NCBI RefSeq assembly: GCF_000377205.1
Contig: NZ_KB897905.1
Span: 430,586-494,585, forward strand
Length of the DNA: 64,000 nucleotides
Source: Thioalkalivibrio sp. ALJ3
GTDB taxonomy: Bacteria > Pseudomonadota > Gammaproteobacteria > Ectothiorhodospirales > Ectothiorhodospiraceae
Direction: 5' to 3'
Under the pieces are notes generated by a model. The model saw only the letters and a list, made by a program, of their open reading frames with translations. It had not been told where the DNA came from and did not search any database. This document shows, in pieces, positions 1 through 64,000 of the stretch (position 1 is the stretch's first letter; every line of letters starts with the position of its first letter). The position numbers were made by a program, and so were the translations under genes.

Positions 1-123
1 CAGGCGCTTGATACGGCGCACCAGTTCGTCGCGCTGGGCATCGGTCAACGCATGCAGCGAAGCCGTCACGTGATCCGTGCGCGGAACCTGGAAGATTGGA
101 ATTTCGGCCACCGGTGCGGTCAT
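1..123 (-). CDS. N-terminal fragment, possibly quinolinate synthase NadA
   Basis: The reading frame starts at an ATG (complement of 121-123) and runs off the left edge after 41 codons, so only the N-terminus is visible. It begins MTAPVAEIPIFQVP and reaches DELVRRIKRL at the edge. The spacing and the KIKRL-like segment resemble the stretch just before the AHYY motif of quinolinate synthase (NadA, a 4Fe-4S enzyme making quinolinate for NAD), but the diagnostic residues lie outside the window. The family call is a guess; that this is a real start is more secure because the frame is open and nothing else occupies the strand. Confidence 0.4.
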   Translation of the reverse strand, partial: MTAPVAEIPIFQVPRTDHVTASLHALTDAQRDELVRRIKRL

Positions 124-243
124 GGGTCCTCAACACCCCGGCATGCGGGGTAAATTATCGTTGGCTAATAGTACGACAGGCTCCCGGGCGCTGTCGTTCC
201 TACACATTGTGGGGGCGTCGCCGCGCATCCCAACCCGGGCGCC

Positions 244-249
244 TATAAT
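244..249 (+). promoter_or_regulatory. Perfect -10 hexamer (TATAAT) just before a start codon
   Basis: TATAAT ends nine bases before the ATG at 259, which would put the transcript start about three bases before the start codon. No good -35 hexamer lies 16-18 bases upstream and no Shine-Dalgarno sequence precedes the ATG. The arrangement suggests a leaderless or nearly leaderless mRNA; this is inference from spacing only. Confidence 0.4.
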
Positions 250-258
250 GCCCCGGCC

Positions 259-690
259 ATGACCGACCTGAAGCAGCAATACAAGGCAATGACATTCGAG
301 GAACGCATGGACCTCGCACTGTCCGCGGACCTCGAGGCGCACTGGCGGCCCCTGCTGGTGCGCGACCAGCATGCCCAGGTGAAGGCCTACTTCTCCCGCC
401 GCATGGATCTCACACCCGAGGAGGTCGCCCTGCTGCTGGCCGACCCCAACCAGACCGTGCGCCTGAACTGCGCCAAACGCCCCGACCTGACGCCCGAGCA
501 GGTCGACGCCTGTGTGAACGACCGCGACCCGAATCTGCGCTACTTCGTCGCCCGCAATCCGCTTCTGACCGAAGCCCAGCGTGAACGCCTGATGGCTGAC
601 GAGGACGAACTGGTGCGCATCGCGGTGCGCAAGGGCCCGAAAAAACGCGGGACCCGCGCCCGCCCCGGACAGGCCGAGATGATCCGTTGA
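259..690 (+). CDS. Small LRV/HEAT-like repeat protein
   Basis: A 143-residue soluble protein of unknown function. Three consecutive units of about 25 residues are visible at roughly 49-73, 74-99 and 100-125, each of the form LTPE..V..L..D.(N/D)..VR...A, which resembles leucine-rich repeat variant (LRV) or short HEAT-type alpha solenoids used for protein binding. The N-terminal 45 residues are polar and helical, and the C-terminus is a basic tail (KGPKKRGTRARPG). There is no signal peptide or membrane segment. The stop codon overlaps the TTG start of the following thioredoxin-like gene by three bases, so the two are probably co-translated. The start has no Shine-Dalgarno sequence but follows closely on a TATAAT box. 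Function is not assigned. Confidence 0.75.
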   Translation: MTDLKQQYKAMTFEERMDLALSADLEAHWRPLLVRDQHAQVKAYFSRRMDLTPEEVALLLADPNQTVRLNCAKRPDLTPEQVDACVNDRDPNLRYFVARNPLLTEAQRERLMADEDELVRIAVRKGPKKRGTRARPGQAEMIR

Positions 691-1226
691 CCGAGACCCG
701 CCCCGACAAACCGAAACGCCCGAAGCCTTCCCGGCGCCGCCGCGCCCTGAGTTGGGGCATCCAGATCGGGATCGCCCTGGTGATCTTCCTGGCCGTGCGC
801 GCCTGGATGGCGCGCGACATGGTCGAGGGCCCCGCCCCCGAGTTCGAGGCCCAGCTACTGGATGGCACGCCAGTAACACTCGCCGACTACGCGGACGAGC
901 CCATGCTGCTGCACTTCTGGGCCACCTGGTGCCCGATCTGTCGCCTCGAGGAAGGCGAGATCGTGCGCCTGTCGCAAAGCCACCCGGTGCTCACGGTGGC
1001 CATGCAATCCGGCACGCCGGAAGAGGTGCTGGAGCACCTGAACGACCGCGAGCGCGAGCTGGCCGTGATCAACGACCCGCAGGGCAAACTCGCTTCGCAA
1101 TACAACGTTCGCGGTGTACCCGCGACCTTCATCATCAACCCCGACGGCGAGATCGTCTTCCGCAAGCAGGGCTACGCCCCGCCCCTGGAGCTGCGCCTGC
1201 GCCTCTGGCTCGCCCGCTGGCTGTAG
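687..1226 (+). CDS. Membrane-anchored thioredoxin-like protein (TlpA/ScsD type)
   Basis: 179 residues: a basic cytoplasmic N-terminus (1-20), one membrane segment (about 21-38) and a periplasmic thioredoxin fold. The active site reads WATWCPICRLEEG (Cys82 and Cys85), and the cis-Pro loop is seen as GVPATFII. A CPxC active site with a single anchor fits the TlpA/ResA/DsbE group, closest in style to ScsD-like reductases that act on periplasmic disulfides or help copper handling and cytochrome assembly. The partner is unknown. The start is a TTG inside the TTGA that ends the upstream LRV gene; no nearer ATG would keep the anchor. General family is confident; the exact redox role is not. Confidence 0.85.
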   Translation: MTETRPDKPKRPKPSRRRRALSWGIQIGIALVIFLAVRAWMARDMVEGPAPEFEAQLLDGTPVTLADYADEPMLLHFWATWCPICRLEEGEIVRLSQSHPVLTVAMQSGTPEEVLEHLNDRERELAVINDPQGKLASQYNVRGVPATFIINPDGEIVFRKQGYAPPLELRLRLWLARWL

Positions 1227-1241
1227 CCCCACCGCTCCACG

Positions 1242-1272
1242 GTGCAGTTCGCTGCGCTCAGTGCGCCCTACG
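1242..1272 (+). repeat. Dispersed intergenic repeat, copy A
   Basis: The segment with core TTCGCTGCGCTCAGTGCG then CCTACG matches the inverted copy at 1288-1320 and the copy at 20289-20321. It lies in the 112-base gap between two genes. It resembles short REP-like palindromic repeats common in gammaproteobacterial intergenic DNA. Confidence 0.6.
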
Positions 1273-1287
1273 CGTCACATCCCAACC

Positions 1288-1320
1288 GTAGGATGCGTTG
1301 AGCAAAGCGAAACGCATCGC
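1288..1320 (-). repeat. Dispersed intergenic repeat, copy B (inverted)
   Basis: Begins GTAGGATGCGTTGAGC and carries internal GATGCG/CGCATC arms. It is the reverse complement, with a few mismatches, of the copies at 1242-1272 and 20289-20321. Copies A and B together form an inverted pair that could fold in the mRNA downstream of the thioredoxin gene. Confidence 0.6.
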
Positions 1321-1338
1321 GCTCAGGCAACCGAGCGT

Positions 1339-2217
1339 TTAATCATCCAACTCCCGCAGGACGCGGAAGCCGAGGTTGGTATCCATCTCGTCGATGTTGC
1401 GGCGACGCCGGGCGGCGCTGCGGGTGGCGACCGCCGGGTCGAACCACGAGCCGCCCTTGACCACGACCCACTCGTTGTCCGGGTCGCGACGGTATACGCC
1501 GTCGCGCGGCATGTTCGCGTGATCGTCATGCCAGGGCGTGGAAGTGAACTCCTGCACGTTGCCGTGCATGTCGTACAGGCCCCACAGGTTCGGCTGGAAG
1601 CTGCCGACATCCAGCGGACGGGACAACGGGAAACAGGCGGGCAGATACCACTTGCGGCGCTGCCGGCGCTCCTCGTAGGGGAACAGGGAATTGAAGTGCA
1701 CGTCGCGGCAGCCAACCACCTCGCCGAAGGCAAAAGGCGTGCGTGTACCGGCCCGGCAGGCGTATTCCCACTCGGCCTCGGTGGGCAGACGATAGCGCTT
1801 GCCGGTTTCCTCGCTCAGCCAATCGAGATACTGCTGAATCGACGCGGGCTTGATGTTGAAGATCGGCGTGCGTGGCGTCCTTGGCCACACCAGCCAGTCC
1901 CAGGTCTCCCAGCCCGTCGCCTCGGCAAAGGCCTCCCACTCCTCCCGCGTAATCGCGAAACGGCCCAGCGCAAAAGGCTTCTCCAGCACCACATAGCGCC
2001 GCGGTGACTCATGCTCCTGATGCCCGTACTCCGAAGCATCCGAACCGATCTCGCACTCGCCCGCCGGGATCACCTGCAACTCGGGCGTCACCGCACCCGA
2101 ACGCGCCTCGTCACGGAACGTGACATCCAGCCGCGCCTTGCGCGCCGCCCGCTGCTGCAGATCCAGCAGATCCGCCTGCTCCAAGTCCTGAACGCTCCGG
2201 GCTTTATCCAATTGCAT
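1339..2217 (-). CDS. FGE/sulfatase-modifying-factor fold protein lacking the catalytic cysteines
   Basis: 292 residues with the SUMF1/formylglycine-generating-enzyme fold from about residue 45 to the end. Visible marks are the GEFEIGS-like strand (AGECEIGS), RLPTEAEWEYACRAG, LYDMHGNVQEF, KGGSWFDP and the terminal NLGFRVLR. True FGE has two redox cysteines in the segment between GGS and GFR; here that segment (WFDPAVATRSAARRRR) has none. So oxidation of sulfatase cysteines is unlikely and a binding or other role is more probable, as in many bacterial members. There is no signal peptide. The gene stands alone on the minus strand, between a thioredoxin gene and the first pilin cluster. The start ATG was taken at 2217. 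Confidence 0.85.
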   Translation of the reverse strand: MQLDKARSVQDLEQADLLDLQQRAARKARLDVTFRDEARSGAVTPELQVIPAGECEIGSDASEYGHQEHESPRRYVVLEKPFALGRFAITREEWEAFAEATGWETWDWLVWPRTPRTPIFNIKPASIQQYLDWLSEETGKRYRLPTEAEWEYACRAGTRTPFAFGEVVGCRDVHFNSLFPYEERRQRRKWYLPACFPLSRPLDVGSFQPNLWGLYDMHGNVQEFTSTPWHDDHANMPRDGVYRRDPDNEWVVVKGGSWFDPAVATRSAARRRRNIDEMDTNLGFRVLRELDD

Positions 2218-2319
2218 TCCACAAGTGTCTGCCTACATGAATCATCAGGCAACAACAAATGCCCGCAAGTTCGGGCACTTGCTGAATGAATAAGGCCGAT
2301 CAATGGAACACAGAGAAGG

Positions 2320-2754
2320 CTAGAAGCACTCCTCGGGAGTTCGATCCGTTTCACCCGTATCGCGCGTCACCGTCACAACCATGGGATTACACGTCGAGTC
2401 CGTGCGCCCGGAAACCTTGTCCGCCTGCACGGTAAAGGCGTTGGTTCCCGAAGAAGTGATCGAAAGTCGCCACCGCCCCTCATCACTATCGTACGTGGCC
2501 GACTGCCCATCACTCACAAGCCTCAGCCCGTCGTCATCCGACCCGAAATTACTCGAGTACTGCGGGTTATTGGCCCGGAATCGCTCCTGGCGGAGCAGTA
2601 CATCTGTCAACGCATTCTGCCCATCCGCTCGCTCGGCCCGTGTGACGTAGCGGTCATAGGCAGGGAAAGCGATCGACGCGAGTATGGCCACGATCACAAC
2701 GACGATCATGACCTCGATCAGCGTAAACCCGAGTACTCTGCGCTTTGCATACAT
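2320..2754 (-). CDS. Type IV pilin-like protein, PilE family
   Basis: 144 residues. A class III prepilin signal is clear: a nine-residue basic leader ending in Gly9, then Phe10 and Glu14 (mature Glu5) in FTLIEVMIVVVIVAIL, followed by the long hydrophobic helix and PAYDRYVTRAERADG, which is typical of PilE-type minor pilins. PilD is expected to cleave and methylate it. The C-terminal half carries the paired cysteines near STCNPM and PEECF, expected to form the D-loop disulfide. The start at 2754 was preferred to longer upstream frames because a GGGGGG ribosome-binding site precedes it and the leader length fits. It faces away from the FimT-PilW-PilX-PilV cluster that starts at 2927. Confidence 0.92.
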   Translation of the reverse strand: MYAKRRVLGFTLIEVMIVVVIVAILASIAFPAYDRYVTRAERADGQNALTDVLLRQERFRANNPQYSSNFGSDDDGLRLVSDGQSATYDSDEGRWRLSITSSGTNAFTVQADKVSGRTDSTCNPMVVTVTRDTGETDRTPEECF

Positions 2755-2926
2755 GATCGTGCCCCCCTGCCCAGCGATTTCCCTGCCCCGAGAATACCAC
2801 CAGTTCGTCAATCTTCCGGAACGCTCTTGCGAGCGGGGCATTCGCCCCCATGAGCGGTCAACCCGTGCCCGCTCGTTCAACCCATACTACATACACGAAA
2901 TCGTATACCCGGCGAGGTCAATCCGC

Positions 2927-3478
2927 ATGCCGCTTGCGCCCCCCATTTCTGCAAGCCAAATCACCCGCAGGTCACAGCCCTGCACGGGCTTCACCTTGAT
3001 CGAATTGATCGTGGTGGTGTCCGTGCTTGCAATTATCGCGACGCTGGCAGCTCCCAACCTGATCAACTTACTCGACAACCGGCGCCTGAACGGTGCTGCC
3101 GAAGCCATCCTGGCGGAACTCCAGTTCGCACGATCGGAAGCGATCATGCGCTCCGGCGAGGTTACGCTGGAACTACCTTCCAACGGAGCCTGGCTTGTGG
3201 TCCGCGATGCCAACAATCAAGACATCCGACGGATCAACAACGATGATTTTCCCCGCATCCAGATTGCCGCCAACGAAACCTGGGATGACGGGATCCTGAT
3301 GGATCCGGTGCGCGGCCTGGCGCTTCGCACGACCAACACCGATCAGGTGATTTCACCGGTCGCCTCCATAACGGTATCCGACCCGCGCGGACGATCCCTG
3401 GAAATTCGCCTGAACGCGCTTGGCCGGTCATGGATTTGCCAGCCCGATGGCAGTGGGCGTTTCGGGGCCTGCACCTGA
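2927..3478 (+). CDS. FimT/GspH-family minor pseudopilin
   Basis: 183 residues with a prepilin signal: leader to Gly21, then FTLIELIVVVSVLAIIATLA with Glu26 at mature position 5. The following FARSEAIMRSG is the conserved FimT/GspH motif, and a GspH-type beta domain occupies the rest, ending in a cysteine pair (WICQPDG, FGACT). FimT/FimU/GspH pseudopilins prime pilus assembly and sit at the tip. The ATG at 2927 is preferred over longer frames because GGCGAGG lies about nine bases upstream. It is the first gene of the plus-strand cluster; its stop overlaps the next start by one base (TGATG). Confidence 0.9.
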   Translation: MPLAPPISASQITRRSQPCTGFTLIELIVVVSVLAIIATLAAPNLINLLDNRRLNGAAEAILAELQFARSEAIMRSGEVTLELPSNGAWLVVRDANNQDIRRINNDDFPRIQIAANETWDDGILMDPVRGLALRTTNTDQVISPVASITVSDPRGRSLEIRLNALGRSWICQPDGSGRFGACT

Positions 3479-4251
3479 TGCGCACAGTAACGACGAAAGA
3501 CACGGTCGTCACCCGCCCAGGGAAAGCAGTCCCTGGGCGACGGACTGCTCAGCATGGTGTGACACTGATCGAACTGATGATTGGTCTCGTCGTGGGCCTG
3601 ATCGTGCTGCTCGCGCTTTCCACGGTTTACATCGTCACCGTAAATGCCAGCAACGAGACATTGTCATCGGTTCGTCTGAATCAGGACATGCGTTCCACCA
3701 TGTTGATCGTCTCGTCGGACGTCCGGCGGGCCGGATACTGGAATCAGAATCTGAACGCGGCCAGCCCTTTCGCTCAGGGAACCGGACAGGGCTTGCAACT
3801 GGACGACTGCGCTTCCGAGAGCACCAACTGCGGGCGCCTGAATTACGCCTTCGACCGGAATCGTGACGGCACCATTGGCAACAACGAGTTGTACGGGTTC
3901 CGTCTTAGCGAAGGGTCGATCCAGATGCTGAATCCGTCATCGGACCCCGATGACGAAGAATGGGTGGTACTCGTCGGCGGGGCCAATGACCCAGTGGAAA
4001 TCACCAATCTGACCTTTACGGCGATCGGAGATCCAGGGCAGGAAGGTCAGTTTCTCTGTCGAAACATCTCCACGGGCGAAGGGAGTTTTTCATCCTGCTC
4101 TGCTGATGCCAGCGAAGCCGGCGACCCAGGACAGACCATTCTGCAAAAGCGCCGCATTCGGATTGTCATGGAGGGTCAACTTGGTGACCACCGGGTCACG
4201 CTGACCGAGATCGTACGGGTGCGCAACGACCGACGGGTAACACTGCAATGA
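3478..4251 (+). CDS. PilW-family minor pilin assembly protein
   Basis: 257 residues. The leader ends at Gly27, followed by VTLIELMIGLVVGLIV with Glu32 at mature position 5, then NQDMRSTMLIVSSDVRRAGYW, the conserved PilW/GspJ region where the protein packs against other minor pilins. It contains four cysteines in the globular part (DDCASESTNC; FLCRNI; SSCSA). The ATG at 3478 is set by the one-base overlap with the upstream stop and by the leader length. Its stop overlaps the pilX-like start by four bases (ATGA), indicating a tight operon. The globular domain is shorter than in the second PilW of this window (344 aa). Confidence 0.9.
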   Translation: MRTVTTKDTVVTRPGKAVPGRRTAQHGVTLIELMIGLVVGLIVLLALSTVYIVTVNASNETLSSVRLNQDMRSTMLIVSSDVRRAGYWNQNLNAASPFAQGTGQGLQLDDCASESTNCGRLNYAFDRNRDGTIGNNELYGFRLSEGSIQMLNPSSDPDDEEWVVLVGGANDPVEITNLTFTAIGDPGQEGQFLCRNISTGEGSFSSCSADASEAGDPGQTILQKRRIRIVMEGQLGDHRVTLTEIVRVRNDRRVTLQ

Positions 4252-5483
4252 ATCGAGTGACCCAGACTACGAGATCGACCCGCATGCGAAACTTTCCAGC
4301 GTTGTCGTCGCCTCCGAGGAGACAGGCCGGTGCCATGGCGTTGGTCGTTGGCGTCATCCTTTTCTTCGGCGCCACCCTGATCGCCCTTTACACCACCGAC
4401 CCTGTTCGCACCGAGCAGCAAATGGCGGGCAACGAATACCGGTCGTTTCAGGCCCTAAACGCGGCTGAGGCTGGGCTGGGTTACATGCAGTCCATTTTCG
4501 TTTCCTACGACGTCGACAACCTCGATTGCGGCCCTCATTTTCTCGGCCCCAACAGTGATCGAGGTAGTTTCGAGATCGTCCGCATTGATGGTCAGGCATG
4601 TTCCGATTTCGAAGCCCCATCCGACGTCGCCGCAATCGGCTATGTAACCCTCGATATCGAGGTGGAAGGCCGTAGCGACGATGGATCCGCCGTTCGCCAG
4701 TTGTCGCAAAGCGTGTTCTTGATGGACTTTGGCGAAGGCGCTTCAGAAGGGAGCCTGGCTCCCCTCAACTTTGCTGGCGACGTCGACTTCGACGCACCAA
4801 ACAGTAACTCGTTTCGGGTGGATGGCGCTGGCGGGCCGGCCATCTCACTCCAGGATGCAGCGAACCGCGACGCAGTAATCAACGCAATCGCGGAAGTGGG
4901 GCGTGCGGACAACTACGACGGGCCCATCTCGGACGGTGGTTTTGGCGAACCCTGGGACAATCCCAACGCACTGAATGACTTTGTCAGCGCCATCGAAGCA
5001 GAGGCCAATGTGATATCTGGCAACCATTCGGTTGGCGGCAACAGCAGTCTCGATGGCGTGAACGTCGTGAATGGAGATATGGAATTCAGCGGCAACGCGG
5101 GGGGGTCGGGTGTCCTGGTGGTGAAAGGGGGTCTGACCACATCCGGGACACCGCAGTTCGACGGACTCATCATCGTCCTGGGCGGAAGCTACACAGTGAC
5201 CGGTGGTGGCAGTGGCGGCCTCGAAGGCTCCATGTTCGTCTCGAACTTGATTCAGAACAATGGGAGTTATGAATACGGCGAGACCACCTTCCAGAGCTCA
5301 GGCGGTGGTAACGCCGACTTCAATTACAATTTTGCGGCGCTCAATGCCGCCCGTGACCTTCTGAGCCAACAGGCACGGGACCTCTGGTATCTGGAGGATC
5401 CCACGGGACCGTCCGGGCCCAATATCTATGGCGCGGGCATTCAGACGGGCATCATCGCAGGCAGCTGGGTGGACTTCGAATGA
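4248..5483 (+). CDS. PilX-family minor pilin with large C-terminal extension
   Basis: 411 residues, more than twice the length of the canonical PilX encoded at 10128. The N-terminus is PilX-like: RRQAGAMALVVGVILFF, then the membrane helix, TEQQMAGNEYRSFQ and ALNAAEAGL. There is no Glu at mature position 5, as in the other PilX here. Residues from about 260 form Gly/Ser/Asn-rich strands (NHSVGGNSSLDG, VNGDMEFSGNAGG, VLVVKGGL) that read like a short parallel beta-helix or polymer-forming stretch, so the tip subunit may carry an added surface domain. It overlaps its neighbours by four bases on both sides, so it belongs to the fimT-pilW-pilX-pilV operon. The extension's role (adhesion, spacing) is inference. 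Confidence 0.85.
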   Translation: MNRVTQTTRSTRMRNFPALSSPPRRQAGAMALVVGVILFFGATLIALYTTDPVRTEQQMAGNEYRSFQALNAAEAGLGYMQSIFVSYDVDNLDCGPHFLGPNSDRGSFEIVRIDGQACSDFEAPSDVAAIGYVTLDIEVEGRSDDGSAVRQLSQSVFLMDFGEGASEGSLAPLNFAGDVDFDAPNSNSFRVDGAGGPAISLQDAANRDAVINAIAEVGRADNYDGPISDGGFGEPWDNPNALNDFVSAIEAEANVISGNHSVGGNSSLDGVNVVNGDMEFSGNAGGSGVLVVKGGLTTSGTPQFDGLIIVLGGSYTVTGGGSGGLEGSMFVSNLIQNNGSYEYGETTFQSSGGGNADFNYNFAALNAARDLLSQQARDLWYLEDPTGPSGPNIYGAGIQTGIIAGSWVDFE

Positions 5484-7342
5484 AATATTCTTTCTATCGC
5501 ACAGGCGATGCAGCGCTGCCAAAGGCGCGCACCCACGGCTTTGCTCTTCTTGAGGCCTTGATTGCGTTGATCGTATTCGCGGTAGGCCTGCTCGCCATCG
5601 CGCAGTTCCACGGCACACTGATGCAAACGAGCGGCCAGAGCAAAGCGTCCAGCGAAGCCCTCTATCTGGCCCAGCAGAAGATTGACGAATTGCGATCCGT
5701 CAGCTGGGAAGAGATGGAAAGCGGTAGCGAAACTGGGCTCGCGGGAACCAACGATGTCTTTGAACTGACCTGGGAAGTGACGAAGGTCGATGACCTCGCC
5801 AATATCACGGTACGCGTAGACGGCTCGGAGATTGAGGGCATACAGCTTTACACCTCGATTTCCCGCGTCGCTGATATCGCACTCGCGCAAAGCGACGGAG
5901 ACGGCACTACCGGCACGTATCGAAACGAAGATGGCGAAGTCGAATTACCCAGTGATGCCCATGAAGGGCAAACGGTCGATGGCATGATGGTCCGCACGGA
6001 CGAAAGCGGGGAGATCACCGAGATCATTGACCCGGATACCGGAGACTTCCTGGAAGTTCCGAACGGCAGTGCGCGCATTAGTGGGAACATCTTTTTCCGC
6101 GGGGACGACTTCCTGGACAACGGGCTCCCTCCAATCCAGATCACAGCCACGGGGAACACCCTTTGCCGTGTATTCCCCGGACAGGGACTCAGCCACAGCA
6201 CCACATTTGGTAGCTATGAGGCGATCGGATATTCGTGTTACGTGTCCAACGGCTGGCTGGGCAATATCGTGGCCTTCCCGCAGGACCCGACGACACAGGT
6301 TTGCATTGGTTCGCCCAACGAGCGGCCTCAGGCATTCTCCGGCGGACTGGGCGGGGCCGTGGAACGCCGTTACTTTGGCAATCGCATCACCGAAGAGGAC
6401 ACGATTGTCGAAATCGGGATCACGGGTAGCACCATCGAAGGAAAGGCCAGCATCGGCACCGTATGCGATCGCGACGGAGACTGCCGCGACACGGAGGTTG
6501 AATATTTCGTCCCCGGAGGCCATCACTTCCTGGTAAAAGACGACTCCAGTGACTGCGAGCAAGCGATGCTCCAGTTCAGCGAGGAACACGTCGGGCACGA
6601 AAATCACCAAGCCGACAGTGCGGACAACCCCAATAACCCGTTCTACGACAACCCTGCCGGCCTGGTCTGCACTACGCGCCCGACTTGCGGTGCTGTAACG
6701 CAAACACGCACCACCTTCCGCACCCGAATGAGTGGATTCCTCGACGCGGACAGCAACGTCTCGACCGCCGATGCACGGATGTCGGGCGGCTCTCTCGAGT
6801 GCCAGACGTTCGGGCGCCTCGGGGACGGGGATGGCAGCGGAGCCTACTGGTGTCCGGTTACCGACCCCATGCGCAATTCCGCTCAGGGCGTCGTCGGCGC
6901 AGCCTCCGGATCCGGAGTCGAGGTAGACGAACTTTGGGGGTACCGAATCGAGCGCGACGGGCAGGGCGAGCTCATCGAAAAGCGTGCCGGGCGCTCGGCT
7001 TCCTCACTCAACATTGAAAAAATACTCGACTTCAACAGCTTCGGATTCGTACTAGCTGCCCGCGACAGTGGTGACGACGACGATGGTGACGACGACCCTC
7101 CCCCATCCGGATCGGAATGTACGACCGTCGTGCAGGGGAGCCGCCACAACCGAAATCAGATCGTTTCGGTCGATCTGCCCACTTCAGGGGGGACTTGTTC
7201 CCATCCGAGCAACAGTACCTATTCCTGCTCCATTGAAGCGCTCGAAGGGGAGACGATCGAACTGTTGGCTTCGGGGCCCGGTAACCAACTGCGTGAGTTC
7301 CGCGGAACAACGAACTGCGGCACGATCAACCATAACTTCTAG
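5480..7342 (+). CDS. Giant PilV-like minor pilin (620 aa) with cysteine-rich C-terminal region
   Basis: The N-terminus is a class III pilin signal (leader to Gly20, then FALLEALIALIVFAVGLLAI, Glu25 at mature position 5) followed by SEALYLAQQKIDELRS, as in PilV/GspI. PilV proteins are usually 150-200 residues; this one is 620. The additional part holds at least 14 cysteines, for example CDRDGDC and CTTRPTC, then an Asp-rich low-complexity linker near 530-545 (DDDDGDDDPPPSG) and a final 75-residue domain with four cysteines. Such a build suggests a pilus-tip adhesin stabilised by disulfides. It is the last gene of the first cluster, starting within the upstream stop (ATGA). No PilY1 belongs to this cluster, so the enlarged PilV might take over part of that role; that is inference. 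Confidence 0.82.
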   Translation: MKYSFYRTGDAALPKARTHGFALLEALIALIVFAVGLLAIAQFHGTLMQTSGQSKASSEALYLAQQKIDELRSVSWEEMESGSETGLAGTNDVFELTWEVTKVDDLANITVRVDGSEIEGIQLYTSISRVADIALAQSDGDGTTGTYRNEDGEVELPSDAHEGQTVDGMMVRTDESGEITEIIDPDTGDFLEVPNGSARISGNIFFRGDDFLDNGLPPIQITATGNTLCRVFPGQGLSHSTTFGSYEAIGYSCYVSNGWLGNIVAFPQDPTTQVCIGSPNERPQAFSGGLGGAVERRYFGNRITEEDTIVEIGITGSTIEGKASIGTVCDRDGDCRDTEVEYFVPGGHHFLVKDDSSDCEQAMLQFSEEHVGHENHQADSADNPNNPFYDNPAGLVCTTRPTCGAVTQTRTTFRTRMSGFLDADSNVSTADARMSGGSLECQTFGRLGDGDGSGAYWCPVTDPMRNSAQGVVGAASGSGVEVDELWGYRIERDGQGELIEKRAGRSASSLNIEKILDFNSFGFVLAARDSGDDDDGDDDPPPSGSECTTVVQGSRHNRNQIVSVDLPTSGGTCSHPSNSTYSCSIEALEGETIELLASGPGNQLREFRGTTNCGTINHNF

Positions 7343-7484
7343 CAGCGTCAGACGGGTTGCGTCACGAGAACAAGGCTCGTGCCCGGATGACACGGACATC
7401 AAGCATATGGCACGTTCGCACCAGTGGCGATAATTTACGAACGCCTTTAGAGTCATAGCTAAACAACTCAGGGAGGAGTCTGGT

Positions 7485-8009
7485 ATGCGCAAGGATGCGC
7501 TCGGGCTGACGCTCGTGGAATTGATGGTGACGCTGGTGGTTTTTGCGGTGCTGGTCGGTATCGCGGCCCCCGCTTTCGGCAATCTGGTCGAGCAGAATCG
7601 CGTGACCAGCGCGACGAATTCCTTTCTGACCACCCTGCACCTGGCGCGTAGCGAGGCGATCCGTCGCGGCTCGCCGGTCACGCTGTGCACATCTCAGGAT
7701 GGCGCCACCTGTTCGGCGGCGATCGACTGGGACGGCGGCTGGATCCTTTACCAGAACGCCGCACTGGCCACACAACCGACAGGACCTGATGCGATCGTGC
7801 GCGTGGGGCAGGAGGCGCCGCGCGTGGGAATCACTGGCAACACCCCCACCCGTCACTACATCAGTTTCGATGCATTGGGACAGTCACAGCAGCTCTCCGG
7901 TGCCTGGCTAATGGGGACCGTCAGTGTCTGCGCGGGAGAAGGCTCGGGACGGGCGATCGTGCTGTCGAATACCGGGCGACCGCGCGTGGGCGAAGCAACA
8001 TGCGGCTAA
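7485..8009 (+). CDS. FimT/FimU-type minor pseudopilin
   Basis: 174 residues; a very short leader (MRKDALG) precedes LTLVELMVTLVVFAVLVGIA with Glu12 as mature Glu5. The conserved LHLARSEAIRRGSPVTLC motif identifies the GspH/FimT group, and GWILYQN plus the terminal cysteines (VSVCAGE, GEATCG) are typical of FimU-like proteins. A strong GGGAGGAG ribosome-binding site stands about seven bases before the ATG. It opens the second pilin cluster, 142 bases after the first cluster ends. That gap contains a small hairpin (CACGAG/CTCGTG near 7361-7379), no gene and no clear promoter. Confidence 0.9.
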   Translation: MRKDALGLTLVELMVTLVVFAVLVGIAAPAFGNLVEQNRVTSATNSFLTTLHLARSEAIRRGSPVTLCTSQDGATCSAAIDWDGGWILYQNAALATQPTGPDAIVRVGQEAPRVGITGNTPTRHYISFDALGQSQQLSGAWLMGTVSVCAGEGSGRAIVLSNTGRPRVGEATCG

Positions 8010-8101
8010 AGTAATTAAGACACCGTCCATTGCTGTATTTGGACCGCCGGTTAGAACAGGTCTACACGCGACCCTTCCCATCATCTAGAAATGAGCCCGT
8101 C

Positions 8102-8620
8102 ATGGAAGACTCGGCTATCCGACAAACCCGGCGAAAGGGATTTTCGCTGGTGGAGTTGATGATTACGATTGCCGCGCTGGTAATCCTGATCAGCCTCGCC
8201 ATCCCGCACTTCTCCACCCTCGTGGAGAATCACCGCACCTCGGCGACCACCAACGAACTCGTCAATGCCCTGAATCTCGCCCGCAGCGAGGCAGTCCGCC
8301 GCGGGCTGCCCGCAGCCGTATGCCCGGATGGCAACGACTGGGAGGGTGGCTGGGAGGCACGGGTGTTTGCCGTGGACGAAGACCCGAACGACTGCGGCCA
8401 GGGCACGGCCCTGCAGCAATGGTCAGGCCCGGCCAGTTCCATTCGGATCGCGGTCAATGGCTCACTCGCCTTCGACGCCCTGGGTGCCCAGTCCAGTCCG
8501 GAACCGACCGATGCCGCTATGCGCATCTGGCCACAAGACTGCAGCGGCGAGCGCGGCCGTTCGCTGCATGTCGAGCCGGGCGGACGCGTATCGACACAGC
8601 CCGAAAGCTGCCCGGAATAG
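8102..8620 (+). CDS. FimT/FimU-type minor pseudopilin, second copy
   Basis: 172 residues with leader to Gly13 and FSLVELMITIAALVILISLA (Glu18). It shares LNLARSEAVRRGLPAAVC and the GGWEARVF region with the preceding gene, so the two are tandem paralogues of the GspH/FimT family. They could correspond to FimT and FimU of the Pseudomonas pilus, where two such genes also exist. The start at 8102 rather than 8030 gives the correct leader length. It is followed after nine bases by pilV. Confidence 0.88.
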   Translation: MEDSAIRQTRRKGFSLVELMITIAALVILISLAIPHFSTLVENHRTSATTNELVNALNLARSEAVRRGLPAAVCPDGNDWEGGWEARVFAVDEDPNDCGQGTALQQWSGPASSIRIAVNGSLAFDALGAQSSPEPTDAAMRIWPQDCSGERGRSLHVEPGGRVSTQPESCPE

Positions 8621-8629
8621 GCCAAGTCG

Positions 8630-9100
8630 ATGTCATCACGTCCACTCCCCGCCGCCCGTGTGGCCCGTACCCGTGGCGTCACCCTGATCGAGGTGCTCGT
8701 CGCCCTGGTGGTGCTCTCCATTGGCGTGATTGGGCTGGCGGCCCTCCAGGCGCAGGCGCTTCAGCTCAACCAGGGTGCCTATATGCGTGCACAGGCGACC
8801 AACCTTGCCTACGACATCGCCGATCGCATGCGCACCAACCGAGAGGCCGCCCTGGATGGCAACTATGACACGGGCTTCCAGTCACCACCCGATTGCGAGG
8901 CCCCGGGAACGGGGCCCGACCTGGCAAGCGCCGACCTGACGCAATGGCGGATGGCGCTGGCCTGTGCCCTGCCCGAAGGACAGGGCCGCATCGAACGCAA
9001 CGGTGAGGTTTTCACCATCACCATTCGCTGGGACAACCGCCGCCTGGCGGAGGATGGCGAAGAGCCCTTTGAAGAGTTCGTCACGAGGACCGGGATATGA
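8630..9100 (+). CDS. pilV: Minor pilin PilV
   Basis: 156 residues, normal length for PilV. Leader to Gly16, then VTLIEVLVALVVLSIGVIGLA (Glu21), AALQAQALQLNQGAYMRAQAT and NLAYDIADRMRTNREAA, the characteristic PilV sequence. It joins FimU, PilW and PilX in the tip complex that initiates type IV pilus assembly. Two cysteines (PPDCEAP, ALACALP) are likely bridged. Its stop overlaps the pilW start by four bases. The gene order with its neighbours equals the fimU-pilV-pilW-pilX-pilY1-pilY2-pilE operon of Pseudomonas. Confidence 0.92.
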   Translation: MSSRPLPAARVARTRGVTLIEVLVALVVLSIGVIGLAALQAQALQLNQGAYMRAQATNLAYDIADRMRTNREAALDGNYDTGFQSPPDCEAPGTGPDLASADLTQWRMALACALPEGQGRIERNGEVFTITIRWDNRRLAEDGEEPFEEFVTRTGI

Positions 9101-10131
9101 GTGCCGACTCCTCATCTGGCCGGAACAGGAACCGTGTGCGCGGCTTCACTCTGGTGGAGCTGATGGTCGCGATGGTGCTCGGGCTGTTGATCGTGGGCGG
9201 GGTCATCGCCCTGTTTGTCTCCACCCAGCAGACCTCGCGCACACAGGAAGCCATGTCGCGCGTGCAGGAGACCGGGCGCTTTGTGATCGAACGCATCGCT
9301 CGCGATGCGCGGGAGGCCGGCCACGAGGGCTGCCGTGGCGGCAATGTCAACAACCTGCTCGACACGGCAAGCGCGGATTTCGACCCCTGGTCGCACACGG
9401 TCGAATCGGCATTCCTGCCCCCGCAGCCACCCAGCGACCATCTTCGTGGTGACGTCCTGACCCTGCATGGCATGACCTCGATCGGGTCGGTTGCCGTCGC
9501 GGTGCCCAATACCACCGCACCGATCAACACGGTTGACCCGGTCGATGTTGCCCAGGGCGAGATCGTGCTGGTCGCGGACGAGGCCGGCACCACCTGCGAG
9601 CTTTTCCAGAACGCTCCAGCCCAGCCCGGCGTGCTCAGCCGCGCGACGGGCGCGAACATCTCGCCAGGGAACGTGGGCGGCGACCTCACGGATTTCTCCG
9701 GGCCCGCCACCCTCTCGATCTCCCGACTCGAAACCATCACCTATTACATCGGCGAATCCTCGGCCAGCCCCGGTGTGGCCAGCCTGTTCCGGCGCAGCAC
9801 GGCGGATACCGATAGCAACGGCAACCCGGTGCGCCGCGAGATCGCCGAGGGGGTGTACGACATGCGCCTGGAGTTCGGGCAGGACAACAACGACAACCAG
9901 CAGGTCGACGGCTTCGTGGCCGCGGGCAATACCACCAGCTGGAGCGAAAGCGACTGGGCCAGAGTCGCCGCCGTGCGCGTCCACCTGCTCGTCTACAACG
10001 GGCTGGACAACAACGTGGTGGATCAGCCCCGCACCGGACTGCTGTTCGCCAACGAACTGTTCGATGCGCCGGACCGGCGTCTGTACCAGGTGTTCACCAC
10101 CACCGTCGCCACGCGCAACCGGCTGGAATGA
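9097..10131 (+). CDS. pilW: Minor pilin PilW
   Basis: 344 residues. Leader to Gly16, then FTLVELMVAMVLGLLIVGGV (Glu21), then AMSRVQETGRFVIERIARDAREAGHEGC, the PilW/GspJ motif. The C-terminal part holds the YNGLDNN segment and RLYQVFTTTVATRNR, conserved in long PilW proteins. It serves as a membrane-anchored minor pilin contacting PilX, PilV and FimU at the pilus tip. Overlaps with pilV (ATGA at 9097) and pilX (ATGA at 10128) support translational coupling. Confidence 0.92.
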   Translation: MSADSSSGRNRNRVRGFTLVELMVAMVLGLLIVGGVIALFVSTQQTSRTQEAMSRVQETGRFVIERIARDAREAGHEGCRGGNVNNLLDTASADFDPWSHTVESAFLPPQPPSDHLRGDVLTLHGMTSIGSVAVAVPNTTAPINTVDPVDVAQGEIVLVADEAGTTCELFQNAPAQPGVLSRATGANISPGNVGGDLTDFSGPATLSISRLETITYYIGESSASPGVASLFRRSTADTDSNGNPVRREIAEGVYDMRLEFGQDNNDNQQVDGFVAAGNTTSWSESDWARVAAVRVHLLVYNGLDNNVVDQPRTGLLFANELFDAPDRRLYQVFTTTVATRNRLE

Positions 10132-10631
10132 CCATGAACGCAACACCTCGAAGCGTGCCCTGTCGGCATGGGCAGCAGGGCTCGGCCCTGATCGTCGGGC
10201 TGGTACTGTTGCTGGTGATCACGCTGATCGCCGTTACCGGCATGCGCAACACCATTCTGCAGGAACGCATGACCGGCAACATGCTGGACCGCAACCTGGC
10301 GTTCCAGGTCGCCGAGGCTGCCCTGCGGCATGGCCAGATGAATCTTGATCCCAGTACAGCAGCGGAGCCCGTGGGCGCGCCTGCCGATCCTCTCGCCTGG
10401 GAGGAGCGGCTCGCCAACGGAGGCGGAACGGCCTATGCCCCGCCGGACGCGGAGAGCTTCGGCCTGTACGCGATGCCCCGCTACTACATCGAGGCCGTGC
10501 CGGTTCCCCCGGTGGATGCGCTCGCCGCAGACGAAGCCCTGCCCAATCAGGATCTCTACCGGATCACGGTGCGCGCTCAGGGCGGATCACCCGAGGCTGT
10601 CGTAATCCTGCAGGCCACCTTCCGCCACTAA
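10128..10631 (+). CDS. pilX: Minor pilin PilX
   Basis: 167 residues. The N-terminal HGQQGSALIVGLVLLLVI, TGMRNTILQERMTGNMLDRN and LAFQVAEAALR segments identify PilX. As in other PilX/GspK-like proteins the Glu at mature position 5 is absent. The C-terminal domain (MPRYYIEAVP, DLYRITVRAQGG, VILQATFR) is the normal PilX_C. It shares four bases with pilW and is followed by pilY1 after 31 bases. It is the normal-sized counterpart of the 411-residue PilX at 4248. Confidence 0.92.
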   Translation: MTMNATPRSVPCRHGQQGSALIVGLVLLLVITLIAVTGMRNTILQERMTGNMLDRNLAFQVAEAALRHGQMNLDPSTAAEPVGAPADPLAWEERLANGGGTAYAPPDAESFGLYAMPRYYIEAVPVPPVDALAADEALPNQDLYRITVRAQGGSPEAVVILQATFRH

Positions 10632-10662
10632 CCCTCGGCCACCGCATGACGCAAGGATGCCC

Positions 10663-13600
10663 ATGACGCCAGGAATCTCCACGCCACGAGCCGCACCCCG
10701 CCACGCCCTGGTTGCGGCCGCGCTGGGCCTCGCGCTGGCCAGTATGCCGGCGAGCGTGGCGGCACAGGTCGCCAACAAGCCGCTGTTCCTCACCGGGCCA
10801 GGCCTGCCACCCAACGTACTGCTGATCCTCGACAACTCCGACAGCATGCAGGAGGGCCTGAGCCAGGGCCGGGTCGCGATGGACTGGGATCAGTGCGCCC
10901 CGGGCGAGGACCTGGAGCCCGACACGTGCCCGGCCGGTGCGCGCTACGAGGACAGCAAGGGCAGCATCGTCAAACGTGTAGGCCAAAACCTGATCAACGA
11001 GTATCGAGGGCGCATCAACCTGGGACTGATGGCCTATCAGCAACATCCGCCTAGCAATGCCCGCAACGACGTCTTCATCAGCGCGGTAGACGACCCAGCC
11101 GACCTGGGTACCGTGCTCTGGCGCCTGGTCCACCGCCCGCATGACGTGCGCTACGCCTCCACCCCGAATCCCGATTTCTACGATCCGGACCACGAGGGCC
11201 CGTGGGATTCGGATACCAAGCGCTTCCGCGAACCCCACCCCACACGCGACGACGTCTGGGTCTTCTACAACGTGGCCGTGCCCGGCTATCAGTGGATCAC
11301 GGCGGAGGATGGAGCGACCGGCTTTCCGGAACACGACGAGACCTGGTTCTGCGAATACACCGGAGACTTCACCGAGGACGACCTGTTTCCGTTCGACTGC
11401 TACCGCGATGTCACCGCGGGTTTCGGCGGGCAGCCCGTCTATTCGAACCAGATCCCGCTGAACCTGCTCGGCACCCTGACCGACAGCATGCGCCAGCGCG
11501 GTGTTACGCACTGGGGCGAGCACATGATCTTTTCCCAGCTCAATCAACCGGAATGGCGTGCCAACCATTCGCCGGGCCTCGGCTACCTGCATGTGCCCAT
11601 CGGCGGATTCGATGCCGACGGCAACGTGGATCCCAACCACTGGGAAGCGATCGAGCGCAAGCTGGAGCCCCAACGCCACGACTGGTCACCCGGCGATGGC
11701 AATGTACTGGTGGACCCGGACTGGCCACTGATTGCCGCCGGGCTCACGCCACTCGAGGGGACGATGCGCACCGCGCGTGACTACTTCCTCGGACAAACCG
11801 AGCACTTCGGCAGCGATCAGGGGAATCTCGATACGCCCGAGATCCCGCGCAGTTGCGATGTCAACGCCGCGGTCTGGGTCACCGACGGCCTCCCTTCGGT
11901 ACAGGCCGACGGCACCGAACTGGGCGACGACCCGGCCACCGCGATCCGCCAGGCGTCCGACGCGATCGAGGACTTCCACGCCACAACCGACGTCGACACC
12001 TACATCGTGGGCTTCGCTTTGCCTCCCGGAATCGGAGGCCTGGACGACGACATGCCGGAGAACCCGCTGGACCTTCTGGCCGAATCCGGTGGTACCGGTT
12101 CCGCCTTTGACGCGACCAGCGAGGACGGTCTGCAGGACGCCATGTCGCGCATCTTCGAGGGCGTAATCGCGGAGGCGACCGGCAGCTCGGCTGCTGTCGC
12201 AGCCAACTCCACCAGCCTGCAGGCGGGATCCGCGATCTTCCAGGCCGGCTTCGACTCCAGCGACTGGTCGGGAGAGTTGCGGGCCTTTCGGCTAACCAGC
12301 CCCGCCCTGGATGACGGCGAACTGATCGAGTCCATCCCCGCTTGGGATGCCGAGGCCCAGCTGCCACCACCTGCGGGGCGCAACCTGCTGACCTGGGCAC
12401 CCAGCGAAGAACCGGATGATTTCTCACCGAGCTGGAGCCAGGGCGAGACCGTCGCCTTCGAATTCTCGGCACTGACCGATCCCCAGCAGGAAGCGCTGGG
12501 CGGAGAAGGGACGGGCCCGGAGCGGCTCGACTGGCTGCGTGGCATGTCGGATAACGAGGGTTTTGGCGCAGACCAGTTACGCCCCCGGCAGCGCCTTCTG
12601 GGCGATATCGTGAATTCACGCCCGTTGTTCGTACATGCACAGGACTTCGGGTATGGGCGTCTCGAAGGGGTCGGCGAGTCCTACAGCGACGCGCTGGACT
12701 CCTGGAGGACCCAGCGCCCACTAGTGGCCGTCAACGCGAACGACGGCAAATTCCATGCTTTCGACGGCCGACTCCCCTGCCAGGACAACACTGCCGAACC
12801 CATTGGTGGCTGCTCCTCGGAAGGCGGCCTCGAGGTCTTCGCGCTCGTCCCCAACGCCGTCTATGGCGACCTTCAGGATCTCTCCAGACCCGATTACGAC
12901 CGGCGCTATGTGCTGGATGGCTCACCCCGGCTCGGTCACGTGCATGACGGAACCGGCTGGCGGCGCATCGTGGTGGCCTCGCAGGGGGCGGGTGGAACCG
13001 GCGTGTTCGCGCTGGATATCGACCGGCAGGAAGTCCTGTGGGAGATCGACCACCGTCACGAGGCATTCGAGTCCTCTCTCGGCCGGGTCATCGGCGACCC
13101 CGTGCTCGGGCGCGCCGCCAGCGGGCAATGGATCACCGCGATTCCGAACGGCTACGGCAGCGAGAACGGCCAGGCCTCAATCCTGATTCTCGACACCCTG
13201 AGCGGCGAACGGCTGTTCGAATGGACACCGAACCACTCGGACAACACCGCAGACAACGGCATGTTCAGCCCCGTACCCGTCGACACCAGCGGCGACCGCA
13301 AGATCGACCGCATCTACGCCGGGGATCTGAATGGCAATCTCTGGCGTCTGGATCTGGGTGGAAACGGACCCGCGCAGTGGGGTGCCCCGGGGTTCCTCAC
13401 TACCGGCACCCAGACTTCACCGCTATTCCAGGCGCATGATGCGGGTGGCACCCGGCAACCGATCACGGCGCGTCCGGCGGTCGCGCGCGACGACAGTGGG
13501 CACGTGAACCTGTTCTTTGGTACCGGCCAGTATTTCGAGGTCGGCGACAACGACCCCGGCAACAGCTCCACGCAGAGCCTGTACGGGGTACGAGATCGCG

Positions 13601-14187
13601 ATGAGGGCATCGTCGAACGCTCCGATCTGCTGGTCCAGGAGATCCAGCACGAGGTCCAGGCATTCGACTTTGATCTGCGCGTCACCAGTGATCACACCAT
13701 GGAGGACAGCCAAGCCGGCTGGGTGATGGATCTTGTCTCGCCGCTGTTCGGTTTTCAGGGCGAACGGGTGGTGGAAGATGCCCTGATCCGCCACGGCGAC
13801 CGTGTCGTCTTCGCGACCCTGATCCCCGAGCCCAGCAGCGATCCCTGCGACCCCGGTGGCGGGACCGGCTGGATCATGGAGTTCGATGCCTTCAGCGGCG
13901 GCCGGCTGGAGCGGTCGCCCTGGGACCTCAGCGGCGAAGGCTTTGGCGAAGAAAGTTTCGTGGACGTCCCGGTCGAGAACGAGGATGGCACCGTGGAATC
14001 GATCGCCCTGCCCGCCCACGGAATCCGCTCGCCAGTCGGCATCCCCTCGCGGCCAACCGTGGTCGAGGACCAGCAACGGCGGGATCGCGAATACAAACTG
14101 CCCGTTGGCTCCGGGGGAGAGGTCTGGCAGATGCCGGACGAGGAACGTCCGGGCTTCAACTGGCGCAGCTGGCGTCAGCTCCGATAA
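10663..14187 (+). CDS. pilY1: Type IV pilus tip adhesin/biogenesis factor PilY1
   Basis: 1174 residues. A Sec signal peptide (…VAAALGLALASMPASVAA) leads into PNVLLILDNSDSMQ, the start of a von Willebrand A domain with the metal site DxSxS. The C-terminal third is the PilY1 beta-propeller (AVNANDGKFHAFDG, VFALDIDRQEVLWEI) with the calcium-binding-type loop DTSGDRKIDRIYAGD followed by LNGNLWRLDL. PilY1 caps the pilus, mediates adhesion and calcium-dependent extension/retraction, and can be released to the surface. Two ATGs lie two codons apart (10657, 10663); the second is preferred because AAGGA stands five bases before it. It sits between pilX and the pilY2-like gene, as in Pseudomonas. Confidence 0.95.
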   Translation: MTPGISTPRAAPRHALVAAALGLALASMPASVAAQVANKPLFLTGPGLPPNVLLILDNSDSMQEGLSQGRVAMDWDQCAPGEDLEPDTCPAGARYEDSKGSIVKRVGQNLINEYRGRINLGLMAYQQHPPSNARNDVFISAVDDPADLGTVLWRLVHRPHDVRYASTPNPDFYDPDHEGPWDSDTKRFREPHPTRDDVWVFYNVAVPGYQWITAEDGATGFPEHDETWFCEYTGDFTEDDLFPFDCYRDVTAGFGGQPVYSNQIPLNLLGTLTDSMRQRGVTHWGEHMIFSQLNQPEWRANHSPGLGYLHVPIGGFDADGNVDPNHWEAIERKLEPQRHDWSPGDGNVLVDPDWPLIAAGLTPLEGTMRTARDYFLGQTEHFGSDQGNLDTPEIPRSCDVNAAVWVTDGLPSVQADGTELGDDPATAIRQASDAIEDFHATTDVDTYIVGFALPPGIGGLDDDMPENPLDLLAESGGTGSAFDATSEDGLQDAMSRIFEGVIAEATGSSAAVAANSTSLQAGSAIFQAGFDSSDWSGELRAFRLTSPALDDGELIESIPAWDAEAQLPPPAGRNLLTWAPSEEPDDFSPSWSQGETVAFEFSALTDPQQEALGGEGTGPERLDWLRGMSDNEGFGADQLRPRQRLLGDIVNSRPLFVHAQDFGYGRLEGVGESYSDALDSWRTQRPLVAVNANDGKFHAFDGRLPCQDNTAEPIGGCSSEGGLEVFALVPNAVYGDLQDLSRPDYDRRYVLDGSPRLGHVHDGTGWRRIVVASQGAGGTGVFALDIDRQEVLWEIDHRHEAFESSLGRVIGDPVLGRAASGQWITAIPNGYGSENGQASILILDTLSGERLFEWTPNHSDNTADNGMFSPVPVDTSGDRKIDRIYAGDLNGNLWRLDLGGNGPAQWGAPGFLTTGTQTSPLFQAHDAGGTRQPITARPAVARDDSGHVNLFFGTGQYFEVGDNDPGNSSTQSLYGVRDRDEGIVERSDLLVQEIQHEVQAFDFDLRVTSDHTMEDSQAGWVMDLVSPLFGFQGERVVEDALIRHGDRVVFATLIPEPSSDPCDPGGGTGWIMEFDAFSGGRLERSPWDLSGEGFGEESFVDVPVENEDGTVESIALPAHGIRSPVGIPSRPTVVEDQQRRDREYKLPVGSGGEVWQMPDEERPGFNWRSWRQLR

Positions 14188-14201
14188 CGGGGGGATACAG
14201 G

Positions 14202-14513
14202 ATGAAAAAACCGAGAACAACCTTGCCCGCGATGGGCCGCAGACGGGCGATCGGGGTGCTGGTTGCGTTGAGTCTGTCCCCGACCTTCGCGATGGCTTAC
14301 GTCGAGCAGGAACGCACGGTTGAAGGCGTGCTGGAACGCAGCCTTCCGGAACAGAAGCAGGTCGTCATCAATGGCGAGCGACTGCGCCTGCATTCCCGCA
14401 TCCCGCATCCGAAACACCGCCGCACTCATGACGACACGAGCCCGGCGGTCGGCGACCGGGTGAGGGCCACAATCGCGGACGGCCGGGTCGTGCAGCTGGA
14501 GCGAAAACCATGA
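14202..14513 (+). CDS. Small exported protein in the pilY2 position
   Basis: 103 residues: a basic N-terminus, a signal peptide (IGVLVALSLSPTFAMA) and a short mature domain with strand-like segments (RTVEGVLERSL, QVVINGERLRL, VGDRVRATIADGRVVQLE). The layout, a small beta barrel about 75 residues long, looks like an OB-type or RNase-E-S1-like fold. Its place between pilY1 and pilE and its size match pilY2 of Pseudomonas, but sequence identity could not be tested. GGGGGATACAGG precedes the ATG as ribosome-binding site. The last four bases overlap the pilE start. Confidence 0.7.
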   Translation: MKKPRTTLPAMGRRRAIGVLVALSLSPTFAMAYVEQERTVEGVLERSLPEQKQVVINGERLRLHSRIPHPKHRRTHDDTSPAVGDRVRATIADGRVVQLERKP

Positions 14514-14923
14514 CCCCCAAAGCACCTCGGGGCGGTCTCGGGTTCACCCTCATCGAGGTAATGGTGGTGGTCGCGGTCGTGGGCATCCTCGCAGCGATTG
14601 CCTACCCCTCCTACCAGAACCATGTGACCAACACCTGGCGGGGCAATGCCGCCGGCTGCCTGACCGAGGCTGCACAGTCGATGGAGCGACGCTACACCCG
14701 TGAAATGAGCTACGAGGGCGACCTGCCCAGCCGTGGCTGCATGACCGAAAACGGCATGCCGGATCGGTACAGCTTCCGTCTGGCCGAGGTCGAGCGGGCC
14801 TCGTTCCGGCTCGAGGCCGTACCCCAGGGGGTCCAGGCCAGCCGTGACACCCGGTGCGGCACCCTTACCCTGAACGAGCGCGGCGAACGCGGTGCCAACG
14901 GTACCGCGTCCGATTGCTGGTGA
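14510..14923 (+). CDS. pilE: Minor pilin PilE
   Basis: 137 residues: leader to Gly11, then FTLIEVMVVVAVVGILAAIA with Glu16 as mature Glu5, then YPSYQNHVTNTWRGNAAGCLTEAAQSMERRYT, a strong PilE signature. The C-terminus has CGTLTLNERGERG and a final SDCW, forming the disulfide loop. It ends the canonical minor pilin operon. A hairpin lies 52 bases downstream. It is a closer PilE match than the single divergent gene at 2320-2754. Confidence 0.93.
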   Translation: MTPKAPRGGLGFTLIEVMVVVAVVGILAAIAYPSYQNHVTNTWRGNAAGCLTEAAQSMERRYTREMSYEGDLPSRGCMTENGMPDRYSFRLAEVERASFRLEAVPQGVQASRDTRCGTLTLNERGERGANGTASDCW

Positions 14924-14965
14924 AATCGACGGGCCAGCCCGAACAAGCCCCGGCGATCCGATGCC

Positions 14966-15004
14966 CAAACAAAAGCGCCCGGCGGGTAAACCCGGCCGGG
15001 CGCC
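14966..15004 (-). terminator. Rho-independent terminator of typA (possibly bidirectional)
   Basis: A nine-base stem GCGCCCGGC/GCCGGGCGC (14975-14983 with 14995-15003) is extended by an inner GGG/CCC. Read on the minus strand it is followed by CTTTTGTTTG, so it ends typA. On the plus strand the tail is a weak CTGTTATT, so it might also serve pilE. Confidence 0.8.
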
Positions 15005-15046
15005 TGTTATTGCCTTGCCCCTTGTAGGAGGCGCTGGCGTTGACCG

Positions 15047-16867
15047 TTACGCCGAGGCGGCGCGGGCGGCCTTTTTGCGTTCGTGTTCGAGCAGGAACTT
15101 CTTGCGGATGCGGATGTTTTCCGGAGTGACCTCGACGAGTTCGTCGTCGTCGATGAACTCGATGGCCTGCTCCAGCGTCATGCGGATCGGCGGGGTCAGC
15201 TGGATGTTCTCGTCCGTGCCAGCGGCGCGGATGTTGGTCAGCTGCTTGGCCTTGAGCGCATTCACGACCAGGTCGTTCTCGCGCGAGTGCAGGCCGATGA
15301 CCATGCCCTCGTAGACCTCGTCGCCGGGGCCGATGAACAGCTTGCCGCGATCCTGCAGGTTGAACAGCGCAAAGCCGAGCGCCTTGCCGGCAGCATTGGC
15401 GATCAGCACGCCGTTCTGGCGCGAGGCGACCGCACCCGGCTGGTAGGGGCCGTAGTGGTCAAAGATGTGGTGCAGGATGCCGGTGCCGGAGGTCGCGGTC
15501 ATGAACTCGGTCTGGAAGCCGATCAGCCCGCGCGACGGGATGATGAAGTCCAGGCGCACGCGGCCCTTGCCGTCGGGCACCATGTTGGTCATGTCGCCGC
15601 GGCGTTCGCCGAGCTTTTCCATGATCGTGCCCTGGTGCTGCTCCTCGACGTCGACGGTGACGGCCTCGTAGGGCTCCTGCTTTACGCCGTCCACTTCCTT
15701 GATGACCACTTCCGGACGCGAGACGCCCAGCTCGTAGCCTTCGCGGCGCATGTTCTCGATCAGAATGCCGAGATGCAGCTCGCCACGGCCCGAGACCTTG
15801 AACTTGTCGGCGTCGTCGGTCTCTTCCACGCGCAGGGCGACATTGTGCTTGAGCTCTTCCAGCAGGCGGTCGCGCAGCACGCGCGAGGTCACGTACTTGC
15901 CTTCGCGCCCGGCGAACGGCGAGGTGTTGACCTGGAAGGTCATGGTCACCGTCGGTTCGTCCACGGTCAGCGGTTCCATCGCCTCGACGTTATTCGGGTC
16001 GCACAGGGTGTCGGAGATGTACAGCTCGTCCATGCCGGTGAAGGTAATGATGTCGCCGGCGCGGGCCTCCGCGACCTCGACACGCTCCAGGCCGTGGAAG
16101 CCCATGATCTGCAGCATGCGGCCATTACGTACCTTGCCCTCGCGGTCCACCACCTTCACCGGAGTGTTCGGCTTGATGCGCCCGCGCTTCACGCGGCCGA
16201 TGCCGATCAGGCCCTGGTAGGAGTTGTAGTCCAGCGAGGAGACCTGCATCTGGAACGGGCCGTCGGCGTCGACGTTCGGCGGCGACACATGCTTGACGAT
16301 CGTCTCCAGCAGGCAGGTCATGTCGCCTTCGGTAACACTGGAATCCAGTCCGGCGAAGCCGTTCAGCGCGGAGGCGAACACGATGGGGAAGTCCAGCTGC
16401 TCGTCGGTCGCGCCAAGGCGGTCGAACAGGTCGAACACCTGGTCCACGGCCCAGTCCGGGCGGGCGCCGGGGCGGTCGACCTTGTTGACCACCACGATTG
16501 GCTTGAAGCCCATCGCAAAGGCCTTCTGGGTCACGAAGCGGGTCTGCGGCATCGGGCCGTCGACCGCGTCCACCAGCAGCAGCACGGAATCGACCATGGA
16601 CAGCACGCGCTCGACCTCGCCACCGAAGTCGGCGTGTCCAGGGGTGTCGACAATGTTGATGCGGTAGTCCTGCCATTCGATGGCCGTGTTCTTGGCCAGG
16701 ATGGTGATCCCGCGTTCTTTCTCGATCGCGTTCGAATCCATGATCCGCTCGCCGTGGTCGCCGCGCGCATCAAGCGTTCCGGACTGGCGCAGGAGCTGGT
16801 CGACCAGCGTGGTCTTGCCATGATCGACGTGGGCGATAATGGCGATGTTGCGAAGCTTCTCGGTCAT
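15047..16867 (-). CDS. typA: Ribosome-associated GTPase TypA/BipA
   Basis: 606 residues, the usual length. G1 is [14 protein letters not shown], the switch II/G3 is [12 protein letters not shown], and G4 is [11 protein letters not shown]. Domains II, III and the BipA-specific C-terminal domain ([26 protein letters not shown]) follow. TypA binds the 70S ribosome and is needed under cold and other stress and for 50S maturation. The start at 16867 (MTEKLRN) matches the family and is 25 codons inside the longest open frame. It is a single-gene unit on the minus strand, with its own terminator. Confidence 0.97.
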
Positions 16868-17120
16868 GGAATACAAACTCTGGATACTGGCAAAAGGGCC
16901 GACACTATACAGACTTATTCGTGACCGCGCTGCGACTTCCACGTTTTATGCGCAGGCTCCTTCGCCCCCGCGCTGCCAGGGCAACTCATCAGCCGCCTGA
17001 TCGCCATCGATAACCGGCGCCCGGCCATCCCGGCCGTAACGCAGCGACAGAGCCGGAATGACCCAAAGTGACGCGGGTTCGGGAAGCATGGCGGCACCAT
17101 GTGGGCGGCCGCGCGGAGGG

Positions 17121-17369
17121 TCAGGACCTGGACTCGTCTTCCGGCGGTGGGAGCTGGAGGTGGAAGCCCTGCTCATTGAGGTTGGCCAGGACCTTTTGCG
17201 GGTCTTCCTGGGCCAGGGCGCGCTCCGGGGTCAGCTCGAACTCCAGGGCGAACTCGAGGCGACCGAGTGCTCGACTCAGGCCGTCGGGGAGTTCGGAGAA
17301 GTCGCCCTTCTGCGGCAGATAGACGTAGGTATCGGCGCGCCGGGTCGCGCGGTAGACATAGCACTGCAT
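17121..17369 (-). CDS. ycgL: YcgL-domain protein
   Basis: 82 residues matching the YcgL family: MQCYVYRATRRADTYVYL, FSELPDGL, an acidic central part, and the signature LNEQGFHLQLPPPED near the C-terminus. The fold is a small alpha/beta protein of unknown function. Four bases separate it from the speA stop, so it is the second gene of a speA-ycgL unit. The 253-base stretch between its stop and typA holds no convincing gene. Confidence 0.9.
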   Translation of the reverse strand: MQCYVYRATRRADTYVYLPQKGDFSELPDGLSRALGRLEFALEFELTPERALAQEDPQKVLANLNEQGFHLQLPPPEDESRS

Positions 17370-17373
17370 CGGT

Positions 17374-19278
<1,905 letters not shown>

Positions 19279-19384
19279 GGCGATCCCGGGTTTGCGCATG
19301 AGTGTGACCAGTTGCCCGCAGCGTACGGGGCACTATCATAGCGGCGCATCATACCGTCCACCGCACCGGCAAGGGGAGCCGCCA

Positions 19385-20236
19385 ATGGCACTCGACAACA
19401 ACTGGTTCAGCGAACCGCACGAAGACATGGCGCTGTCCCTGCGCATCAAGCAGAAGCTGCACGAAGAACAGACCCCGTACCAGAGGATCGAGATCTACGA
19501 GACCGAGGCCTTCGGCAACCTGATGGTGATCGACGACTGCGTGATGCTGACCGGCCGCGACAACTTCATCTACCACGAGATGATGTCGCACCCGGTGCTG
19601 TATTCGCACAACGCTCCGAGGAACGTGGTGATCATTGGCGGCGGCGACTGCGGCACCCTGCGCGAGGTGCTCAAGCACGACGAGGTCGAGCGCGCCGTGC
19701 AGGTGGATATCGACGAGCGCGTCACCCGCCTGTCCGAGCAATACTTCCCGGAGCTGTGCGACGCCAATGACGATCCGCGCGCCGAGTTGCTGTTCGACGA
19801 CGGCGTGCAGTACCTGAAGGACGCCGCCCCCGGCTCCATCGACGTGATCATCGTCGACTCCACCGACCCGGTCGGCCCGGCCGAAGGCCTGTTCTCCACC
19901 GCGTTCTACAAGGACTGCGTGAAGGCCCTGGGCCCGGACGGCCTGCTGGTGCAGCAGAGCGAATCGCCGCTGCTGCACACCGACAGCATCATCCGCCCAA
20001 TGCATGACAGCCTGCGTGCGGCGAACTTTATCGACGCCCTGGCATTGCACTTCCCGCAACCGACCTATCCCTCAGGCTGGTGGACCTGCACCATCGCCGC
20101 GAAGGACTGCCCGGTGTCGTTCCTGCGCGAAGAGGCAGCCGAGGAACTGCCGTTTGTCACGCACTATTACAACGCCGCGATCCACCGCGCCGCCGGTGCC
20201 ACCCCGGAGTTCTTCCGCCGCAAGCTGTTCGCCTGA
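19385..20236 (+). CDS. speE: Polyamine aminopropyltransferase (spermidine synthase)
   Basis: 283 residues. It transfers aminopropyl from decarboxylated SAM to putrescine. Visible are the FGNLMVIDDCVMLTGRDNFIYHEM substrate region (split here as conserved MLTGRDNFIYHEM), the nucleotide motif VVIIGGGDCGTLREVLKH, and the DSTDPVGPAEGLF catalytic loop with its conserved aspartates. The ATG follows AAGGGGAG with good spacing. It is divergent from speA, which supplies the agmatine for putrescine, so the pair makes a polyamine module. A dispersed repeat copy lies just downstream. Confidence 0.96.
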   Translation: MALDNNWFSEPHEDMALSLRIKQKLHEEQTPYQRIEIYETEAFGNLMVIDDCVMLTGRDNFIYHEMMSHPVLYSHNAPRNVVIIGGGDCGTLREVLKHDEVERAVQVDIDERVTRLSEQYFPELCDANDDPRAELLFDDGVQYLKDAAPGSIDVIIVDSTDPVGPAEGLFSTAFYKDCVKALGPDGLLVQQSESPLLHTDSIIRPMHDSLRAANFIDALALHFPQPTYPSGWWTCTIAAKDCPVSFLREEAAEELPFVTHYYNAAIHRAAGATPEFFRRKLFA

Positions 20237-20288
20237 GGCGGGCAGCCCCTTCAGCCTCCCACGCAAGGGGTTCCGCCGGCCGCGGCTT

Positions 20289-20321
20289 GATGCGGTTCGC
20301 TGCGCTCAGCGCATCCTACGG
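20289..20321 (+). repeat. Dispersed intergenic repeat, copy C
   Basis: Begins GATGCGGTTCGCTGCGCTC and ends GCATCCTACGG. It matches copy A at 1242-1272 in the same orientation and copy B at 1288-1320 in inverted orientation. It sits between the converging speE and fetB genes, a usual place for REP-like elements. Confidence 0.6.
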
Positions 20322-20384
20322 AGCTACCGAGCACCGCAGGGTGCAAAGAGCACATGCGAATTGCGCCGTGAGTGCGGGATCGGG

Positions 20385-21191
20385 CTAGGCGGGGCGGCCG
20401 GCCTTGAGGCGGTCGAGGCGCAGGCGTTCACGGGTGTCGAACAGGCGGCGGGAGGCGAACCAGACCGCGCCCAGGGTGCCGAAGCCGGTGCCCGCGGTGA
20501 TCAGGAACATGATCAGGATCTGGTACTTCACGGCCTCCACCGGCGGGGCGCCGGCCAGGATCTGGCCGGTCATCATGCCCGGCAGGCTGACGATGCCGGC
20601 GGCGGCCATGGCGTTGATGGTCGGCATCAGGCCGGAGCGCGCGGCCTCGCGACGCATGGTCGTGACCGCTTCGCTCCAGGAGGCCCCCATCGCGAGCCGG
20701 CCCTCGATTGTTCGGCGCTCGCGCCAGACGGTCTGCGTCAGGCGGTCCAGTCCCAGCGCGATACCGGTCATGGTGTTGCCGAGCAGCATGCCCAGCAGCG
20801 GGATCGCGTATTGCGGCTCCCACCAGGGGGTCGGGCCGACCATGGTGGTCAGTGCCAGCACCGTGACCGCGAATGCCGAGATGAACATGGTCACGGTACC
20901 GATCCCGTAGCCCCACAGCCCGGCGAAGCGGCGCTGCTGGCGCGCCATCACCTCGTAGCCGGCCACCGCCAGCATGATCACCGCCATCAACGCCACCCAG
21001 CCAAGCTGGGCGTGGTCGAACAGCGTCTGCAGGATCAGCCCGACCAGCAGCAGCTGGATCACGGTGCGCGCCCCGGCGATCAGCAGGCTGCGCCCCAGGC
21101 CCATGCGCGCCCAGACGGTCACCCCGGCCAGCGCGACGACCAGCAGCGCCGCCAGCGTCAGATCGAACGGGGAAAGCGAGATCAGCTCCAT
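20385..21191 (-). CDS. fetB: ABC transporter permease, FetB type
   Basis: 268 residues with about seven hydrophobic segments. The motifs RTVIQLLLVGLILQ, WVALMAVIMLAVAGYEV, PLLGMLLGNTMTGIALGLDRL and MMTGQILAGAPPVEAVKYQI identify the FetB/YbbM family, the permease of a putative iron exporter linked to oxidative stress tolerance. It overlaps the ATPase gene upstream by ten bases. The name rests on strong family likeness; the transported substrate is inferred from E. coli FetAB. Confidence 0.88.
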   Translation of the reverse strand: MELISLSPFDLTLAALLVVALAGVTVWARMGLGRSLLIAGARTVIQLLLVGLILQTLFDHAQLGWVALMAVIMLAVAGYEVMARQQRRFAGLWGYGIGTVTMFISAFAVTVLALTTMVGPTPWWEPQYAIPLLGMLLGNTMTGIALGLDRLTQTVWRERRTIEGRLAMGASWSEAVTTMRREAARSGLMPTINAMAAAGIVSLPGMMTGQILAGAPPVEAVKYQILIMFLITAGTGFGTLGAVWFASRRLFDTRERLRLDRLKAGRPA

Positions 21192-21802
21192 GCGGGGGCC
21201 TCCAGCTTGCCGTTGCTGATGGTCAGGATGCGTCCACCGAGGCGCTGGCGTTGCAGCGTGTCATGGCTGACCCAAAGGGCCGCCGCCTCTTCCTCCGCCA
21301 GGTATGTGCGTACCGCGCGCTCGATGCGCCTGGTGTTCTCCAGGTCGAGGTTGGCGGTGGGCTCGTCCAGCAGGAGGACGCGTGGATGATTCAGCAGCGC
21401 CCGCAGAAGACCCAGGCGCTGCTTCTCGCCGCTGGAGAGCCGCTCGACCTCCCAGTGCAGGGATTCTTCCGGGAGTGCGACCTGCTCCAGCAGGTGCAGC
21501 GCCGTCTCGCGGGAGAAGTCGGCGGGCAGGTGCTCGTCCACGCGTTCGCTCCACCAGGCGGTCTCCGCCGGCACATAAGCAACCTGCCGGCGCCACTGCA
21601 CCGGGGGCATCGAGTCGCGGGGCGCACCGGCCAGACGGACCTCGCCGGTATTCGGATCCAGGTCCGCCAGCGCGCGCAACAGCAGGGACTTGCCGGAGCC
21701 CGAGGCACCGGTAAGCTGCACCAGCTCGCCGGGCTGGAGTTGCAGTTCCAGCGGGCCCAGGTGGGCCGTTTTCAGCTCATGTGCTTCGAACAGGCGATCC
21801 AT
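21182..21802 (-). CDS. fetA: ABC transporter ATP-binding protein, FetA type
   Basis: 206 residues. Walker A is GASGSGKS (32-39), the signature is LSSGEKQRLGLLRALL, Walker B is VLLLDEPTANLD, and the switch His is in WVSHDTLQRQRL. It is the ATPase partner of the FetB-like permease that overlaps its end. The frame is open for another 82 codons upstream, but that stretch includes the amtB terminator, so the ATG at 21802 was taken. Confidence 0.88.
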   Translation of the reverse strand: MDRLFEAHELKTAHLGPLELQLQPGELVQLTGASGSGKSLLLRALADLDPNTGEVRLAGAPRDSMPPVQWRRQVAYVPAETAWWSERVDEHLPADFSRETALHLLEQVALPEESLHWEVERLSSGEKQRLGLLRALLNHPRVLLLDEPTANLDLENTRRIERAVRTYLAEEEAAALWVSHDTLQRQRLGGRILTISNGKLEAPAWS

Positions 21803-21863
21803 GCTGGCGGTTCCGGTCAGGCGAAAGCGGAATCGTAACCGAACCCGCGGGGGTTCGCGGGGG

Positions 21864-21893
21864 GCAAAAAAAGAGGGCGCCGGGGAGGCGCCC
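21864..21893 (-). terminator. Rho-independent terminator after amtB
   Basis: A seven-base stem GGGCGCC/GGCGCCC (21875-21881 and 21887-21893) with a five-base loop is followed on the minus strand by TCTTTTTTTG. It closes the porin-glnK-amtB operon and separates it from fetAB. Confidence 0.88.
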
Positions 21894-22005
21894 TGAAAGC
21901 CAACATCCTTGAGTCCTGGGAGACTGTTGCTGTCGGCGTCGGAGGAGACACTTTGGGGGTTCGACCCGGCCCTCCGGGCCGAACCCCTACTCGCGTTTCG
22001 AGCGT

Positions 22006-23259
22006 TTACTGCTTCCCGGTGAATTCCGGGTAGGCCTCGAGGCCACACTCGGTGATGTCGGCACCGATCTCCTCGTCCTCTTCGCTCAGGCGAATACCCA
22101 TCACGGCCTTCAGGATGGCCCAGACAATCAGGGATGCCGTGAAGACGAAGGCGAAGATGGCGAGCAGGCCCGCGATCTGGCCGAAGAACGTCGCGTCCGG
22201 GTTGGACAGCAACACGGCCATCACACCCCAGATACCGGCAGTACCGTGCGCGGAGATCGCACCAACCGGATCGTCGATCTTCAGCTTGTCCAGCGCGACG
22301 ATCGAGAAGACCACGATCACGCCACCGATGGCACCGATGATCATCGCCAGGAACGGGCTGGGCATCAGCGGCTCGGCCGTGATGGACACCAGGCCCGCGA
22401 CCGCGCCGTTCAGTGCCATGGTCAGATCAGCCTTGCCGAACACCAGACGGGTGGTGATCAGGGCGGCGACCACACCCCCGGCCGCGGCCAGGTTGGTGTT
22501 GGCGAACACGGCGGCCACGGCGTTGGCGGACTCGATGTCCGAGACCTTCAGCTCGGAGCCACCATTGAAGCCGAACCAGCCCAACCACAGGATCAGCACG
22601 CCCAGGGTCGCCAACGGCATGCTGGAGCCCGGGATCGCGTTGATCTGACCGTCCTTGCCGTACTTGCCCTTGCGCGCCCCGAGGAGCAGCACACCGGCCA
22701 ATGCCGCGGCGGCACCCGTGAAGTGGACGATGCCGGAACCGGCGTAGTCGAGGTAGCCGATCTGGTCGAGGAACCCTTCACCCCAGCTCCAGAAGCCCTG
22801 GATCGGGTAGATGAAGCCGGTCAGCACGACCGCGAAGGCCAGGAAAGCCCACAGCTTCATCCGCTCGGCCACGGCACCCGAGACGATGGACATCGCGGTG
22901 GCCACGAACACGACCTGGAAGAAGAAGTCGGCACGATCGGAGTAGTAGATGTCGCCATCGCTACCCAGTACCTCGCCCACGGCATTGTCGCCGGTGATCA
23001 GGAAGCCCAGGCTCGGGATTACGGAGCTCAGGCCATCGCCGTACATGATGTTGTAACCGATCAGCATGTACATGATGCTGGCGATCGAATACAGGGCGAT
23101 GTTCTTGGTAGCGATTTCGGCGACACTCTTGGTGCGCACCATCCCGGCCTCGAGCATGGTAAAGCCCGCGGCCATCCACATCACCAGTGCACCGGCCACC
23201 AGAAAATAAAATGTGTCCATCGCATAGGCGAGTTCGACAACTTGTTGTTCAATTTCCAT
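22006..23259 (-). CDS. amtB: Ammonium transporter AmtB
   Basis: 417 residues, eleven predicted membrane spans. Conserved regions include AGFTMLEAGMVRTKSVAEI, the periplasmic FWSWGEG segment, DYAGSGIVHFTGAAAAL (pore His region), GWFGFNGGSEL and HGTAGIWGV (second pore His). It conducts ammonia/ammonium across the inner membrane and is blocked by GlnK under nitrogen excess. There is no cleavable signal peptide. It follows glnK after 37 bases and is the last gene of the operon driven by the sigma-54 promoter at 24471. Confidence 0.96.
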   Translation of the reverse strand: MEIEQQVVELAYAMDTFYFLVAGALVMWMAAGFTMLEAGMVRTKSVAEIATKNIALYSIASIMYMLIGYNIMYGDGLSSVIPSLGFLITGDNAVGEVLGSDGDIYYSDRADFFFQVVFVATAMSIVSGAVAERMKLWAFLAFAVVLTGFIYPIQGFWSWGEGFLDQIGYLDYAGSGIVHFTGAAAALAGVLLLGARKGKYGKDGQINAIPGSSMPLATLGVLILWLGWFGFNGGSELKVSDIESANAVAAVFANTNLAAAGGVVAALITTRLVFGKADLTMALNGAVAGLVSITAEPLMPSPFLAMIIGAIGGVIVVFSIVALDKLKIDDPVGAISAHGTAGIWGVMAVLLSNPDATFFGQIAGLLAIFAFVFTASLIVWAILKAVMGIRLSEEDEEIGADITECGLEAYPEFTGKQ

Positions 23260-23296
23260 GATTGAAATTCCTCATTCGATGGAAGAGGGAAAACCC

Positions 23297-23677
<381 letters not shown>

Positions 23678-23700
23678 TTACTTGAGGGGAAAAGCCGGGT

Positions 23701-24417
23701 TTAGAACGTCTTGGTCCAGCCCACCCAGGCGCCAACGTCCTCGTCGGACTCATCGACGTATTCCAGGTTGAAACTGAACTCGCCCCAGTCACCGGCATCG
23801 CGGGTGAGGCTCGCGGTGTAGTGGGTGTAGTTGTCGTTTTCGTCGGTGTCGTCGAAGGTCTGGCGGCCGACCAGGAAGCCGACGCTGTAGACATCCATGA
23901 ACGGGATATCGAGGCCGCCGTAGTAGTACGTATCCTTGCGCTCGAGCGCCGAGTCGGAGCTGTCGGTGACGACGTGTGCGATACCGCCATAGAGGCCTAC
24001 AGGGCCGGTGTCGAAACTCAGCTCGCCGTAGATCTCGCCGAAATCGGCGCTCAGGGAACCGGTGTCGTCACGGGCATCGGGGTAGGCGTAGTAGACGTAG
24101 CCGACGTCGTAGCCAAGACCGTTTTCGAAGTCATCGGCGAACCCAAGATAAAGATCCAGCTCGTAACTCGTGTCGTCCCCGAAGTCGACATTGGAGACCC
24201 AGGTTCCGGTATAAAATCCGGATGCGTGTTCGTAATCTATGCCACCCTGGATCGCGGCACCGTCATCCGTTTCAGAACCACCACGGAAGTAGTAGTTGGA
24301 GACCGCCCCGATGTTGACGGAAAGCTCCGCGGTGGCGGTCGAGGTAAAGACCACGCCACCGGTCGAGCCGACAGTGACAATGGCGGCGGCCAGTGCGGAA
24401 CGAGTGAACTTCTTCAT
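23701..24417 (-). CDS. TorF-family putative outer-membrane porin
   Basis: 238 residues with a signal peptide ending near TSTATAE and then alternating beta-strand sequence typical of a small barrel: NIGAVSNYYFRGGSETDDGAAIQGGIDY, then repeats of the YYAYPD/YGELSF kind and a final aromatic residue (WTKTF), the mark of BAM substrates. The family is repeatedly found next to glnK-amtB. It is the first gene of the operon behind the sigma-54 promoter, so it may let ammonium or another nitrogen source cross the outer membrane; that role is inference. The protein is very acidic, fitting a salt-exposed surface. The start at 24417 follows a GGGAGAA ribosome-binding site. Confidence 0.85.
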   Translation of the reverse strand: MKKFTRSALAAAIVTVGSTGGVVFTSTATAELSVNIGAVSNYYFRGGSETDDGAAIQGGIDYEHASGFYTGTWVSNVDFGDDTSYELDLYLGFADDFENGLGYDVGYVYYAYPDARDDTGSLSADFGEIYGELSFDTGPVGLYGGIAHVVTDSSDSALERKDTYYYGGLDIPFMDVYSVGFLVGRQTFDDTDENDNYTHYTASLTRDAGDWGEFSFNLEYVDESDEDVGAWVGWTKTF

Positions 24418-24470
24418 GTTGTGTTCTCCCAGTTGTGCAATTGAGTGTCGCGTAGTCGACACCCGGTCCT

Positions 24471-24486
24471 TGCACGGGCCGTGCCA
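24471..24486 (-). promoter_or_regulatory. Sigma-54 (-24/-12) promoter of porin-glnK-amtB
   Basis: On the minus strand the sequence is TGGCACGGCCCGTGCA. It agrees with TGGCACG-N4-TTGCA at every consensus position except one (G for the first T of TTGC), and the GG/GC spacing is correct. The transcript would start about 12 bases further on, leaving a leader of roughly 40 bases before the porin ATG. It implies control by RpoN and NtrC under nitrogen limitation. Confidence 0.85.
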
Positions 24487-24565
24487 CATCGGGAAAACGG
24501 AGCCAGATCGGCTTTTCACAACACCTGTTGCAGGCGAACGACGCTCGCGCGCACGAAAGTAGTGC

Positions 24566-24597
24566 GCACTAAAAGTGCACACGCACCATGTTGGGTC
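24566..24597 (-). promoter_or_regulatory. Possible NtrC enhancer region
   Basis: About 80-110 bases upstream of the sigma-54 promoter lie a perfect palindrome GCACT-AAA-AGTGC (24566-24578) and a GCACCATGTTGGGTC segment (24583-24597) whose first half matches the GCAC-N7-GTGC NtrC site. Distance and sequence suit an NtrC enhancer, but neither site is a full match. Confidence 0.45.
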
Positions 24598-24671
24598 AGA
24601 GAATGAGGAATCTGTGACCGGCCGCACGGCCGGCACCGAAACGGACTAAGTCAGGAACAGGCGTAAGGGGA

Positions 24672-25037
24672 TCAGGCGGAGGCTGGCAGGGTGCCGCGTT
24701 CGACCACGATGCCGACCTCGGCCACACCGGCAACCGCACCGGGCTTGCCCAGTTCGATGCGCACCCAGGGGGTGCGGAACTCGGCCATCAGGGCCTCCGC
24801 GACCTCCTCGGCCAGAGATTCCAGTAGCGCGTGAGGCTCGCGCGTGACGATCGCGCGCACGGCGTTAGCCACCGCCTCGTAATCGACCGTATCGGTGATC
24901 TCGCCCGAGTGCGCGGCGATGCGCGTATCAGTAGCCAGCTGGATGTCAAAGCGCAGGGGGCGCTGGATGCGCTGTTCCCAGTCATAGACACCGACGACGG
25001 CATCAATGCGCAGATCCTTGAGGTAGATTCGATCCAT
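24672..25037 (-). CDS. folB: Dihydroneopterin aldolase
   Basis: 121 residues, normal for FolB. It converts dihydroneopterin to 6-hydroxymethyl-dihydropterin and glycolaldehyde in folate synthesis. MDRIYLKDLRIDAVVGVYDWEQ carries the conserved VGVYDWE pterin-site residues; DTVDYEAVANAV and LLESLAEEVAEAL match the family, and the catalytic lysine lies in ELGKPGAV. It stands alone on the minus strand and diverges from the amidoligase gene at 25149. Confidence 0.95.
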   Translation of the reverse strand: MDRIYLKDLRIDAVVGVYDWEQRIQRPLRFDIQLATDTRIAAHSGEITDTVDYEAVANAVRAIVTREPHALLESLAEEVAEALMAEFRTPWVRIELGKPGAVAGVAEVGIVVERGTLPASA

Positions 25038-25148
25038 CCCGTACCTTCGCGGTCCGGCCCTGGCGGCCGGCGCCTATCGTACTGGCTTGCCCACGGCAGG
25101 TACACCGAACCGTTATCATGACGCGGCACCTTCCCAAGGACATTCCTG

Positions 25149-26141
25149 ATGCCCGAGCGCTTTCACGATCTGCCGTGGCCAGATAACCCGGATGGGTCGC
25201 CCCGAAAGGTGGGCGTGGAGATCGAGATGGCTGGCGTTTCGCTCGAGCGCATGGCGGAGGCGATCCGCACCGAGTTTGGCGGCCAGGTGCGCTGTGACAA
25301 CCCGTTCGTCGCCCGGGTCTGCGATACGGACCAGGGCGATTTCCAGGTCGAACTGGACGCCCGGGTACTGAAGGACCGGGCCTATCGCAGCCACCTGCGG
25401 CGGCTGGGCATCGAACTCGACGACACCGACGAGGCCGCGCTGGACCGCTGGCTGGCCGATGCCGCCGGGCGCCTGGTACCGCACGAGATCGTCGCACCAC
25501 CGATACCGGCCTCGGCACTTCCCCGCCTGGACCGTGTACGTGCCGTACTGCAGGAAGCCGGTGCCCTTGGGACCGAGCGCTCGTTGCTCTACGCCTTCGG
25601 GCTGCAGCTCAATATCGAGGTCCACAGCACCGATGCCGCCTGGATCCTTGATGTCCTGCGGGCCTTCCTCCTGCTGTACGAGGTGCTGACGAACGCGGGC
25701 GAGATCGACCTGGCCAGGCGCCTGTCGCCCTACATCCGCGCGTTCCCCGGCACCTTCGTCCGCGAGACCCTGAACCCGGACTTCCAGCCGGGCCAGGGGG
25801 GACTGATCGACCATTACCTCGCACACAACGCCACGCGTAATCGGCCGCTGGACATGCTTCCGCTGTTTGCCGAGCTGGACCGGGACCGCATCAACGCCGC
25901 CCCGGTGGAGCATGAACTGATCAAGGCCCGGCCCGCGTTCCACTATCGCCTGCCCAACTGCGAGATCGACGACCCCGAATGGAGTCTGGCCCACCCCTTT
26001 AACGGCTGGGTCGAAGTGGAACGGCTCGCCGCGGACCGGGAACGCCTGCAGCGGATGAGCCGCGAATACCTGGAACGTCCCACTCAGGCACTGGGTCGCT
26101 GGGCCGATGACTGGGCCAGGAGGCTGCGTGGCTGGTTCTGA
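25149..26141 (+). CDS. Amidoligase-family enzyme (glutamine synthetase-like fold)
   Basis: 330 residues related to the Amidoligase_2 group, COOH-NH2 ligases of glutamine-synthetase fold. Visible marks are VGVEIEMAGVSLERMA (the ExE metal-binding strand), QVELDARVLKD, VPHEIVAPPIP, LQLNIEVHSTDA and FVRETLNPDF. Such enzymes are thought to make amide bonds between small molecules or modify peptides; the substrate here is unknown. There is no signal peptide. The gene overlaps, by 14 bases, a class I amidotransferase-like hydrolase that starts from a strong internal ribosome-binding site, so the two proteins probably act in one pathway, one forming and one cleaving or transferring an amide. Confidence 0.85.
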   Translation: MPERFHDLPWPDNPDGSPRKVGVEIEMAGVSLERMAEAIRTEFGGQVRCDNPFVARVCDTDQGDFQVELDARVLKDRAYRSHLRRLGIELDDTDEAALDRWLADAAGRLVPHEIVAPPIPASALPRLDRVRAVLQEAGALGTERSLLYAFGLQLNIEVHSTDAAWILDVLRAFLLLYEVLTNAGEIDLARRLSPYIRAFPGTFVRETLNPDFQPGQGGLIDHYLAHNATRNRPLDMLPLFAELDRDRINAAPVEHELIKARPAFHYRLPNCEIDDPEWSLAHPFNGWVEVERLAADRERLQRMSREYLERPTQALGRWADDWARRLRGWF

Positions 26142-26946
26142 ATACGAGGCCCTGAGCGACCCCGAGCCGGCGCGGCGTCCAGTCGTCGCGATCACCGGCC
26201 CCGACCAGGGTGGAGGCCCCGCCTGGCTGTTTACCGCGCTGGCCGTCTGGCGCGCCGGCGGGCGCCCCCTGCGCGTACGCCCCGGCAAGCCGCGCCCCCA
26301 TTGCGCGTTCGACGCACTGGTGGTCGGGGGCGGTGCGGATGTCGATCCCCAACTGTACGGGGAGTCGCTGCCTCAGGGCCCGAACCCGGAGGCCATTCGC
26401 GGCGCGGAACGCCGCCTGTCGCAACGACTGATCGGGTACCTGTTCTACCCCGCGCTCTGGCTCCTGAGGCGGCTGTTCCAGTCGCACGGCGGCGTACTGG
26501 ACGTGGAGCGTGACCGGCTGGAAAAGGCATTGATCCATCGCGCGCTGGACGAGCACCGCCCGGTACTGGGCATCTGCCGCGGGATGCAGCTGATCAACGT
26601 GGTGCGCGGCGGGACGCTACAGCAGGATCTAGCCGAGTTCTATGTCGAGACCCCGCAGGCGCGCAGCCTGCTTCCGGTCAAGCCGGTCATGCTCGATAGC
26701 CGCAGTCACCTGGCCCAGATACTGGGCGAAGGCGCGATCCGTGTGAACGCGCTGCACAATCAGGCGGTGGACAGGCTGGGCCGGGGGATGCGCATCGTCG
26801 GACGCGAGGAGACGGGCGTCGTTCAGGCGATCGAGGCCGAGCATGGCTGGTGCATCGGCGTGCAATGGCACCCAGAATACCTCCCACAAAAACGCCGCCA
26901 CCAGCGCCTGTTCCGGGCACTGGTGGCCGCCGCCCAGCCGCTGTGA
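26128..26946 (+). CDS. Class I glutamine amidotransferase-like hydrolase (peptidase C26)
   Basis: 272 residues of the gamma-glutamyl-GABA hydrolase (PuuD-like) family. The nucleophile is Cys150 in VLGICRGMQLINV and the His/Glu pair is His248/Glu250 in GVQWHPEY; the oxyanion strand is VVGGGADVDPQLYG. An unusual insertion of about 30 residues (near 95-125, with GYLFYPALWLLRRLF) is hydrophobic and could attach the protein to a membrane. The GTG at 26128 was chosen because a perfect AGGAGG stands four bases upstream, inside the end of the amidoligase gene; an ATG seven codons earlier lacks such a site. Substrate unknown; function linked to the amidoligase by context. Confidence 0.87.
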   Translation: MAGSEYEALSDPEPARRPVVAITGPDQGGGPAWLFTALAVWRAGGRPLRVRPGKPRPHCAFDALVVGGGADVDPQLYGESLPQGPNPEAIRGAERRLSQRLIGYLFYPALWLLRRLFQSHGGVLDVERDRLEKALIHRALDEHRPVLGICRGMQLINVVRGGTLQQDLAEFYVETPQARSLLPVKPVMLDSRSHLAQILGEGAIRVNALHNQAVDRLGRGMRIVGREETGVVQAIEAEHGWCIGVQWHPEYLPQKRRHQRLFRALVAAAQPL

Positions 26947-28128
26947 TCAGGCTTCCAGCGCCCGTGCCGGGCCAAAGAACTCGAAAAAACAGCGTTCCTC
27001 GGGCACGCCAAGCTCGCGCAGCTGCTGGCGAACCTGCCGCATGAACGGCGTCGGCCCCAGAAAGTACACGTCGACCTCGGTGCGATGCGGGAGCCACTCG
27101 GCGAGCTTGTCCCGAGTCAGGAAGCCGGTCGCGTCGGCGGCATCCTCGTTGGCAGGCTCGCTGTAACAGAAGTACGGACGCAGGTGATCGTGCTCCCGTG
27201 CCCGCGCCTCGACCTGCTCGCGAAAGGCATGGACCCCACCGTGGCGGGCGCAATGGATGAAGTGCACCTGGCGTCCGGCCTCCAATGCCGGGTCCAGCAT
27301 GGCCATGGTCGGGGTAATCCCCACGCCCGCCGAGATCAGGGCCAGCGGACGATCGCTTTCGCGCAAGACGAAATCTCCGGCCGGCGGGGTGAGTTCCAGT
27401 ACATCGGCCTCCTGGATGCGGTCGTGCAGAAACCGAGATACCCGGCCTTCCGGCTCCCGTTTCACGCTGATGCGCAACCCGTGCGCGCCCGGCGGGATAG
27501 AAAGCGAGTAGTTTCGGCGCAGCTCTTCGCCATCAATATCGACCTTCAGCCCGATGTACTGGCCGGGCTGGAACGGGGGGACTGGCCCGCCGTCCTGGGG
27601 CTCCAGATAGAACGAGGTGATCTCCTCGCTCTCCGGCACCTTGCGCCGCACGACAAACGAACGCAGTCCGCGCCAGCCGCCCGCCTGCGCCTCGGCCTGC
27701 TGATAGGCATCCTCCTCGGCAGCGATCAGGATATCCGCCAGCTGCTGGTAGGCCGCACCCCAGGCCTCCAGCACGGCATCGGTCGCGATCTCCTCGCCCA
27801 GCAGCTCGCGCATTGCCCGCAGCAGGCACTCGCCCACAATCGGGTAGTGCTCCGGCTGCACCTGTAGCGACACATGCTTGTTCACGATCTGCCCGACCAG
27901 CGGGCCCAGGGCCTCCATCTCGTCGATGTGCCGCGCGTACTGCAGCACCGCATTCGCCAGCGCCCGCGCCTGCTGGCCGCTCGCCTGATGCGCCTGGTTG
28001 AACAGGGGCCGCACCTCTGGGTAATCGCGAAACATAATGCTGTAGAAGTGGCGGGTCAGGTCTTCGCCCCCGGATTCCAGGATGGGGACGGTCTTCTGGA
28101 TAATGGACTTGTGGTCGTCCGACAGCAT
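26947..28128 (-). CDS. hmp: Flavohaemoglobin, nitric oxide dioxygenase
   Basis: 393 residues, the usual length. The globin domain (1-140) has the proximal His85 in VNKHVSLQVQPEHY and a distal YSIMF segment. The FAD domain shows FQPGQYIGLKV and RRNYSLSI, and the NAD domain shows LISAGVGITPTMAML with FLGPTPFMRQV. It oxidises NO to nitrate with O2 and NAD(P)H. The start at 28128 is fixed by a strong AAGGAGAG site. It diverges from argB; the 169-base gap contains a TATAAA-like box on the minus strand but no NsrR or NorR site that I can defend. Confidence 0.95.
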   Translation of the reverse strand: MLSDDHKSIIQKTVPILESGGEDLTRHFYSIMFRDYPEVRPLFNQAHQASGQQARALANAVLQYARHIDEMEALGPLVGQIVNKHVSLQVQPEHYPIVGECLLRAMRELLGEEIATDAVLEAWGAAYQQLADILIAAEEDAYQQAEAQAGGWRGLRSFVVRRKVPESEEITSFYLEPQDGGPVPPFQPGQYIGLKVDIDGEELRRNYSLSIPPGAHGLRISVKREPEGRVSRFLHDRIQEADVLELTPPAGDFVLRESDRPLALISAGVGITPTMAMLDPALEAGRQVHFIHCARHGGVHAFREQVEARAREHDHLRPYFCYSEPANEDAADATGFLTRDKLAEWLPHRTEVDVYFLGPTPFMRQVRQQLRELGVPEERCFFEFFGPARALEA

Positions 28129-28282
28129 GTATCTCTCCTTATGTTGTATTGTGTGTGCAGCTTTATACGGGAGCGGCAACCCACCGTCAAACGCCGTATT
28201 TCTAACGCACCTTAAAGCCGGGTACCGGCACCTCAGGCGCCTGCCTCTGTCACGGTGGTAAACTGCGCGGCCGCATTCCTGA

Positions 28283-29176
<894 letters not shown>

Positions 29177-29185
29177 CGACAGTTT

Positions 29186-29836
29186 CTAACCGTCGCCGTC
29201 CATTACAAGCCGCTGATAATCCTCGCGGTCCAGGTCCAGCCGCTGCTGAATGGCAGACAGGCGGTCTTGCTGCCCCTGCCGGTAGGCACGTTCGCGCGCA
29301 ATGCGTTCTTCCAGGTCATCAAGCTGGGCCTTGAACCGCTCCCGTGACGACGCCGATTCGCTGTCGGCATACTGCTGACGGATACGTTCGCGTTCCCGCA
29401 ACAACGTCGTTTCCTGCGCCTCGGAACGCGCGATATCCCCGCCGATAGCGGACTCGCGGCGCGCACGAAGTTCCTCGATTTCCTCAAGGTTTTCGTAGGC
29501 CTGTCTTAACTGATGCGCGCGCGTGGCCCGGTCGGCCCGGGCCTGGCGCGCGGCCTCCAGTTCCTGCTGCGCCTGCTCCTGTTCGGCGCGGGCCTGCTCG
29601 CGCTCCTCGAGGGTGGGGGGAGCAGGTATGATCTCCCGCATAAGACCACGGGAATCAAACACGCGCCGCTCGCGCTGGCTGGCCTCTGGCTGTGGGGTGT
29701 TCGAGTAATGCACCGTGCCGTCATCATCGACCCAGCGATAGATTTCCGCATGAGCCGGCAGCGCCAGCACCAGCGCCACCAGGCCCCAAAAAACGCCGCG
29801 CCGCCACACGGAATCGCGCTTTCCGCCCCCTGACAT
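29186..29836 (-). CDS. Exported DUF4124 coiled-coil protein
   Basis: 216 residues. A signal peptide (RRGVFWGLVALVLALPAHA) is followed at once by EIYRWVDDDGTVHYSNTPQ, the DUF4124 motif of periplasmic or envelope proteins. Residues 75 to about 205 are almost entirely charged heptads (Glu, Arg, Gln, Ala) and predict a long coiled coil. Function is unknown. The ATG at 29836 shares the palindrome CATG with the start of the divergent TauE/SafE gene, so the two start codons overlap by two bases. An in-frame ATG two codons upstream is equally possible. Confidence 0.75.
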   Translation of the reverse strand: MSGGGKRDSVWRRGVFWGLVALVLALPAHAEIYRWVDDDGTVHYSNTPQPEASQRERRVFDSRGLMREIIPAPPTLEEREQARAEQEQAQQELEAARQARADRATRAHQLRQAYENLEEIEELRARRESAIGGDIARSEAQETTLLRERERIRQQYADSESASSRERFKAQLDDLEERIARERAYRQGQQDRLSAIQQRLDLDREDYQRLVMDGDG

Positions 29837-30596
29837 GACCATACTCGAACACCTCGGCCTGCTCTTCATCGCCATCCTGGCGAATGGATTCTCCGCCCTT
29901 GCGGGCGGCGGGGCCGGCTTGTTGCAGTTGCCGGTCCTCATATTTCTGGGGCTCCCCTATCCCGTCGCCCTGGCCACACACAAGATCGCCACCGTTGCGC
30001 TTGGCGCCGGGGCCAGTCTGCGGCACCTCAAGCAAAGCACATTCGAACCGGCTCGCCTAGCCGTCATTCTTGCGGCCGGTCTTCCCGGGGTGCTGATCGG
30101 TGCGTGGCTGGTGCTGGAAATCCCCCCGCGGGCCGGCGAGATCGCCCTGGGCCTGCTGACCGTCGCCCTGGGCTGGTACTCCTGGCGCCGGCCACAGCTG
30201 GGCCAGGCCGTGCGCGAGACGGACAAGACCCTGCAACACGCCCTGATCGGAGCGCTGGGCCTGTTCATCATCGGCATCCTGAATGGCTCGCTGGCCTCCG
30301 GCACCGGGCTCATGGTGACGCTCTGGCTGGTGCGCTGGTACGGCATGAGCTACACCCAGGCGGTCGGTTACACAATGGTACTGGTGGGGCTTGTCTGGAA
30401 TGGCGCCGGGGCACTGCTGCTCGGCACCTTCGGCACGGTCCAGTGGGACTGGCTGCCGGCACTGCTGATCGGCAGTTTTATTGGCGGCTATCTGGGGGCA
30501 GCACTGGCTCACCGCTACGGCAATCGGCTGGTGAAGCGCACCTTCGAGGTGGTCACCGTGCTGACCGGGATCGCGCTGCTGGCACCGGTGCCCTGA
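29835..30596 (+). CDS. TauE/SafE-family membrane carrier
   Basis: 253 residues, about eight hydrophobic spans. The paired motifs are FSALAGGGAGLLQLPVLIFLGLP and, in the second half, GILNGSLASGTGLMVTLWLV, the two-fold repeat of the TauE/SafE (DUF81) family of anion exporters, often sulfite, sulfoacetate or organosulfur compounds. The substrate cannot be told from sequence. No clear Shine-Dalgarno sequence precedes the ATG, which overlaps the divergent start codon of the DUF4124 gene. Confidence 0.85.
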   Translation: MTILEHLGLLFIAILANGFSALAGGGAGLLQLPVLIFLGLPYPVALATHKIATVALGAGASLRHLKQSTFEPARLAVILAAGLPGVLIGAWLVLEIPPRAGEIALGLLTVALGWYSWRRPQLGQAVRETDKTLQHALIGALGLFIIGILNGSLASGTGLMVTLWLVRWYGMSYTQAVGYTMVLVGLVWNGAGALLLGTFGTVQWDWLPALLIGSFIGGYLGAALAHRYGNRLVKRTFEVVTVLTGIALLAPVP

Positions 30597-30612
30597 TCAA
30601 GCGCGAAAGCAC

Positions 30613-30646
30613 ACACGAAAAGAAGCCCCGCACGAGGCGGGGCTTC
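30613..30646 (-). terminator. Rho-independent terminator of metH
   Basis: Stem GAAGCCCCGC/GCGGGGCTTC (30622-30631 with 30637-30646), loop of five bases; on the minus strand it runs into TTTTCGTGTGTG. It may also stop plus-strand transcripts from the TauE/SafE gene, though the plus-strand tail is weak. Confidence 0.82.
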
Positions 30647-30671
30647 GGTTAGCGGCACATCCAGCCAGCGG

Positions 30672-33600
30672 TCAGGCCGACTTGGCCTCGCGTTCGGCCT
30701 TGGCTTCCGCCTTGGCCTCGTCGCTGTCGTCGTAGCCGATATTCGGCGCGAGCCAGCGCTCGGCCTCCTCGAACGACATGCCCTTGCGCTGGGCATAGTC
30801 CTCGACCTGGTCGCGGTTGATCTTGCCCAGACCGAAGTAGCGCGACTCCGGATGGGCGAAGTACCAGCCAGACACGGCCGAGACCGGCAGCATCGCGTAG
30901 CTCTCGGTGAGCGTCATGTCCGCATGCTCGTCGGCCTGCAGCAATTCCCAGAGCGTGCCCTTCTCGGTGTGCTCGGGGCAGGCCGGGTAGCCCGGGGCCG
31001 GACGGATGCCCTGATACTTCTCGTCGATCAGGTCCTCGTTTTCAAGCGCCTCGTCCGGGACATACCCCCAGTAGTGCTTGCGCACGTACTGGTGCATGCA
31101 CTCGGCAAAGGCCTCCGCCAGACGATCCGCCAGGCTCTTCACGAGGATCGCGTGGTAGTCGTCGTTGGCCTTCTCGAACTCCTCGGCCTTGGCATCGACG
31201 TCACCACCGGCGCTGACCGCGAAGGCCCCGATGTAGTCGGGACCGCCGACGTCCTTCGGCATCAGGAAGTCAGCCAGCGAATGGCTGGGCTGACCACGGC
31301 GCTTCTCGGTCTGCTGACGCAGGTGGTGCAGCTTCGTCAGCACCTTCGATCGGCTCTCGTCGGTGTAGACCTCGATATCGTCGTCATTGACGGTGTTCGC
31401 CGGGAAGAAGCCGACCACACCGCGCAGGGTGGCCCACTTCTCCTCGATCATGCGATCGAGCATTTCCTGGGCATCCTTGAACAGCTTGCGCGCCTCTTCG
31501 CCCACCTTCTCGTCGTCGAGAATGCGCGGGTAGGCGGCGTGCAGCTGCCAGGAGTGGAAGAACGGCGTCCAGTCGATGAAGTTCTTGACCTCGTTCAGGT
31601 CGAAGTCGTCGAAGCGCAGCAGCACGGAGCCGTCGCCATGCGGGTGCAGCAGCTTCGGCTCGCCCGGCAGCTTGTCGGTCTCCAGTGCCTTCGGCTTGGT
31701 CGGGGAGTAGCTCGACCAGTCGATCTGCGGCTTGTTGGAACGCGCCTTTTCCAGCGAGAGCCACTGAACCTTCTTCTTGCGGCCGGCCGTCTGGATCCGC
31801 AGCTTCTCGTACTCCTCGCGGATCTCGGCGGCGTAGTTCTCGCGCAGCTCGGGGCTGATCAGGCTCTGCGCCACACCCACCGCCCGCGAGGCGTCCTTCA
31901 CCCAGACCACCGGGCCGGAATAGTTCGGTTCGATCTTCACCGCGGTGTGGGCACGCGAGGTGGTGGCTCCGCCGATCATCAGCGGGGTCTTCATGCCTTC
32001 GCGTTCGAGATCGGCGGCGAAGTTCGCCATCTCCTCCAGCGAGGGGGTAATCAGGCCGGACAGACCGATCACGTCGACGTCGTGCTCCCTGGCCGCCTTC
32101 AGGATCTCGGCACCGGGCTGCATGACTCCGATATCGATGACCTCGAAGTTGTTGCACTGCAGCACCACACCGACGATGTTCTTTCCGATGTCGTGGACGT
32201 CGCCCTTAACAGTGGCCATCAGGATCTTGCCGTTGTTCTCGGTGCCGGTCTTCTCGGCCTCGATGTACGGGATCAGATGGGCCACGGCCTTTTTCATCAC
32301 GCGCGCGGACTTGACCACCTGCGGCAGGAACATCTTGCCCTCGCCGAACAGGTCGCCGACCACGTTCATGCCGTCCATCAGCGGGCCCTCGATCACCTGG
32401 ATCGGGCGGTCGTAGGCCTGGCGCGCCTCTTCGGTGTCATCCACCACGTAGGTGTCGATACCCTTGACAAGCGAGTGCTCGAGGCGCTTGGTGACGTCCC
32501 ATTCGCGCCACTCGAGGTTCTCTTCCTTCTTGCCGCCGCCCTGGCCCTTGTACTCCTCGGCCAGATCGAGCAGCCGCTCGGTCGAATCGTCGCGACGGTT
32601 CAGGACCACGTCCTCCACCGCTTCCTTCAGCTTTTCGTCGATGTCGTCGTAGACCGCCAGCTGGCCGGCGTTCACGATCCCCATGTCCATGCCCGCCTTG
32701 ATGGCGTGGTACAGGAACACCGCGTGGATCGCCTCGCGCACCGGTTCGTTGCCGCGGAAGGAGAACGACACGTTGGACACGCCGCCGGAGACCAGCGCGT
32801 GCGGCAGGTCGTTCTTGATGCGGCGGGTGGCCTCGATGAAGTCCACGCCGTAGTTGTTGTGCTCCTCGATACCGGTCGCGACCGCGAAGATGTTCGGGTC
32901 GAAGATGATGTCCTCGGCCGGGAAGCCGACCTTCTCGGTCAGCAGCTTGTAGGCCCGGGTGCAGATCTCGACCCGGCGGTCCTCGTTATCGGCCTGGCCG
33001 TCCTCGTCGAAGGCCATAACCACAATCGCGGCGCCGTAGCGGCGGCACAGCTTCGCCTGTTCGATGAAATTCTCCTCGCCCTCCTTCATGGAGATCGAGT
33101 TGACCACCGGCTTGCCCTGCACGCACTTCAGGCCCGCCTCGATGATCTCGAACTTGGAGGAGTCGATCATCACCGGGACACGGGCGATGTCCGGCTCGCC
33201 GGCCAGCAGGTTGAGGAAGCGGACCATCGCGTCCTGCGACTCCAGCATCCCCTCGTCCATGTTGATGTCGATGATCTGGGCGCCGCCCTCGACCTGGTTC
33301 AGCGCGACTTCCAGCGCGACGTCGTATTCCTCGTTCTGGATCAGCCGCAGGAACTTGCGCGAGCCGGTCACGTTGGTGCGCTCGCCGACGTTCACGAACA
33401 GCGAGTCGTCGGTGATGTTGCACGGCTCGAGGCCCGACAGACGGCAGGCCGGGGCGATCTCCGGCACCTTGCGCGGCGGGTGCTTCTCCACCGCCTCGCG
33501 CATCGCGCGGATGTGCTCCGGCAGCGTGCCGCAGCAGCCGCCGATGATGTTCAGCATGCCCTGCTCGGCCCAGGGGCCGACGTCGTCGGCCATCTGCTCC

Positions 33601-34463
33601 GGGGATTCGTCGTAGTCACCGAACTCGTTTGGCAGACCGGCGTTCGGGTGCGCGGAGACATGGGTGTCAGCAATGCGCGACAGCTCTTCCACGTACTGGC
33701 GCATCTCTTTCGCGCCCAGCGCGCAGTTCAGGCCGATGGAGACCGGGTTCGCATGACGCACCGAGTTCCAGAAGGCCTCGGTGGTCTGGCCAGACAGGGT
33801 ACGGCCGGAGGCGTCGGTGATGGTCCCGGAGATCATGATCGGGAGGTCCTTCCCGAGCTCGTCTTCCAGAGTCTTCACCGCGAAGATCGCGGCCTTGGCG
33901 TTCAGGGTGTCGAAGACCGTCTCGATCAGCAGCAGGTCCACGCCGCCCTCGACCAGGGCCTCGGCGGCCTCCTTGTAGGCATCGACCAGGGTGTCGAAGT
34001 CGACGTTGCGTGCGCCCGGGTCGTTCACGTCCGGGGAGATCGACGCGGTGCGGTTGGTCGGACCGAGGATGCCGGCGACAAAGCGCGGCTTGTCCGGGGT
34101 CTTCTCCGTCCAGGCGTCGGCGGCCTTGCGCGCGAGCTTCGCGGATTCGCGGTTCAGCTCGGGGACCAGGTCCTCCATGTGGTAGTCCGCCATCGCGATG
34201 CGGGTACCGTTGAAGGTGTTGGCCTCGATGATGTCGGCGCCGGCCTCGAGGTAGTCGTTATGGATCTGCTCGATGATGTCCGGACGGGTCAGCGACAGCA
34301 GGTCGTTGTTGCCCTTCAGGTCGGACTCCCAGTCCTTGAAGCGCTCGCCGCGATAGTCGGCCTCCTCCAGCTTGTACAGCTGGATGGTCGTGCCCATCCC
34401 GCCGTCCAGGATCAGGATGCGCTCTTTCAGCGCCTTCTCGATGTCATTTCGCGTTGCCGTCAT
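30672..34463 (-). CDS. metH: Cobalamin-dependent methionine synthase
   Basis: 1263 residues, full four-module enzyme. The homocysteine domain carries the zinc cysteines Cys247 (GLNCALG) and Cys310/Cys311 (GGCCGT). The folate (pterin) domain begins near 355 ([13 protein letters not shown]). The B12 domain has [16 protein letters not shown], whose His ligates cobalt. The C-terminal SAM reactivation domain contains [15 protein letters not shown]. It methylates homocysteine from methyl-tetrahydrofolate. The upstream region has a perfect eight-base hairpin (34503-34522) and a TGAA-N4-TTCA palindrome (34483-34494) that is one base short of the MetR site. No cobalamin or SAH riboswitch was recognised. 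Confidence 0.97.
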
Positions 34464-34502
34464 GTGCGGTACACCATTGTGTTGAATGGATTCATGGTCG
34501 TG

Positions 34503-34522
34503 GCCGGGCGTTCACGCCCGGC
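34503..34522. other. Perfect hairpin in the metH-ate intergenic region
   Basis: GCCGGGCG and CGCCCGGC pair with a four-base TTCA loop. It lies between the divergent metH and ate starts, so it would be in the leader of metH if that transcript starts beyond it. It has no T-tract, so it is not a terminator. Confidence 0.6.
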
Positions 34523-34614
34523 GGGAACCCTACCCCGGGACAGAGTTCCGGATTGTGCTGTACAGGTCCGGCCTCCTGTTTTGCGCCGGTCGCGAGTCGT
34601 GTCACGATAGCCAT

Positions 34615-35355
34615 ATGCAGGAGCACCCGATCCGTTGGTTTGTTACGGCCCCGCAGGCCTGTCCCTATCTGGACGACCGCGAGATGCAGAGCCTGCTGGT
34701 CGACCCCGCAGTCAACCTGGGCGGGGCACGCTACGGGCAACTGCTCGCCGAAGGCTTTCGCCGCAGTGGACAGTTCGTCTATCGCCACCACTGCCCGACG
34801 TGCGCGGCCTGCGTGCCGGTGCGTATCCCCGTCGCGGACTTCGCGCCCAACCGCAGCCAGCGCCGGTGCCTGAAACGCAATCATGATCTCGCGGTCACGA
34901 TTACACGGCCACCGGACCAGCCGGGGCATACCCCCTGCGCGGATCTGGACGAGCACATGCCGCTGTTCTCGCGCTATCTCGCCCATCGCCATACCGGCGG
35001 CGGCATGGAACGCATGGGGCGCGACGATTACGCGGGCATGCTCAGCCACCGCAACGGTCCGGTGGATATCCTCGAATTCCGCCGGGACCACACCCTGGTG
35101 GCCGTTGCACTCACCGATCGCACCCCGCAGGGGCTGTCGGCCATGTACAGTTTTTTCGATCCGGAGACCCCGGAACGCGGACTGGGCACCCTCGCCGTGC
35201 TTACGCAGATCGCGCATGCCCGGCGGCTGCGCCTGCCGCATGTCTATCTCGGGTACTGGATCGACCAGGCCCCGAAGATGGCCTACAAGACCCGCTTCCG
35301 GCCCATCGAGGGCCGGGTGGGCGGAGTCTGGAAGCGTCTGACGGCCTGCGCATAG
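34615..35355 (+). CDS. bpt: Aspartate/glutamate leucyltransferase (Ate/Bpt)
   Basis: 246 residues. This N-end-rule enzyme adds leucine from Leu-tRNA to proteins with acidic N-termini so that ClpS-ClpAP degrades them. CPYLDDREMQSLLVDP, the Cys-rich YRHHCPTCAACVPVRIPV, LKRNHD and YSFFDPE are family marks; LPHVYLGYWIDQAPKMAYK and RFRPIEG complete the GNAT-like half. The ATG at 34615 puts the conserved N-terminus in the right place; it is 43 codons inside the longest open frame. Confidence 0.94.
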   Translation: MQEHPIRWFVTAPQACPYLDDREMQSLLVDPAVNLGGARYGQLLAEGFRRSGQFVYRHHCPTCAACVPVRIPVADFAPNRSQRRCLKRNHDLAVTITRPPDQPGHTPCADLDEHMPLFSRYLAHRHTGGGMERMGRDDYAGMLSHRNGPVDILEFRRDHTLVAVALTDRTPQGLSAMYSFFDPETPERGLGTLAVLTQIAHARRLRLPHVYLGYWIDQAPKMAYKTRFRPIEGRVGGVWKRLTACA

Positions 35356-35380
35356 CGGCCGACGGACACCCCCGGCCGGC

Positions 35381-36229
35381 TTACTCGCCCGGCTTGCGGA
35401 AGCGGAAGATGCCCCAGGTCAGATAACCCGAGTTGCCGCCATCCACCCAGTGCTGAAGCCCCTGCTTCATGCGGTCGATGTAGTCCTGGGAGATATAGCC
35501 ACGCAACTCCTCTTCACGCGACTCCAGTTCCTGCTTCACACGACCATAATGCGTCGCGATCTGGTTGGAGTGCTCCTCGAAGCTGACCTCGTAGAGTCCC
35601 GCTTCCTTGGCCGCCTCGCGATAGAGCGAGGGGCTGGCCAGCGAGTCGAGGTGGATGCGGGCCAGGATCGGATCAAGCACGCCATCCGGGCAGTTGTCGG
35701 TCTGCATCGGATCAGTGAAGATCAGCCAGCCACCCGGCTTCAGCACGCGCGCGGCCTCCTTGATCACTTCCTTTTTCTTGTCGTTCTGGCTGTGCAGGAA
35801 CGAGTCCTCGGACCAGACGACATCGTAGGAGGCATCCGGCTCGTCGACCTTCTCGAAGGAGCCGTCGACCACGGTGATCTTGTGGTCGAGATGACGCGCC
35901 TTGTTGATCTCGCGATCGCGCTCGTTCTCCTTCTCGGAGAGGTTGAGCGCGGTTACGTCACAGCCGTAGTTCTCGACCAGATAGCGGGCCACGCCACCAT
36001 AGCCGGCGCCCATGTCGAGCACGCGCCATTCCGGCTGCGGCTCGCCGAGCAGGTCGGACATGTGCGCGACGGTGCGCCGGCTGGCGTCACCGATCGGCTC
36101 GCCCTGGTACTCGTACATGCCGATGTGCAGGTCTTCGCCACCCCACACCAGCTTGTAGAAGGTATCGGCGTCTTCGCTGTTGTAGTAGTCGCGCGCCGTC
36201 TCGACGACGTCGGAATACTGAGTGCTCAT
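35381..36229 (-). CDS. Sarcosine/dimethylglycine N-methyltransferase
   Basis: 282 residues. It uses SAM to methylate sarcosine to dimethylglycine and then glycine betaine. The SAM site is RVLDMGAGYGGVARYL (69-84); the N-terminus (DVVETARDYYNSEDADTFYKLVWGG, in part) and GMYEYQGEPI with WSEDSFLHS match known halophile SDMT enzymes. It is highly acidic, as expected for a salt-adapted cytoplasm. Its start overlaps the stop of the glycine methyltransferase gene by four bases, so the pair forms the complete de novo betaine pathway. Confidence 0.93.
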   Translation of the reverse strand: MSTQYSDVVETARDYYNSEDADTFYKLVWGGEDLHIGMYEYQGEPIGDASRRTVAHMSDLLGEPQPEWRVLDMGAGYGGVARYLVENYGCDVTALNLSEKENERDREINKARHLDHKITVVDGSFEKVDEPDASYDVVWSEDSFLHSQNDKKKEVIKEAARVLKPGGWLIFTDPMQTDNCPDGVLDPILARIHLDSLASPSLYREAAKEAGLYEVSFEEHSNQIATHYGRVKQELESREEELRGYISQDYIDRMKQGLQHWVDGGNSGYLTWGIFRFRKPGE

Positions 36230-37044
36230 CGGTTCTCGTCCTCGATGTAACGCTTGTCGGCGACGTGGATGAAGAAGTCCGGATCCGTCTCGCGGTAGGT
36301 CTCCTGGAAATCGCCGTAGGTCTCGATCTGCTGGAAGCCGACCTCGCGCATCAGGCGACGCACATAGGCCTTGCGCAGCGGGAACATGTTCAGGAAGTAC
36401 TCGGAGCCATCCGGGAAGCGGTACTGGAAGCGGGCCAGGCCTTCATCCACATGCGCCGGCTGCACCTGAACGTCGTCGCCACAGTAGTAATACGTATGCT
36501 TGGACGAGTAGCCGTGGTCCATGATGGTGTCGTAGTTGCGTTGATCGAGGATCAGCACGCCATCGTGGTTCAGGGCGGAGTAGAACTCCGCCAGGGCCTT
36601 GCGGCGGTCGTGTTCGTTGAACAGGTGGGTAAAGGAATTACCCAGGCAGACCACCGCGTCGTAACGGCCGTAGATGTCGCGGTTCAGCATGCGCCAGTCG
36701 GCCTGCACGGTGCGCAGGATGTGGCCTCGCTTGCGACCGTTCTCGAAGGCCTTGGCCAGCATCTCCGGGCTGCCGTCGGCAGTGACCACATCGAAACCCG
36801 CCTCGCGCAGCTGCACGGAATGGAAGCCGGTACCGGCCGCCACGTCCAGCACGCGCTTGGCGCCGCGCTTTTTCAGCTCCTCAATAAAGAAGGTGCCTTC
36901 GCTCTTGGCGCGGTTGTCCCAGTCGATCAGGTCATCCCACTTGTCAACAAAACCGGTGGTGTACTCGTTGCGATAGTTCTCGGTATCGCGACGCTCGGTC
37001 GGCTTCTCGCCGAAATCCTGATCATTCTTGATGTTCGCGGACAT
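36226..37044 (-). CDS. Glycine/sarcosine N-methyltransferase
   Basis: 272 residues. It methylates glycine to sarcosine and on to dimethylglycine with SAM. The motif I strand RVLDVAAGTGFHSVQL (64-79), VVTADGSPEMLAKAF, VVCLGNSFTHLF and DQRNYDTIMDHGY are characteristic of bacterial GSMT, and SSKHTYYYCGDDVQV follows. The ATG at 37044 follows AGAGGAA; the frame is open far upstream only because the leader is GC-rich. It is the first gene of the betaine operon, with the SDMT gene overlapping its end. SAM demand links it to metH next door. Confidence 0.94.
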   Translation of the reverse strand: MSANIKNDQDFGEKPTERRDTENYRNEYTTGFVDKWDDLIDWDNRAKSEGTFFIEELKKRGAKRVLDVAAGTGFHSVQLREAGFDVVTADGSPEMLAKAFENGRKRGHILRTVQADWRMLNRDIYGRYDAVVCLGNSFTHLFNEHDRRKALAEFYSALNHDGVLILDQRNYDTIMDHGYSSKHTYYYCGDDVQVQPAHVDEGLARFQYRFPDGSEYFLNMFPLRKAYVRRLMREVGFQQIETYGDFQETYRETDPDFFIHVADKRYIEDENR

Positions 37045-37516
37045 GCTGATTCCTCTTGGCTGTGCTGCGTTATTCACGCGGTCCAGCCGACCTTCGGCCG
37101 GACCGCCGGAACCAAGCCCACCGGACGCCGTCGCGCACCTCGCTCGGGCGGCACATCGACGATGATCCGGACCGGGCTGACTGCGCCCGGCGATCAGGCG
37201 TCCTCTCCCGCAGGCGCGTTGTCGGGCAGCGCCTGCGGCCGGCCGAAGCCGGTTTTCCCTCGCATCCGAAGGGCAGTCGAGCCCGGATGCCGAACCGTGG
37301 TCTGGCGGATCCAGCCGCCTGGTTCGGGGAAACGGTAACGGCGCCTCGCAACGCGTCGGGTCGCGGGCGATTGGTTCCGAAATCGTTTTTATACCCTGAA
37401 GGTTTTGCACAAAAATTACAAGTTGGCGGCCGCCATGGGGCGCTCGCGCACGGGCCACCCGGCCGGGCGAGCTTCGCTATAATGGGGGTTTTGATCCGAT
37501 TCCAGAGGCCCCCCGA
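37045..37516. promoter_or_regulatory. 472-base divergent control region between betaine and purH operons
   Basis: No gene is seen. On the minus strand a TATAAA box at 37388-37393 could be the -10 of the betaine operon, giving a leader of over 300 bases. Hairpins in this leader include GCATCCG/CGGATGC (around 37262-37290) and GGTCC-GCCG/CGGC-GGACC just before the GSMT gene (around 37079-37104). On the plus strand TATAAT at 37478-37483 is a likely -10 for purH. A glycine riboswitch was looked for but the conserved core was not found. Confidence 0.5.
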
Positions 37517-39082
37517 ATGACCGCCAGCCGCCCCGTCCGCCGAGCCCTGCTGTCCGTATCCGAAAAGACCGGCGTGGTCGAACTCGCACGCGCCCTGCAC
37601 GAGCGAGGCGTCGAGCTCCTGTCCACCGGCGGCACCTCGCGGCTGCTGGCCGAACAGGGCCTCCCGGTAACCGAGGTTTCGCAGCACACGGGCTTCCCCG
37701 AGATCATGGACGGACGGGTCAAGACCCTGCACCCGCGGATCCACGGCGGCCTTCTGGGGCGGCGCGATGTCGATGCCGCGGTGATGGCGGAGCAGGACAT
37801 CGCACCGATCGACCTGCTGGTGGTCAACCTGTATCCGTTCGAGGCCACCGTCGCCCGTCCCGGCTGCACGCTGGCGGAGGCGATCGAGAACATCGACATC
37901 GGCGGACCGGCGATGCTGCGCGCGGCGGCCAAGAACTATCGCGACGTGACCGTCGCCACCAGCCCGGACCAGTACGGCGCCATCGTCGACGCCCTGACCG
38001 AGCACGGCGAGGTCCCGGCGCATCTGCGTTTTCGCCTGTCGGTGGCGGCCTTCGACCATGTCGCCCGCTACGACGCGGCGATCAGCAACTACCTCTCGGC
38101 GCTGGACGAGAACGGCGAGGCGGAACTCTTCCCGGGTCAGCTCAATGCCACCTTCGAGCGTGTCGAAGCCCTGCGCTACGGCGAAAACCCGCACCAGCGC
38201 GCCGCGTTCTATCGCGATCCCGCGCCGGCACCCGGCTCGCTGGCCAGCTACCGCCAGCACCAGGGCAAGTCCCTGTCCTACAACAACCTGGCCGATGCCG
38301 ACGCCGCCTGGGAATGCGTGCGCCAGTTCGAGGCCGGGGCCTGCGTGATCGTGAAGCATGCGAACCCCTGCGGCGTGGCCGTCGCCCCGACCCAACTGAT
38401 GGCCTACGAACGCGCCTTTCAAACCGACCCCACCTCGGCCTTCGGCGGCATCATCGCCTTCAACCGCCCGCTGGACGGCGACACCGCGCACGCGATCATC
38501 AGCCGCCAGTTCGTGGAGGTAGTCATCGCCCCGGAGATCACCCCCGGTGCACTGCGTGCCCTGTCCACGAAGAAGAACGTGCGGGTGCTGGAGATCCCGC
38601 CCGCGGCGACCGCCCCGGGCCTCGACTACAAACGCATCGGCGGCGGGCTGCTGGTGCAGGATGCCGACCGTGGCTCGCTCGGCGATGTGGATTTGAAGAC
38701 CGTGACCGCCCGGGCGCCGTCGGAACAGGAAACCAAGGACCTGTGCTTCGCCTGGCAGGTCGCGAAGTACGTGAAATCGAACGCGATCGTCTATGCGCGT
38801 GACGAACAGACCATCGGGGTTGGCGCCGGGCAGATGAGCCGGGTCTACTCCGCACGGATCGCCGGCATCAAGGCAGCCGACGAGGGCCTGCAGGTGGCCG
38901 GCTCGGTGATGGCCTCGGACGCCTTCTTCCCGTTCCGCGACGGGATCGACGCGGCCGCCGAGGCCGGCATCACCGCTGTGATCCAGCCGGGCGGCTCGAT
39001 GCGCGACGAAGAAGTGATCGCCGCCGCCAACGAACACGACATCGCGATGCTGTTCACCGGCATGCGCCACTTCCGCCACTGA
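37517..39082 (+). CDS. purH: Bifunctional AICAR transformylase/IMP cyclohydrolase
   Basis: 521 residues, the full bifunctional protein. The N-terminal cyclohydrolase (MGS-like) has [27 protein letters not shown] and [15 protein letters not shown]. The C-terminal transformylase has [25 protein letters not shown] and [23 protein letters not shown]. It catalyses the last two steps of IMP synthesis with 10-formyl-THF. The ATG lies 33 bases after a TATAAT box. It is followed eight bases later by purD, making a purHD operon. Confidence 0.97.
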
Positions 39083-39090
39083 GGTCCGTG

Positions 39091-40380
39091 ATGAACGTAC
39101 TCGTTATTGGCAACGGCGGCCGCGAGCATGCCCTGGCCTGGAAACTCGCCCAGTCCCCACGCGTGCAGCGGGTGCTGGTCGCCCCCGGCAACGCCGGCAC
39201 CGCGCGCACGGACAAGTGCGAGAACCACGCGGTGGACGTCACCGACATCGATGGCCTGCTGGCCCTGGCCGAACGCGAGGACATCGCGTTCACCGTGGTC
39301 GGCCCGGAGGCACCGCTGGTTGCCGGCGTGGTGGATGCCTTCCGCGCCGCCGGGCGCCGCTGCTTCGGCCCCACGGCAAAGGCCGCGCAGCTTGAGGGCT
39401 CCAAGAGCTTCGCGAAAGACTTCATGCAGCGCCACGGCATCCCCACCGCCGCCTACGGCAGCTTCGAGGACGAGGCGGCCGCGCTGAACTTCATCCGGGC
39501 CCACGGGGCGCCGATCGTGGTCAAGGCCGACGGCCTGGCCGCTGGCAAGGGCGTGATCCTGGCGCAGACCGAGGACGAGGCCCGCGCTGCGGTGCGCGAC
39601 ATGCTGGCCGGCAACGCCTTTGGCGAGGCGGGCCATCGTGTGGTGATCGAGGAGTTCCTGCGTGGCGAGGAGGCGAGCTTCATCTGTATGGTGGACGGCG
39701 AGCATGTGCTGCCGCTGGCCTCCTCGCAGGACCACAAGGCGCGTGACAACGGCGACCAGGGTCCGAACACCGGCGGCATGGGTGCCTACTCGCCGGCCCC
39801 CGTCGTCACGGACGAGTTGCATGCGCGCATCCTGCGCGAGGTCATCGAGCCAACCGTACGCGGTATGGCCGCCGACGGCGAACGCTACACCGGCTTTCTC
39901 TACGCCGGCGTGATGATCGACGCCGACGGCAACCCGAAGGTGCTGGAATTCAACTGCCGCTTCGGTGACCCGGAGACCCAGCCGATCCTGAGCCGCCTGG
40001 AATCGGACCTGGCCGACCTGATCGAGGCGGCGCTGGACGAGCGACTGGACCAGATTGAGGCGCGCTGGGATGCGCGCGTGGCCCTGGGCGTGGTACTGGC
40101 GGCCGGCGGTTATCCAGGCGCCTACCGCAAGGGCGACGTGATCACCGGCCTCGAGGCCGTGGAGCACGACCCCGAGGCTTATGTATTTCATGCCGGGACC
40201 GCAACACGCGAGGACGGCTCGGTCGTAACCGCGGGCGGGCGCGTGCTTTGTGTAGTAGGCCTCGGGAACGATGTGCAGTCTGCACAGCAAAAGGCCTACG
40301 AAGCCGTGCAACGGATCCACTTCGAGGATATATACTGCCGGACCGATATCGGCTATCGCGCCGTCGCTCGCAAGGGGTAA
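39091..40380 (+). CDS. purD: Phosphoribosylamine-glycine ligase
   Basis: 429 residues of the ATP-grasp superfamily. It joins glycine to phosphoribosylamine in purine synthesis. [66 protein letters not shown] and [12 protein letters not shown] are the family signatures. An ATG at 39091 with GAGG six to ten bases upstream is preferred to a GTG one codon earlier. It shares glycine with the nearby betaine pathway only as a substrate; no regulatory link is visible. Confidence 0.97.
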
Positions 40381-40422
40381 ACCCGGGGCGGCGGCTCAAA
40401 CTTTGATCCTGGAGACCGCCTG

Positions 40423-42909
40423 ATGGCCGCCCCCGAAGTAACGCACCTGCCCCACCTCCCCAATGATGTGGAGGGCCTGCGGCAATCGATCCGTGATGCC
40501 GTCGTTCGCGTAGTGGGAGAAGACCCGCGCCAGGCCACCGACCGTGACTGGATGGAGGCCCTGGCCTTCGCCATCCGCGAGCGCATGGTCGAACGTCGCC
40601 TGTTGACTCGGCGCCAGTTCGCCGAAGAAGACGTCAAGCGCGTCTATTACCTGTCGATGGAGTACCTGATCGGGCGCATGCTCGAGGCGAACCTGCGCAA
40701 CATGGGCATCCTCGACGAGGCGCGCCAGGCGATGTCCGACCTCGGCGTGGACCTCGGCAAAATCCTGGACCTTGAAGACGATGCGGCTCTGGGCAACGGA
40801 GGTCTCGGTCGGCTGGCCGCCTGCATCCTGGAATCGCTGGCCACCCAGGGCTACCCCGGTTATGGCTACGGCATCCGCTACGAATACGGCATGTTCCGCC
40901 AGGAGTTCGAGCCCTACCGCCAGGTGGAGCACCCGGACAACTGGCTGCGCTACGGCAACCCCTGGGAGTTTCCGCGCTCGGACCGCAAGTTCTCGATCCA
41001 TTTTTACGGCTACGTGGTCGAACACCACCACCCCAATGGCGAGACCCGCTACACCTGGGAAGACGGGGAGGAAGTCCTAGCCATGGCCTACGACTATCCG
41101 ACGGCGGGCTATGGGCGACGCAACGTCAACAATCTGCGCCTGTGGGCCGCGAAGGCGACCCAGGACTTCGACCTGCGCTACTTCAACGAAGGGGACTATA
41201 TCCGGGCGGTCGCGGACAAGAACCAGTCCGAAACCATCTCCATGGTGCTGTACCCGAACGACGCCACCGCGATCGGCAAGGAACTGCGCCTGAAGCAGGA
41301 ATACTTTTTCGTTTCCGCCTCGCTGCAGGATGCTCTCGAACGCCATCTGGCGCTGGGCTACCCGCTCGACGCCCTGCCGGACAAGGCCGCGATCCAGCTG
41401 AACGATACCCATCCGGCGATCGCCGTAGCCGAACTGATGCGGCTGCTGATCGACTGCCACGACCTGCCCTGGGATCGTGCCTGGGATCTCACCCGGCGGG
41501 CCCTTGCGTATACCAACCACACCCTGATGCCCGAAGCGCTGGAGACTTGGCCGGTACCACTGATGCAGCATGTGCTGCCGCGCCACATGGGCATCATCTA
41601 CCAGATCAATCACGACTTTCTGGAGGAGGTGCGGCACCGCTACCCAGGCGACAATGAACGTCTGGAGCGCCTGTCGATCATCGACGAGGAAGGCGAACGC
41701 CGGGTCCGCATGGCGCACCTGGCGGTAGTCGGCTCGCACCACATCAATGGCGTGGCCGCACTGCATACGCGCCTGCTGCAGGAAACCCTGTTCGAGGATT
41801 TCTACCAGCTCTGGCCGGAACGCTTCGTCAACGTGACCAACGGCGTGACGCCGCGGCTGTGGATGATCCAGTCCAACCCTGCGCTGACCGAGCTCCTGGG
41901 ACGCCGCATCGGCAACGACTGGCAATACGACCTGGAGCGCCTGCGGGCCCTGGAACCCTACGCCACCGATCCGGAGCTACAAAAGGAGTTCATGGCGGTA
42001 AAGCGGGCCAACAAGGTCCGGCTCGCAGAGCTGGTGCGCGAACGCACCGGGGTTGAGTTGAACCCGGATGTGCTGTTCGACGTCCAGGTGAAGCGCATCC
42101 ACGAATACAAACGCCAACTGCTGAAGTTGCTGCACGTGATTGACCTGTACCGCCGCATCCGTGCCGGCGAGGACGTCCCGTCGCGCGTGGTGCTGTTCGG
42201 CGGCAAGGCAGCCCCGGGCTACGCCCGCGCCAAGGCGATCATCCAGGTGATCAACGAGGTGGCCGATATCGTGAACCATGACCCGGCCGTCGGCGATCGC
42301 CTGAAGTGCGTGTTCTTCCCGAACTACGAGGTCAGCGCCGCCAGCATCATCATTCCCGCCGCGGACATCTCCGAGCAGATCTCCACTGCCGGCTTCGAGG
42401 CCTCCGGCACGGGCAACATGAAGCTGGCCCTGAACGGGGCCCTGACCATCGGCACGCTGGATGGCGCCAATATCGAGATCCGCGATGCCGTCGGCGACGA
42501 GAATGTCTTCATCTTCGGGATGACCGCCGACGAGGTTGTGGAACACCGCGCCAGCGGCGAGCAGCCGTCCGCCATCCTGGAACGTACACCCGGCCTGGCG
42601 GCTGCCGTGGACATGATCGAGTCCGGGTTCTTCACCCGCGACGATCCGGAGACCCACCGCGATCTCGGGCGCTACCTGCGCGAGGACGACCGGTTCTTCG
42701 TGCTGGCCGACTATCAGGCCTACGCGGAGGCCTGCGATCGAGCGGACGCCCTGTATGCGGATACGTCTGCCTGGGCCGAGGCGGCGATCCACAACGTCGC
42801 GCGCATGGGCTTTTTCTCCATCGACCGCACTGTACGCGACTACGCCAACCAGATCTGGGACATCATCCCGGAGCCGGTGACCCCATCCAGGACCAACGGC
42901 GCCGCATGA
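40423..42909 (+). CDS. glgP: Glycogen/starch/alpha-glucan phosphorylase
   Basis: 828 residues. It releases glucose-1-phosphate from alpha-1,4-glucans with PLP. RRQFAEEDVKRVYYLSMEYLIGR, GNGGLGRLAACILESLA, NDTHPAIAVAELMRLL, and EASGTGNMKLALNGALTIGT carrying the PLP lysine are conserved; VFFPNYEVSAA precedes the last. The ATG follows TGGAGACCGCC. No glycogen synthase or branching gene is nearby, so it stands outside a glg cluster, 42 bases after purD. Confidence 0.96.
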   Translation: MAAPEVTHLPHLPNDVEGLRQSIRDAVVRVVGEDPRQATDRDWMEALAFAIRERMVERRLLTRRQFAEEDVKRVYYLSMEYLIGRMLEANLRNMGILDEARQAMSDLGVDLGKILDLEDDAALGNGGLGRLAACILESLATQGYPGYGYGIRYEYGMFRQEFEPYRQVEHPDNWLRYGNPWEFPRSDRKFSIHFYGYVVEHHHPNGETRYTWEDGEEVLAMAYDYPTAGYGRRNVNNLRLWAAKATQDFDLRYFNEGDYIRAVADKNQSETISMVLYPNDATAIGKELRLKQEYFFVSASLQDALERHLALGYPLDALPDKAAIQLNDTHPAIAVAELMRLLIDCHDLPWDRAWDLTRRALAYTNHTLMPEALETWPVPLMQHVLPRHMGIIYQINHDFLEEVRHRYPGDNERLERLSIIDEEGERRVRMAHLAVVGSHHINGVAALHTRLLQETLFEDFYQLWPERFVNVTNGVTPRLWMIQSNPALTELLGRRIGNDWQYDLERLRALEPYATDPELQKEFMAVKRANKVRLAELVRERTGVELNPDVLFDVQVKRIHEYKRQLLKLLHVIDLYRRIRAGEDVPSRVVLFGGKAAPGYARAKAIIQVINEVADIVNHDPAVGDRLKCVFFPNYEVSAASIIIPAADISEQISTAGFEASGTGNMKLALNGALTIGTLDGANIEIRDAVGDENVFIFGMTADEVVEHRASGEQPSAILERTPGLAAAVDMIESGFFTRDDPETHRDLGRYLREDDRFFVLADYQAYAEACDRADALYADTSAWAEAAIHNVARMGFFSIDRTVRDYANQIWDIIPEPVTPSRTNGAA

Positions 42910-42922
42910 TGGCGCACCTTCG

Positions 42923-43804
42923 TCAGTGCGCGGAAGGCTCCGGGGCGATGGCGCTGTAGATCGCGGAATAGTCGGCATCCGCCAAGCCGCGATCCTGCGC
43001 CTGCTCCAGTAGCTGCGCCAGAAGCGGCAGCCATGGACCAACGAGCTGCGCGTCCTCGGCGGCGCGATCGACCAGGCGGACGTCCTTCAGCAGGTGCTTG
43101 ACCGGGAAATTCGCCGTCCCGAAGTCGCCGGAGAGCATCTTGTCCAGTTTCTTGTCGAAGGTCGGCGCATACAGCGCCGACTCACGCAGGATGTCCATGA
43201 AGGTATCGACGTCCGCCCCTTCACGGCGGACCAGCCCGAGACTGAGGGAGAAGGCGGCGGTGAGGCTGGCAATCAACTGATTGAACGCAAGCTTCAACGC
43301 CGCACCCTGGCCCACCGGGCCGACATGCCGCGGGTTCTCGCCCAAGGCGGCCAGCAGCGGACGGGCCCGCCCGAAATCCTCCGCCGCATCGGCCCCGGCC
43401 ATGACCAGCAAACGCCCTTCGCGCGCTTCCGGAATCGACCCCAACACCGGCGCCTCGACGTAACAGGCCCCGGAACGGCGCAGGTGCTCGGCCAACTGGC
43501 GGCTCTCCGCCGGCAGGATTGTCGCCATCTGGATCACGCAACGCCCGTTCAGCGCGCCTTCCGGCAATGCCCCCAGCACCGACCGGATTGCGGCGGCGTC
43601 GGAAAGCATCAGCACCAGGGTGTCGGCCCCTGCGACGGCGATCGCCGGCTCGGTGTGGACCGTCACCCCCTCGCTGGCCAGGTCACTGGCTCGCTCTGAC
43701 GTGCGGTTGTACGCCTCGACGGCAAAACCGGCGCGCAAAAGACGCAGGCCCATGGGTTGCCCCATGAGCCCGCAGCCCAGCAGCGCCACGCGCGACGCAG
43801 CCAT
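42923..43804 (-). CDS. NAD(P)-dependent beta-hydroxyacid dehydrogenase family protein
   Basis: 293 residues. The Rossmann start VALLGCGLMGQPMGLRLL, the QMATILPAESR region, VEAPVLGSIPEAREGRLLVM and the catalytic lysine segment GAALKLAFNQL place it in the 3-hydroxyisobutyrate dehydrogenase/glyoxylate reductase family. The APVLGS and KLAFNQL motifs are nearest to glyoxylate/succinic-semialdehyde reductases (GLYR type). The substrate is not determined. It converges with glgP, 13 bases apart, and lies 13 bases after the BCCT gene on the same strand. Confidence 0.88.
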   Translation of the reverse strand: MAASRVALLGCGLMGQPMGLRLLRAGFAVEAYNRTSERASDLASEGVTVHTEPAIAVAGADTLVLMLSDAAAIRSVLGALPEGALNGRCVIQMATILPAESRQLAEHLRRSGACYVEAPVLGSIPEAREGRLLVMAGADAAEDFGRARPLLAALGENPRHVGPVGQGAALKLAFNQLIASLTAAFSLSLGLVRREGADVDTFMDILRESALYAPTFDKKLDKMLSGDFGTANFPVKHLLKDVRLVDRAAEDAQLVGPWLPLLAQLLEQAQDRGLADADYSAIYSAIAPEPSAH

Positions 43805-43817
43805 AAAACACCTCCTC

Positions 43818-45443
43818 CTACTTGATCTTTTCGTCCAGGTCTTCCGAATACCCTAAAAGGGTATGCGGAGGGGGGGCCTCTTTCTGGTACTTGGTCGGGG
43901 TCAAGGCCTCGGTTTGATGCAGGCTCTTCCACAGGCCGATTACCATCACCAGCATCACGACCGAAAATGGGAGACCGACACTGATCGCAGCGGCCTGCAA
44001 CGCGGCAAGACCTCCAGCCAGCAACAGGATCGAGGCAACAACCCCCTCAAGGATCGCCCAGTAGACCCGCTGGGTTACGGTCGGGTTGCGTACGTCACCC
44101 GACGCCAGCGTGTCGATGACCAGGGAGCCTGAGTCCGATGAAGTCACGAAGAAGGTCACGATCAGAACGGTAGCCGCGGCCATCACCAGCACGGCAAACC
44201 AGTCCCACAACGGCATGGCCTGGATGGTCGCGAACAGCGCGGTGGAGACGCTCTCCTCGACTGCACCGGTCAGATCGGCCACGCCGCCCAGTTCGTAGCT
44301 CATCGCGGTTCCACCGAACACGGCCAGCCAGACGAAGGCGGCGGCGGTCGGGGCGAGAAGCACACCGGCCACGAATTCACGGATCGTGCGCCCGCGCGAG
44401 ACACGGGCGATGAACATACCGACATACGGTGCCCAGGAGATCCACCAGCCCCAGTAGAAGATGGTCCAGGCAGTGGCCCAGCCGGTTTCGTCGATGGTAT
44501 CCGCCCACAGACTCATCTCGGGCAGGTGCTGCACGTAGTTGCCGGTCGACTCCACCAGCACACGCAGAATGAACAGTGTCGGCCCCATGATCAGGAGCAG
44601 CGCGACCAGGAGCGCCGCCAGTCCGATATTAAAGTTGGACAGGCGTTTGATCCCGCGGTCGATCCCCAGGGCAACGGACCCCACCGCGATCAGGGTGATG
44701 ATCGCGACCAGGGTGATCTGCATCTGCGTGGATTCCTCGATCCCGAACACGAAATTCAGGCCCGAGTTTATCTGCATGACCCCAAGGCCCAGCGAAGTAG
44801 CCACCCCGAACATGGTCCCGAACAGGGCCAGGATGTCGATCAGATGCCCCCAGGGCCCATAGATGCGGTCACCGATGAACGGATACAGCGAGGAGCGGAT
44901 CAGCAACGGCAGGTTATGCCGGTAGGCATAGTAGGCCAGCGACAGGCCGACGACGATGTAGATCGCCCAGGCGTGCAACCCCCAGTGAAAGAAGGTATAG
45001 CGCATCGCCTCGGCCGCGGCCTCGCTGGTTTCTCCCTCGGCATGCGGCGGACTCAGGTAATGGTACATCGGCTCGGCGATGCTCCAGAACAGCAACCCGA
45101 TGCCCATGCCCGCGGAGAAGAGCATCGCGAACCAGGCGGCGTAACTGAAACGCGGCACCTCGAACTGGTCCCCCAGCCGTATGGCCCCATAGCGCGAAAA
45201 CATCAGGTACAAAGAGAAGACGAGGAAGATCGTCACCACCAGCATGTAATACCAGCCGAGATATTCGGAGATGCCGGTCTGCAACTGCTCGAAAATGACT
45301 TCCGCCCGCTCCGGGAACAATGCCCCGAACAGCACGAACACCGTGATCGCAAGGGTGGAAACCCAGAACACCGGGCTGCAGATCACGCCAAACCCGGCGA
45401 TCCGGGTCTGGTTCAGCCCCGGGCTCGAAGACGACTCTTCCAT
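43818..45443 (-). CDS. BCCT-family betaine/choline/carnitine transporter
   Basis: 541 residues, twelve predicted spans. GIGLLFWSIAEPMYHYLSPP is the BCCT signature, and WTIFYWGWWISWAPYVGMFI with ARVSRGRTIREFV is the aromatic-box and coupling region for trimethylammonium substrates. It probably imports glycine betaine with sodium (or protons), complementing synthesis by the methyltransferase pair eight kilobases away. The C-terminal tail is short and charged (SEDLDEKIK), possibly for osmosensing. The ATG at 45443 follows GGGGAG. Substrate preference cannot be fixed from sequence. Confidence 0.93.
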   Translation of the reverse strand: MEESSSSPGLNQTRIAGFGVICSPVFWVSTLAITVFVLFGALFPERAEVIFEQLQTGISEYLGWYYMLVVTIFLVFSLYLMFSRYGAIRLGDQFEVPRFSYAAWFAMLFSAGMGIGLLFWSIAEPMYHYLSPPHAEGETSEAAAEAMRYTFFHWGLHAWAIYIVVGLSLAYYAYRHNLPLLIRSSLYPFIGDRIYGPWGHLIDILALFGTMFGVATSLGLGVMQINSGLNFVFGIEESTQMQITLVAIITLIAVGSVALGIDRGIKRLSNFNIGLAALLVALLLIMGPTLFILRVLVESTGNYVQHLPEMSLWADTIDETGWATAWTIFYWGWWISWAPYVGMFIARVSRGRTIREFVAGVLLAPTAAAFVWLAVFGGTAMSYELGGVADLTGAVEESVSTALFATIQAMPLWDWFAVLVMAAATVLIVTFFVTSSDSGSLVIDTLASGDVRNPTVTQRVYWAILEGVVASILLLAGGLAALQAAAISVGLPFSVVMLVMVIGLWKSLHQTEALTPTKYQKEAPPPHTLLGYSEDLDEKIK

Positions 45444-45630
45444 GCTTGGCTCCCCTATTCTTGTGTTGCATTCGGACGCCGCACCGGCGTGTTCGGCACA
45501 CATCGGGACATTGCATCCCGATCCTTCCCGCATGCCTGACGGTCGGGGACGCGCTCAGCCAGCGAAATCGTGGAGCCGACTGATAACGCCCTTACCGTAG
45601 CCAATGGCCTGGCAAACTGCAAAACGCTTC

Positions 45631-45685
45631 AGGAAACACGGATCCATGCGGGGAGCGCAAACGTGCATGTCAATCCGTGTTTCCT
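45631..45685 (-). terminator. Long hairpin overlapping the rsmD stop codon
   Basis: A perfect 13-base inverted repeat (45631-45643 and 45673-45685, core GGAAACACGGAT) with an inner CATGC/GCATG pair. One arm encodes the last residues of rsmD. On the minus strand the tail CTGAAGCGTTTTG is only weakly T-rich, so it may act as a terminator or as mRNA 3'-end protection. Confidence 0.55.
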
Positions 45686-46299
45686 TTACCGGCCGATTCG
45701 TCGGAACGGCGCCTGAGCAGGAGGCCTCGAGCCTGCCCGCTCACCCGCTCGCGCTCGATGTCCCAGCCGGCATTGATCACAAAGGCCGGGGCGACCTCGG
45801 ACTCCAATTCCGCATAGACGTACGCGGACGGCGCGAGCCAGTCCTGCGCGACCAGAGCGGCGAGTGTCGGGGCCACCAGCTCCTGACCAAAGGGGGGGTC
45901 AAGAAAGACAAGGTCGAAAGCCCCTCCTGTGGGAGGCTGGCCCAGCAGCCGGGCCACGTTGTCGCGGCGAATGTGTACCTGGTCTGCGCCAAGACGTTCC
46001 CGGTTGGCCTCGAGCTGGGAGGCCGCCCGCGCGTCACGCTCGACGAGCCAGACTTCACCTGCGCCCCGCGAGGCGGCCTCGAACCCCAGGACACCGGTGC
46101 CGGCATACAGGTCCAGCACCCGCGCTCCTGGCAGGTGCGGCTGCAGCCAGTTGAACAGGGTCTCGCGCTGGGCATCCGCAGTCGGGCGCAGCCCCCCGAC
46201 AGATAGCACGGGCAACCATTGGCGGCGCCAGGCCCCGCCAATGATACGGATGCGCGCGCTGCGCCCCGGCGGGGCGCGCCTAGTCTTCCTGACCACCAA
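45670..46299 (-). CDS. rsmD: 16S rRNA (guanine966-N2)-methyltransferase
   Basis: 209 residues. IRIIGGAWRRQWLPV opens the family domain, GLRPTADAQRETLFNWL is the RsmD signature, VLDLYAGTGVLGFEAASRGA is the SAM site and VFLDPPF the catalytic motif. It methylates G966 of 16S rRNA in the 30S subunit. The start is a TTG at 46299 or a GTG one codon on; both lie inside the end of the upstream M16 gene, so translation is probably coupled. The N-terminus is about 15 residues longer than usual, so a later start is possible. Confidence 0.9.
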   Translation of the reverse strand: MVVRKTRRAPPGRSARIRIIGGAWRRQWLPVLSVGGLRPTADAQRETLFNWLQPHLPGARVLDLYAGTGVLGFEAASRGAGEVWLVERDARAASQLEANRERLGADQVHIRRDNVARLLGQPPTGGAFDLVFLDPPFGQELVAPTLAALVAQDWLAPSAYVYAELESEVAPAFVINAGWDIERERVSGQARGLLLRRRSDESAGKGNTD

Positions 46300-47614
46300 C
46301 GATGACCGTCACCAGGGCTTCCGGGTTGAGGCGGTCGGCCAGTTGCGCATTCATCGCTTCCAGCTCCACCGCCTGAATGCGCTCGACATAACGCTCCAGA
46401 TAGTCATCGGACAGTCCATAGAAACCAATCATGCCGAGCAGACTGACGATGTCACTGTTGGAGGCCAGCGACAACGGAAACGAGTTGATCACGTTCTCGC
46501 GCGAGGCCTCCATCTCGTCGGGTTCCACACCGTCGGCGTGCCAGCGCAAGACCTGCTCGCGCAGCACCTCGACGGCCTCGTCCGCCTGCTGCACGCCGGT
46601 CTGCATGTTGATCACGAACGGCCCTTCGGCCGCCATCGGCTGGAAGCGGCTGTGCACCGAGTAGGCCAGCCCACGGGCGCTGCGCACCTCCTGGAACAGA
46701 CGCGAGGTGAAGCCGCCACCACCCAGGGCGTGATTCGCCAGCGTCAAGGCGAAGTGGGCCTCGTCCCCCCGGCGCAGGGCCGGCGCCCCCATGAAGATGT
46801 GTGCCTGCTCGGACGGAAACGCGATTCGTTCCTCCACGGGTTCTTCGCGCATCGGCACCGGTGGCAGGGGGTCAACCGCATCGCCACGGGGCAGCGCGGC
46901 CGAGATCCGCGCAGCCAGTTCCTCGGCCTGCTCGCGGCTCACCCCGCCGGTGATCGCCAGCGAGCCGTTCCCTGCCGCGTAGTGACGTTCGAAAAAGGCC
47001 CGCGCATCGTCGCGCGTAATCGCCTCCAGGGTGTCGACCTCGCCACCCGGCCAACTGGCGTACGGATGACCCTCATACATCAACTCGTAGAAACGTCGAC
47101 TGGCCACCGCGGCCGGTTCCTGGCGCTCGCGCTGCAGGGACTGCAGGGCCTGCCGGCGGCTGCGCTCGAAATCGGCCTCGGGAAAGGCGGGGGCGGACAG
47201 CACATCGGCCAGGGTGCCGACGGCCGTGTCCATCCAGTCCGGCTCGGTCAGCGTTCGCAGGCTGATGATCGCCATATCCCTCAGGGAGCTGGTGCTGAAT
47301 CGGGCGCCGACCGATTCGAAGCGTTCGGCCAGTTCGGAGGCATCCATGTCCTCGGTGCCATGACGCAGGCCACGAGAAGTCATCATCGCCAGGCCTGGCA
47401 GATCGCCATCCCGCGCCGCGCCGCCATCGAAGGTCAGGCGCAGGTCCACCATTGGCAGGTCCGGTGCCTCGACATACAGGACACGCAGCCCCTCGTCGGT
47501 CTCCCAGCGGTCGATCTCTATCGCCTGGGCCGGGATCACCAGCAGGGTCAGCGGCGCCAGGGCCAGACCCGCAAACAGGGAACGACGCGCGAGTTTCTTG
47601 ATTGCGTGCAGCAT
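46280..47614 (-). CDS. M16-family peptidase homologue without zinc motif
   Basis: 444 residues with a signal peptide (FAGLALAPLTLLVIPAQA). It has the M16 domain pair, but the HxxEH zinc motif is missing: the equivalent stretch reads GLAMMTSRGLRHGTEDM. The C-terminal half has SRLFQEVRSARGLAYSVHS, the conserved R/Y pair that completes the active site of a partner. It is therefore the non-catalytic subunit of a heterodimer with the next upstream gene, as in mitochondrial processing peptidase and YmxG-like pairs. The start overlaps the partner's stop by one base. It acts in the periplasm. Confidence 0.9.
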   Translation of the reverse strand: MLHAIKKLARRSLFAGLALAPLTLLVIPAQAIEIDRWETDEGLRVLYVEAPDLPMVDLRLTFDGGAARDGDLPGLAMMTSRGLRHGTEDMDASELAERFESVGARFSTSSLRDMAIISLRTLTEPDWMDTAVGTLADVLSAPAFPEADFERSRRQALQSLQRERQEPAAVASRRFYELMYEGHPYASWPGGEVDTLEAITRDDARAFFERHYAAGNGSLAITGGVSREQAEELAARISAALPRGDAVDPLPPVPMREEPVEERIAFPSEQAHIFMGAPALRRGDEAHFALTLANHALGGGGFTSRLFQEVRSARGLAYSVHSRFQPMAAEGPFVINMQTGVQQADEAVEVLREQVLRWHADGVEPDEMEASRENVINSFPLSLASNSDIVSLLGMIGFYGLSDDYLERYVERIQAVELEAMNAQLADRLNPEALVTVIVGGQED

Positions 47615-49038
47615 TAGTGATCCCCCTCCGGATAGCCACCATCGAGATCCGGGGCACCGTAGGGCCCGGGCGCCGGGGTATCTTCGTCATCCATCGGCTG
47701 CGGGTCGAGGATCCCGACCGTGCGCCGCTCGGGGACCAGGTACTCGCGCACCACGCGCTGAACATCCTCGGCCGTCACCTCGCGCACCCGCTCCAGGAAC
47801 CGATCGTTCTCGCGCCAGCCGACACCAACGGTCTCGAGCATGCCCAGCTGGAAGGCCTGGGCCCGCACGGAATCCCGCTCGTAAACCTCCGAGGCGATCA
47901 CCCGTGCCTGCACACGTTCCAGTTCGCGATCATCCACGGGCTCCTCGGCAAGGCGGTCGATCTCGTCCAGCAGCGCCTGCTCCAGGCTCTCGATATCCGT
48001 CCCCGAGGCGGGCACGGCAGCGACCATGAACAGGTCGTCCAGACGCCCGAACGGGCTGTAGCGCGCGGAGGTGGCGCTCGCCAGTTCCTGTCCCCGGACA
48101 AGTTCACGGGCAAACCGCGAGGCCTCGCCCGAATCCAGAATGCCGGCGGCCACCAGTAGGGCATAGGCATCCTCGTGCGAATCCAGCGTATTCAAGACCG
48201 GGGCCTTCCAGCCCATCATCAGAAACGGCACCTGGGCGGGGGCCTGCACGGTAATCCGACGTTCCCCGGTCTGCGGAGTCTCCCGGCGCGGCTTGGCTTC
48301 GGGCAGGTTGCCGCTAGGGATCGAGCCAAAGTGCTTCTCGGCGGCGGCGATCACCTCGTCGGCGTCGACATCGCCCACAACCACAACGACCGCGTTATTG
48401 GGGTGGTAGTAGCGGTCATACCAGTCCTGGAGATCCTCCAGGGTGTAGGACTCGATGTCGGTCATCCAGCCGATCACGGGCTGGCCGTACGGATGATTGA
48501 AAAAGGCCGTCGCCATCAACTGCTCGCGCAGCAGGGCATTCGGCTGATCCTCCACGCGCAGGCGCCGCTCCTCCTGCACGACCCGCAGCTCCGGACGGAA
48601 CTCGTCCTCCTGCAGCTTCAGGTGCTGCATGCGCTCCGCCTCCATGGCCATCACCGTCTCCCAGTGATCGGACCCGATGACCTGGTGGTACCCCGTATAG
48701 TCGCGTCCGGTAAACGCGTTCTCGCGCCCGCCCATGCGCGCGACGATGCGCGAAAACTCGCCCGGCTCGTATTTCTCGGTGCCGCGAAACATCATGTGTT
48801 CCAGCATGTGCGAGATGCCGGTGATGCCGCTGTGTTCATCGGCGGATCCCACGCGGTACCAGACCATGTTGGCCACCACGGGTGCGCGCCGGTCCTCCAG
48901 CACCAGCACGGTCAACCCGTTGTCGAGCGTGGCCTCCACCACGTCCGACTCGATATCCAGCTCCCCGGCCACGACACTGGCACCGATCAGCCAGACGGCC
49001 ATCCATCCAACGAGACTTCCGAGCACTGCTCTACGCAT
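47614..49038 (-). CDS. Zinc metallopeptidase, M16 family (catalytic partner)
   Basis: 474 residues with an N-terminal export signal (VGWMAVWLIGASVVAG). The zinc motif is GISHMLEHMMFRGTEKY (HMLEH), with the downstream glutamate in the NAFTGRDYTGYHQ to MEAERMQHL region. It should cleave peptides in the periplasm together with the inactive partner that follows. Known roles for such pairs include processing or quality control of exported proteins; no substrate is evident. It diverges from ftsY with a gap of 53 bases. Confidence 0.92.
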   Translation of the reverse strand: MRRAVLGSLVGWMAVWLIGASVVAGELDIESDVVEATLDNGLTVLVLEDRRAPVVANMVWYRVGSADEHSGITGISHMLEHMMFRGTEKYEPGEFSRIVARMGGRENAFTGRDYTGYHQVIGSDHWETVMAMEAERMQHLKLQEDEFRPELRVVQEERRLRVEDQPNALLREQLMATAFFNHPYGQPVIGWMTDIESYTLEDLQDWYDRYYHPNNAVVVVVGDVDADEVIAAAEKHFGSIPSGNLPEAKPRRETPQTGERRITVQAPAQVPFLMMGWKAPVLNTLDSHEDAYALLVAAGILDSGEASRFARELVRGQELASATSARYSPFGRLDDLFMVAAVPASGTDIESLEQALLDEIDRLAEEPVDDRELERVQARVIASEVYERDSVRAQAFQLGMLETVGVGWRENDRFLERVREVTAEDVQRVVREYLVPERRTVGILDPQPMDDEDTPAPGPYGAPDLDGGYPEGDH

Positions 49039-49091
49039 TGCAATACGATCCCCGTGCTAGCATGAACACTTTCTACTGGACCACCTGAAAC

Positions 49092-50114
49092 ATGTTCGGT
49101 TTCCGCAAGAAGAAATCCGAAGAATCCACCGCGCCCAGCCCCGAAACCACGCCGGAGGCGCCGCCGGAAACCGCTGCGGATGGCCAGCCAGCCCGTGGGG
49201 GCGGCTGGTTCCAGCGCCTGCGCCAGGGCCTGGCCAAGACCGGCCAGGCGCTCGGCGGCGACCTCAAGAGCCTGTTCCGGCGCAAGATCGACGACGAACT
49301 GTTCGAAGAGCTGGAGGAACGTCTGCTCCTGGCCGATGTCGGCCTGGATGCGACCCAGCGGATCATGGATCGTATCACCCGCGAGGTAAAACGGCGCGAA
49401 CTGGACAACGCCGACGCGCTGATGGACGCGCTCGAGACCGCAATGGTGGAGATTCTGGAGCCGGTCTCGCGGCCCCTGGAGATCCCGCAGGCCGAGCGAC
49501 CCTTTTCGATCCTGGTGGTCGGCATCAACGGCGCCGGGAAGACCACCACGATCGGCAAGCTGGCGCATCGCTTCCAGGCGGAGGGCCGTTCGGTCCTGCT
49601 GGCCGCCGGGGATACCTTCCGAGCGGCCGCCGTCGAGCAGCTGCAGACCTGGGGCGAACGCAATGATGTCCCGGTGATCGCGCAGGGAACCGGGGCCGAT
49701 TCGGCCTCCGTGGTCTACGACGGCCTCCAGGCTGCCCAGGCGCGCAAGACCGACATCCTGATCGCCGATACCGCCGGACGCCTGCACACTCAGACCAACC
49801 TGATGGACGAAGTACGCAAGGTGAAACGCGTGATGGGCCGCCTGGACGAGAACGCCCCGGACGAGGTGCTTTTGGTGGTCGATGGCGGCACCGGCCAGAA
49901 CGCATTGAACCAGGCACGCCAATTCCACGAGGCCCTGGGCCTGACCGGCATCGTGGTCACCAAGCTGGACGGGACCGCCAAGGGCGGCGTCCTGTTCGCG
50001 CTGGCGGAGCAACTGGGCGTGCCGGTGCGCTTTATCGGTGTGGGCGAGAAGGCCGAAGACCTGCAGCGCTTTGATGCCCGCGCGTTCGTACGCGCACTGC
50101 TAGGGAAAGACTGA
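49092..50114 (+). CDS. ftsY: Signal recognition particle receptor FtsY
   Basis: 340 residues. A short acidic/Pro-rich A domain (about 1-45) precedes the N domain and the GTPase G domain with GINGAGKTTTIGKLA, DTFRAAAVEQLQTW, DTAGRLHTQTNLMDE and TKLDGTAKGG. FtsY receives ribosome-nascent chains from SRP at the membrane. The last codons and the stop lie inside the left arm of a 300-base inverted-repeat element, which separates ftsY from ftsE; normally the two are adjacent. Confidence 0.96.
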   Translation: MFGFRKKKSEESTAPSPETTPEAPPETAADGQPARGGGWFQRLRQGLAKTGQALGGDLKSLFRRKIDDELFEELEERLLLADVGLDATQRIMDRITREVKRRELDNADALMDALETAMVEILEPVSRPLEIPQAERPFSILVVGINGAGKTTTIGKLAHRFQAEGRSVLLAAGDTFRAAAVEQLQTWGERNDVPVIAQGTGADSASVVYDGLQAAQARKTDILIADTAGRLHTQTNLMDEVRKVKRVMGRLDENAPDEVLLVVDGGTGQNALNQARQFHEALGLTGIVVTKLDGTAKGGVLFALAEQLGVPVRFIGVGEKAEDLQRFDARAFVRALLGKD

Positions 50115-50401
50115 TCAATGTACACGCTCGCGTTGGTACCCCAGGTTTTCCGAGACAAGGCGCGTCGAGCAGCGGGTAGTGGTTCTACCCGCCCGTTTTT
50201 GACTGGTTCGGGGCGCAACGCAGGATCGGGGAACCTGGGGTGCCAACCCCGAAGGGGCTCGGCCGCCCGTTGTTATCGCAAACGGGCGCTCGCACGGCGT
50301 TGCGGCTCCCTTGTGCAGAATGACTGCACGGCAGTCGCCGCGCCTTGTTCGCGCGCAAAAGCGACTCGAGCGCGAGCGTGTACATTGATCAGTCTTTCCC
50401 T
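50102..50401. repeat. 300-bp MITE-like element with perfect 31-bp terminal inverted repeats
   Basis: The arms at 50102-50132 and 50371-50401 are exact inverted copies over 31 bases (outer end AGGGAAAGACTGATCAATG). Between them lie several hairpins: GCGGGTAG/CTACCCGC (50172-50192), GCCCGTT/AACGGGC (around 50265-50286) and GTGCAG/CTGCAC (50313-50329). Both flanks contain ACAAGGCGCG beside an arm, in opposite orientation. The left arm includes the last four codons and stop of ftsY. No open frame is convincing and no target-site duplication is obvious. Confidence 0.85.
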
Positions 50402-50425
50402 GGATCGCGAGGAAAACCAGGCAGC

Positions 50426-51097
50426 ATGATCCAGTTGCAGCGCGTAACCAAGCGCTTTGGCAGCGCGGCCGATGCGCTGTCCAATGTCAGCCTGAGAGTG
50501 GATGCGGGCGCCATGGCCTTTGTCACCGGCCCGTCCGGGGCCGGCAAGAGTACGCTGCTGCGACTGATCGCCGGGCTGGAGCGCCCGACCCGCGGTCGTA
50601 TCCGCGTGAACGGGCACGAGCTGGACCGCCTGTCGGCTCGGGCCATCCCGCGTTTTCGCCGCAGTATCGGCCTGGTCTTTCAGGACCATCGCCTGCTGTT
50701 CGACCGCCCCGTGTTCGACAACGTCGCCCTGCCGCTGGAGATCCTGGCCTATCGCCGCCCGGAGATGCGCAAGCGGGTACGCGCGGCGCTGGACAAGGTC
50801 GGGCTGCTGCACAAGGAGACGGTCAACCCGCGCACCCTGTCCGCTGGGGAGCAGCAGCGCGTCGGCATCGCCCGGGCCATCGTGCACCGGCCGGTGCTGT
50901 TGCTTGCGGACGAGCCAACCGGCAACCTGGACCCGGCCTTGTCGGAAGAGATCCTCGCGCTGTTTGACGACTTCAACCGAGTGGGCATGACCGCATTGGT
51001 CGCGAGTCATGACCTGGAGCTGATCGGCCGCATGGGCAAACCGGTCCTGCACCTGGAAAACGGCCGCATCGAAGCCCGCGGCGGGGCGAGCGCATGA
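50426..51097 (+). CDS. ftsE: Cell-division ABC ATPase FtsE
   Basis: 223 residues. Walker A is GPSGAGKST (35-43), the signature LSAGEQQRVGIARAIV, Walker B LLLADEPTGNLD and the His switch LVASHDLELI. With FtsX it forms a mechano-transducer that activates peptidoglycan hydrolases (via EnvC in E. coli) and stabilises the divisome. The ATG at 50426 is 25 bases beyond the right arm of the repeat element. Its stop overlaps ftsX by four bases. Confidence 0.96.
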   Translation: MIQLQRVTKRFGSAADALSNVSLRVDAGAMAFVTGPSGAGKSTLLRLIAGLERPTRGRIRVNGHELDRLSARAIPRFRRSIGLVFQDHRLLFDRPVFDNVALPLEILAYRRPEMRKRVRAALDKVGLLHKETVNPRTLSAGEQQRVGIARAIVHRPVLLLADEPTGNLDPALSEEILALFDDFNRVGMTALVASHDLELIGRMGKPVLHLENGRIEARGGASA

Positions 51098-52023
51098 GAC
51101 CCGGGCGCCGCCTGTTCGATGCCCTGCCCGCCTGGCTGGACAGCCACCGCGATGCCGCTCGGCGCAGTCTTGGCCGGCGACTGCAGGCCCCGGTACTGAG
51201 CCTGATCACCATCGCGGTACTGGGCTTCATCCTCGCGCTCCCCGCCTATCTCTGGGTGCTGCTGGACAACGCGCGCGCCCTGTCGGCGCATGTCGACCAC
51301 GACCCGCGCATCGCGCTTTATCTCGATCATGTCGACGAGGAAACCGCCGACCGGCTGCAGGATGCGTTGGATGACGACGAACGCGTTGCACGCTGGGAGC
51401 GCATCGACGCCGACACCGCACTCACTGCTTACCGCGACAGCCTGCCGGACCCGGAACTGCTGGACTGGCTGGAGGACAACCCGCTACCGGACGTGATCGA
51501 TGTTGTACCCGCCAGCACGCAGCCGGACACGGTGGCGGCACTGCGCGACGACCTGCGGGCACTGGCGCCCGACGCCGGAGTGGTCGCCGACGACGAATGG
51601 GTACGCCAGCTCAACAGCCTGCACGAGCTGGGTCTGCGCATCCTGTCCGTGGTCGTCGCACTGCTGGGCCTCGGCGCCGTGTTGATCCTGGCGCTCGCCA
51701 CCGCCTCGGAGCTGCGCGAACGTCAGGAAGAGATCGCAATCTCGCGCATCAGTGGCGCAACCCACCGCTTTCTGCGCCGCCCGTCGCTGTACGGGGGTGT
51801 GCTGACCGGGTTCGGTGGGGGTATCTTCAGCGTGATCCTGCTGCTGGTGGGGGTCGCGTTGAGCCGCGAACCGCTGACCGAGGCCGCCGCCGCGTTTGAT
51901 CTGGAGTTCACCCTGCGCCTGCCGCATGCCGGGGATATTCTGGGCCTGATCCTGGTGGGCCTGATACTGGGCTGGCTGGGCGCACGACTGGGCAGCGGCC
52001 ATGCCCTGCGCGACGCGCCCTGA
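51094..52023 (+). CDS. ftsX: Cell-division permease-like protein FtsX
   Basis: 309 residues with a cytoplasmic N-terminus, a first span at about 40-60 (LSLITIAVLGFILALPAYLW), a large periplasmic domain (about 65-165) rich in Asp and Glu, and three C-terminal spans with ASELRERQEEIAISRISGATHRFLRRP, the FtsX signature. It anchors FtsE and transmits its ATPase cycle to the periplasm. It overlaps ftsE and is followed after 103 bases by rpoH. Confidence 0.95.
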   Translation: MRPGRRLFDALPAWLDSHRDAARRSLGRRLQAPVLSLITIAVLGFILALPAYLWVLLDNARALSAHVDHDPRIALYLDHVDEETADRLQDALDDDERVARWERIDADTALTAYRDSLPDPELLDWLEDNPLPDVIDVVPASTQPDTVAALRDDLRALAPDAGVVADDEWVRQLNSLHELGLRILSVVVALLGLGAVLILALATASELRERQEEIAISRISGATHRFLRRPSLYGGVLTGFGGGIFSVILLLVGVALSREPLTEAAAAFDLEFTLRLPHAGDILGLILVGLILGWLGARLGSGHALRDAP

Positions 52024-52065
52024 GCGCGCGCGGAGCAACAAAAACTCCCGGAACTTTCAGCGGGT

Positions 52066-52092
52066 TTAGCACTCTATTCCCGCGAGTGCTAA
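52066..52092 (+). promoter_or_regulatory. Perfect CIRCE operator (HrcA site) upstream of rpoH
   Basis: TTAGCACTC, then nine bases, then GAGTGCTAA: an exact match to the CIRCE inverted repeat bound by HrcA. It ends 34 bases before the rpoH ATG, so it is at or near the promoter. It predicts that HrcA represses rpoH and that heat or unfolded protein releases it. Confidence 0.93.
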
Positions 52093-52126
52093 TCTCTGTC
52101 TTTATTCTCTGGAGGCATCCATCACG

Positions 52127-52996
<870 letters not shown>

Positions 52997-53022
52997 CGCG
53001 ACAACCTCGGCTGCGCCCAACG

Positions 53023-53062
53023 AAAAAAGGCCCCGACCGCTTGTGCGATCGGGGCCTTTTTT
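53023..53062. terminator. Strong bidirectional terminator between rpoH and the cco operon
   Basis: AAAAAAGGCCCCGA and TCGGGGCCTTTTTT form a 14-base stem (53023-53036 with 53049-53062) with a 12-base loop that can pair further. It gives a T-tract on both strands, ending rpoH on the plus strand and the ccoNOQP-to-small-ORF operon on the minus strand. Confidence 0.93.
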
Positions 53063-53106
53063 GATGGCTTCCGGCGCCGCTCAGGCGGCGCGCGGGAATC
53101 CCTGGC

Positions 53107-53211
53107 TCAGCCGCCGAACAGGATCACCGAGAAGAAGCTGATCCAGGACCAGATGATCAGGGCGGCAGTGAACGTCAACGGGAAGTTCGCAAAGGTAAAC
53201 CACTCACGCAT
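53107..53211 (-). CDS. 34-residue single-span membrane protein at the end of the cco operon
   Basis: A complete short frame beginning MREWFTF and ending SVILFGG, with a central hydrophobic stretch of about 22 residues containing three tryptophans. GAGGG stands about nine bases before the ATG. It lies 78 bases after ccoS on the same strand and 45 bases before the shared terminator, so it is the last gene of the cbb3 operon. Size and topology resemble small accessory subunits of haem-copper oxidases (for example CcoM of Pseudomonas stutzeri), but sequence relatedness is not shown. Its function is unknown; a cbb3 subunit or assembly aid is a reasonable guess. Confidence 0.65.
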   Translation of the reverse strand: MREWFTFANFPLTFTAALIIWSWISFFSVILFGG

Positions 53212-53289
53212 AGCCAAAGCCCTCAACACACATCGATTTAAGAATGGATAAAGGGTAAGCGGGAGGAGGCCACGGCGCAAGTTTCCGGA

Positions 53290-53508
53290 TCAGCGCGGTC
53301 GGTCTTCCGGTCGCTGCGTCTCCCCGGTCTTCCGGTCCTTTTCGTCGTCGGTGGTCGGGATCCGCGGGTCATCGTCATCCATCAGGATACGGTGCGCCGG
53401 GCCCTCGAGGTCATCGTACTGCCCCGACCGTATCGCCCACAGCAGGACCATCCCCACGACCAGGGCAAACAGCATCGCCAGCGGAATCAGCAGGTACAGA
53501 ATCGACAT
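53290..53508 (-). CDS. ccoS: cbb3 oxidase maturation protein CcoS
   Basis: 72 residues. MSILYLLIPLAMLFALVVGM, then LLWAIRSGQYDDLEGPAHRILMDDD, is the CcoS/FixS signature: one membrane span followed by a conserved acidic segment. The C-terminus (about 50-72) is a charged tail. CcoS is needed for copper and haem insertion into CcoN, with CcoI. It follows ccoI after 31 bases. Confidence 0.94.
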   Translation of the reverse strand: MSILYLLIPLAMLFALVVGMVLLWAIRSGQYDDLEGPAHRILMDDDDPRIPTTDDEKDRKTGETQRPEDRPR

Positions 53509-53539
53509 GGCAACCAGTCTACTCGTCCTGCGCCGAGCC

Positions 53540-56095
53540 TCAACCCGGGGGCGAGGCGGGCGCCTCGGTGGGCGCGCGACTATCGTGCTCGCGCGGAGCA
53601 ACCACGCGGTCGCGCCCCGGACGCAGACGCAGGGCATTCCCCACCACCAGCAAGGAGCTCATCGACATCCCCAATGCGGCCAGCCAGGGCGTGAGCAGGC
53701 CGGCCGCGGCAATCGGCAGAGCCACCACGTTGTAGGCAATCGCCCAGGCAATATTCTGGCGCACGATCCGGGTCGTGCGACGGGCCTGATCCAGCGCCTC
53801 CGGTAGCCGATCCAGGCGGTCGGACGTCAGCACGAGATCGGCCTGGGTCTGCGCCAGACGGGTGCCGCCGCCCATCGCCAGGGAGACGTCGGCTCCCGCG
53901 AGTACCGGCGCGTCGTTGATTCCTTCCCCGGCCATCAGCACGGTGCGGCCCTCGGCCTGGAGTTCGCGTACGTGGCGCAGCTTGTCCTCCGGCGTCAGGC
54001 CGCCATGAAACCGGTCGATGCCCAGGTGTTCGGCGAAGCGCTGCCCCGCCTCCGGACGGTCGCCGGTCAGCAGGATTACCTCGAGCCCGCGCGCGGACAG
54101 CGTCGCGACGGTCTCGGCCGCCTCCGGCCGTGGTGTGTCGGCGAGCCAGAAGGTCGCAACCGGCTCGCCGTCCACCACCAGCCAGATCGGTGAAGCGAAC
54201 GAATTGTCCACCGGGGCCTCGGCGGCCGGAGGCTCCGTTTGCGACAGCATTCCACGCCCCCCGATTGCCACCTTGCACCCCTCAATCTCGCCAGTAAGGC
54301 CGCTTCCCGGCTCATTGTGTACGGCCCGGGCTGTCACGTCGGAGGCGGCCCCGGCCTCACGGAAGGCACGTGACAGCGGGTGCTCGGAATGGGCCTCCAG
54401 CGCGGCCGCCCAGGCGCGCCAGTCCTGCCCTGGCGGCGGCGCCACGTGATCGTTCTGCGCCACCACGCGCGGGCGGCCCTCGGTCAGGGTGCCGGTCTTG
54501 TCGAGGCAGACGGTATCGACACGCGCCAAAGCCTCCAGGGTGCGTCCACGTGTCACCAGCAGGCCGAGGCGCGACAGCGTACCCGTCGTCGCGGTCAGCG
54601 CGACGGGTGTTGCCAACGCCAGCGCGCAGGGGCAGGTGGCGACCAGCATCGCCACCATCACCCACAGCGCCCGGCTCGGGTCGATCCAGGCATACCAGAC
54701 GAGGCCTGCCAGCGCGGTCAGGAGCAGGACCGCCCCGACAAACCAGCCGGTTCCGGTTTCCGCGAGCCGGGCGATCCGGGGTTTCTCGCTTTGCGCGCGA
54801 TCGAGCAGGCGCTGGATTGCGGCCAGCGTGGTCTCGGCGCCGACGCGGCGTACCTCAATGACCAGCGGACCATCGACATTGACGGTGCCACCCACCACCT
54901 CGTCCTGCGCGGCGACGGGTTCGGGGTCCGGTTCACCCGTGAGCAGAGCGCGATTGATGGTGGAGCGCCCCTGGACGACGACGCCATCCGCAGGGACCGA
55001 TTCGCCGGGGCGGACACGCACATGATCGCCGGGGATCAGGTCGCCGAGCGCCACGGGCTCCTCCTGGCCACCGGCATCCAGGCGATGGGCCAGTGCCGGC
55101 ACCATTCGATCCAGGCGATCGATGGCCTGACTCGCATGCTGGCGCGCGATCAGCTCGAGGTAGCGACTGGTCAGCAGGAAGAAGACAAACATGACGACCG
55201 ACTCGAAGTAGACATGCTCGCCGGTCCCGAGCAGGACCGCGTAGAGGCTGGCCACGTAGGTGACGATGATCGCCAGGCTCACCGGGACATCCATGCCGAG
55301 CCTTCGCTGGCGCAGGTCGCGCCAGGCGCTCTGGTAGAACGGGATGGCCGAGTAGAACACCACCGGGGTGGTCAGGGCCGCTGCCACCCAGCGCATAAAC
55401 TGCATCAGGTCCGCGTGCTGGGGGTCGTCCTCGCCCAGCCAGATCGCCAGCGCCAGCATCATCACCTGCATCATGCCGAGGGCGGCCACGCCGATCCGGC
55501 GCAGCGCGATACCGCGCTCGCGGGCAATCGCCTGCTCGCGGGTGCCCGGGTCGTACGGGTGGGCGTGGTAACCGATATCGCGGATCGCCTTGAGGATCTC
55601 TGACAGGGCAATGCGCTCCGGATCCCAGACCAGGCGGGCACGATGGGTGGAGTAGTTGATGCTGAAGGCAATCACACCCGGTAGCGACTGTACATGGCGC
55701 TCGTTCAGCCAGACGCAGGCGGCACAGGTGATGCCCTCGAGGATCAGCGCGGCCTCGAGTCGGGAGCCGTCACCGGTGTCTGCCGCCGGCGTCACGAACG
55801 AGCGCTGGACGGCCTCGGTATCGAAGAGTTCGAGCTCGCGCAGCTCGTCAGGGACCAGTGGCTCGCCGGCCTGCCCGGGCGGCGTCGGTCGGTGATGGTA
55901 GTAAGCCCCCAGACCGCGTTCGATGATGGCCCCGGCAACGGCCTGGCAGCCGGGGCAGCAGGTCGGCCGCTCGCGCCCCTCGAACAGGACCGGGTAATTC
56001 GCACCGCCCGGAATCGGCAAACCGCAATGAAAACAGCCACCGCGCGTGTCAGTGGGCGTGGCCGTGGAATCGGGTTCGGGGCGATATCCGCTCAC
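53540..56095 (-). CDS. ccoI: Copper-exporting P-type ATPase CcoI/FixI
   Basis: 851 residues. An N-terminal zinc-ribbon-like region with CFHCGLPIPGG and CCPGC precedes the HMA domain (EGITCAACVWLNE). The P1B ATPase core shows CPCALALATPVALTA (CPC metal site), DKTGTLTEGRPRVV (phosphorylated Asp) and the hinge MAGEGINDAPVLAGADVSLAMG. It delivers copper to the periplasmic side for the CcoN CuB centre. It follows the fixH-like gene after 15 bases. Confidence 0.96.
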   Translation of the reverse strand: MSGYRPEPDSTATPTDTRGGCFHCGLPIPGGANYPVLFEGRERPTCCPGCQAVAGAIIERGLGAYYHHRPTPPGQAGEPLVPDELRELELFDTEAVQRSFVTPAADTGDGSRLEAALILEGITCAACVWLNERHVQSLPGVIAFSINYSTHRARLVWDPERIALSEILKAIRDIGYHAHPYDPGTREQAIARERGIALRRIGVAALGMMQVMMLALAIWLGEDDPQHADLMQFMRWVAAALTTPVVFYSAIPFYQSAWRDLRQRRLGMDVPVSLAIIVTYVASLYAVLLGTGEHVYFESVVMFVFFLLTSRYLELIARQHASQAIDRLDRMVPALAHRLDAGGQEEPVALGDLIPGDHVRVRPGESVPADGVVVQGRSTINRALLTGEPDPEPVAAQDEVVGGTVNVDGPLVIEVRRVGAETTLAAIQRLLDRAQSEKPRIARLAETGTGWFVGAVLLLTALAGLVWYAWIDPSRALWVMVAMLVATCPCALALATPVALTATTGTLSRLGLLVTRGRTLEALARVDTVCLDKTGTLTEGRPRVVAQNDHVAPPPGQDWRAWAAALEAHSEHPLSRAFREAGAASDVTARAVHNEPGSGLTGEIEGCKVAIGGRGMLSQTEPPAAEAPVDNSFASPIWLVVDGEPVATFWLADTPRPEAAETVATLSARGLEVILLTGDRPEAGQRFAEHLGIDRFHGGLTPEDKLRHVRELQAEGRTVLMAGEGINDAPVLAGADVSLAMGGGTRLAQTQADLVLTSDRLDRLPEALDQARRTTRIVRQNIAWAIAYNVVALPIAAAGLLTPWLAALGMSMSSLLVVGNALRLRPGRDRVVAPREHDSRAPTEAPASPPG

Positions 56096-56110
56096 CGGCG
56101 GTCGGCGAGA

Positions 56111-56938
56111 TCAGCTGGAATGACCGCGCACGCGCGTACGCGCCTGCTGCTCCACCAGCTGTCCGTCGTGCTCGACATGGAAACGCAGGTCCCAGCGTCC
56201 CGGCGATGGCAGCGTCAGCTCGACCTGATAGAGCCCTTCACCAATCGGCTGCATGCTGAAAGCCTGGTCGCGGCGCTCGTCGGCGACCCACATGAAGGTG
56301 CCGCTGACGTCGGCGTCGGAGATCGGCCGCCCCTCGGCGTCGCGGACTTCAACCTGGAACGTGGCGGTCTCGCCCTGAACCGGGCTTTCCACCCAGCCTT
56401 GGCGCACCTGCCAGCCGAGTTCGCGCTGTTCCTGGAGCCGCGTCATGCGATGCACGGCGAGGGCCTCGTCGCGCTCCTGGATGCCGCCGACCGTACCGGG
56501 GAAGGCCGAGGTGACGCGCTCGGCCGGTGTCTCGGGCTCGGGCAGCAGGGTGCCGATGTAGCGCTCCGGCATGCCGTTATGGGCGAGCGTGATCAGCACC
56601 GCCTGAACCGACGCGATGATCGTAAAAAAGCCGACAATCACCAGCGGGGCCCAGTGCAGGCTGAACGACCCCTTCTGCCCATCCTCGGCTTCCGCCTCCT
56701 TCTGCGTCAGGATAATGCCCAGGCCATAAGGCACGATAATGTACAGTGCCAGATGAATCGCGAACACGTCCGCACCCTGCCAGGTCAGGATGGAGGCCGG
56801 GATGAACACAAACAGCATGATCGCCACCACCACGGCCGCCGTGTTGTAGGCGCGCAGACGGGTGAACTTGTAGATCAGCGCGAACAGCAGGGCGAGCGCT
56901 GCGCTGCCCAATCCAAGGGAAATGACGAGATTGCTCAT
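56111..56938 (-). CDS. FixH-domain protein with a multi-span N-terminal extension
   Basis: 275 residues, well above the 150-180 of ordinary FixH/CcoH. Residues 1-80 carry three hydrophobic spans (LVISLGLGSAALALLFALIY; TAAVVVAIMLFVFIPASIL; AIHLALYIIVPYGLGIIL) not typical of FixH. A fourth span (VIVGFFTIIASVQAVLI) and the FixH-like periplasmic beta domain follow, including FQVEVRDAEGRPISDADV and RWDLRFHVEHDGQLVEQ. CcoH is an assembly subunit of cbb3 oxidase. Its place between ccoG and ccoI agrees. The extension looks like a fusion with another small membrane protein. Confidence 0.82.
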   Translation of the reverse strand: MSNLVISLGLGSAALALLFALIYKFTRLRAYNTAAVVVAIMLFVFIPASILTWQGADVFAIHLALYIIVPYGLGIILTQKEAEAEDGQKGSFSLHWAPLVIVGFFTIIASVQAVLITLAHNGMPERYIGTLLPEPETPAERVTSAFPGTVGGIQERDEALAVHRMTRLQEQRELGWQVRQGWVESPVQGETATFQVEVRDAEGRPISDADVSGTFMWVADERRDQAFSMQPIGEGLYQVELTLPSPGRWDLRFHVEHDGQLVEQQARTRVRGHSS

Positions 56939-57034
56939 GATGTCTTCATCGTATCGTTCCGGCGCAGCAGGGTATCACTCGGTTGGCGCCGCGCCAGTTT
57001 CGCCAGCCGTATTGTCGTAATCTTTCCCGGGCCA

Positions 57035-58435
57035 TCAGCGGTAGCTGAAGCGGGCATCGGCCTCGACGGGCTCGATTCGCCCTTCACGGTCACTGATCAC
57101 GAAATGGAAACGGATCGGTGAATCCGCGCCGGCCTCCACATCGTGGCGCACTCGAGCCAGCACGGTCAGGCGCTGGCCGGGTTCGAGCCGGATCTGCTCG
57201 ACCTGCCCGAGGTCGAGATCCGCGCCTTCCAGACCCGCGATATCGAGGGCGAAATCCAGCTCCTGGTCGGAGACATTGTTCAGGCGCAGCTCGTAGCTGT
57301 TTTGTACCCGGCCATCGGACATCTGCACGAACAACGGCTGGCGCACCTGGTTGACGTTCACATCGACCGGCGGGCGCTCGAGGATGCTGAATACCAGCGC
57401 CCCGATCACCACCAGGACCGCGGCTCCGTACCCCAGGGTCTTGCCCTTCAGCCAGCGCGTCTTTTCACCCTGCAGCTCGTGTTCCGAGGAATAGCGGATC
57501 AGCCCGCGTGGCCATCCCTGCTTGTCCATGATGGTGTCACAGGCATCGATACACAGTGCACAGTGGATGCACGAGACCTGCAGCCCGTCCCGGATGTCGA
57601 TGCCCGTCGGGCAGACCTGGACGCAGTAGCCACAGTCAATGCAGTCCCCAACTCCGGCCGCCTGTCGTTCCTCGCGCGTCTTCAGTCCAGCCTGCACCTT
57701 CGCACGCCCGGCCGTGCCCTCGCCACGGTTCGGGTCGTACGAAACGATCAGGGTATCCTGGTCGAACATCACGCTCTGGAACCGGGCATACGGACAGATA
57801 AAGGTACAGACCTGTTCACGCGCCAGTCCGGCAAAGGTATAGGTGGTTGCAGTCAGCAGGCCGGCGGTCACGTAGGCGGCAAACCTAGCATCACCAGTAA
57901 AGAAGTCGCGCACCATGGTCGGTGCATCGGCCCAGTACAGGACAAACCCAAGCCCGGTCGCAAACGCCACGAGAAGCCAGGACAGGTGTGTCGCACCCAG
58001 CTTCCAGAGCTTCTCGAAATTCCACGACTGTTTGGAGAGACGGATACGGGCCGGGCGCTCGCCCTGGATCTTGCGCTCCAGGTACATGAACACGTCGGTC
58101 CACAGCGTCTGGAAGCAGAAATAGCCACAGAACACACGACCCAGCACCCCGGTGACGAAGAACAGCAGAAGGGCGGCCAGCACCAGGAAACCCGCCAGCC
58201 AGAAAATGTCCTGCGCGTAAACGACCAGATCAAACAAGAAGAACTGCCGGTTCGGGATGTCGAACAGCACGGCCTGGTTCGGCCCGAACTCGCGATCCCA
58301 GCGCAGCCATGGGAGGCCAAAAAATACCCCGTAGGCCAGAAACAGGATCCCGGTCTTGAGGTTGCGAAATCGGCCTTTGACCGATCGCGGATGGATCGGT
58401 ATGCGGGCCTCGTAGATTGGCTGGCCTTGCGCCAT
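57035..58435 (-). CDS. ccoG: cbb3 oxidase accessory protein CcoG
   Basis: 466 residues. Four or five spans in the first 300 residues, two 4Fe-4S motifs (CIDCGYCVQVCPTGIDIRDG and CIHCALCIDACDTIM), and a C-terminal IG-like domain (NVSDQELDFALDIAGL; RLTVLARVRHD) define CcoG/RdxA/FixG. It reduces copper for insertion into the oxidase. It lies 165 bases after ccoP; the gap has a GC-rich inverted pair without T-tract, so transcription may continue. Confidence 0.95.
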   Translation of the reverse strand: MAQGQPIYEARIPIHPRSVKGRFRNLKTGILFLAYGVFFGLPWLRWDREFGPNQAVLFDIPNRQFFLFDLVVYAQDIFWLAGFLVLAALLLFFVTGVLGRVFCGYFCFQTLWTDVFMYLERKIQGERPARIRLSKQSWNFEKLWKLGATHLSWLLVAFATGLGFVLYWADAPTMVRDFFTGDARFAAYVTAGLLTATTYTFAGLAREQVCTFICPYARFQSVMFDQDTLIVSYDPNRGEGTAGRAKVQAGLKTREERQAAGVGDCIDCGYCVQVCPTGIDIRDGLQVSCIHCALCIDACDTIMDKQGWPRGLIRYSSEHELQGEKTRWLKGKTLGYGAAVLVVIGALVFSILERPPVDVNVNQVRQPLFVQMSDGRVQNSYELRLNNVSDQELDFALDIAGLEGADLDLGQVEQIRLEPGQRLTVLARVRHDVEAGADSPIRFHFVISDREGRIEPVEADARFSYR

Positions 58436-58600
58436 GAATCCTCCCGGGCAGAACCCGGCGTGCGCACACCACCATGTGCGAGGGAATGTATCCCAACGGA
58501 AGCAGGGGCCCGTACGGCCGTCAAGAAACCCGCGCGGAACCCCTGTAGTGCAACCCGGGGCGCGCCCGCTGGCGAGCCCCGGCGATAAATCCTTTACTAC

Positions 58601-59539
58601 TTACTGACCGCCACCCAGGGAATGGACGTACGCGGTCAGCATCTTGATCTCCTCGTCAGACAGACGATCGGCAAAGGCGGGCATTTCGCGCTGGATGCCG
58701 TCGCGGACGAAGTTGGCCACCAGGCGCAGACGCTCGGAATCGCTGTCCGCACCCGGCACGTCGATCAGACCCCAGATGTTATTGGTCAGATTCGGCGCGC
58801 CCTGCGAGGCCAGCCCCTGTCCATCTTCGCCATGGCACTGGAAGCAGCCGCCTTCCATACCGGTAAAGATCCGCTCGCCGGCATCCGACATGTCGGAATC
58901 GACGTCGTAATCGTTCAGCGACAGCACATAGGCCGCCACTTCGTTCAACTGATCACTGGAGAGCGTGTCACGAAAAGCCGGCATGAAACCCATGCGACCT
59001 TCGCGAATCGTCTGCTCGATCTGGTCCACGGTACCGCCCCACTTCCAGTGGTCGTTACGCAGGTTCGGGTACTGGCCGATCACGCCGGCGCCACCAACCT
59101 GGTGGCAGGCCGCACACCACGTGCCAAAGGAGCCCTGCGCATACGCGTTCACGAAACTCATGGAGTCGGCATCCGCCAGGATCGTCTCGTAGTCCTGCGC
59201 GGCGACCTGCTCCAGCATCTCGCGCTGGCGCACCGCGTACTCGCCGGTCTGCATGTCACGGGCCAGCAGGGCACGGGTGTTCCAGTGCGTGGTGCGCTCT
59301 TCGCCACCCACCTCGTAGGTGATGGTGGCAAAGCCCTTGGTGAAGCTGTCGCCGATCGGCCAGGCCGGATAGATCAGCCAGTAGACCAGCGCAAACACGA
59401 CCGTGGCGTAGAAGCCCCACAGCCACCAGCGCGGGAGCGGGTTGTTGTATTCCTGAAGATCCCCGTCCCAGACGTGCCCAGTGGTTTCGACCTGGTTCTT
59501 ATCGCCCTGGTTTTTATCGTGGTTGTCCTGTGTGCTCAT
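58601..59539 (-). CDS. ccoP: cbb3 oxidase subunit CcoP (dihaem cytochrome c)
   Basis: 312 residues. An N-terminal membrane anchor (about 37-60) precedes two cytochrome c domains with haem motifs CAACH (142-146) and CFQCH (232-236) and Met ligands in MGFMPAF and EMPAF. It passes electrons from cytochrome c to CcoO. It contains the CcoP signature PLPRWWLWGFYATVVFA. It overlaps ccoQ by four bases. Confidence 0.96.
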   Translation of the reverse strand: MSTQDNHDKNQGDKNQVETTGHVWDGDLQEYNNPLPRWWLWGFYATVVFALVYWLIYPAWPIGDSFTKGFATITYEVGGEERTTHWNTRALLARDMQTGEYAVRQREMLEQVAAQDYETILADADSMSFVNAYAQGSFGTWCAACHQVGGAGVIGQYPNLRNDHWKWGGTVDQIEQTIREGRMGFMPAFRDTLSSDQLNEVAAYVLSLNDYDVDSDMSDAGERIFTGMEGGCFQCHGEDGQGLASQGAPNLTNNIWGLIDVPGADSDSERLRLVANFVRDGIQREMPAFADRLSDEEIKMLTAYVHSLGGGQ

Positions 59540-59763
59540 TGCTTTTCGCTCTCGGTTTTGTCGCGCCGGGCCGTGGGCTCCAGGTGCGAATCATCTTCTT
59601 CCAGAGGAATGTAGCGGTACGTCTCGAACTTCTTGGCCCGTGTCGGCTTGGCGAACAGGTAAATCACGATTCCGATGAACGTGCTCATGAACAGCACCAG
59701 CGCGAACATCTTGCTGTTGCCGAGATCCGTGATCCATTCCCAGGCTGCTGCCATATCTCCCAA
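59536..59763 (-). CDS. ccoQ: cbb3 oxidase small subunit CcoQ
   Basis: 75 residues with one span (SKMFALVLFMSTFIGIVIYLF) and a short charged tail that includes TYRYIPLEED, a conserved CcoQ feature. It stabilises the CcoN-CcoO-CcoP complex. It lies 20 bases after ccoO and overlaps ccoP by four bases, as in most ccoNOQP operons. Confidence 0.94.
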   Translation of the reverse strand: MGDMAAAWEWITDLGNSKMFALVLFMSTFIGIVIYLFAKPTRAKKFETYRYIPLEEDDSHLEPTARRDKTESEKQ

Positions 59764-59783
59764 CCTTGGCCGGGCCGAATTCC

Positions 59784-60518
59784 CTAGCGGAATTCGGCAA
59801 AGTGGCCGTCATCGTATTCGCTGAAGTCCACCATGGTGCCGAGCACCTGCAGGTAGGCCACGAGGGCGTCCATCTCGGAGATGAACGAGGAGTCACCGTC
59901 GAAGTTCTCTTCCTGCGCCTGTTCGATCAGCATCTCTTCGGCGTTGTTGATATCGAACATCCGGGCGTGTTGCTCGCCGAACTTCTCGACATTGGACTCG
60001 TACTCCTCCTCGGTAATCGAGTACGGCACCCCGACGCGCTTCAGGGCGCGCATGCGCGCCGCGATATCGGAATAGTCCAGCGGCGTGGTCGCCAGCCACG
60101 GATAACCGGGCATGATCGACTCGGGCAACAGGGACCGCGGGTCGATCAGGTGCTGAACGTGCCATTCGTTGGAGTACTTGCCTCCCACGCGTGCCAGATC
60201 CGGTCCGGTGCGCTTGGAGCCCCACTGGAACGGGTGGTCATACATCGACTCCGCCGCCAGCGAGTAGTGGCCGTAGCGCAGCATCTCGTCACGGAAGGGC
60301 CGCACCATCTGCGAATGGCAGGTGTAGCAACCCTCGCGGACGAAGATGTCACGCCCACGCTGTTCCAGCGGGGTGTAGGGGCGCACGCCGTCCACTTCTT
60401 CGATCGTGTCGTCGATGTAGAACAGCGGGACGATTTCGACCAGGCCGCCCACACTGATCACCGCGAGCGTCAGGATGATCAGCAGGCCGGCATTGGTTTC
60501 AACGCTTTCGTGCTTCAT
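59784..60518 (-). CDS. ccoO: cbb3 oxidase subunit CcoO (monohaem cytochrome c)
   Basis: 244 residues. One N-terminal span (about 10-30), then the haem motif CYTCH (64-68) in [18 protein letters not shown], and [22 protein letters not shown], all typical of CcoO/FixO. It hands electrons from CcoP to the CcoN haem b. It follows ccoN after 18 bases. Confidence 0.96.
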
Positions 60519-60536
60519 GGATCTAGTCTCTCCCTA

Positions 60537-62024
60537 TCAGGCCGTGCGGGCTTCGGCCGCGCGGGCTTCTTCACGCTCGCGAGCTTCGGACTTGATGCCC
60601 ATGCGGACGGTCATGGCGATGTTCCAGGCCATGATCAGCATGCCGGCGAGGAAGAACCCGCCACCAATGGCACGCACCACATACGGACGATGCAGGAACA
60701 CCACCGACTCGGTGAAGGTGTAGGCGAGGTTCCCGTACTGGTCGAAGGCACGCAGCATCAGGCCCTGACCGATACCGGCCACCCACATCGCGGTGATGTA
60801 CAGCACGATCCCGATGGTCGCCAGGAAGAAGTGCACGTATACGAGCTTGAGGCTGTACAGGTTGACGCCCCACAGACGCGGGATCAGGTGGTACAGCGAA
60901 CCGAAGGTGATCATCGCCACCCAGCCCAGCGCACCGGAGTGCACGTGGCCGACGGTCCAGTCGGTGTAGTGCGACAGCGCGTTCACGCTCTTCAGCGACA
61001 TCATCGGACCTTCGAAGGTCGACATGCCGTAGAACGACAGCGCCGTGATCAGGAACAGCATGATCGGGTCGGTGCGCAGCTTATCCCAGGCCCCCGACAG
61101 GGTCATGATGCCGTTGATCATGCCACCCCAGGAGGGCAGCAGCAGCAGGATGGAGAAGGTCGCCGCCAGGGTGGAGACCCAGTCCGGCAGGGCGGTCCAG
61201 TGCAGGTGGTGCGCCCCCACCCACATGTACAGGAACACCAGCGCCCAGAAGTGGATGATCGACAGCTTGTACGAGTAGATCGGTCGACCGGCCTGCTTGG
61301 GCACAAAGTAGTACATCATCCCGAGGAAGGCCGCGGTCAGGAAGAAGCCCACCGCGTTATGGCCGTACCACCACTGACGCATCGCGTCCTGCACGCCGGA
61401 GAACAGCGGGTAGGAATCGGTGTGGAAGATGCCGACCGGCACCTCGAGGTTGTTGAAGATGTGCAGCAAGGCTGTCGCCAGAATGAACGACATGAAGAAC
61501 CAGTTCGCCACATAGATATGCGGCTGGTTCCGACGCAGCAGGGTCTGCAGGTAGATCCAGAAGTAGGCCACCCACACGACCAGGATGATGATGTCGATCT
61601 GCCAGTTGAACTCGGCGTATTCGCGACCCTGGGTGATCCCCATGGTGTAGGTGATCACGCCGAGGATCAGCGCCAGGTTCCACCCGTAGAAGGTGAAGCT
61701 CGCCAGCGAATCACCATACAGCCGTGTCTGACAGGTGCGCTGGACGACATAGTAGGACGTCGCAAACAGGGCGTTACCACCGAAACCAAAGATGACCGCC
61801 GTGGTATGTACCGGACGGAATCGGCCAAAGGTGATCTGGGCGATATCGAAGTTCAGGAACGGAAATGCGAGCTGCGAGGCAATCCAGACCCCGGCCGCCA
61901 TGCCAAACACGCCCCAGAGGACGGCGGCAATCGCGAAACGCTTGACGATCGCGTAGTTGTACTGCTCGGTTGAAGCGACTGACGTTGCGGGTACGGAACC
62001 CGCCGTAGTGGCTGCTTGCGACAT
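60537..62024 (-). CDS. ccoN: cbb3 oxidase catalytic subunit CcoN
   Basis: 495 residues, about twelve spans. Haem ligands are in [19 protein letters not shown] and [15 protein letters not shown]; the copper/Tyr region includes [25 protein letters not shown] and [13 protein letters not shown]. It reduces O2 to water with proton pumping at low oxygen. The ATG at 62024 follows AAGGTGG; a longer frame adds 27 codons without support. It is the first gene of the operon, with a perfect FNR box about 200 bases upstream. Confidence 0.97.
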
Positions 62025-62220
62025 GACTTTTTCCACCTTGCTGCGGGGAACACGGATGTCCCGATGGTTTCGGGGGGCGTGAACTTTACCCCATTCCAGA
62101 CGCACAAAAAACCAAGACCGCCTGTAACACTCGGAAATAGCCCCAAATCAGGCGGAACTTTCAGCGCCGGAGAGAATACATCTTTATGGTCTTGCTCTGC
62201 GAGGGGCCAATCGCCCCGCA

Positions 62221-62234
62221 TTGATCTGGATCAA
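62221..62234 (-). promoter_or_regulatory. Perfect FNR/ANR box upstream of ccoN
   Basis: TTGAT-CTGG-ATCAA, a full palindromic match to the FNR/ANR site. It lies about 200 bases before the ccoN start and overlaps the last bases of bioC. It predicts oxygen-limited induction of the cbb3 operon, as in Pseudomonas cbb3-2. A clear -10 at the classical distance was not found. Confidence 0.85.
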
Positions 62235-63103
62235 GAGACCGGCCGAACGGGAATCACCCGGCCTTGCGGTTTCGAGGGCGGCGGGGCCTCCGGCACCCAG
62301 GCGTGACCGTACACAACCTCCCAGGTCGCCGGCAGACGATCCTCGACTGCGAACGCCCGCGCATAGGCTTCCGCCACAGCCTGCAGCCGACGCGGGCCCA
62401 GCAGTCCGCGCGCACGCCCGGCCAGCGCATTGCGCACCCCCACCCCGCGCAGATCCCGCAGCAGGGTCTGGAAATCGCCGTAGGTGAGCGTCAGGGTCTC
62501 TTGGTCCATTACCGGGTCCGCGAACCCCGCGCGCACCAGGGCGTCGCCGATGTCATGCATATCGACAAAGGCATTCACGTGTTGCGCGCCCCCGCCGTCG
62601 ACCTCGGCAAAGGCCGCGCGCAACTCGCGCAGGGTATCCGGGCCGAAGGTGGAAAAGGTCCACAGCGCCCCCGGCGCCAGCACACGCCGCACCTCCGTGA
62701 AGGCCTGATCGAGGCTGGAACACCACTGCAGCGCCGCACTGGAGGCCGCCAGATCGTAGTGCGCCTCCGGCAGGGGTAGTGCCTCGATGTCCGCACATAC
62801 GGCCAGCGGCCGGCGCCACCAGTGGCCCCGACGCTGCGCCGCCGCGACCATACCCGGGGCAAAGTCGACACCGGTCAGCTCGGCCTTGCGGTAGCGCTGC
62901 CGCAGGAGATCCAGTGCCTCCCCGGTCCCGCAACCCAGATCGAGCACGCGGGCCGGTTGCAGCTTGACCAGATCGAGTCGCTCGAGCAGCCGCCCCTGGA
63001 CCTCGCGCTGCAGCACCGCATGGGCCTCGTAGCCCGCGGCCGCCCGCCCGAAGGCCTCGCGTACGCGCGCCTTGTCCAGTGCGTATTCATCCGCCCCCGT
63101 CAT
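62231..63103 (-). CDS. bioC: Malonyl-ACP O-methyltransferase BioC
   Basis: 290 residues. The SAM site is VLDLGCGTGEALDLLRQRY, followed by GVDFAPGMVAAAQRRG, DLAASSAALQWCSSLDQAF and WTFSTFGPDTLRELRAAF, the BioC signature. It methylates malonyl-ACP so that fatty-acid synthesis can build the pimeloyl chain of biotin. Its start is 10 bases after bioH. The gene ends inside the FNR box of the cco operon. Confidence 0.94.
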   Translation of the reverse strand: MTGADEYALDKARVREAFGRAAAGYEAHAVLQREVQGRLLERLDLVKLQPARVLDLGCGTGEALDLLRQRYRKAELTGVDFAPGMVAAAQRRGHWWRRPLAVCADIEALPLPEAHYDLAASSAALQWCSSLDQAFTEVRRVLAPGALWTFSTFGPDTLRELRAAFAEVDGGGAQHVNAFVDMHDIGDALVRAGFADPVMDQETLTLTYGDFQTLLRDLRGVGVRNALAGRARGLLGPRRLQAVAEAYARAFAVEDRLPATWEVVYGHAWVPEAPPPSKPQGRVIPVRPVS

Positions 63104-63113
63104 GGATCGCCGA

Positions 63114-63860
63114 TCACTCCAGTGCCGCTACAAACTCGTTTATAAAGGCCGCCACGGGCGCCGGGTCCCGCCACCACTGCGCATGCCCCCCGGGCCGCAC
63201 GGCCAGCCGGGCGTCCGGGCACAGGCGATGCAGGTCGTCCGCCACGGTGGGCGGCACCAGCGCATCCCCCTCGGCGAGACAGGCCGCGACCGGCACCGGA
63301 CTGGATTGCCAGCAGGCGCGCTGGTCGCGACCCATCAGGCAGGCCAGTCCGGCCGCGAGGCCCGAATCGGTCGCCGGGGCGCCCTCCAGCTCTCCGACCA
63401 GATCGGCGGCCAGCGAGGCCGCTTCCGGCGAGCCCCTGGCACAGAGCATCGCGAGGCGCCGGTGCAACCGCCGTCGGGGGCCCTCGAGGGCCAATTGAAA
63501 GTCCGCAAGCTCCGCGACCGGCAGCGCATGGGCCCAGTCCGGGGCCGCCGCAAAACGCGGCGTGGCATTAAGCAGCATGAGCCCGCGGGTATCCAGCATC
63601 GTTCGCGCCAGCTCCAGTGCAACCAGCCCACCGAGCGACCAGCCCACCCAGACGGGATGCGACAGTGTGCGCGGCAGTTGGGCCCGGATGGCCTCGCAGG
63701 TGGCTACAGGATCGCCCAGGGCCTCGCCGCCAGCGAGTTCCCCGTGCCCGGGCAGGGCCGGCGCGTGGATCTCGAACCCGGGCAGCGCGGCACGCAACGG
63801 GGCCCAGACGGCCGGGGAAAACCCCCAGCCATGCAGCAGCACCAGGGTCGGGCGCGTCAT
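63114..63860 (-). CDS. bioH: Pimeloyl-ACP methyl ester esterase BioH
   Basis: 248 residues, alpha/beta hydrolase. VLLHGWGFSPAVWAPL, the nucleophile elbow GWSLGG (Ser75), the Asp in CLAEGDALVP and the His in RPGGHAQWW complete the triad. It removes the methyl ester that BioC adds, once the pimeloyl chain is complete. The ATG at 63860 gives the family's MTRPTLVLLHG start; an ATG seven codons upstream also exists. It is the first gene of the bioH-bioC pair. Confidence 0.93.
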   Translation of the reverse strand: MTRPTLVLLHGWGFSPAVWAPLRAALPGFEIHAPALPGHGELAGGEALGDPVATCEAIRAQLPRTLSHPVWVGWSLGGLVALELARTMLDTRGLMLLNATPRFAAAPDWAHALPVAELADFQLALEGPRRRLHRRLAMLCARGSPEAASLAADLVGELEGAPATDSGLAAGLACLMGRDQRACWQSSPVPVAACLAEGDALVPPTVADDLHRLCPDARLAVRPGGHAQWWRDPAPVAAFINEFVAALE

Positions 63861-63965
63861 GGCGGGCCAACCCGCCGCCACCCTGAACTCAGCGCCCCGG
63901 CTTGCGTATCATGGGCGCCGGTTCGCGCCGAACCCCACCCAACCGAATCTTCAGGTCGAGTTTGC

Positions 63966-64000
63966 ATGGACATCGTACTGGGCATTGTCATCGCGTATCT
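63966..64000 (+). CDS. Start of an unknown plus-strand gene (partial)
   Basis: An ATG opens a frame reading MDIVLGIVIAYL before the window ends. The hydrophobic start suggests a membrane span or signal peptide. It is divergent from bioH. Eleven codons are too few to name it. Confidence 0.35.
   Translation, partial: MDIVLGIVIAY

Follow-up and report, generated by a model that had tools for sequence, protein, structure and literature searches.

The rpoH gene of Thioalkalivibrio sp. ALJ3, which encodes the heat-shock sigma factor sigma-32, is preceded by a perfect CIRCE element that is quite probably a functional HrcA operator within the rpoH promoter region, from which HrcA would repress rpoH transcription driven by sigma-E and sigma-70. 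The element (TTAGCACTCTATTCCCGCGAGTGCTAA, with no mismatches) has the arms TTAGCACTC-N9-GAGTGCTAA of the HrcA operator motif, overlaps predicted sigma-E and extended -10 elements, and is separated by 34 nt (positions 52093-52126) from the rpoH ATG at 52127. Within the window, by which we mean the whole 64-kb stretch of DNA that was analysed (64,000 nucleotides), it is the only CIRCE with three or fewer mismatches, the expectation being 0.01 per window. The preliminary description had reported an exact CIRCE 34 bases ahead of the rpoH ATG, and both the element at positions 52066-52092 and the identity of the reading frame, which is RpoH by a curated model, are confirmed. The features of the region are listed in Table 1.

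Table 1. Features of the rpoH region of the window, with positions counted from the first base of the window.
Feature	Coordinates	Strand or direction	Basis and remarks
FtsX-like gene	51094-52023	same direction as rpoH	FtsX-like from position and sequence
Sigma-E type -35 element GGAACTT	52050-52056	+	conserved column block in the family
Perfect CIRCE (putative HrcA operator)	52066-52092	+	left arm 52066-52074, spacer 52075-52083, right arm 52084-52092
Weak -35-like TTAGCA, predicted	52066-52071	+	4/6 match to TTGACA, 18 nt before the -10
Sigma-E type -10 element TCTAT	52073-52077	+	sequence match
Extended -10-like TGC-TAATCT	52087-52095	+	overlaps the CIRCE right arm; TGCTAAnnT in relatives
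rpoH, heat-shock sigma factor sigma-32	52127-52996	+	TIGR02392 and RpoH box
Probable intrinsic terminator 3' of rpoH	about 53031-53062	+	by eye: GGCCCCGA...TCGGGGCC and a T run

The product of rpoH matches the TIGR02392 equivalog model with 393.6 bits (cut-off 323.1) and contains the RpoH box QRKLFFNLR, and the gene is 97% identical at the DNA level to rpoH of Thioalkalivibrio sp. ALJ21. Because the FtsX-like gene is transcribed in the same direction as rpoH and ends 42 nt upstream of the CIRCE, rpoH is the only one of the two neighbouring genes that the element can serve. The putative terminator, in which a run of T follows a GC-rich hairpin, is absent from the output of a consensus scan of the region. 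Elsewhere in the window, between ftsY-like and ftsE-like genes, a perfect 31-nt inverted repeat (AGGGAAAGACTGATCAATGTACACGCTCGCG) encloses 238 nt (positions 50102-50401); this segment also contains weaker internal inverted repeats and resembles a MITE or another small mobile element of that sort.

The genome (2.63 Mb in 12 contigs, 99.95% complete) contains just two CIRCE elements with three or fewer mismatches, one at rpoH and the other, with a single mismatch, adjacent to groES. The regulator gene hrcA is present (TIGR00331, 333.1 bits against a cut-off of 197.2) and sits upstream of grpE, at a locus where the whole-genome scan, with up to three mismatches allowed, finds no CIRCE. The genome also carries rpoE (TIGR02939, 308.4 bits).

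A candidate sigma-E promoter is merged with the predicted operator, such that the TCTAT -10 straddles the junction between the CIRCE left arm and the spacer, with two bases in the arm and three in the spacer. The arrangement GGAACTT-N16-TCTAT scores 11 of 12 as a sigma-E promoter, its final base being T instead of A. When sigma-E promoters are called as GAAC, 15-17 nt and TC with a score of at least 9 of 12, one is present at 88 of 112 rpoH CIRCE sites in a class-wide sample (described below), as against a mean of 1.2 and a maximum of 5 in shuffled upstream sequences, and at none of the 20 groES CIRCE sites of the class control set. Among these 88 sites the spacing is 16 nt in 79, and 71 share an identical phase, the first base of the -10 being CIRCE position 8; the layout is found in at least one genome of 59 of the 75 families having CIRCE at rpoH. 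The remaining variation includes 13 sites at which a complete sigma-E promoter with its own TC element stands upstream of the CIRCE, and the motif is therefore not merely borrowed from the operator; at these 13 sites it is the start site, or the bases just downstream of it, that would fall within the operator. The first three spacer bases at the 112 sites prefer T (72 sites), A or C (84) and A (79), while the remaining spacer positions are nearly random and the preference is thus one-sided. The strict pattern GGAACTT-N15-17-TCTNA has no match in the whole genome, rpoH included since the sequence there ends in TCTAT, and the organism's own sigma-E motif is therefore not independently fixed, a null that carries little information because reversed controls yield one or two matches. 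The region upstream of rpoE has a partial match only (GAACTT...TCCAT), 72 nt before the rpoE start.

The right arm together with the bases that follow it (TGC-TAAnnT) is a predicted extended -10 of the sigma-70 kind, and the third base after the CIRCE is T at 106 of 112 rpoH sites versus 2 of 20 groES sites. This element is less certain than that for sigma-E: TAATCT in the window is weaker than the sigma-70 -10 of most relatives, and a strict sigma-70 promoter scan of the region reported no promoter. We note that CIRCE position 3 is G at 35 of the 112 rpoH sites, giving TTGGCA, which is nearer to the -35 consensus TTGACA, and that the mirror position 25 is never C. As a sign of -35 function this was dropped, the groES sites being alike, with G at position 3 in 6 of 20 (35 of 112 at rpoH) and likewise never C at position 25.

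A CIRCE with two or fewer mismatches is present in 45 of 45 readable rpoH upstream regions of the window's family. In an alignment of 44 of these members on the operator, conservation is limited to the arms, the GGAAC box, spacer positions 2-3 and the T of TAAnnT. The left arm reaches 2.0 bits per column and the right arm 1.8, values that derive in part from selecting the best CIRCE match within 380 nt; the GGAAC box (1.26 bits over seven columns) and the TAAnnT base (2.0 bits) played no part in the choice of site, and the distance to rpoH is about constant. Spacer positions 2-3 are at about 1.2 bits, and the flanks at 0.18 and 0.27. Separately, the right arm is changed from GAGTGC to GACTGC in about half of the 44 members (for example in loci L128 and L130-L135) beside an invariant left arm, a one-sided and unexplained departure of the operator; its third base differs from G in 26 members, being C in 24 and T in 2.

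The CIRCE at rpoH is neither peculiar to this genome nor a local oddity, as it occurs in about 45% of Gammaproteobacteria when families are balanced. In a sample of 276 family-balanced genomes of the class (including the former Betaproteobacteria), 113 match the strict CIRCE-rpoH core, of which one (G138) was excluded as a chance match without CIRCE ends and without hrcA, leaving the 112 sites used above; a relaxed pattern adds 13 genomes, for 125 of 276 in 75 families. HrcA was detected in 205 of the 276 genomes, and CIRCE-rpoH is found in 122 of these 205 versus 3 of the 71 without hrcA (Fisher odds ratio 33, p = 4e-18, which is optimistic given that the genomes are related). One genome in which hrcA was not detected (G127) has a groES CIRCE too, so hrcA may be missing from the assembly. 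In 83 of the 205 hrcA-bearing genomes CIRCE was not found at rpoH with the patterns used. For the groES control a gap of 25-55 nt proved too restrictive, matching 5 genomes, and a wider gap completed the set of 20 sites. In a scan of named genomes for CIRCE with an RpoH box at the right distance, at least 119 stretches were recovered, and RpoH was encoded by tblastn in 106 of 119 among the matches listed; the records among the matches listed include Methylocaldum, Alcanivorax, Pseudoalteromonas, Dyella, Rheinheimera, Variovorax, Comamonas, Hydrogenophaga, Nitrosomonas, Halieaceae, Woeseiaceae, Rhodocyclaceae and Thioalkalivibrio. In two class genomes (G187 and G268) the rpoH CIRCE has another CIRCE, or a CIRCE-like copy, as its immediate neighbour, so that some genomes may have tandem operators, and one locus of the named-genome scan (L103) has two CIRCE elements with the same spacer and no RpoH box downstream.

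The preliminary description had proposed that HrcA may control rpoH, with the two heat-shock regulators wired in series. The first part of this proposal gains support from the presence of hrcA (TIGR00331, 333 bits), from conservation of the palindrome (45 of 45 family regions and 125 of 276 class genomes) and from the predicted promoter overlap. A simple series omits the sigma-E promoter merged with the operator, and the predicted wiring is instead repression by HrcA of the sigma-E promoter and probably also of the sigma-70 promoter. On our best reading, the sigma-32 gene would receive signals of chaperonin shortage through HrcA and of envelope stress through sigma-E, and the layout probably joins three stress inputs at this one control point. 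Both -10 regions would lie under bound HrcA, and the active repressor, which in the titration model is sustained by free GroEL, would thereby occlude the two promoters and hold rpoH transcription low. When unfolded proteins occupy GroEL, HrcA would be lost and groESL and rpoH derepressed together, and envelope stress that also freed sigma-E would raise rpoH transcription further. The sequences, their fixed spacing, their conservation and their co-occurrence with hrcA are observed, as are rpoE and hrcA in the genome; promoter activity, start sites, binding and repression by HrcA, and the GroEL effect in this organism are inferences. GroE enhances HrcA binding in H. pylori, consistent with B. 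subtilis (PMC6032397). Control of rpoH by sigma-E is established in other Gammaproteobacteria, with ChIP and EMSA showing sigma-E acting on the rpoH promoter in Vibrio (PMC4890791). A broader view, which we regard as evenly poised between right and wrong, is that promoter and operator are fused at rpoH in Gammaproteobacteria, a state either ancestral or repeatedly gained. A single 27-bp HrcA operator would then supply the -10 of both the sigma-E and the sigma-70 promoter, the sigma-32 gene would be a gate with three inputs, and the textbook case would have arisen in lineages without hrcA, enterics included, through loss of the input from HrcA.

Post-transcriptional control of RpoH is known in enterics, and it favours a different weighting, in which HrcA binds at this site and is minor for sigma-32: translation, inhibition by DnaK/GroEL and FtsH would dominate, and the operator would trim basal mRNA. 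The lack of detected hrcA in 71 of 276 genomes points the same way, the input being dispensable in the class. A near-invariant operator amid a strongly diverged region, however, together with its occurrence in 75 families, implies a selected and non-trivial effect, and we consider a minor role for HrcA unlikely. We hold it far less probable still that selection for promoter function by itself maintains the palindrome, with its arms giving the sigma-E and sigma-70 elements and HrcA inactive there. The arms do overlap promoter elements, but these elements do not require the GCACTC and GAGTGC halves; furthermore, 122 of the 125 CIRCE-rpoH genomes have hrcA, and 13 genomes keep the CIRCE though their sigma-E promoter is separate.

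The inverted repeat could also be viewed as an RNA hairpin, acting in stability or thermosensing within read-through mRNA from the ftsX side, instead of as a DNA operator. CIRCE at the 5' end of a transcript can affect mRNA stability in B. subtilis, and the co-directional gene upstream of rpoH fits with read-through. The predicted starts, near 52083-52085 for sigma-E and near 52102 for sigma-70, however, lie within or downstream of the CIRCE, such that the main transcripts would not contain the whole element, and the third-base change of the right arm in 26 of 44 family members breaks an arm pair and is uncompensated, the left arm being invariant. No Rfam match near the gathering threshold is present in the region, and we give the hairpin very little credence.

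If HrcA gates rpoH in about 60% of hrcA-bearing Gammaproteobacteria, it would license sigma-E there, and the sigma-32 level would depend on the occupancy of GroEL (via HrcA) as well as on that of DnaK (via sigma-32 itself). Such an arrangement would also help to explain the persistence of HrcA in genomes with very few targets. E. coli, the basis of the textbook picture of sigma-32, yielded no HrcA match when the control genomes were searched.

The relationship to the HrcA/CIRCE regulon of the class I heat-shock genes of B. subtilis (groESL, hrcA-dnaK) is close, in that the operator is the same, hrcA is present and groES has a CIRCE, but here the target is the sigma-32 gene and the hrcA-grpE locus shows no CIRCE with up to three mismatches. 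The groESL CIRCE of the class likewise lie downstream of the promoter and near the expected transcription start; they are preceded, as is groES of this genome, by CTTGAC...CTAT-type (sigma-32/sigma-70-like) promoters and not by the sigma-E layout (0 of 20). We note that the groES CIRCE (L002 1501-1527 and the class loci) follow a CTTGAC...CCCTAT-like promoter of sigma-32/sigma-70-like type, so that groESL may be under both sigma-32 and HrcA. A perfect CIRCE at -51 of Geobacter sulfurreducens rpoH is predicted in the accessible part of an earlier analysis (Rodionov 2004, PMC545781, Table 8), which does not mention there an overlap with sigma-E; that prediction concerns one deltaproteobacterium, whereas CIRCE at rpoH is widespread in Gammaproteobacteria here. 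The same source cites work on beta-, gamma- and epsilonproteobacteria (Permina and Gelfand 2003) in which a CIRCE at rpoH may have been listed already, and the word HrcA is absent from the accessible text of the Leyn 2016 regulon survey. No description of a merged CIRCE and sigma-E architecture at rpoH was found in the literature accessible to us; an earlier beta/gamma prediction, if one exists, would most likely be in Permina and Gelfand 2003. As far as these sources extend, CIRCE before rpoH (as a prediction) and sigma-E promoters of rpoH are already known, and what is new is an operator built into the rpoH promoters.

The rpoH gene of E. coli has a sigma-E-dependent promoter, P3. A predicted promoter of sigma-E type stands directly before rpoH in Thioalkalivibrio sp. 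ALJ3, as with E. coli P3 and in Vibrio alginolyticus (PMC4890791), but differs from these in that its -10 lies inside the predicted HrcA operator.
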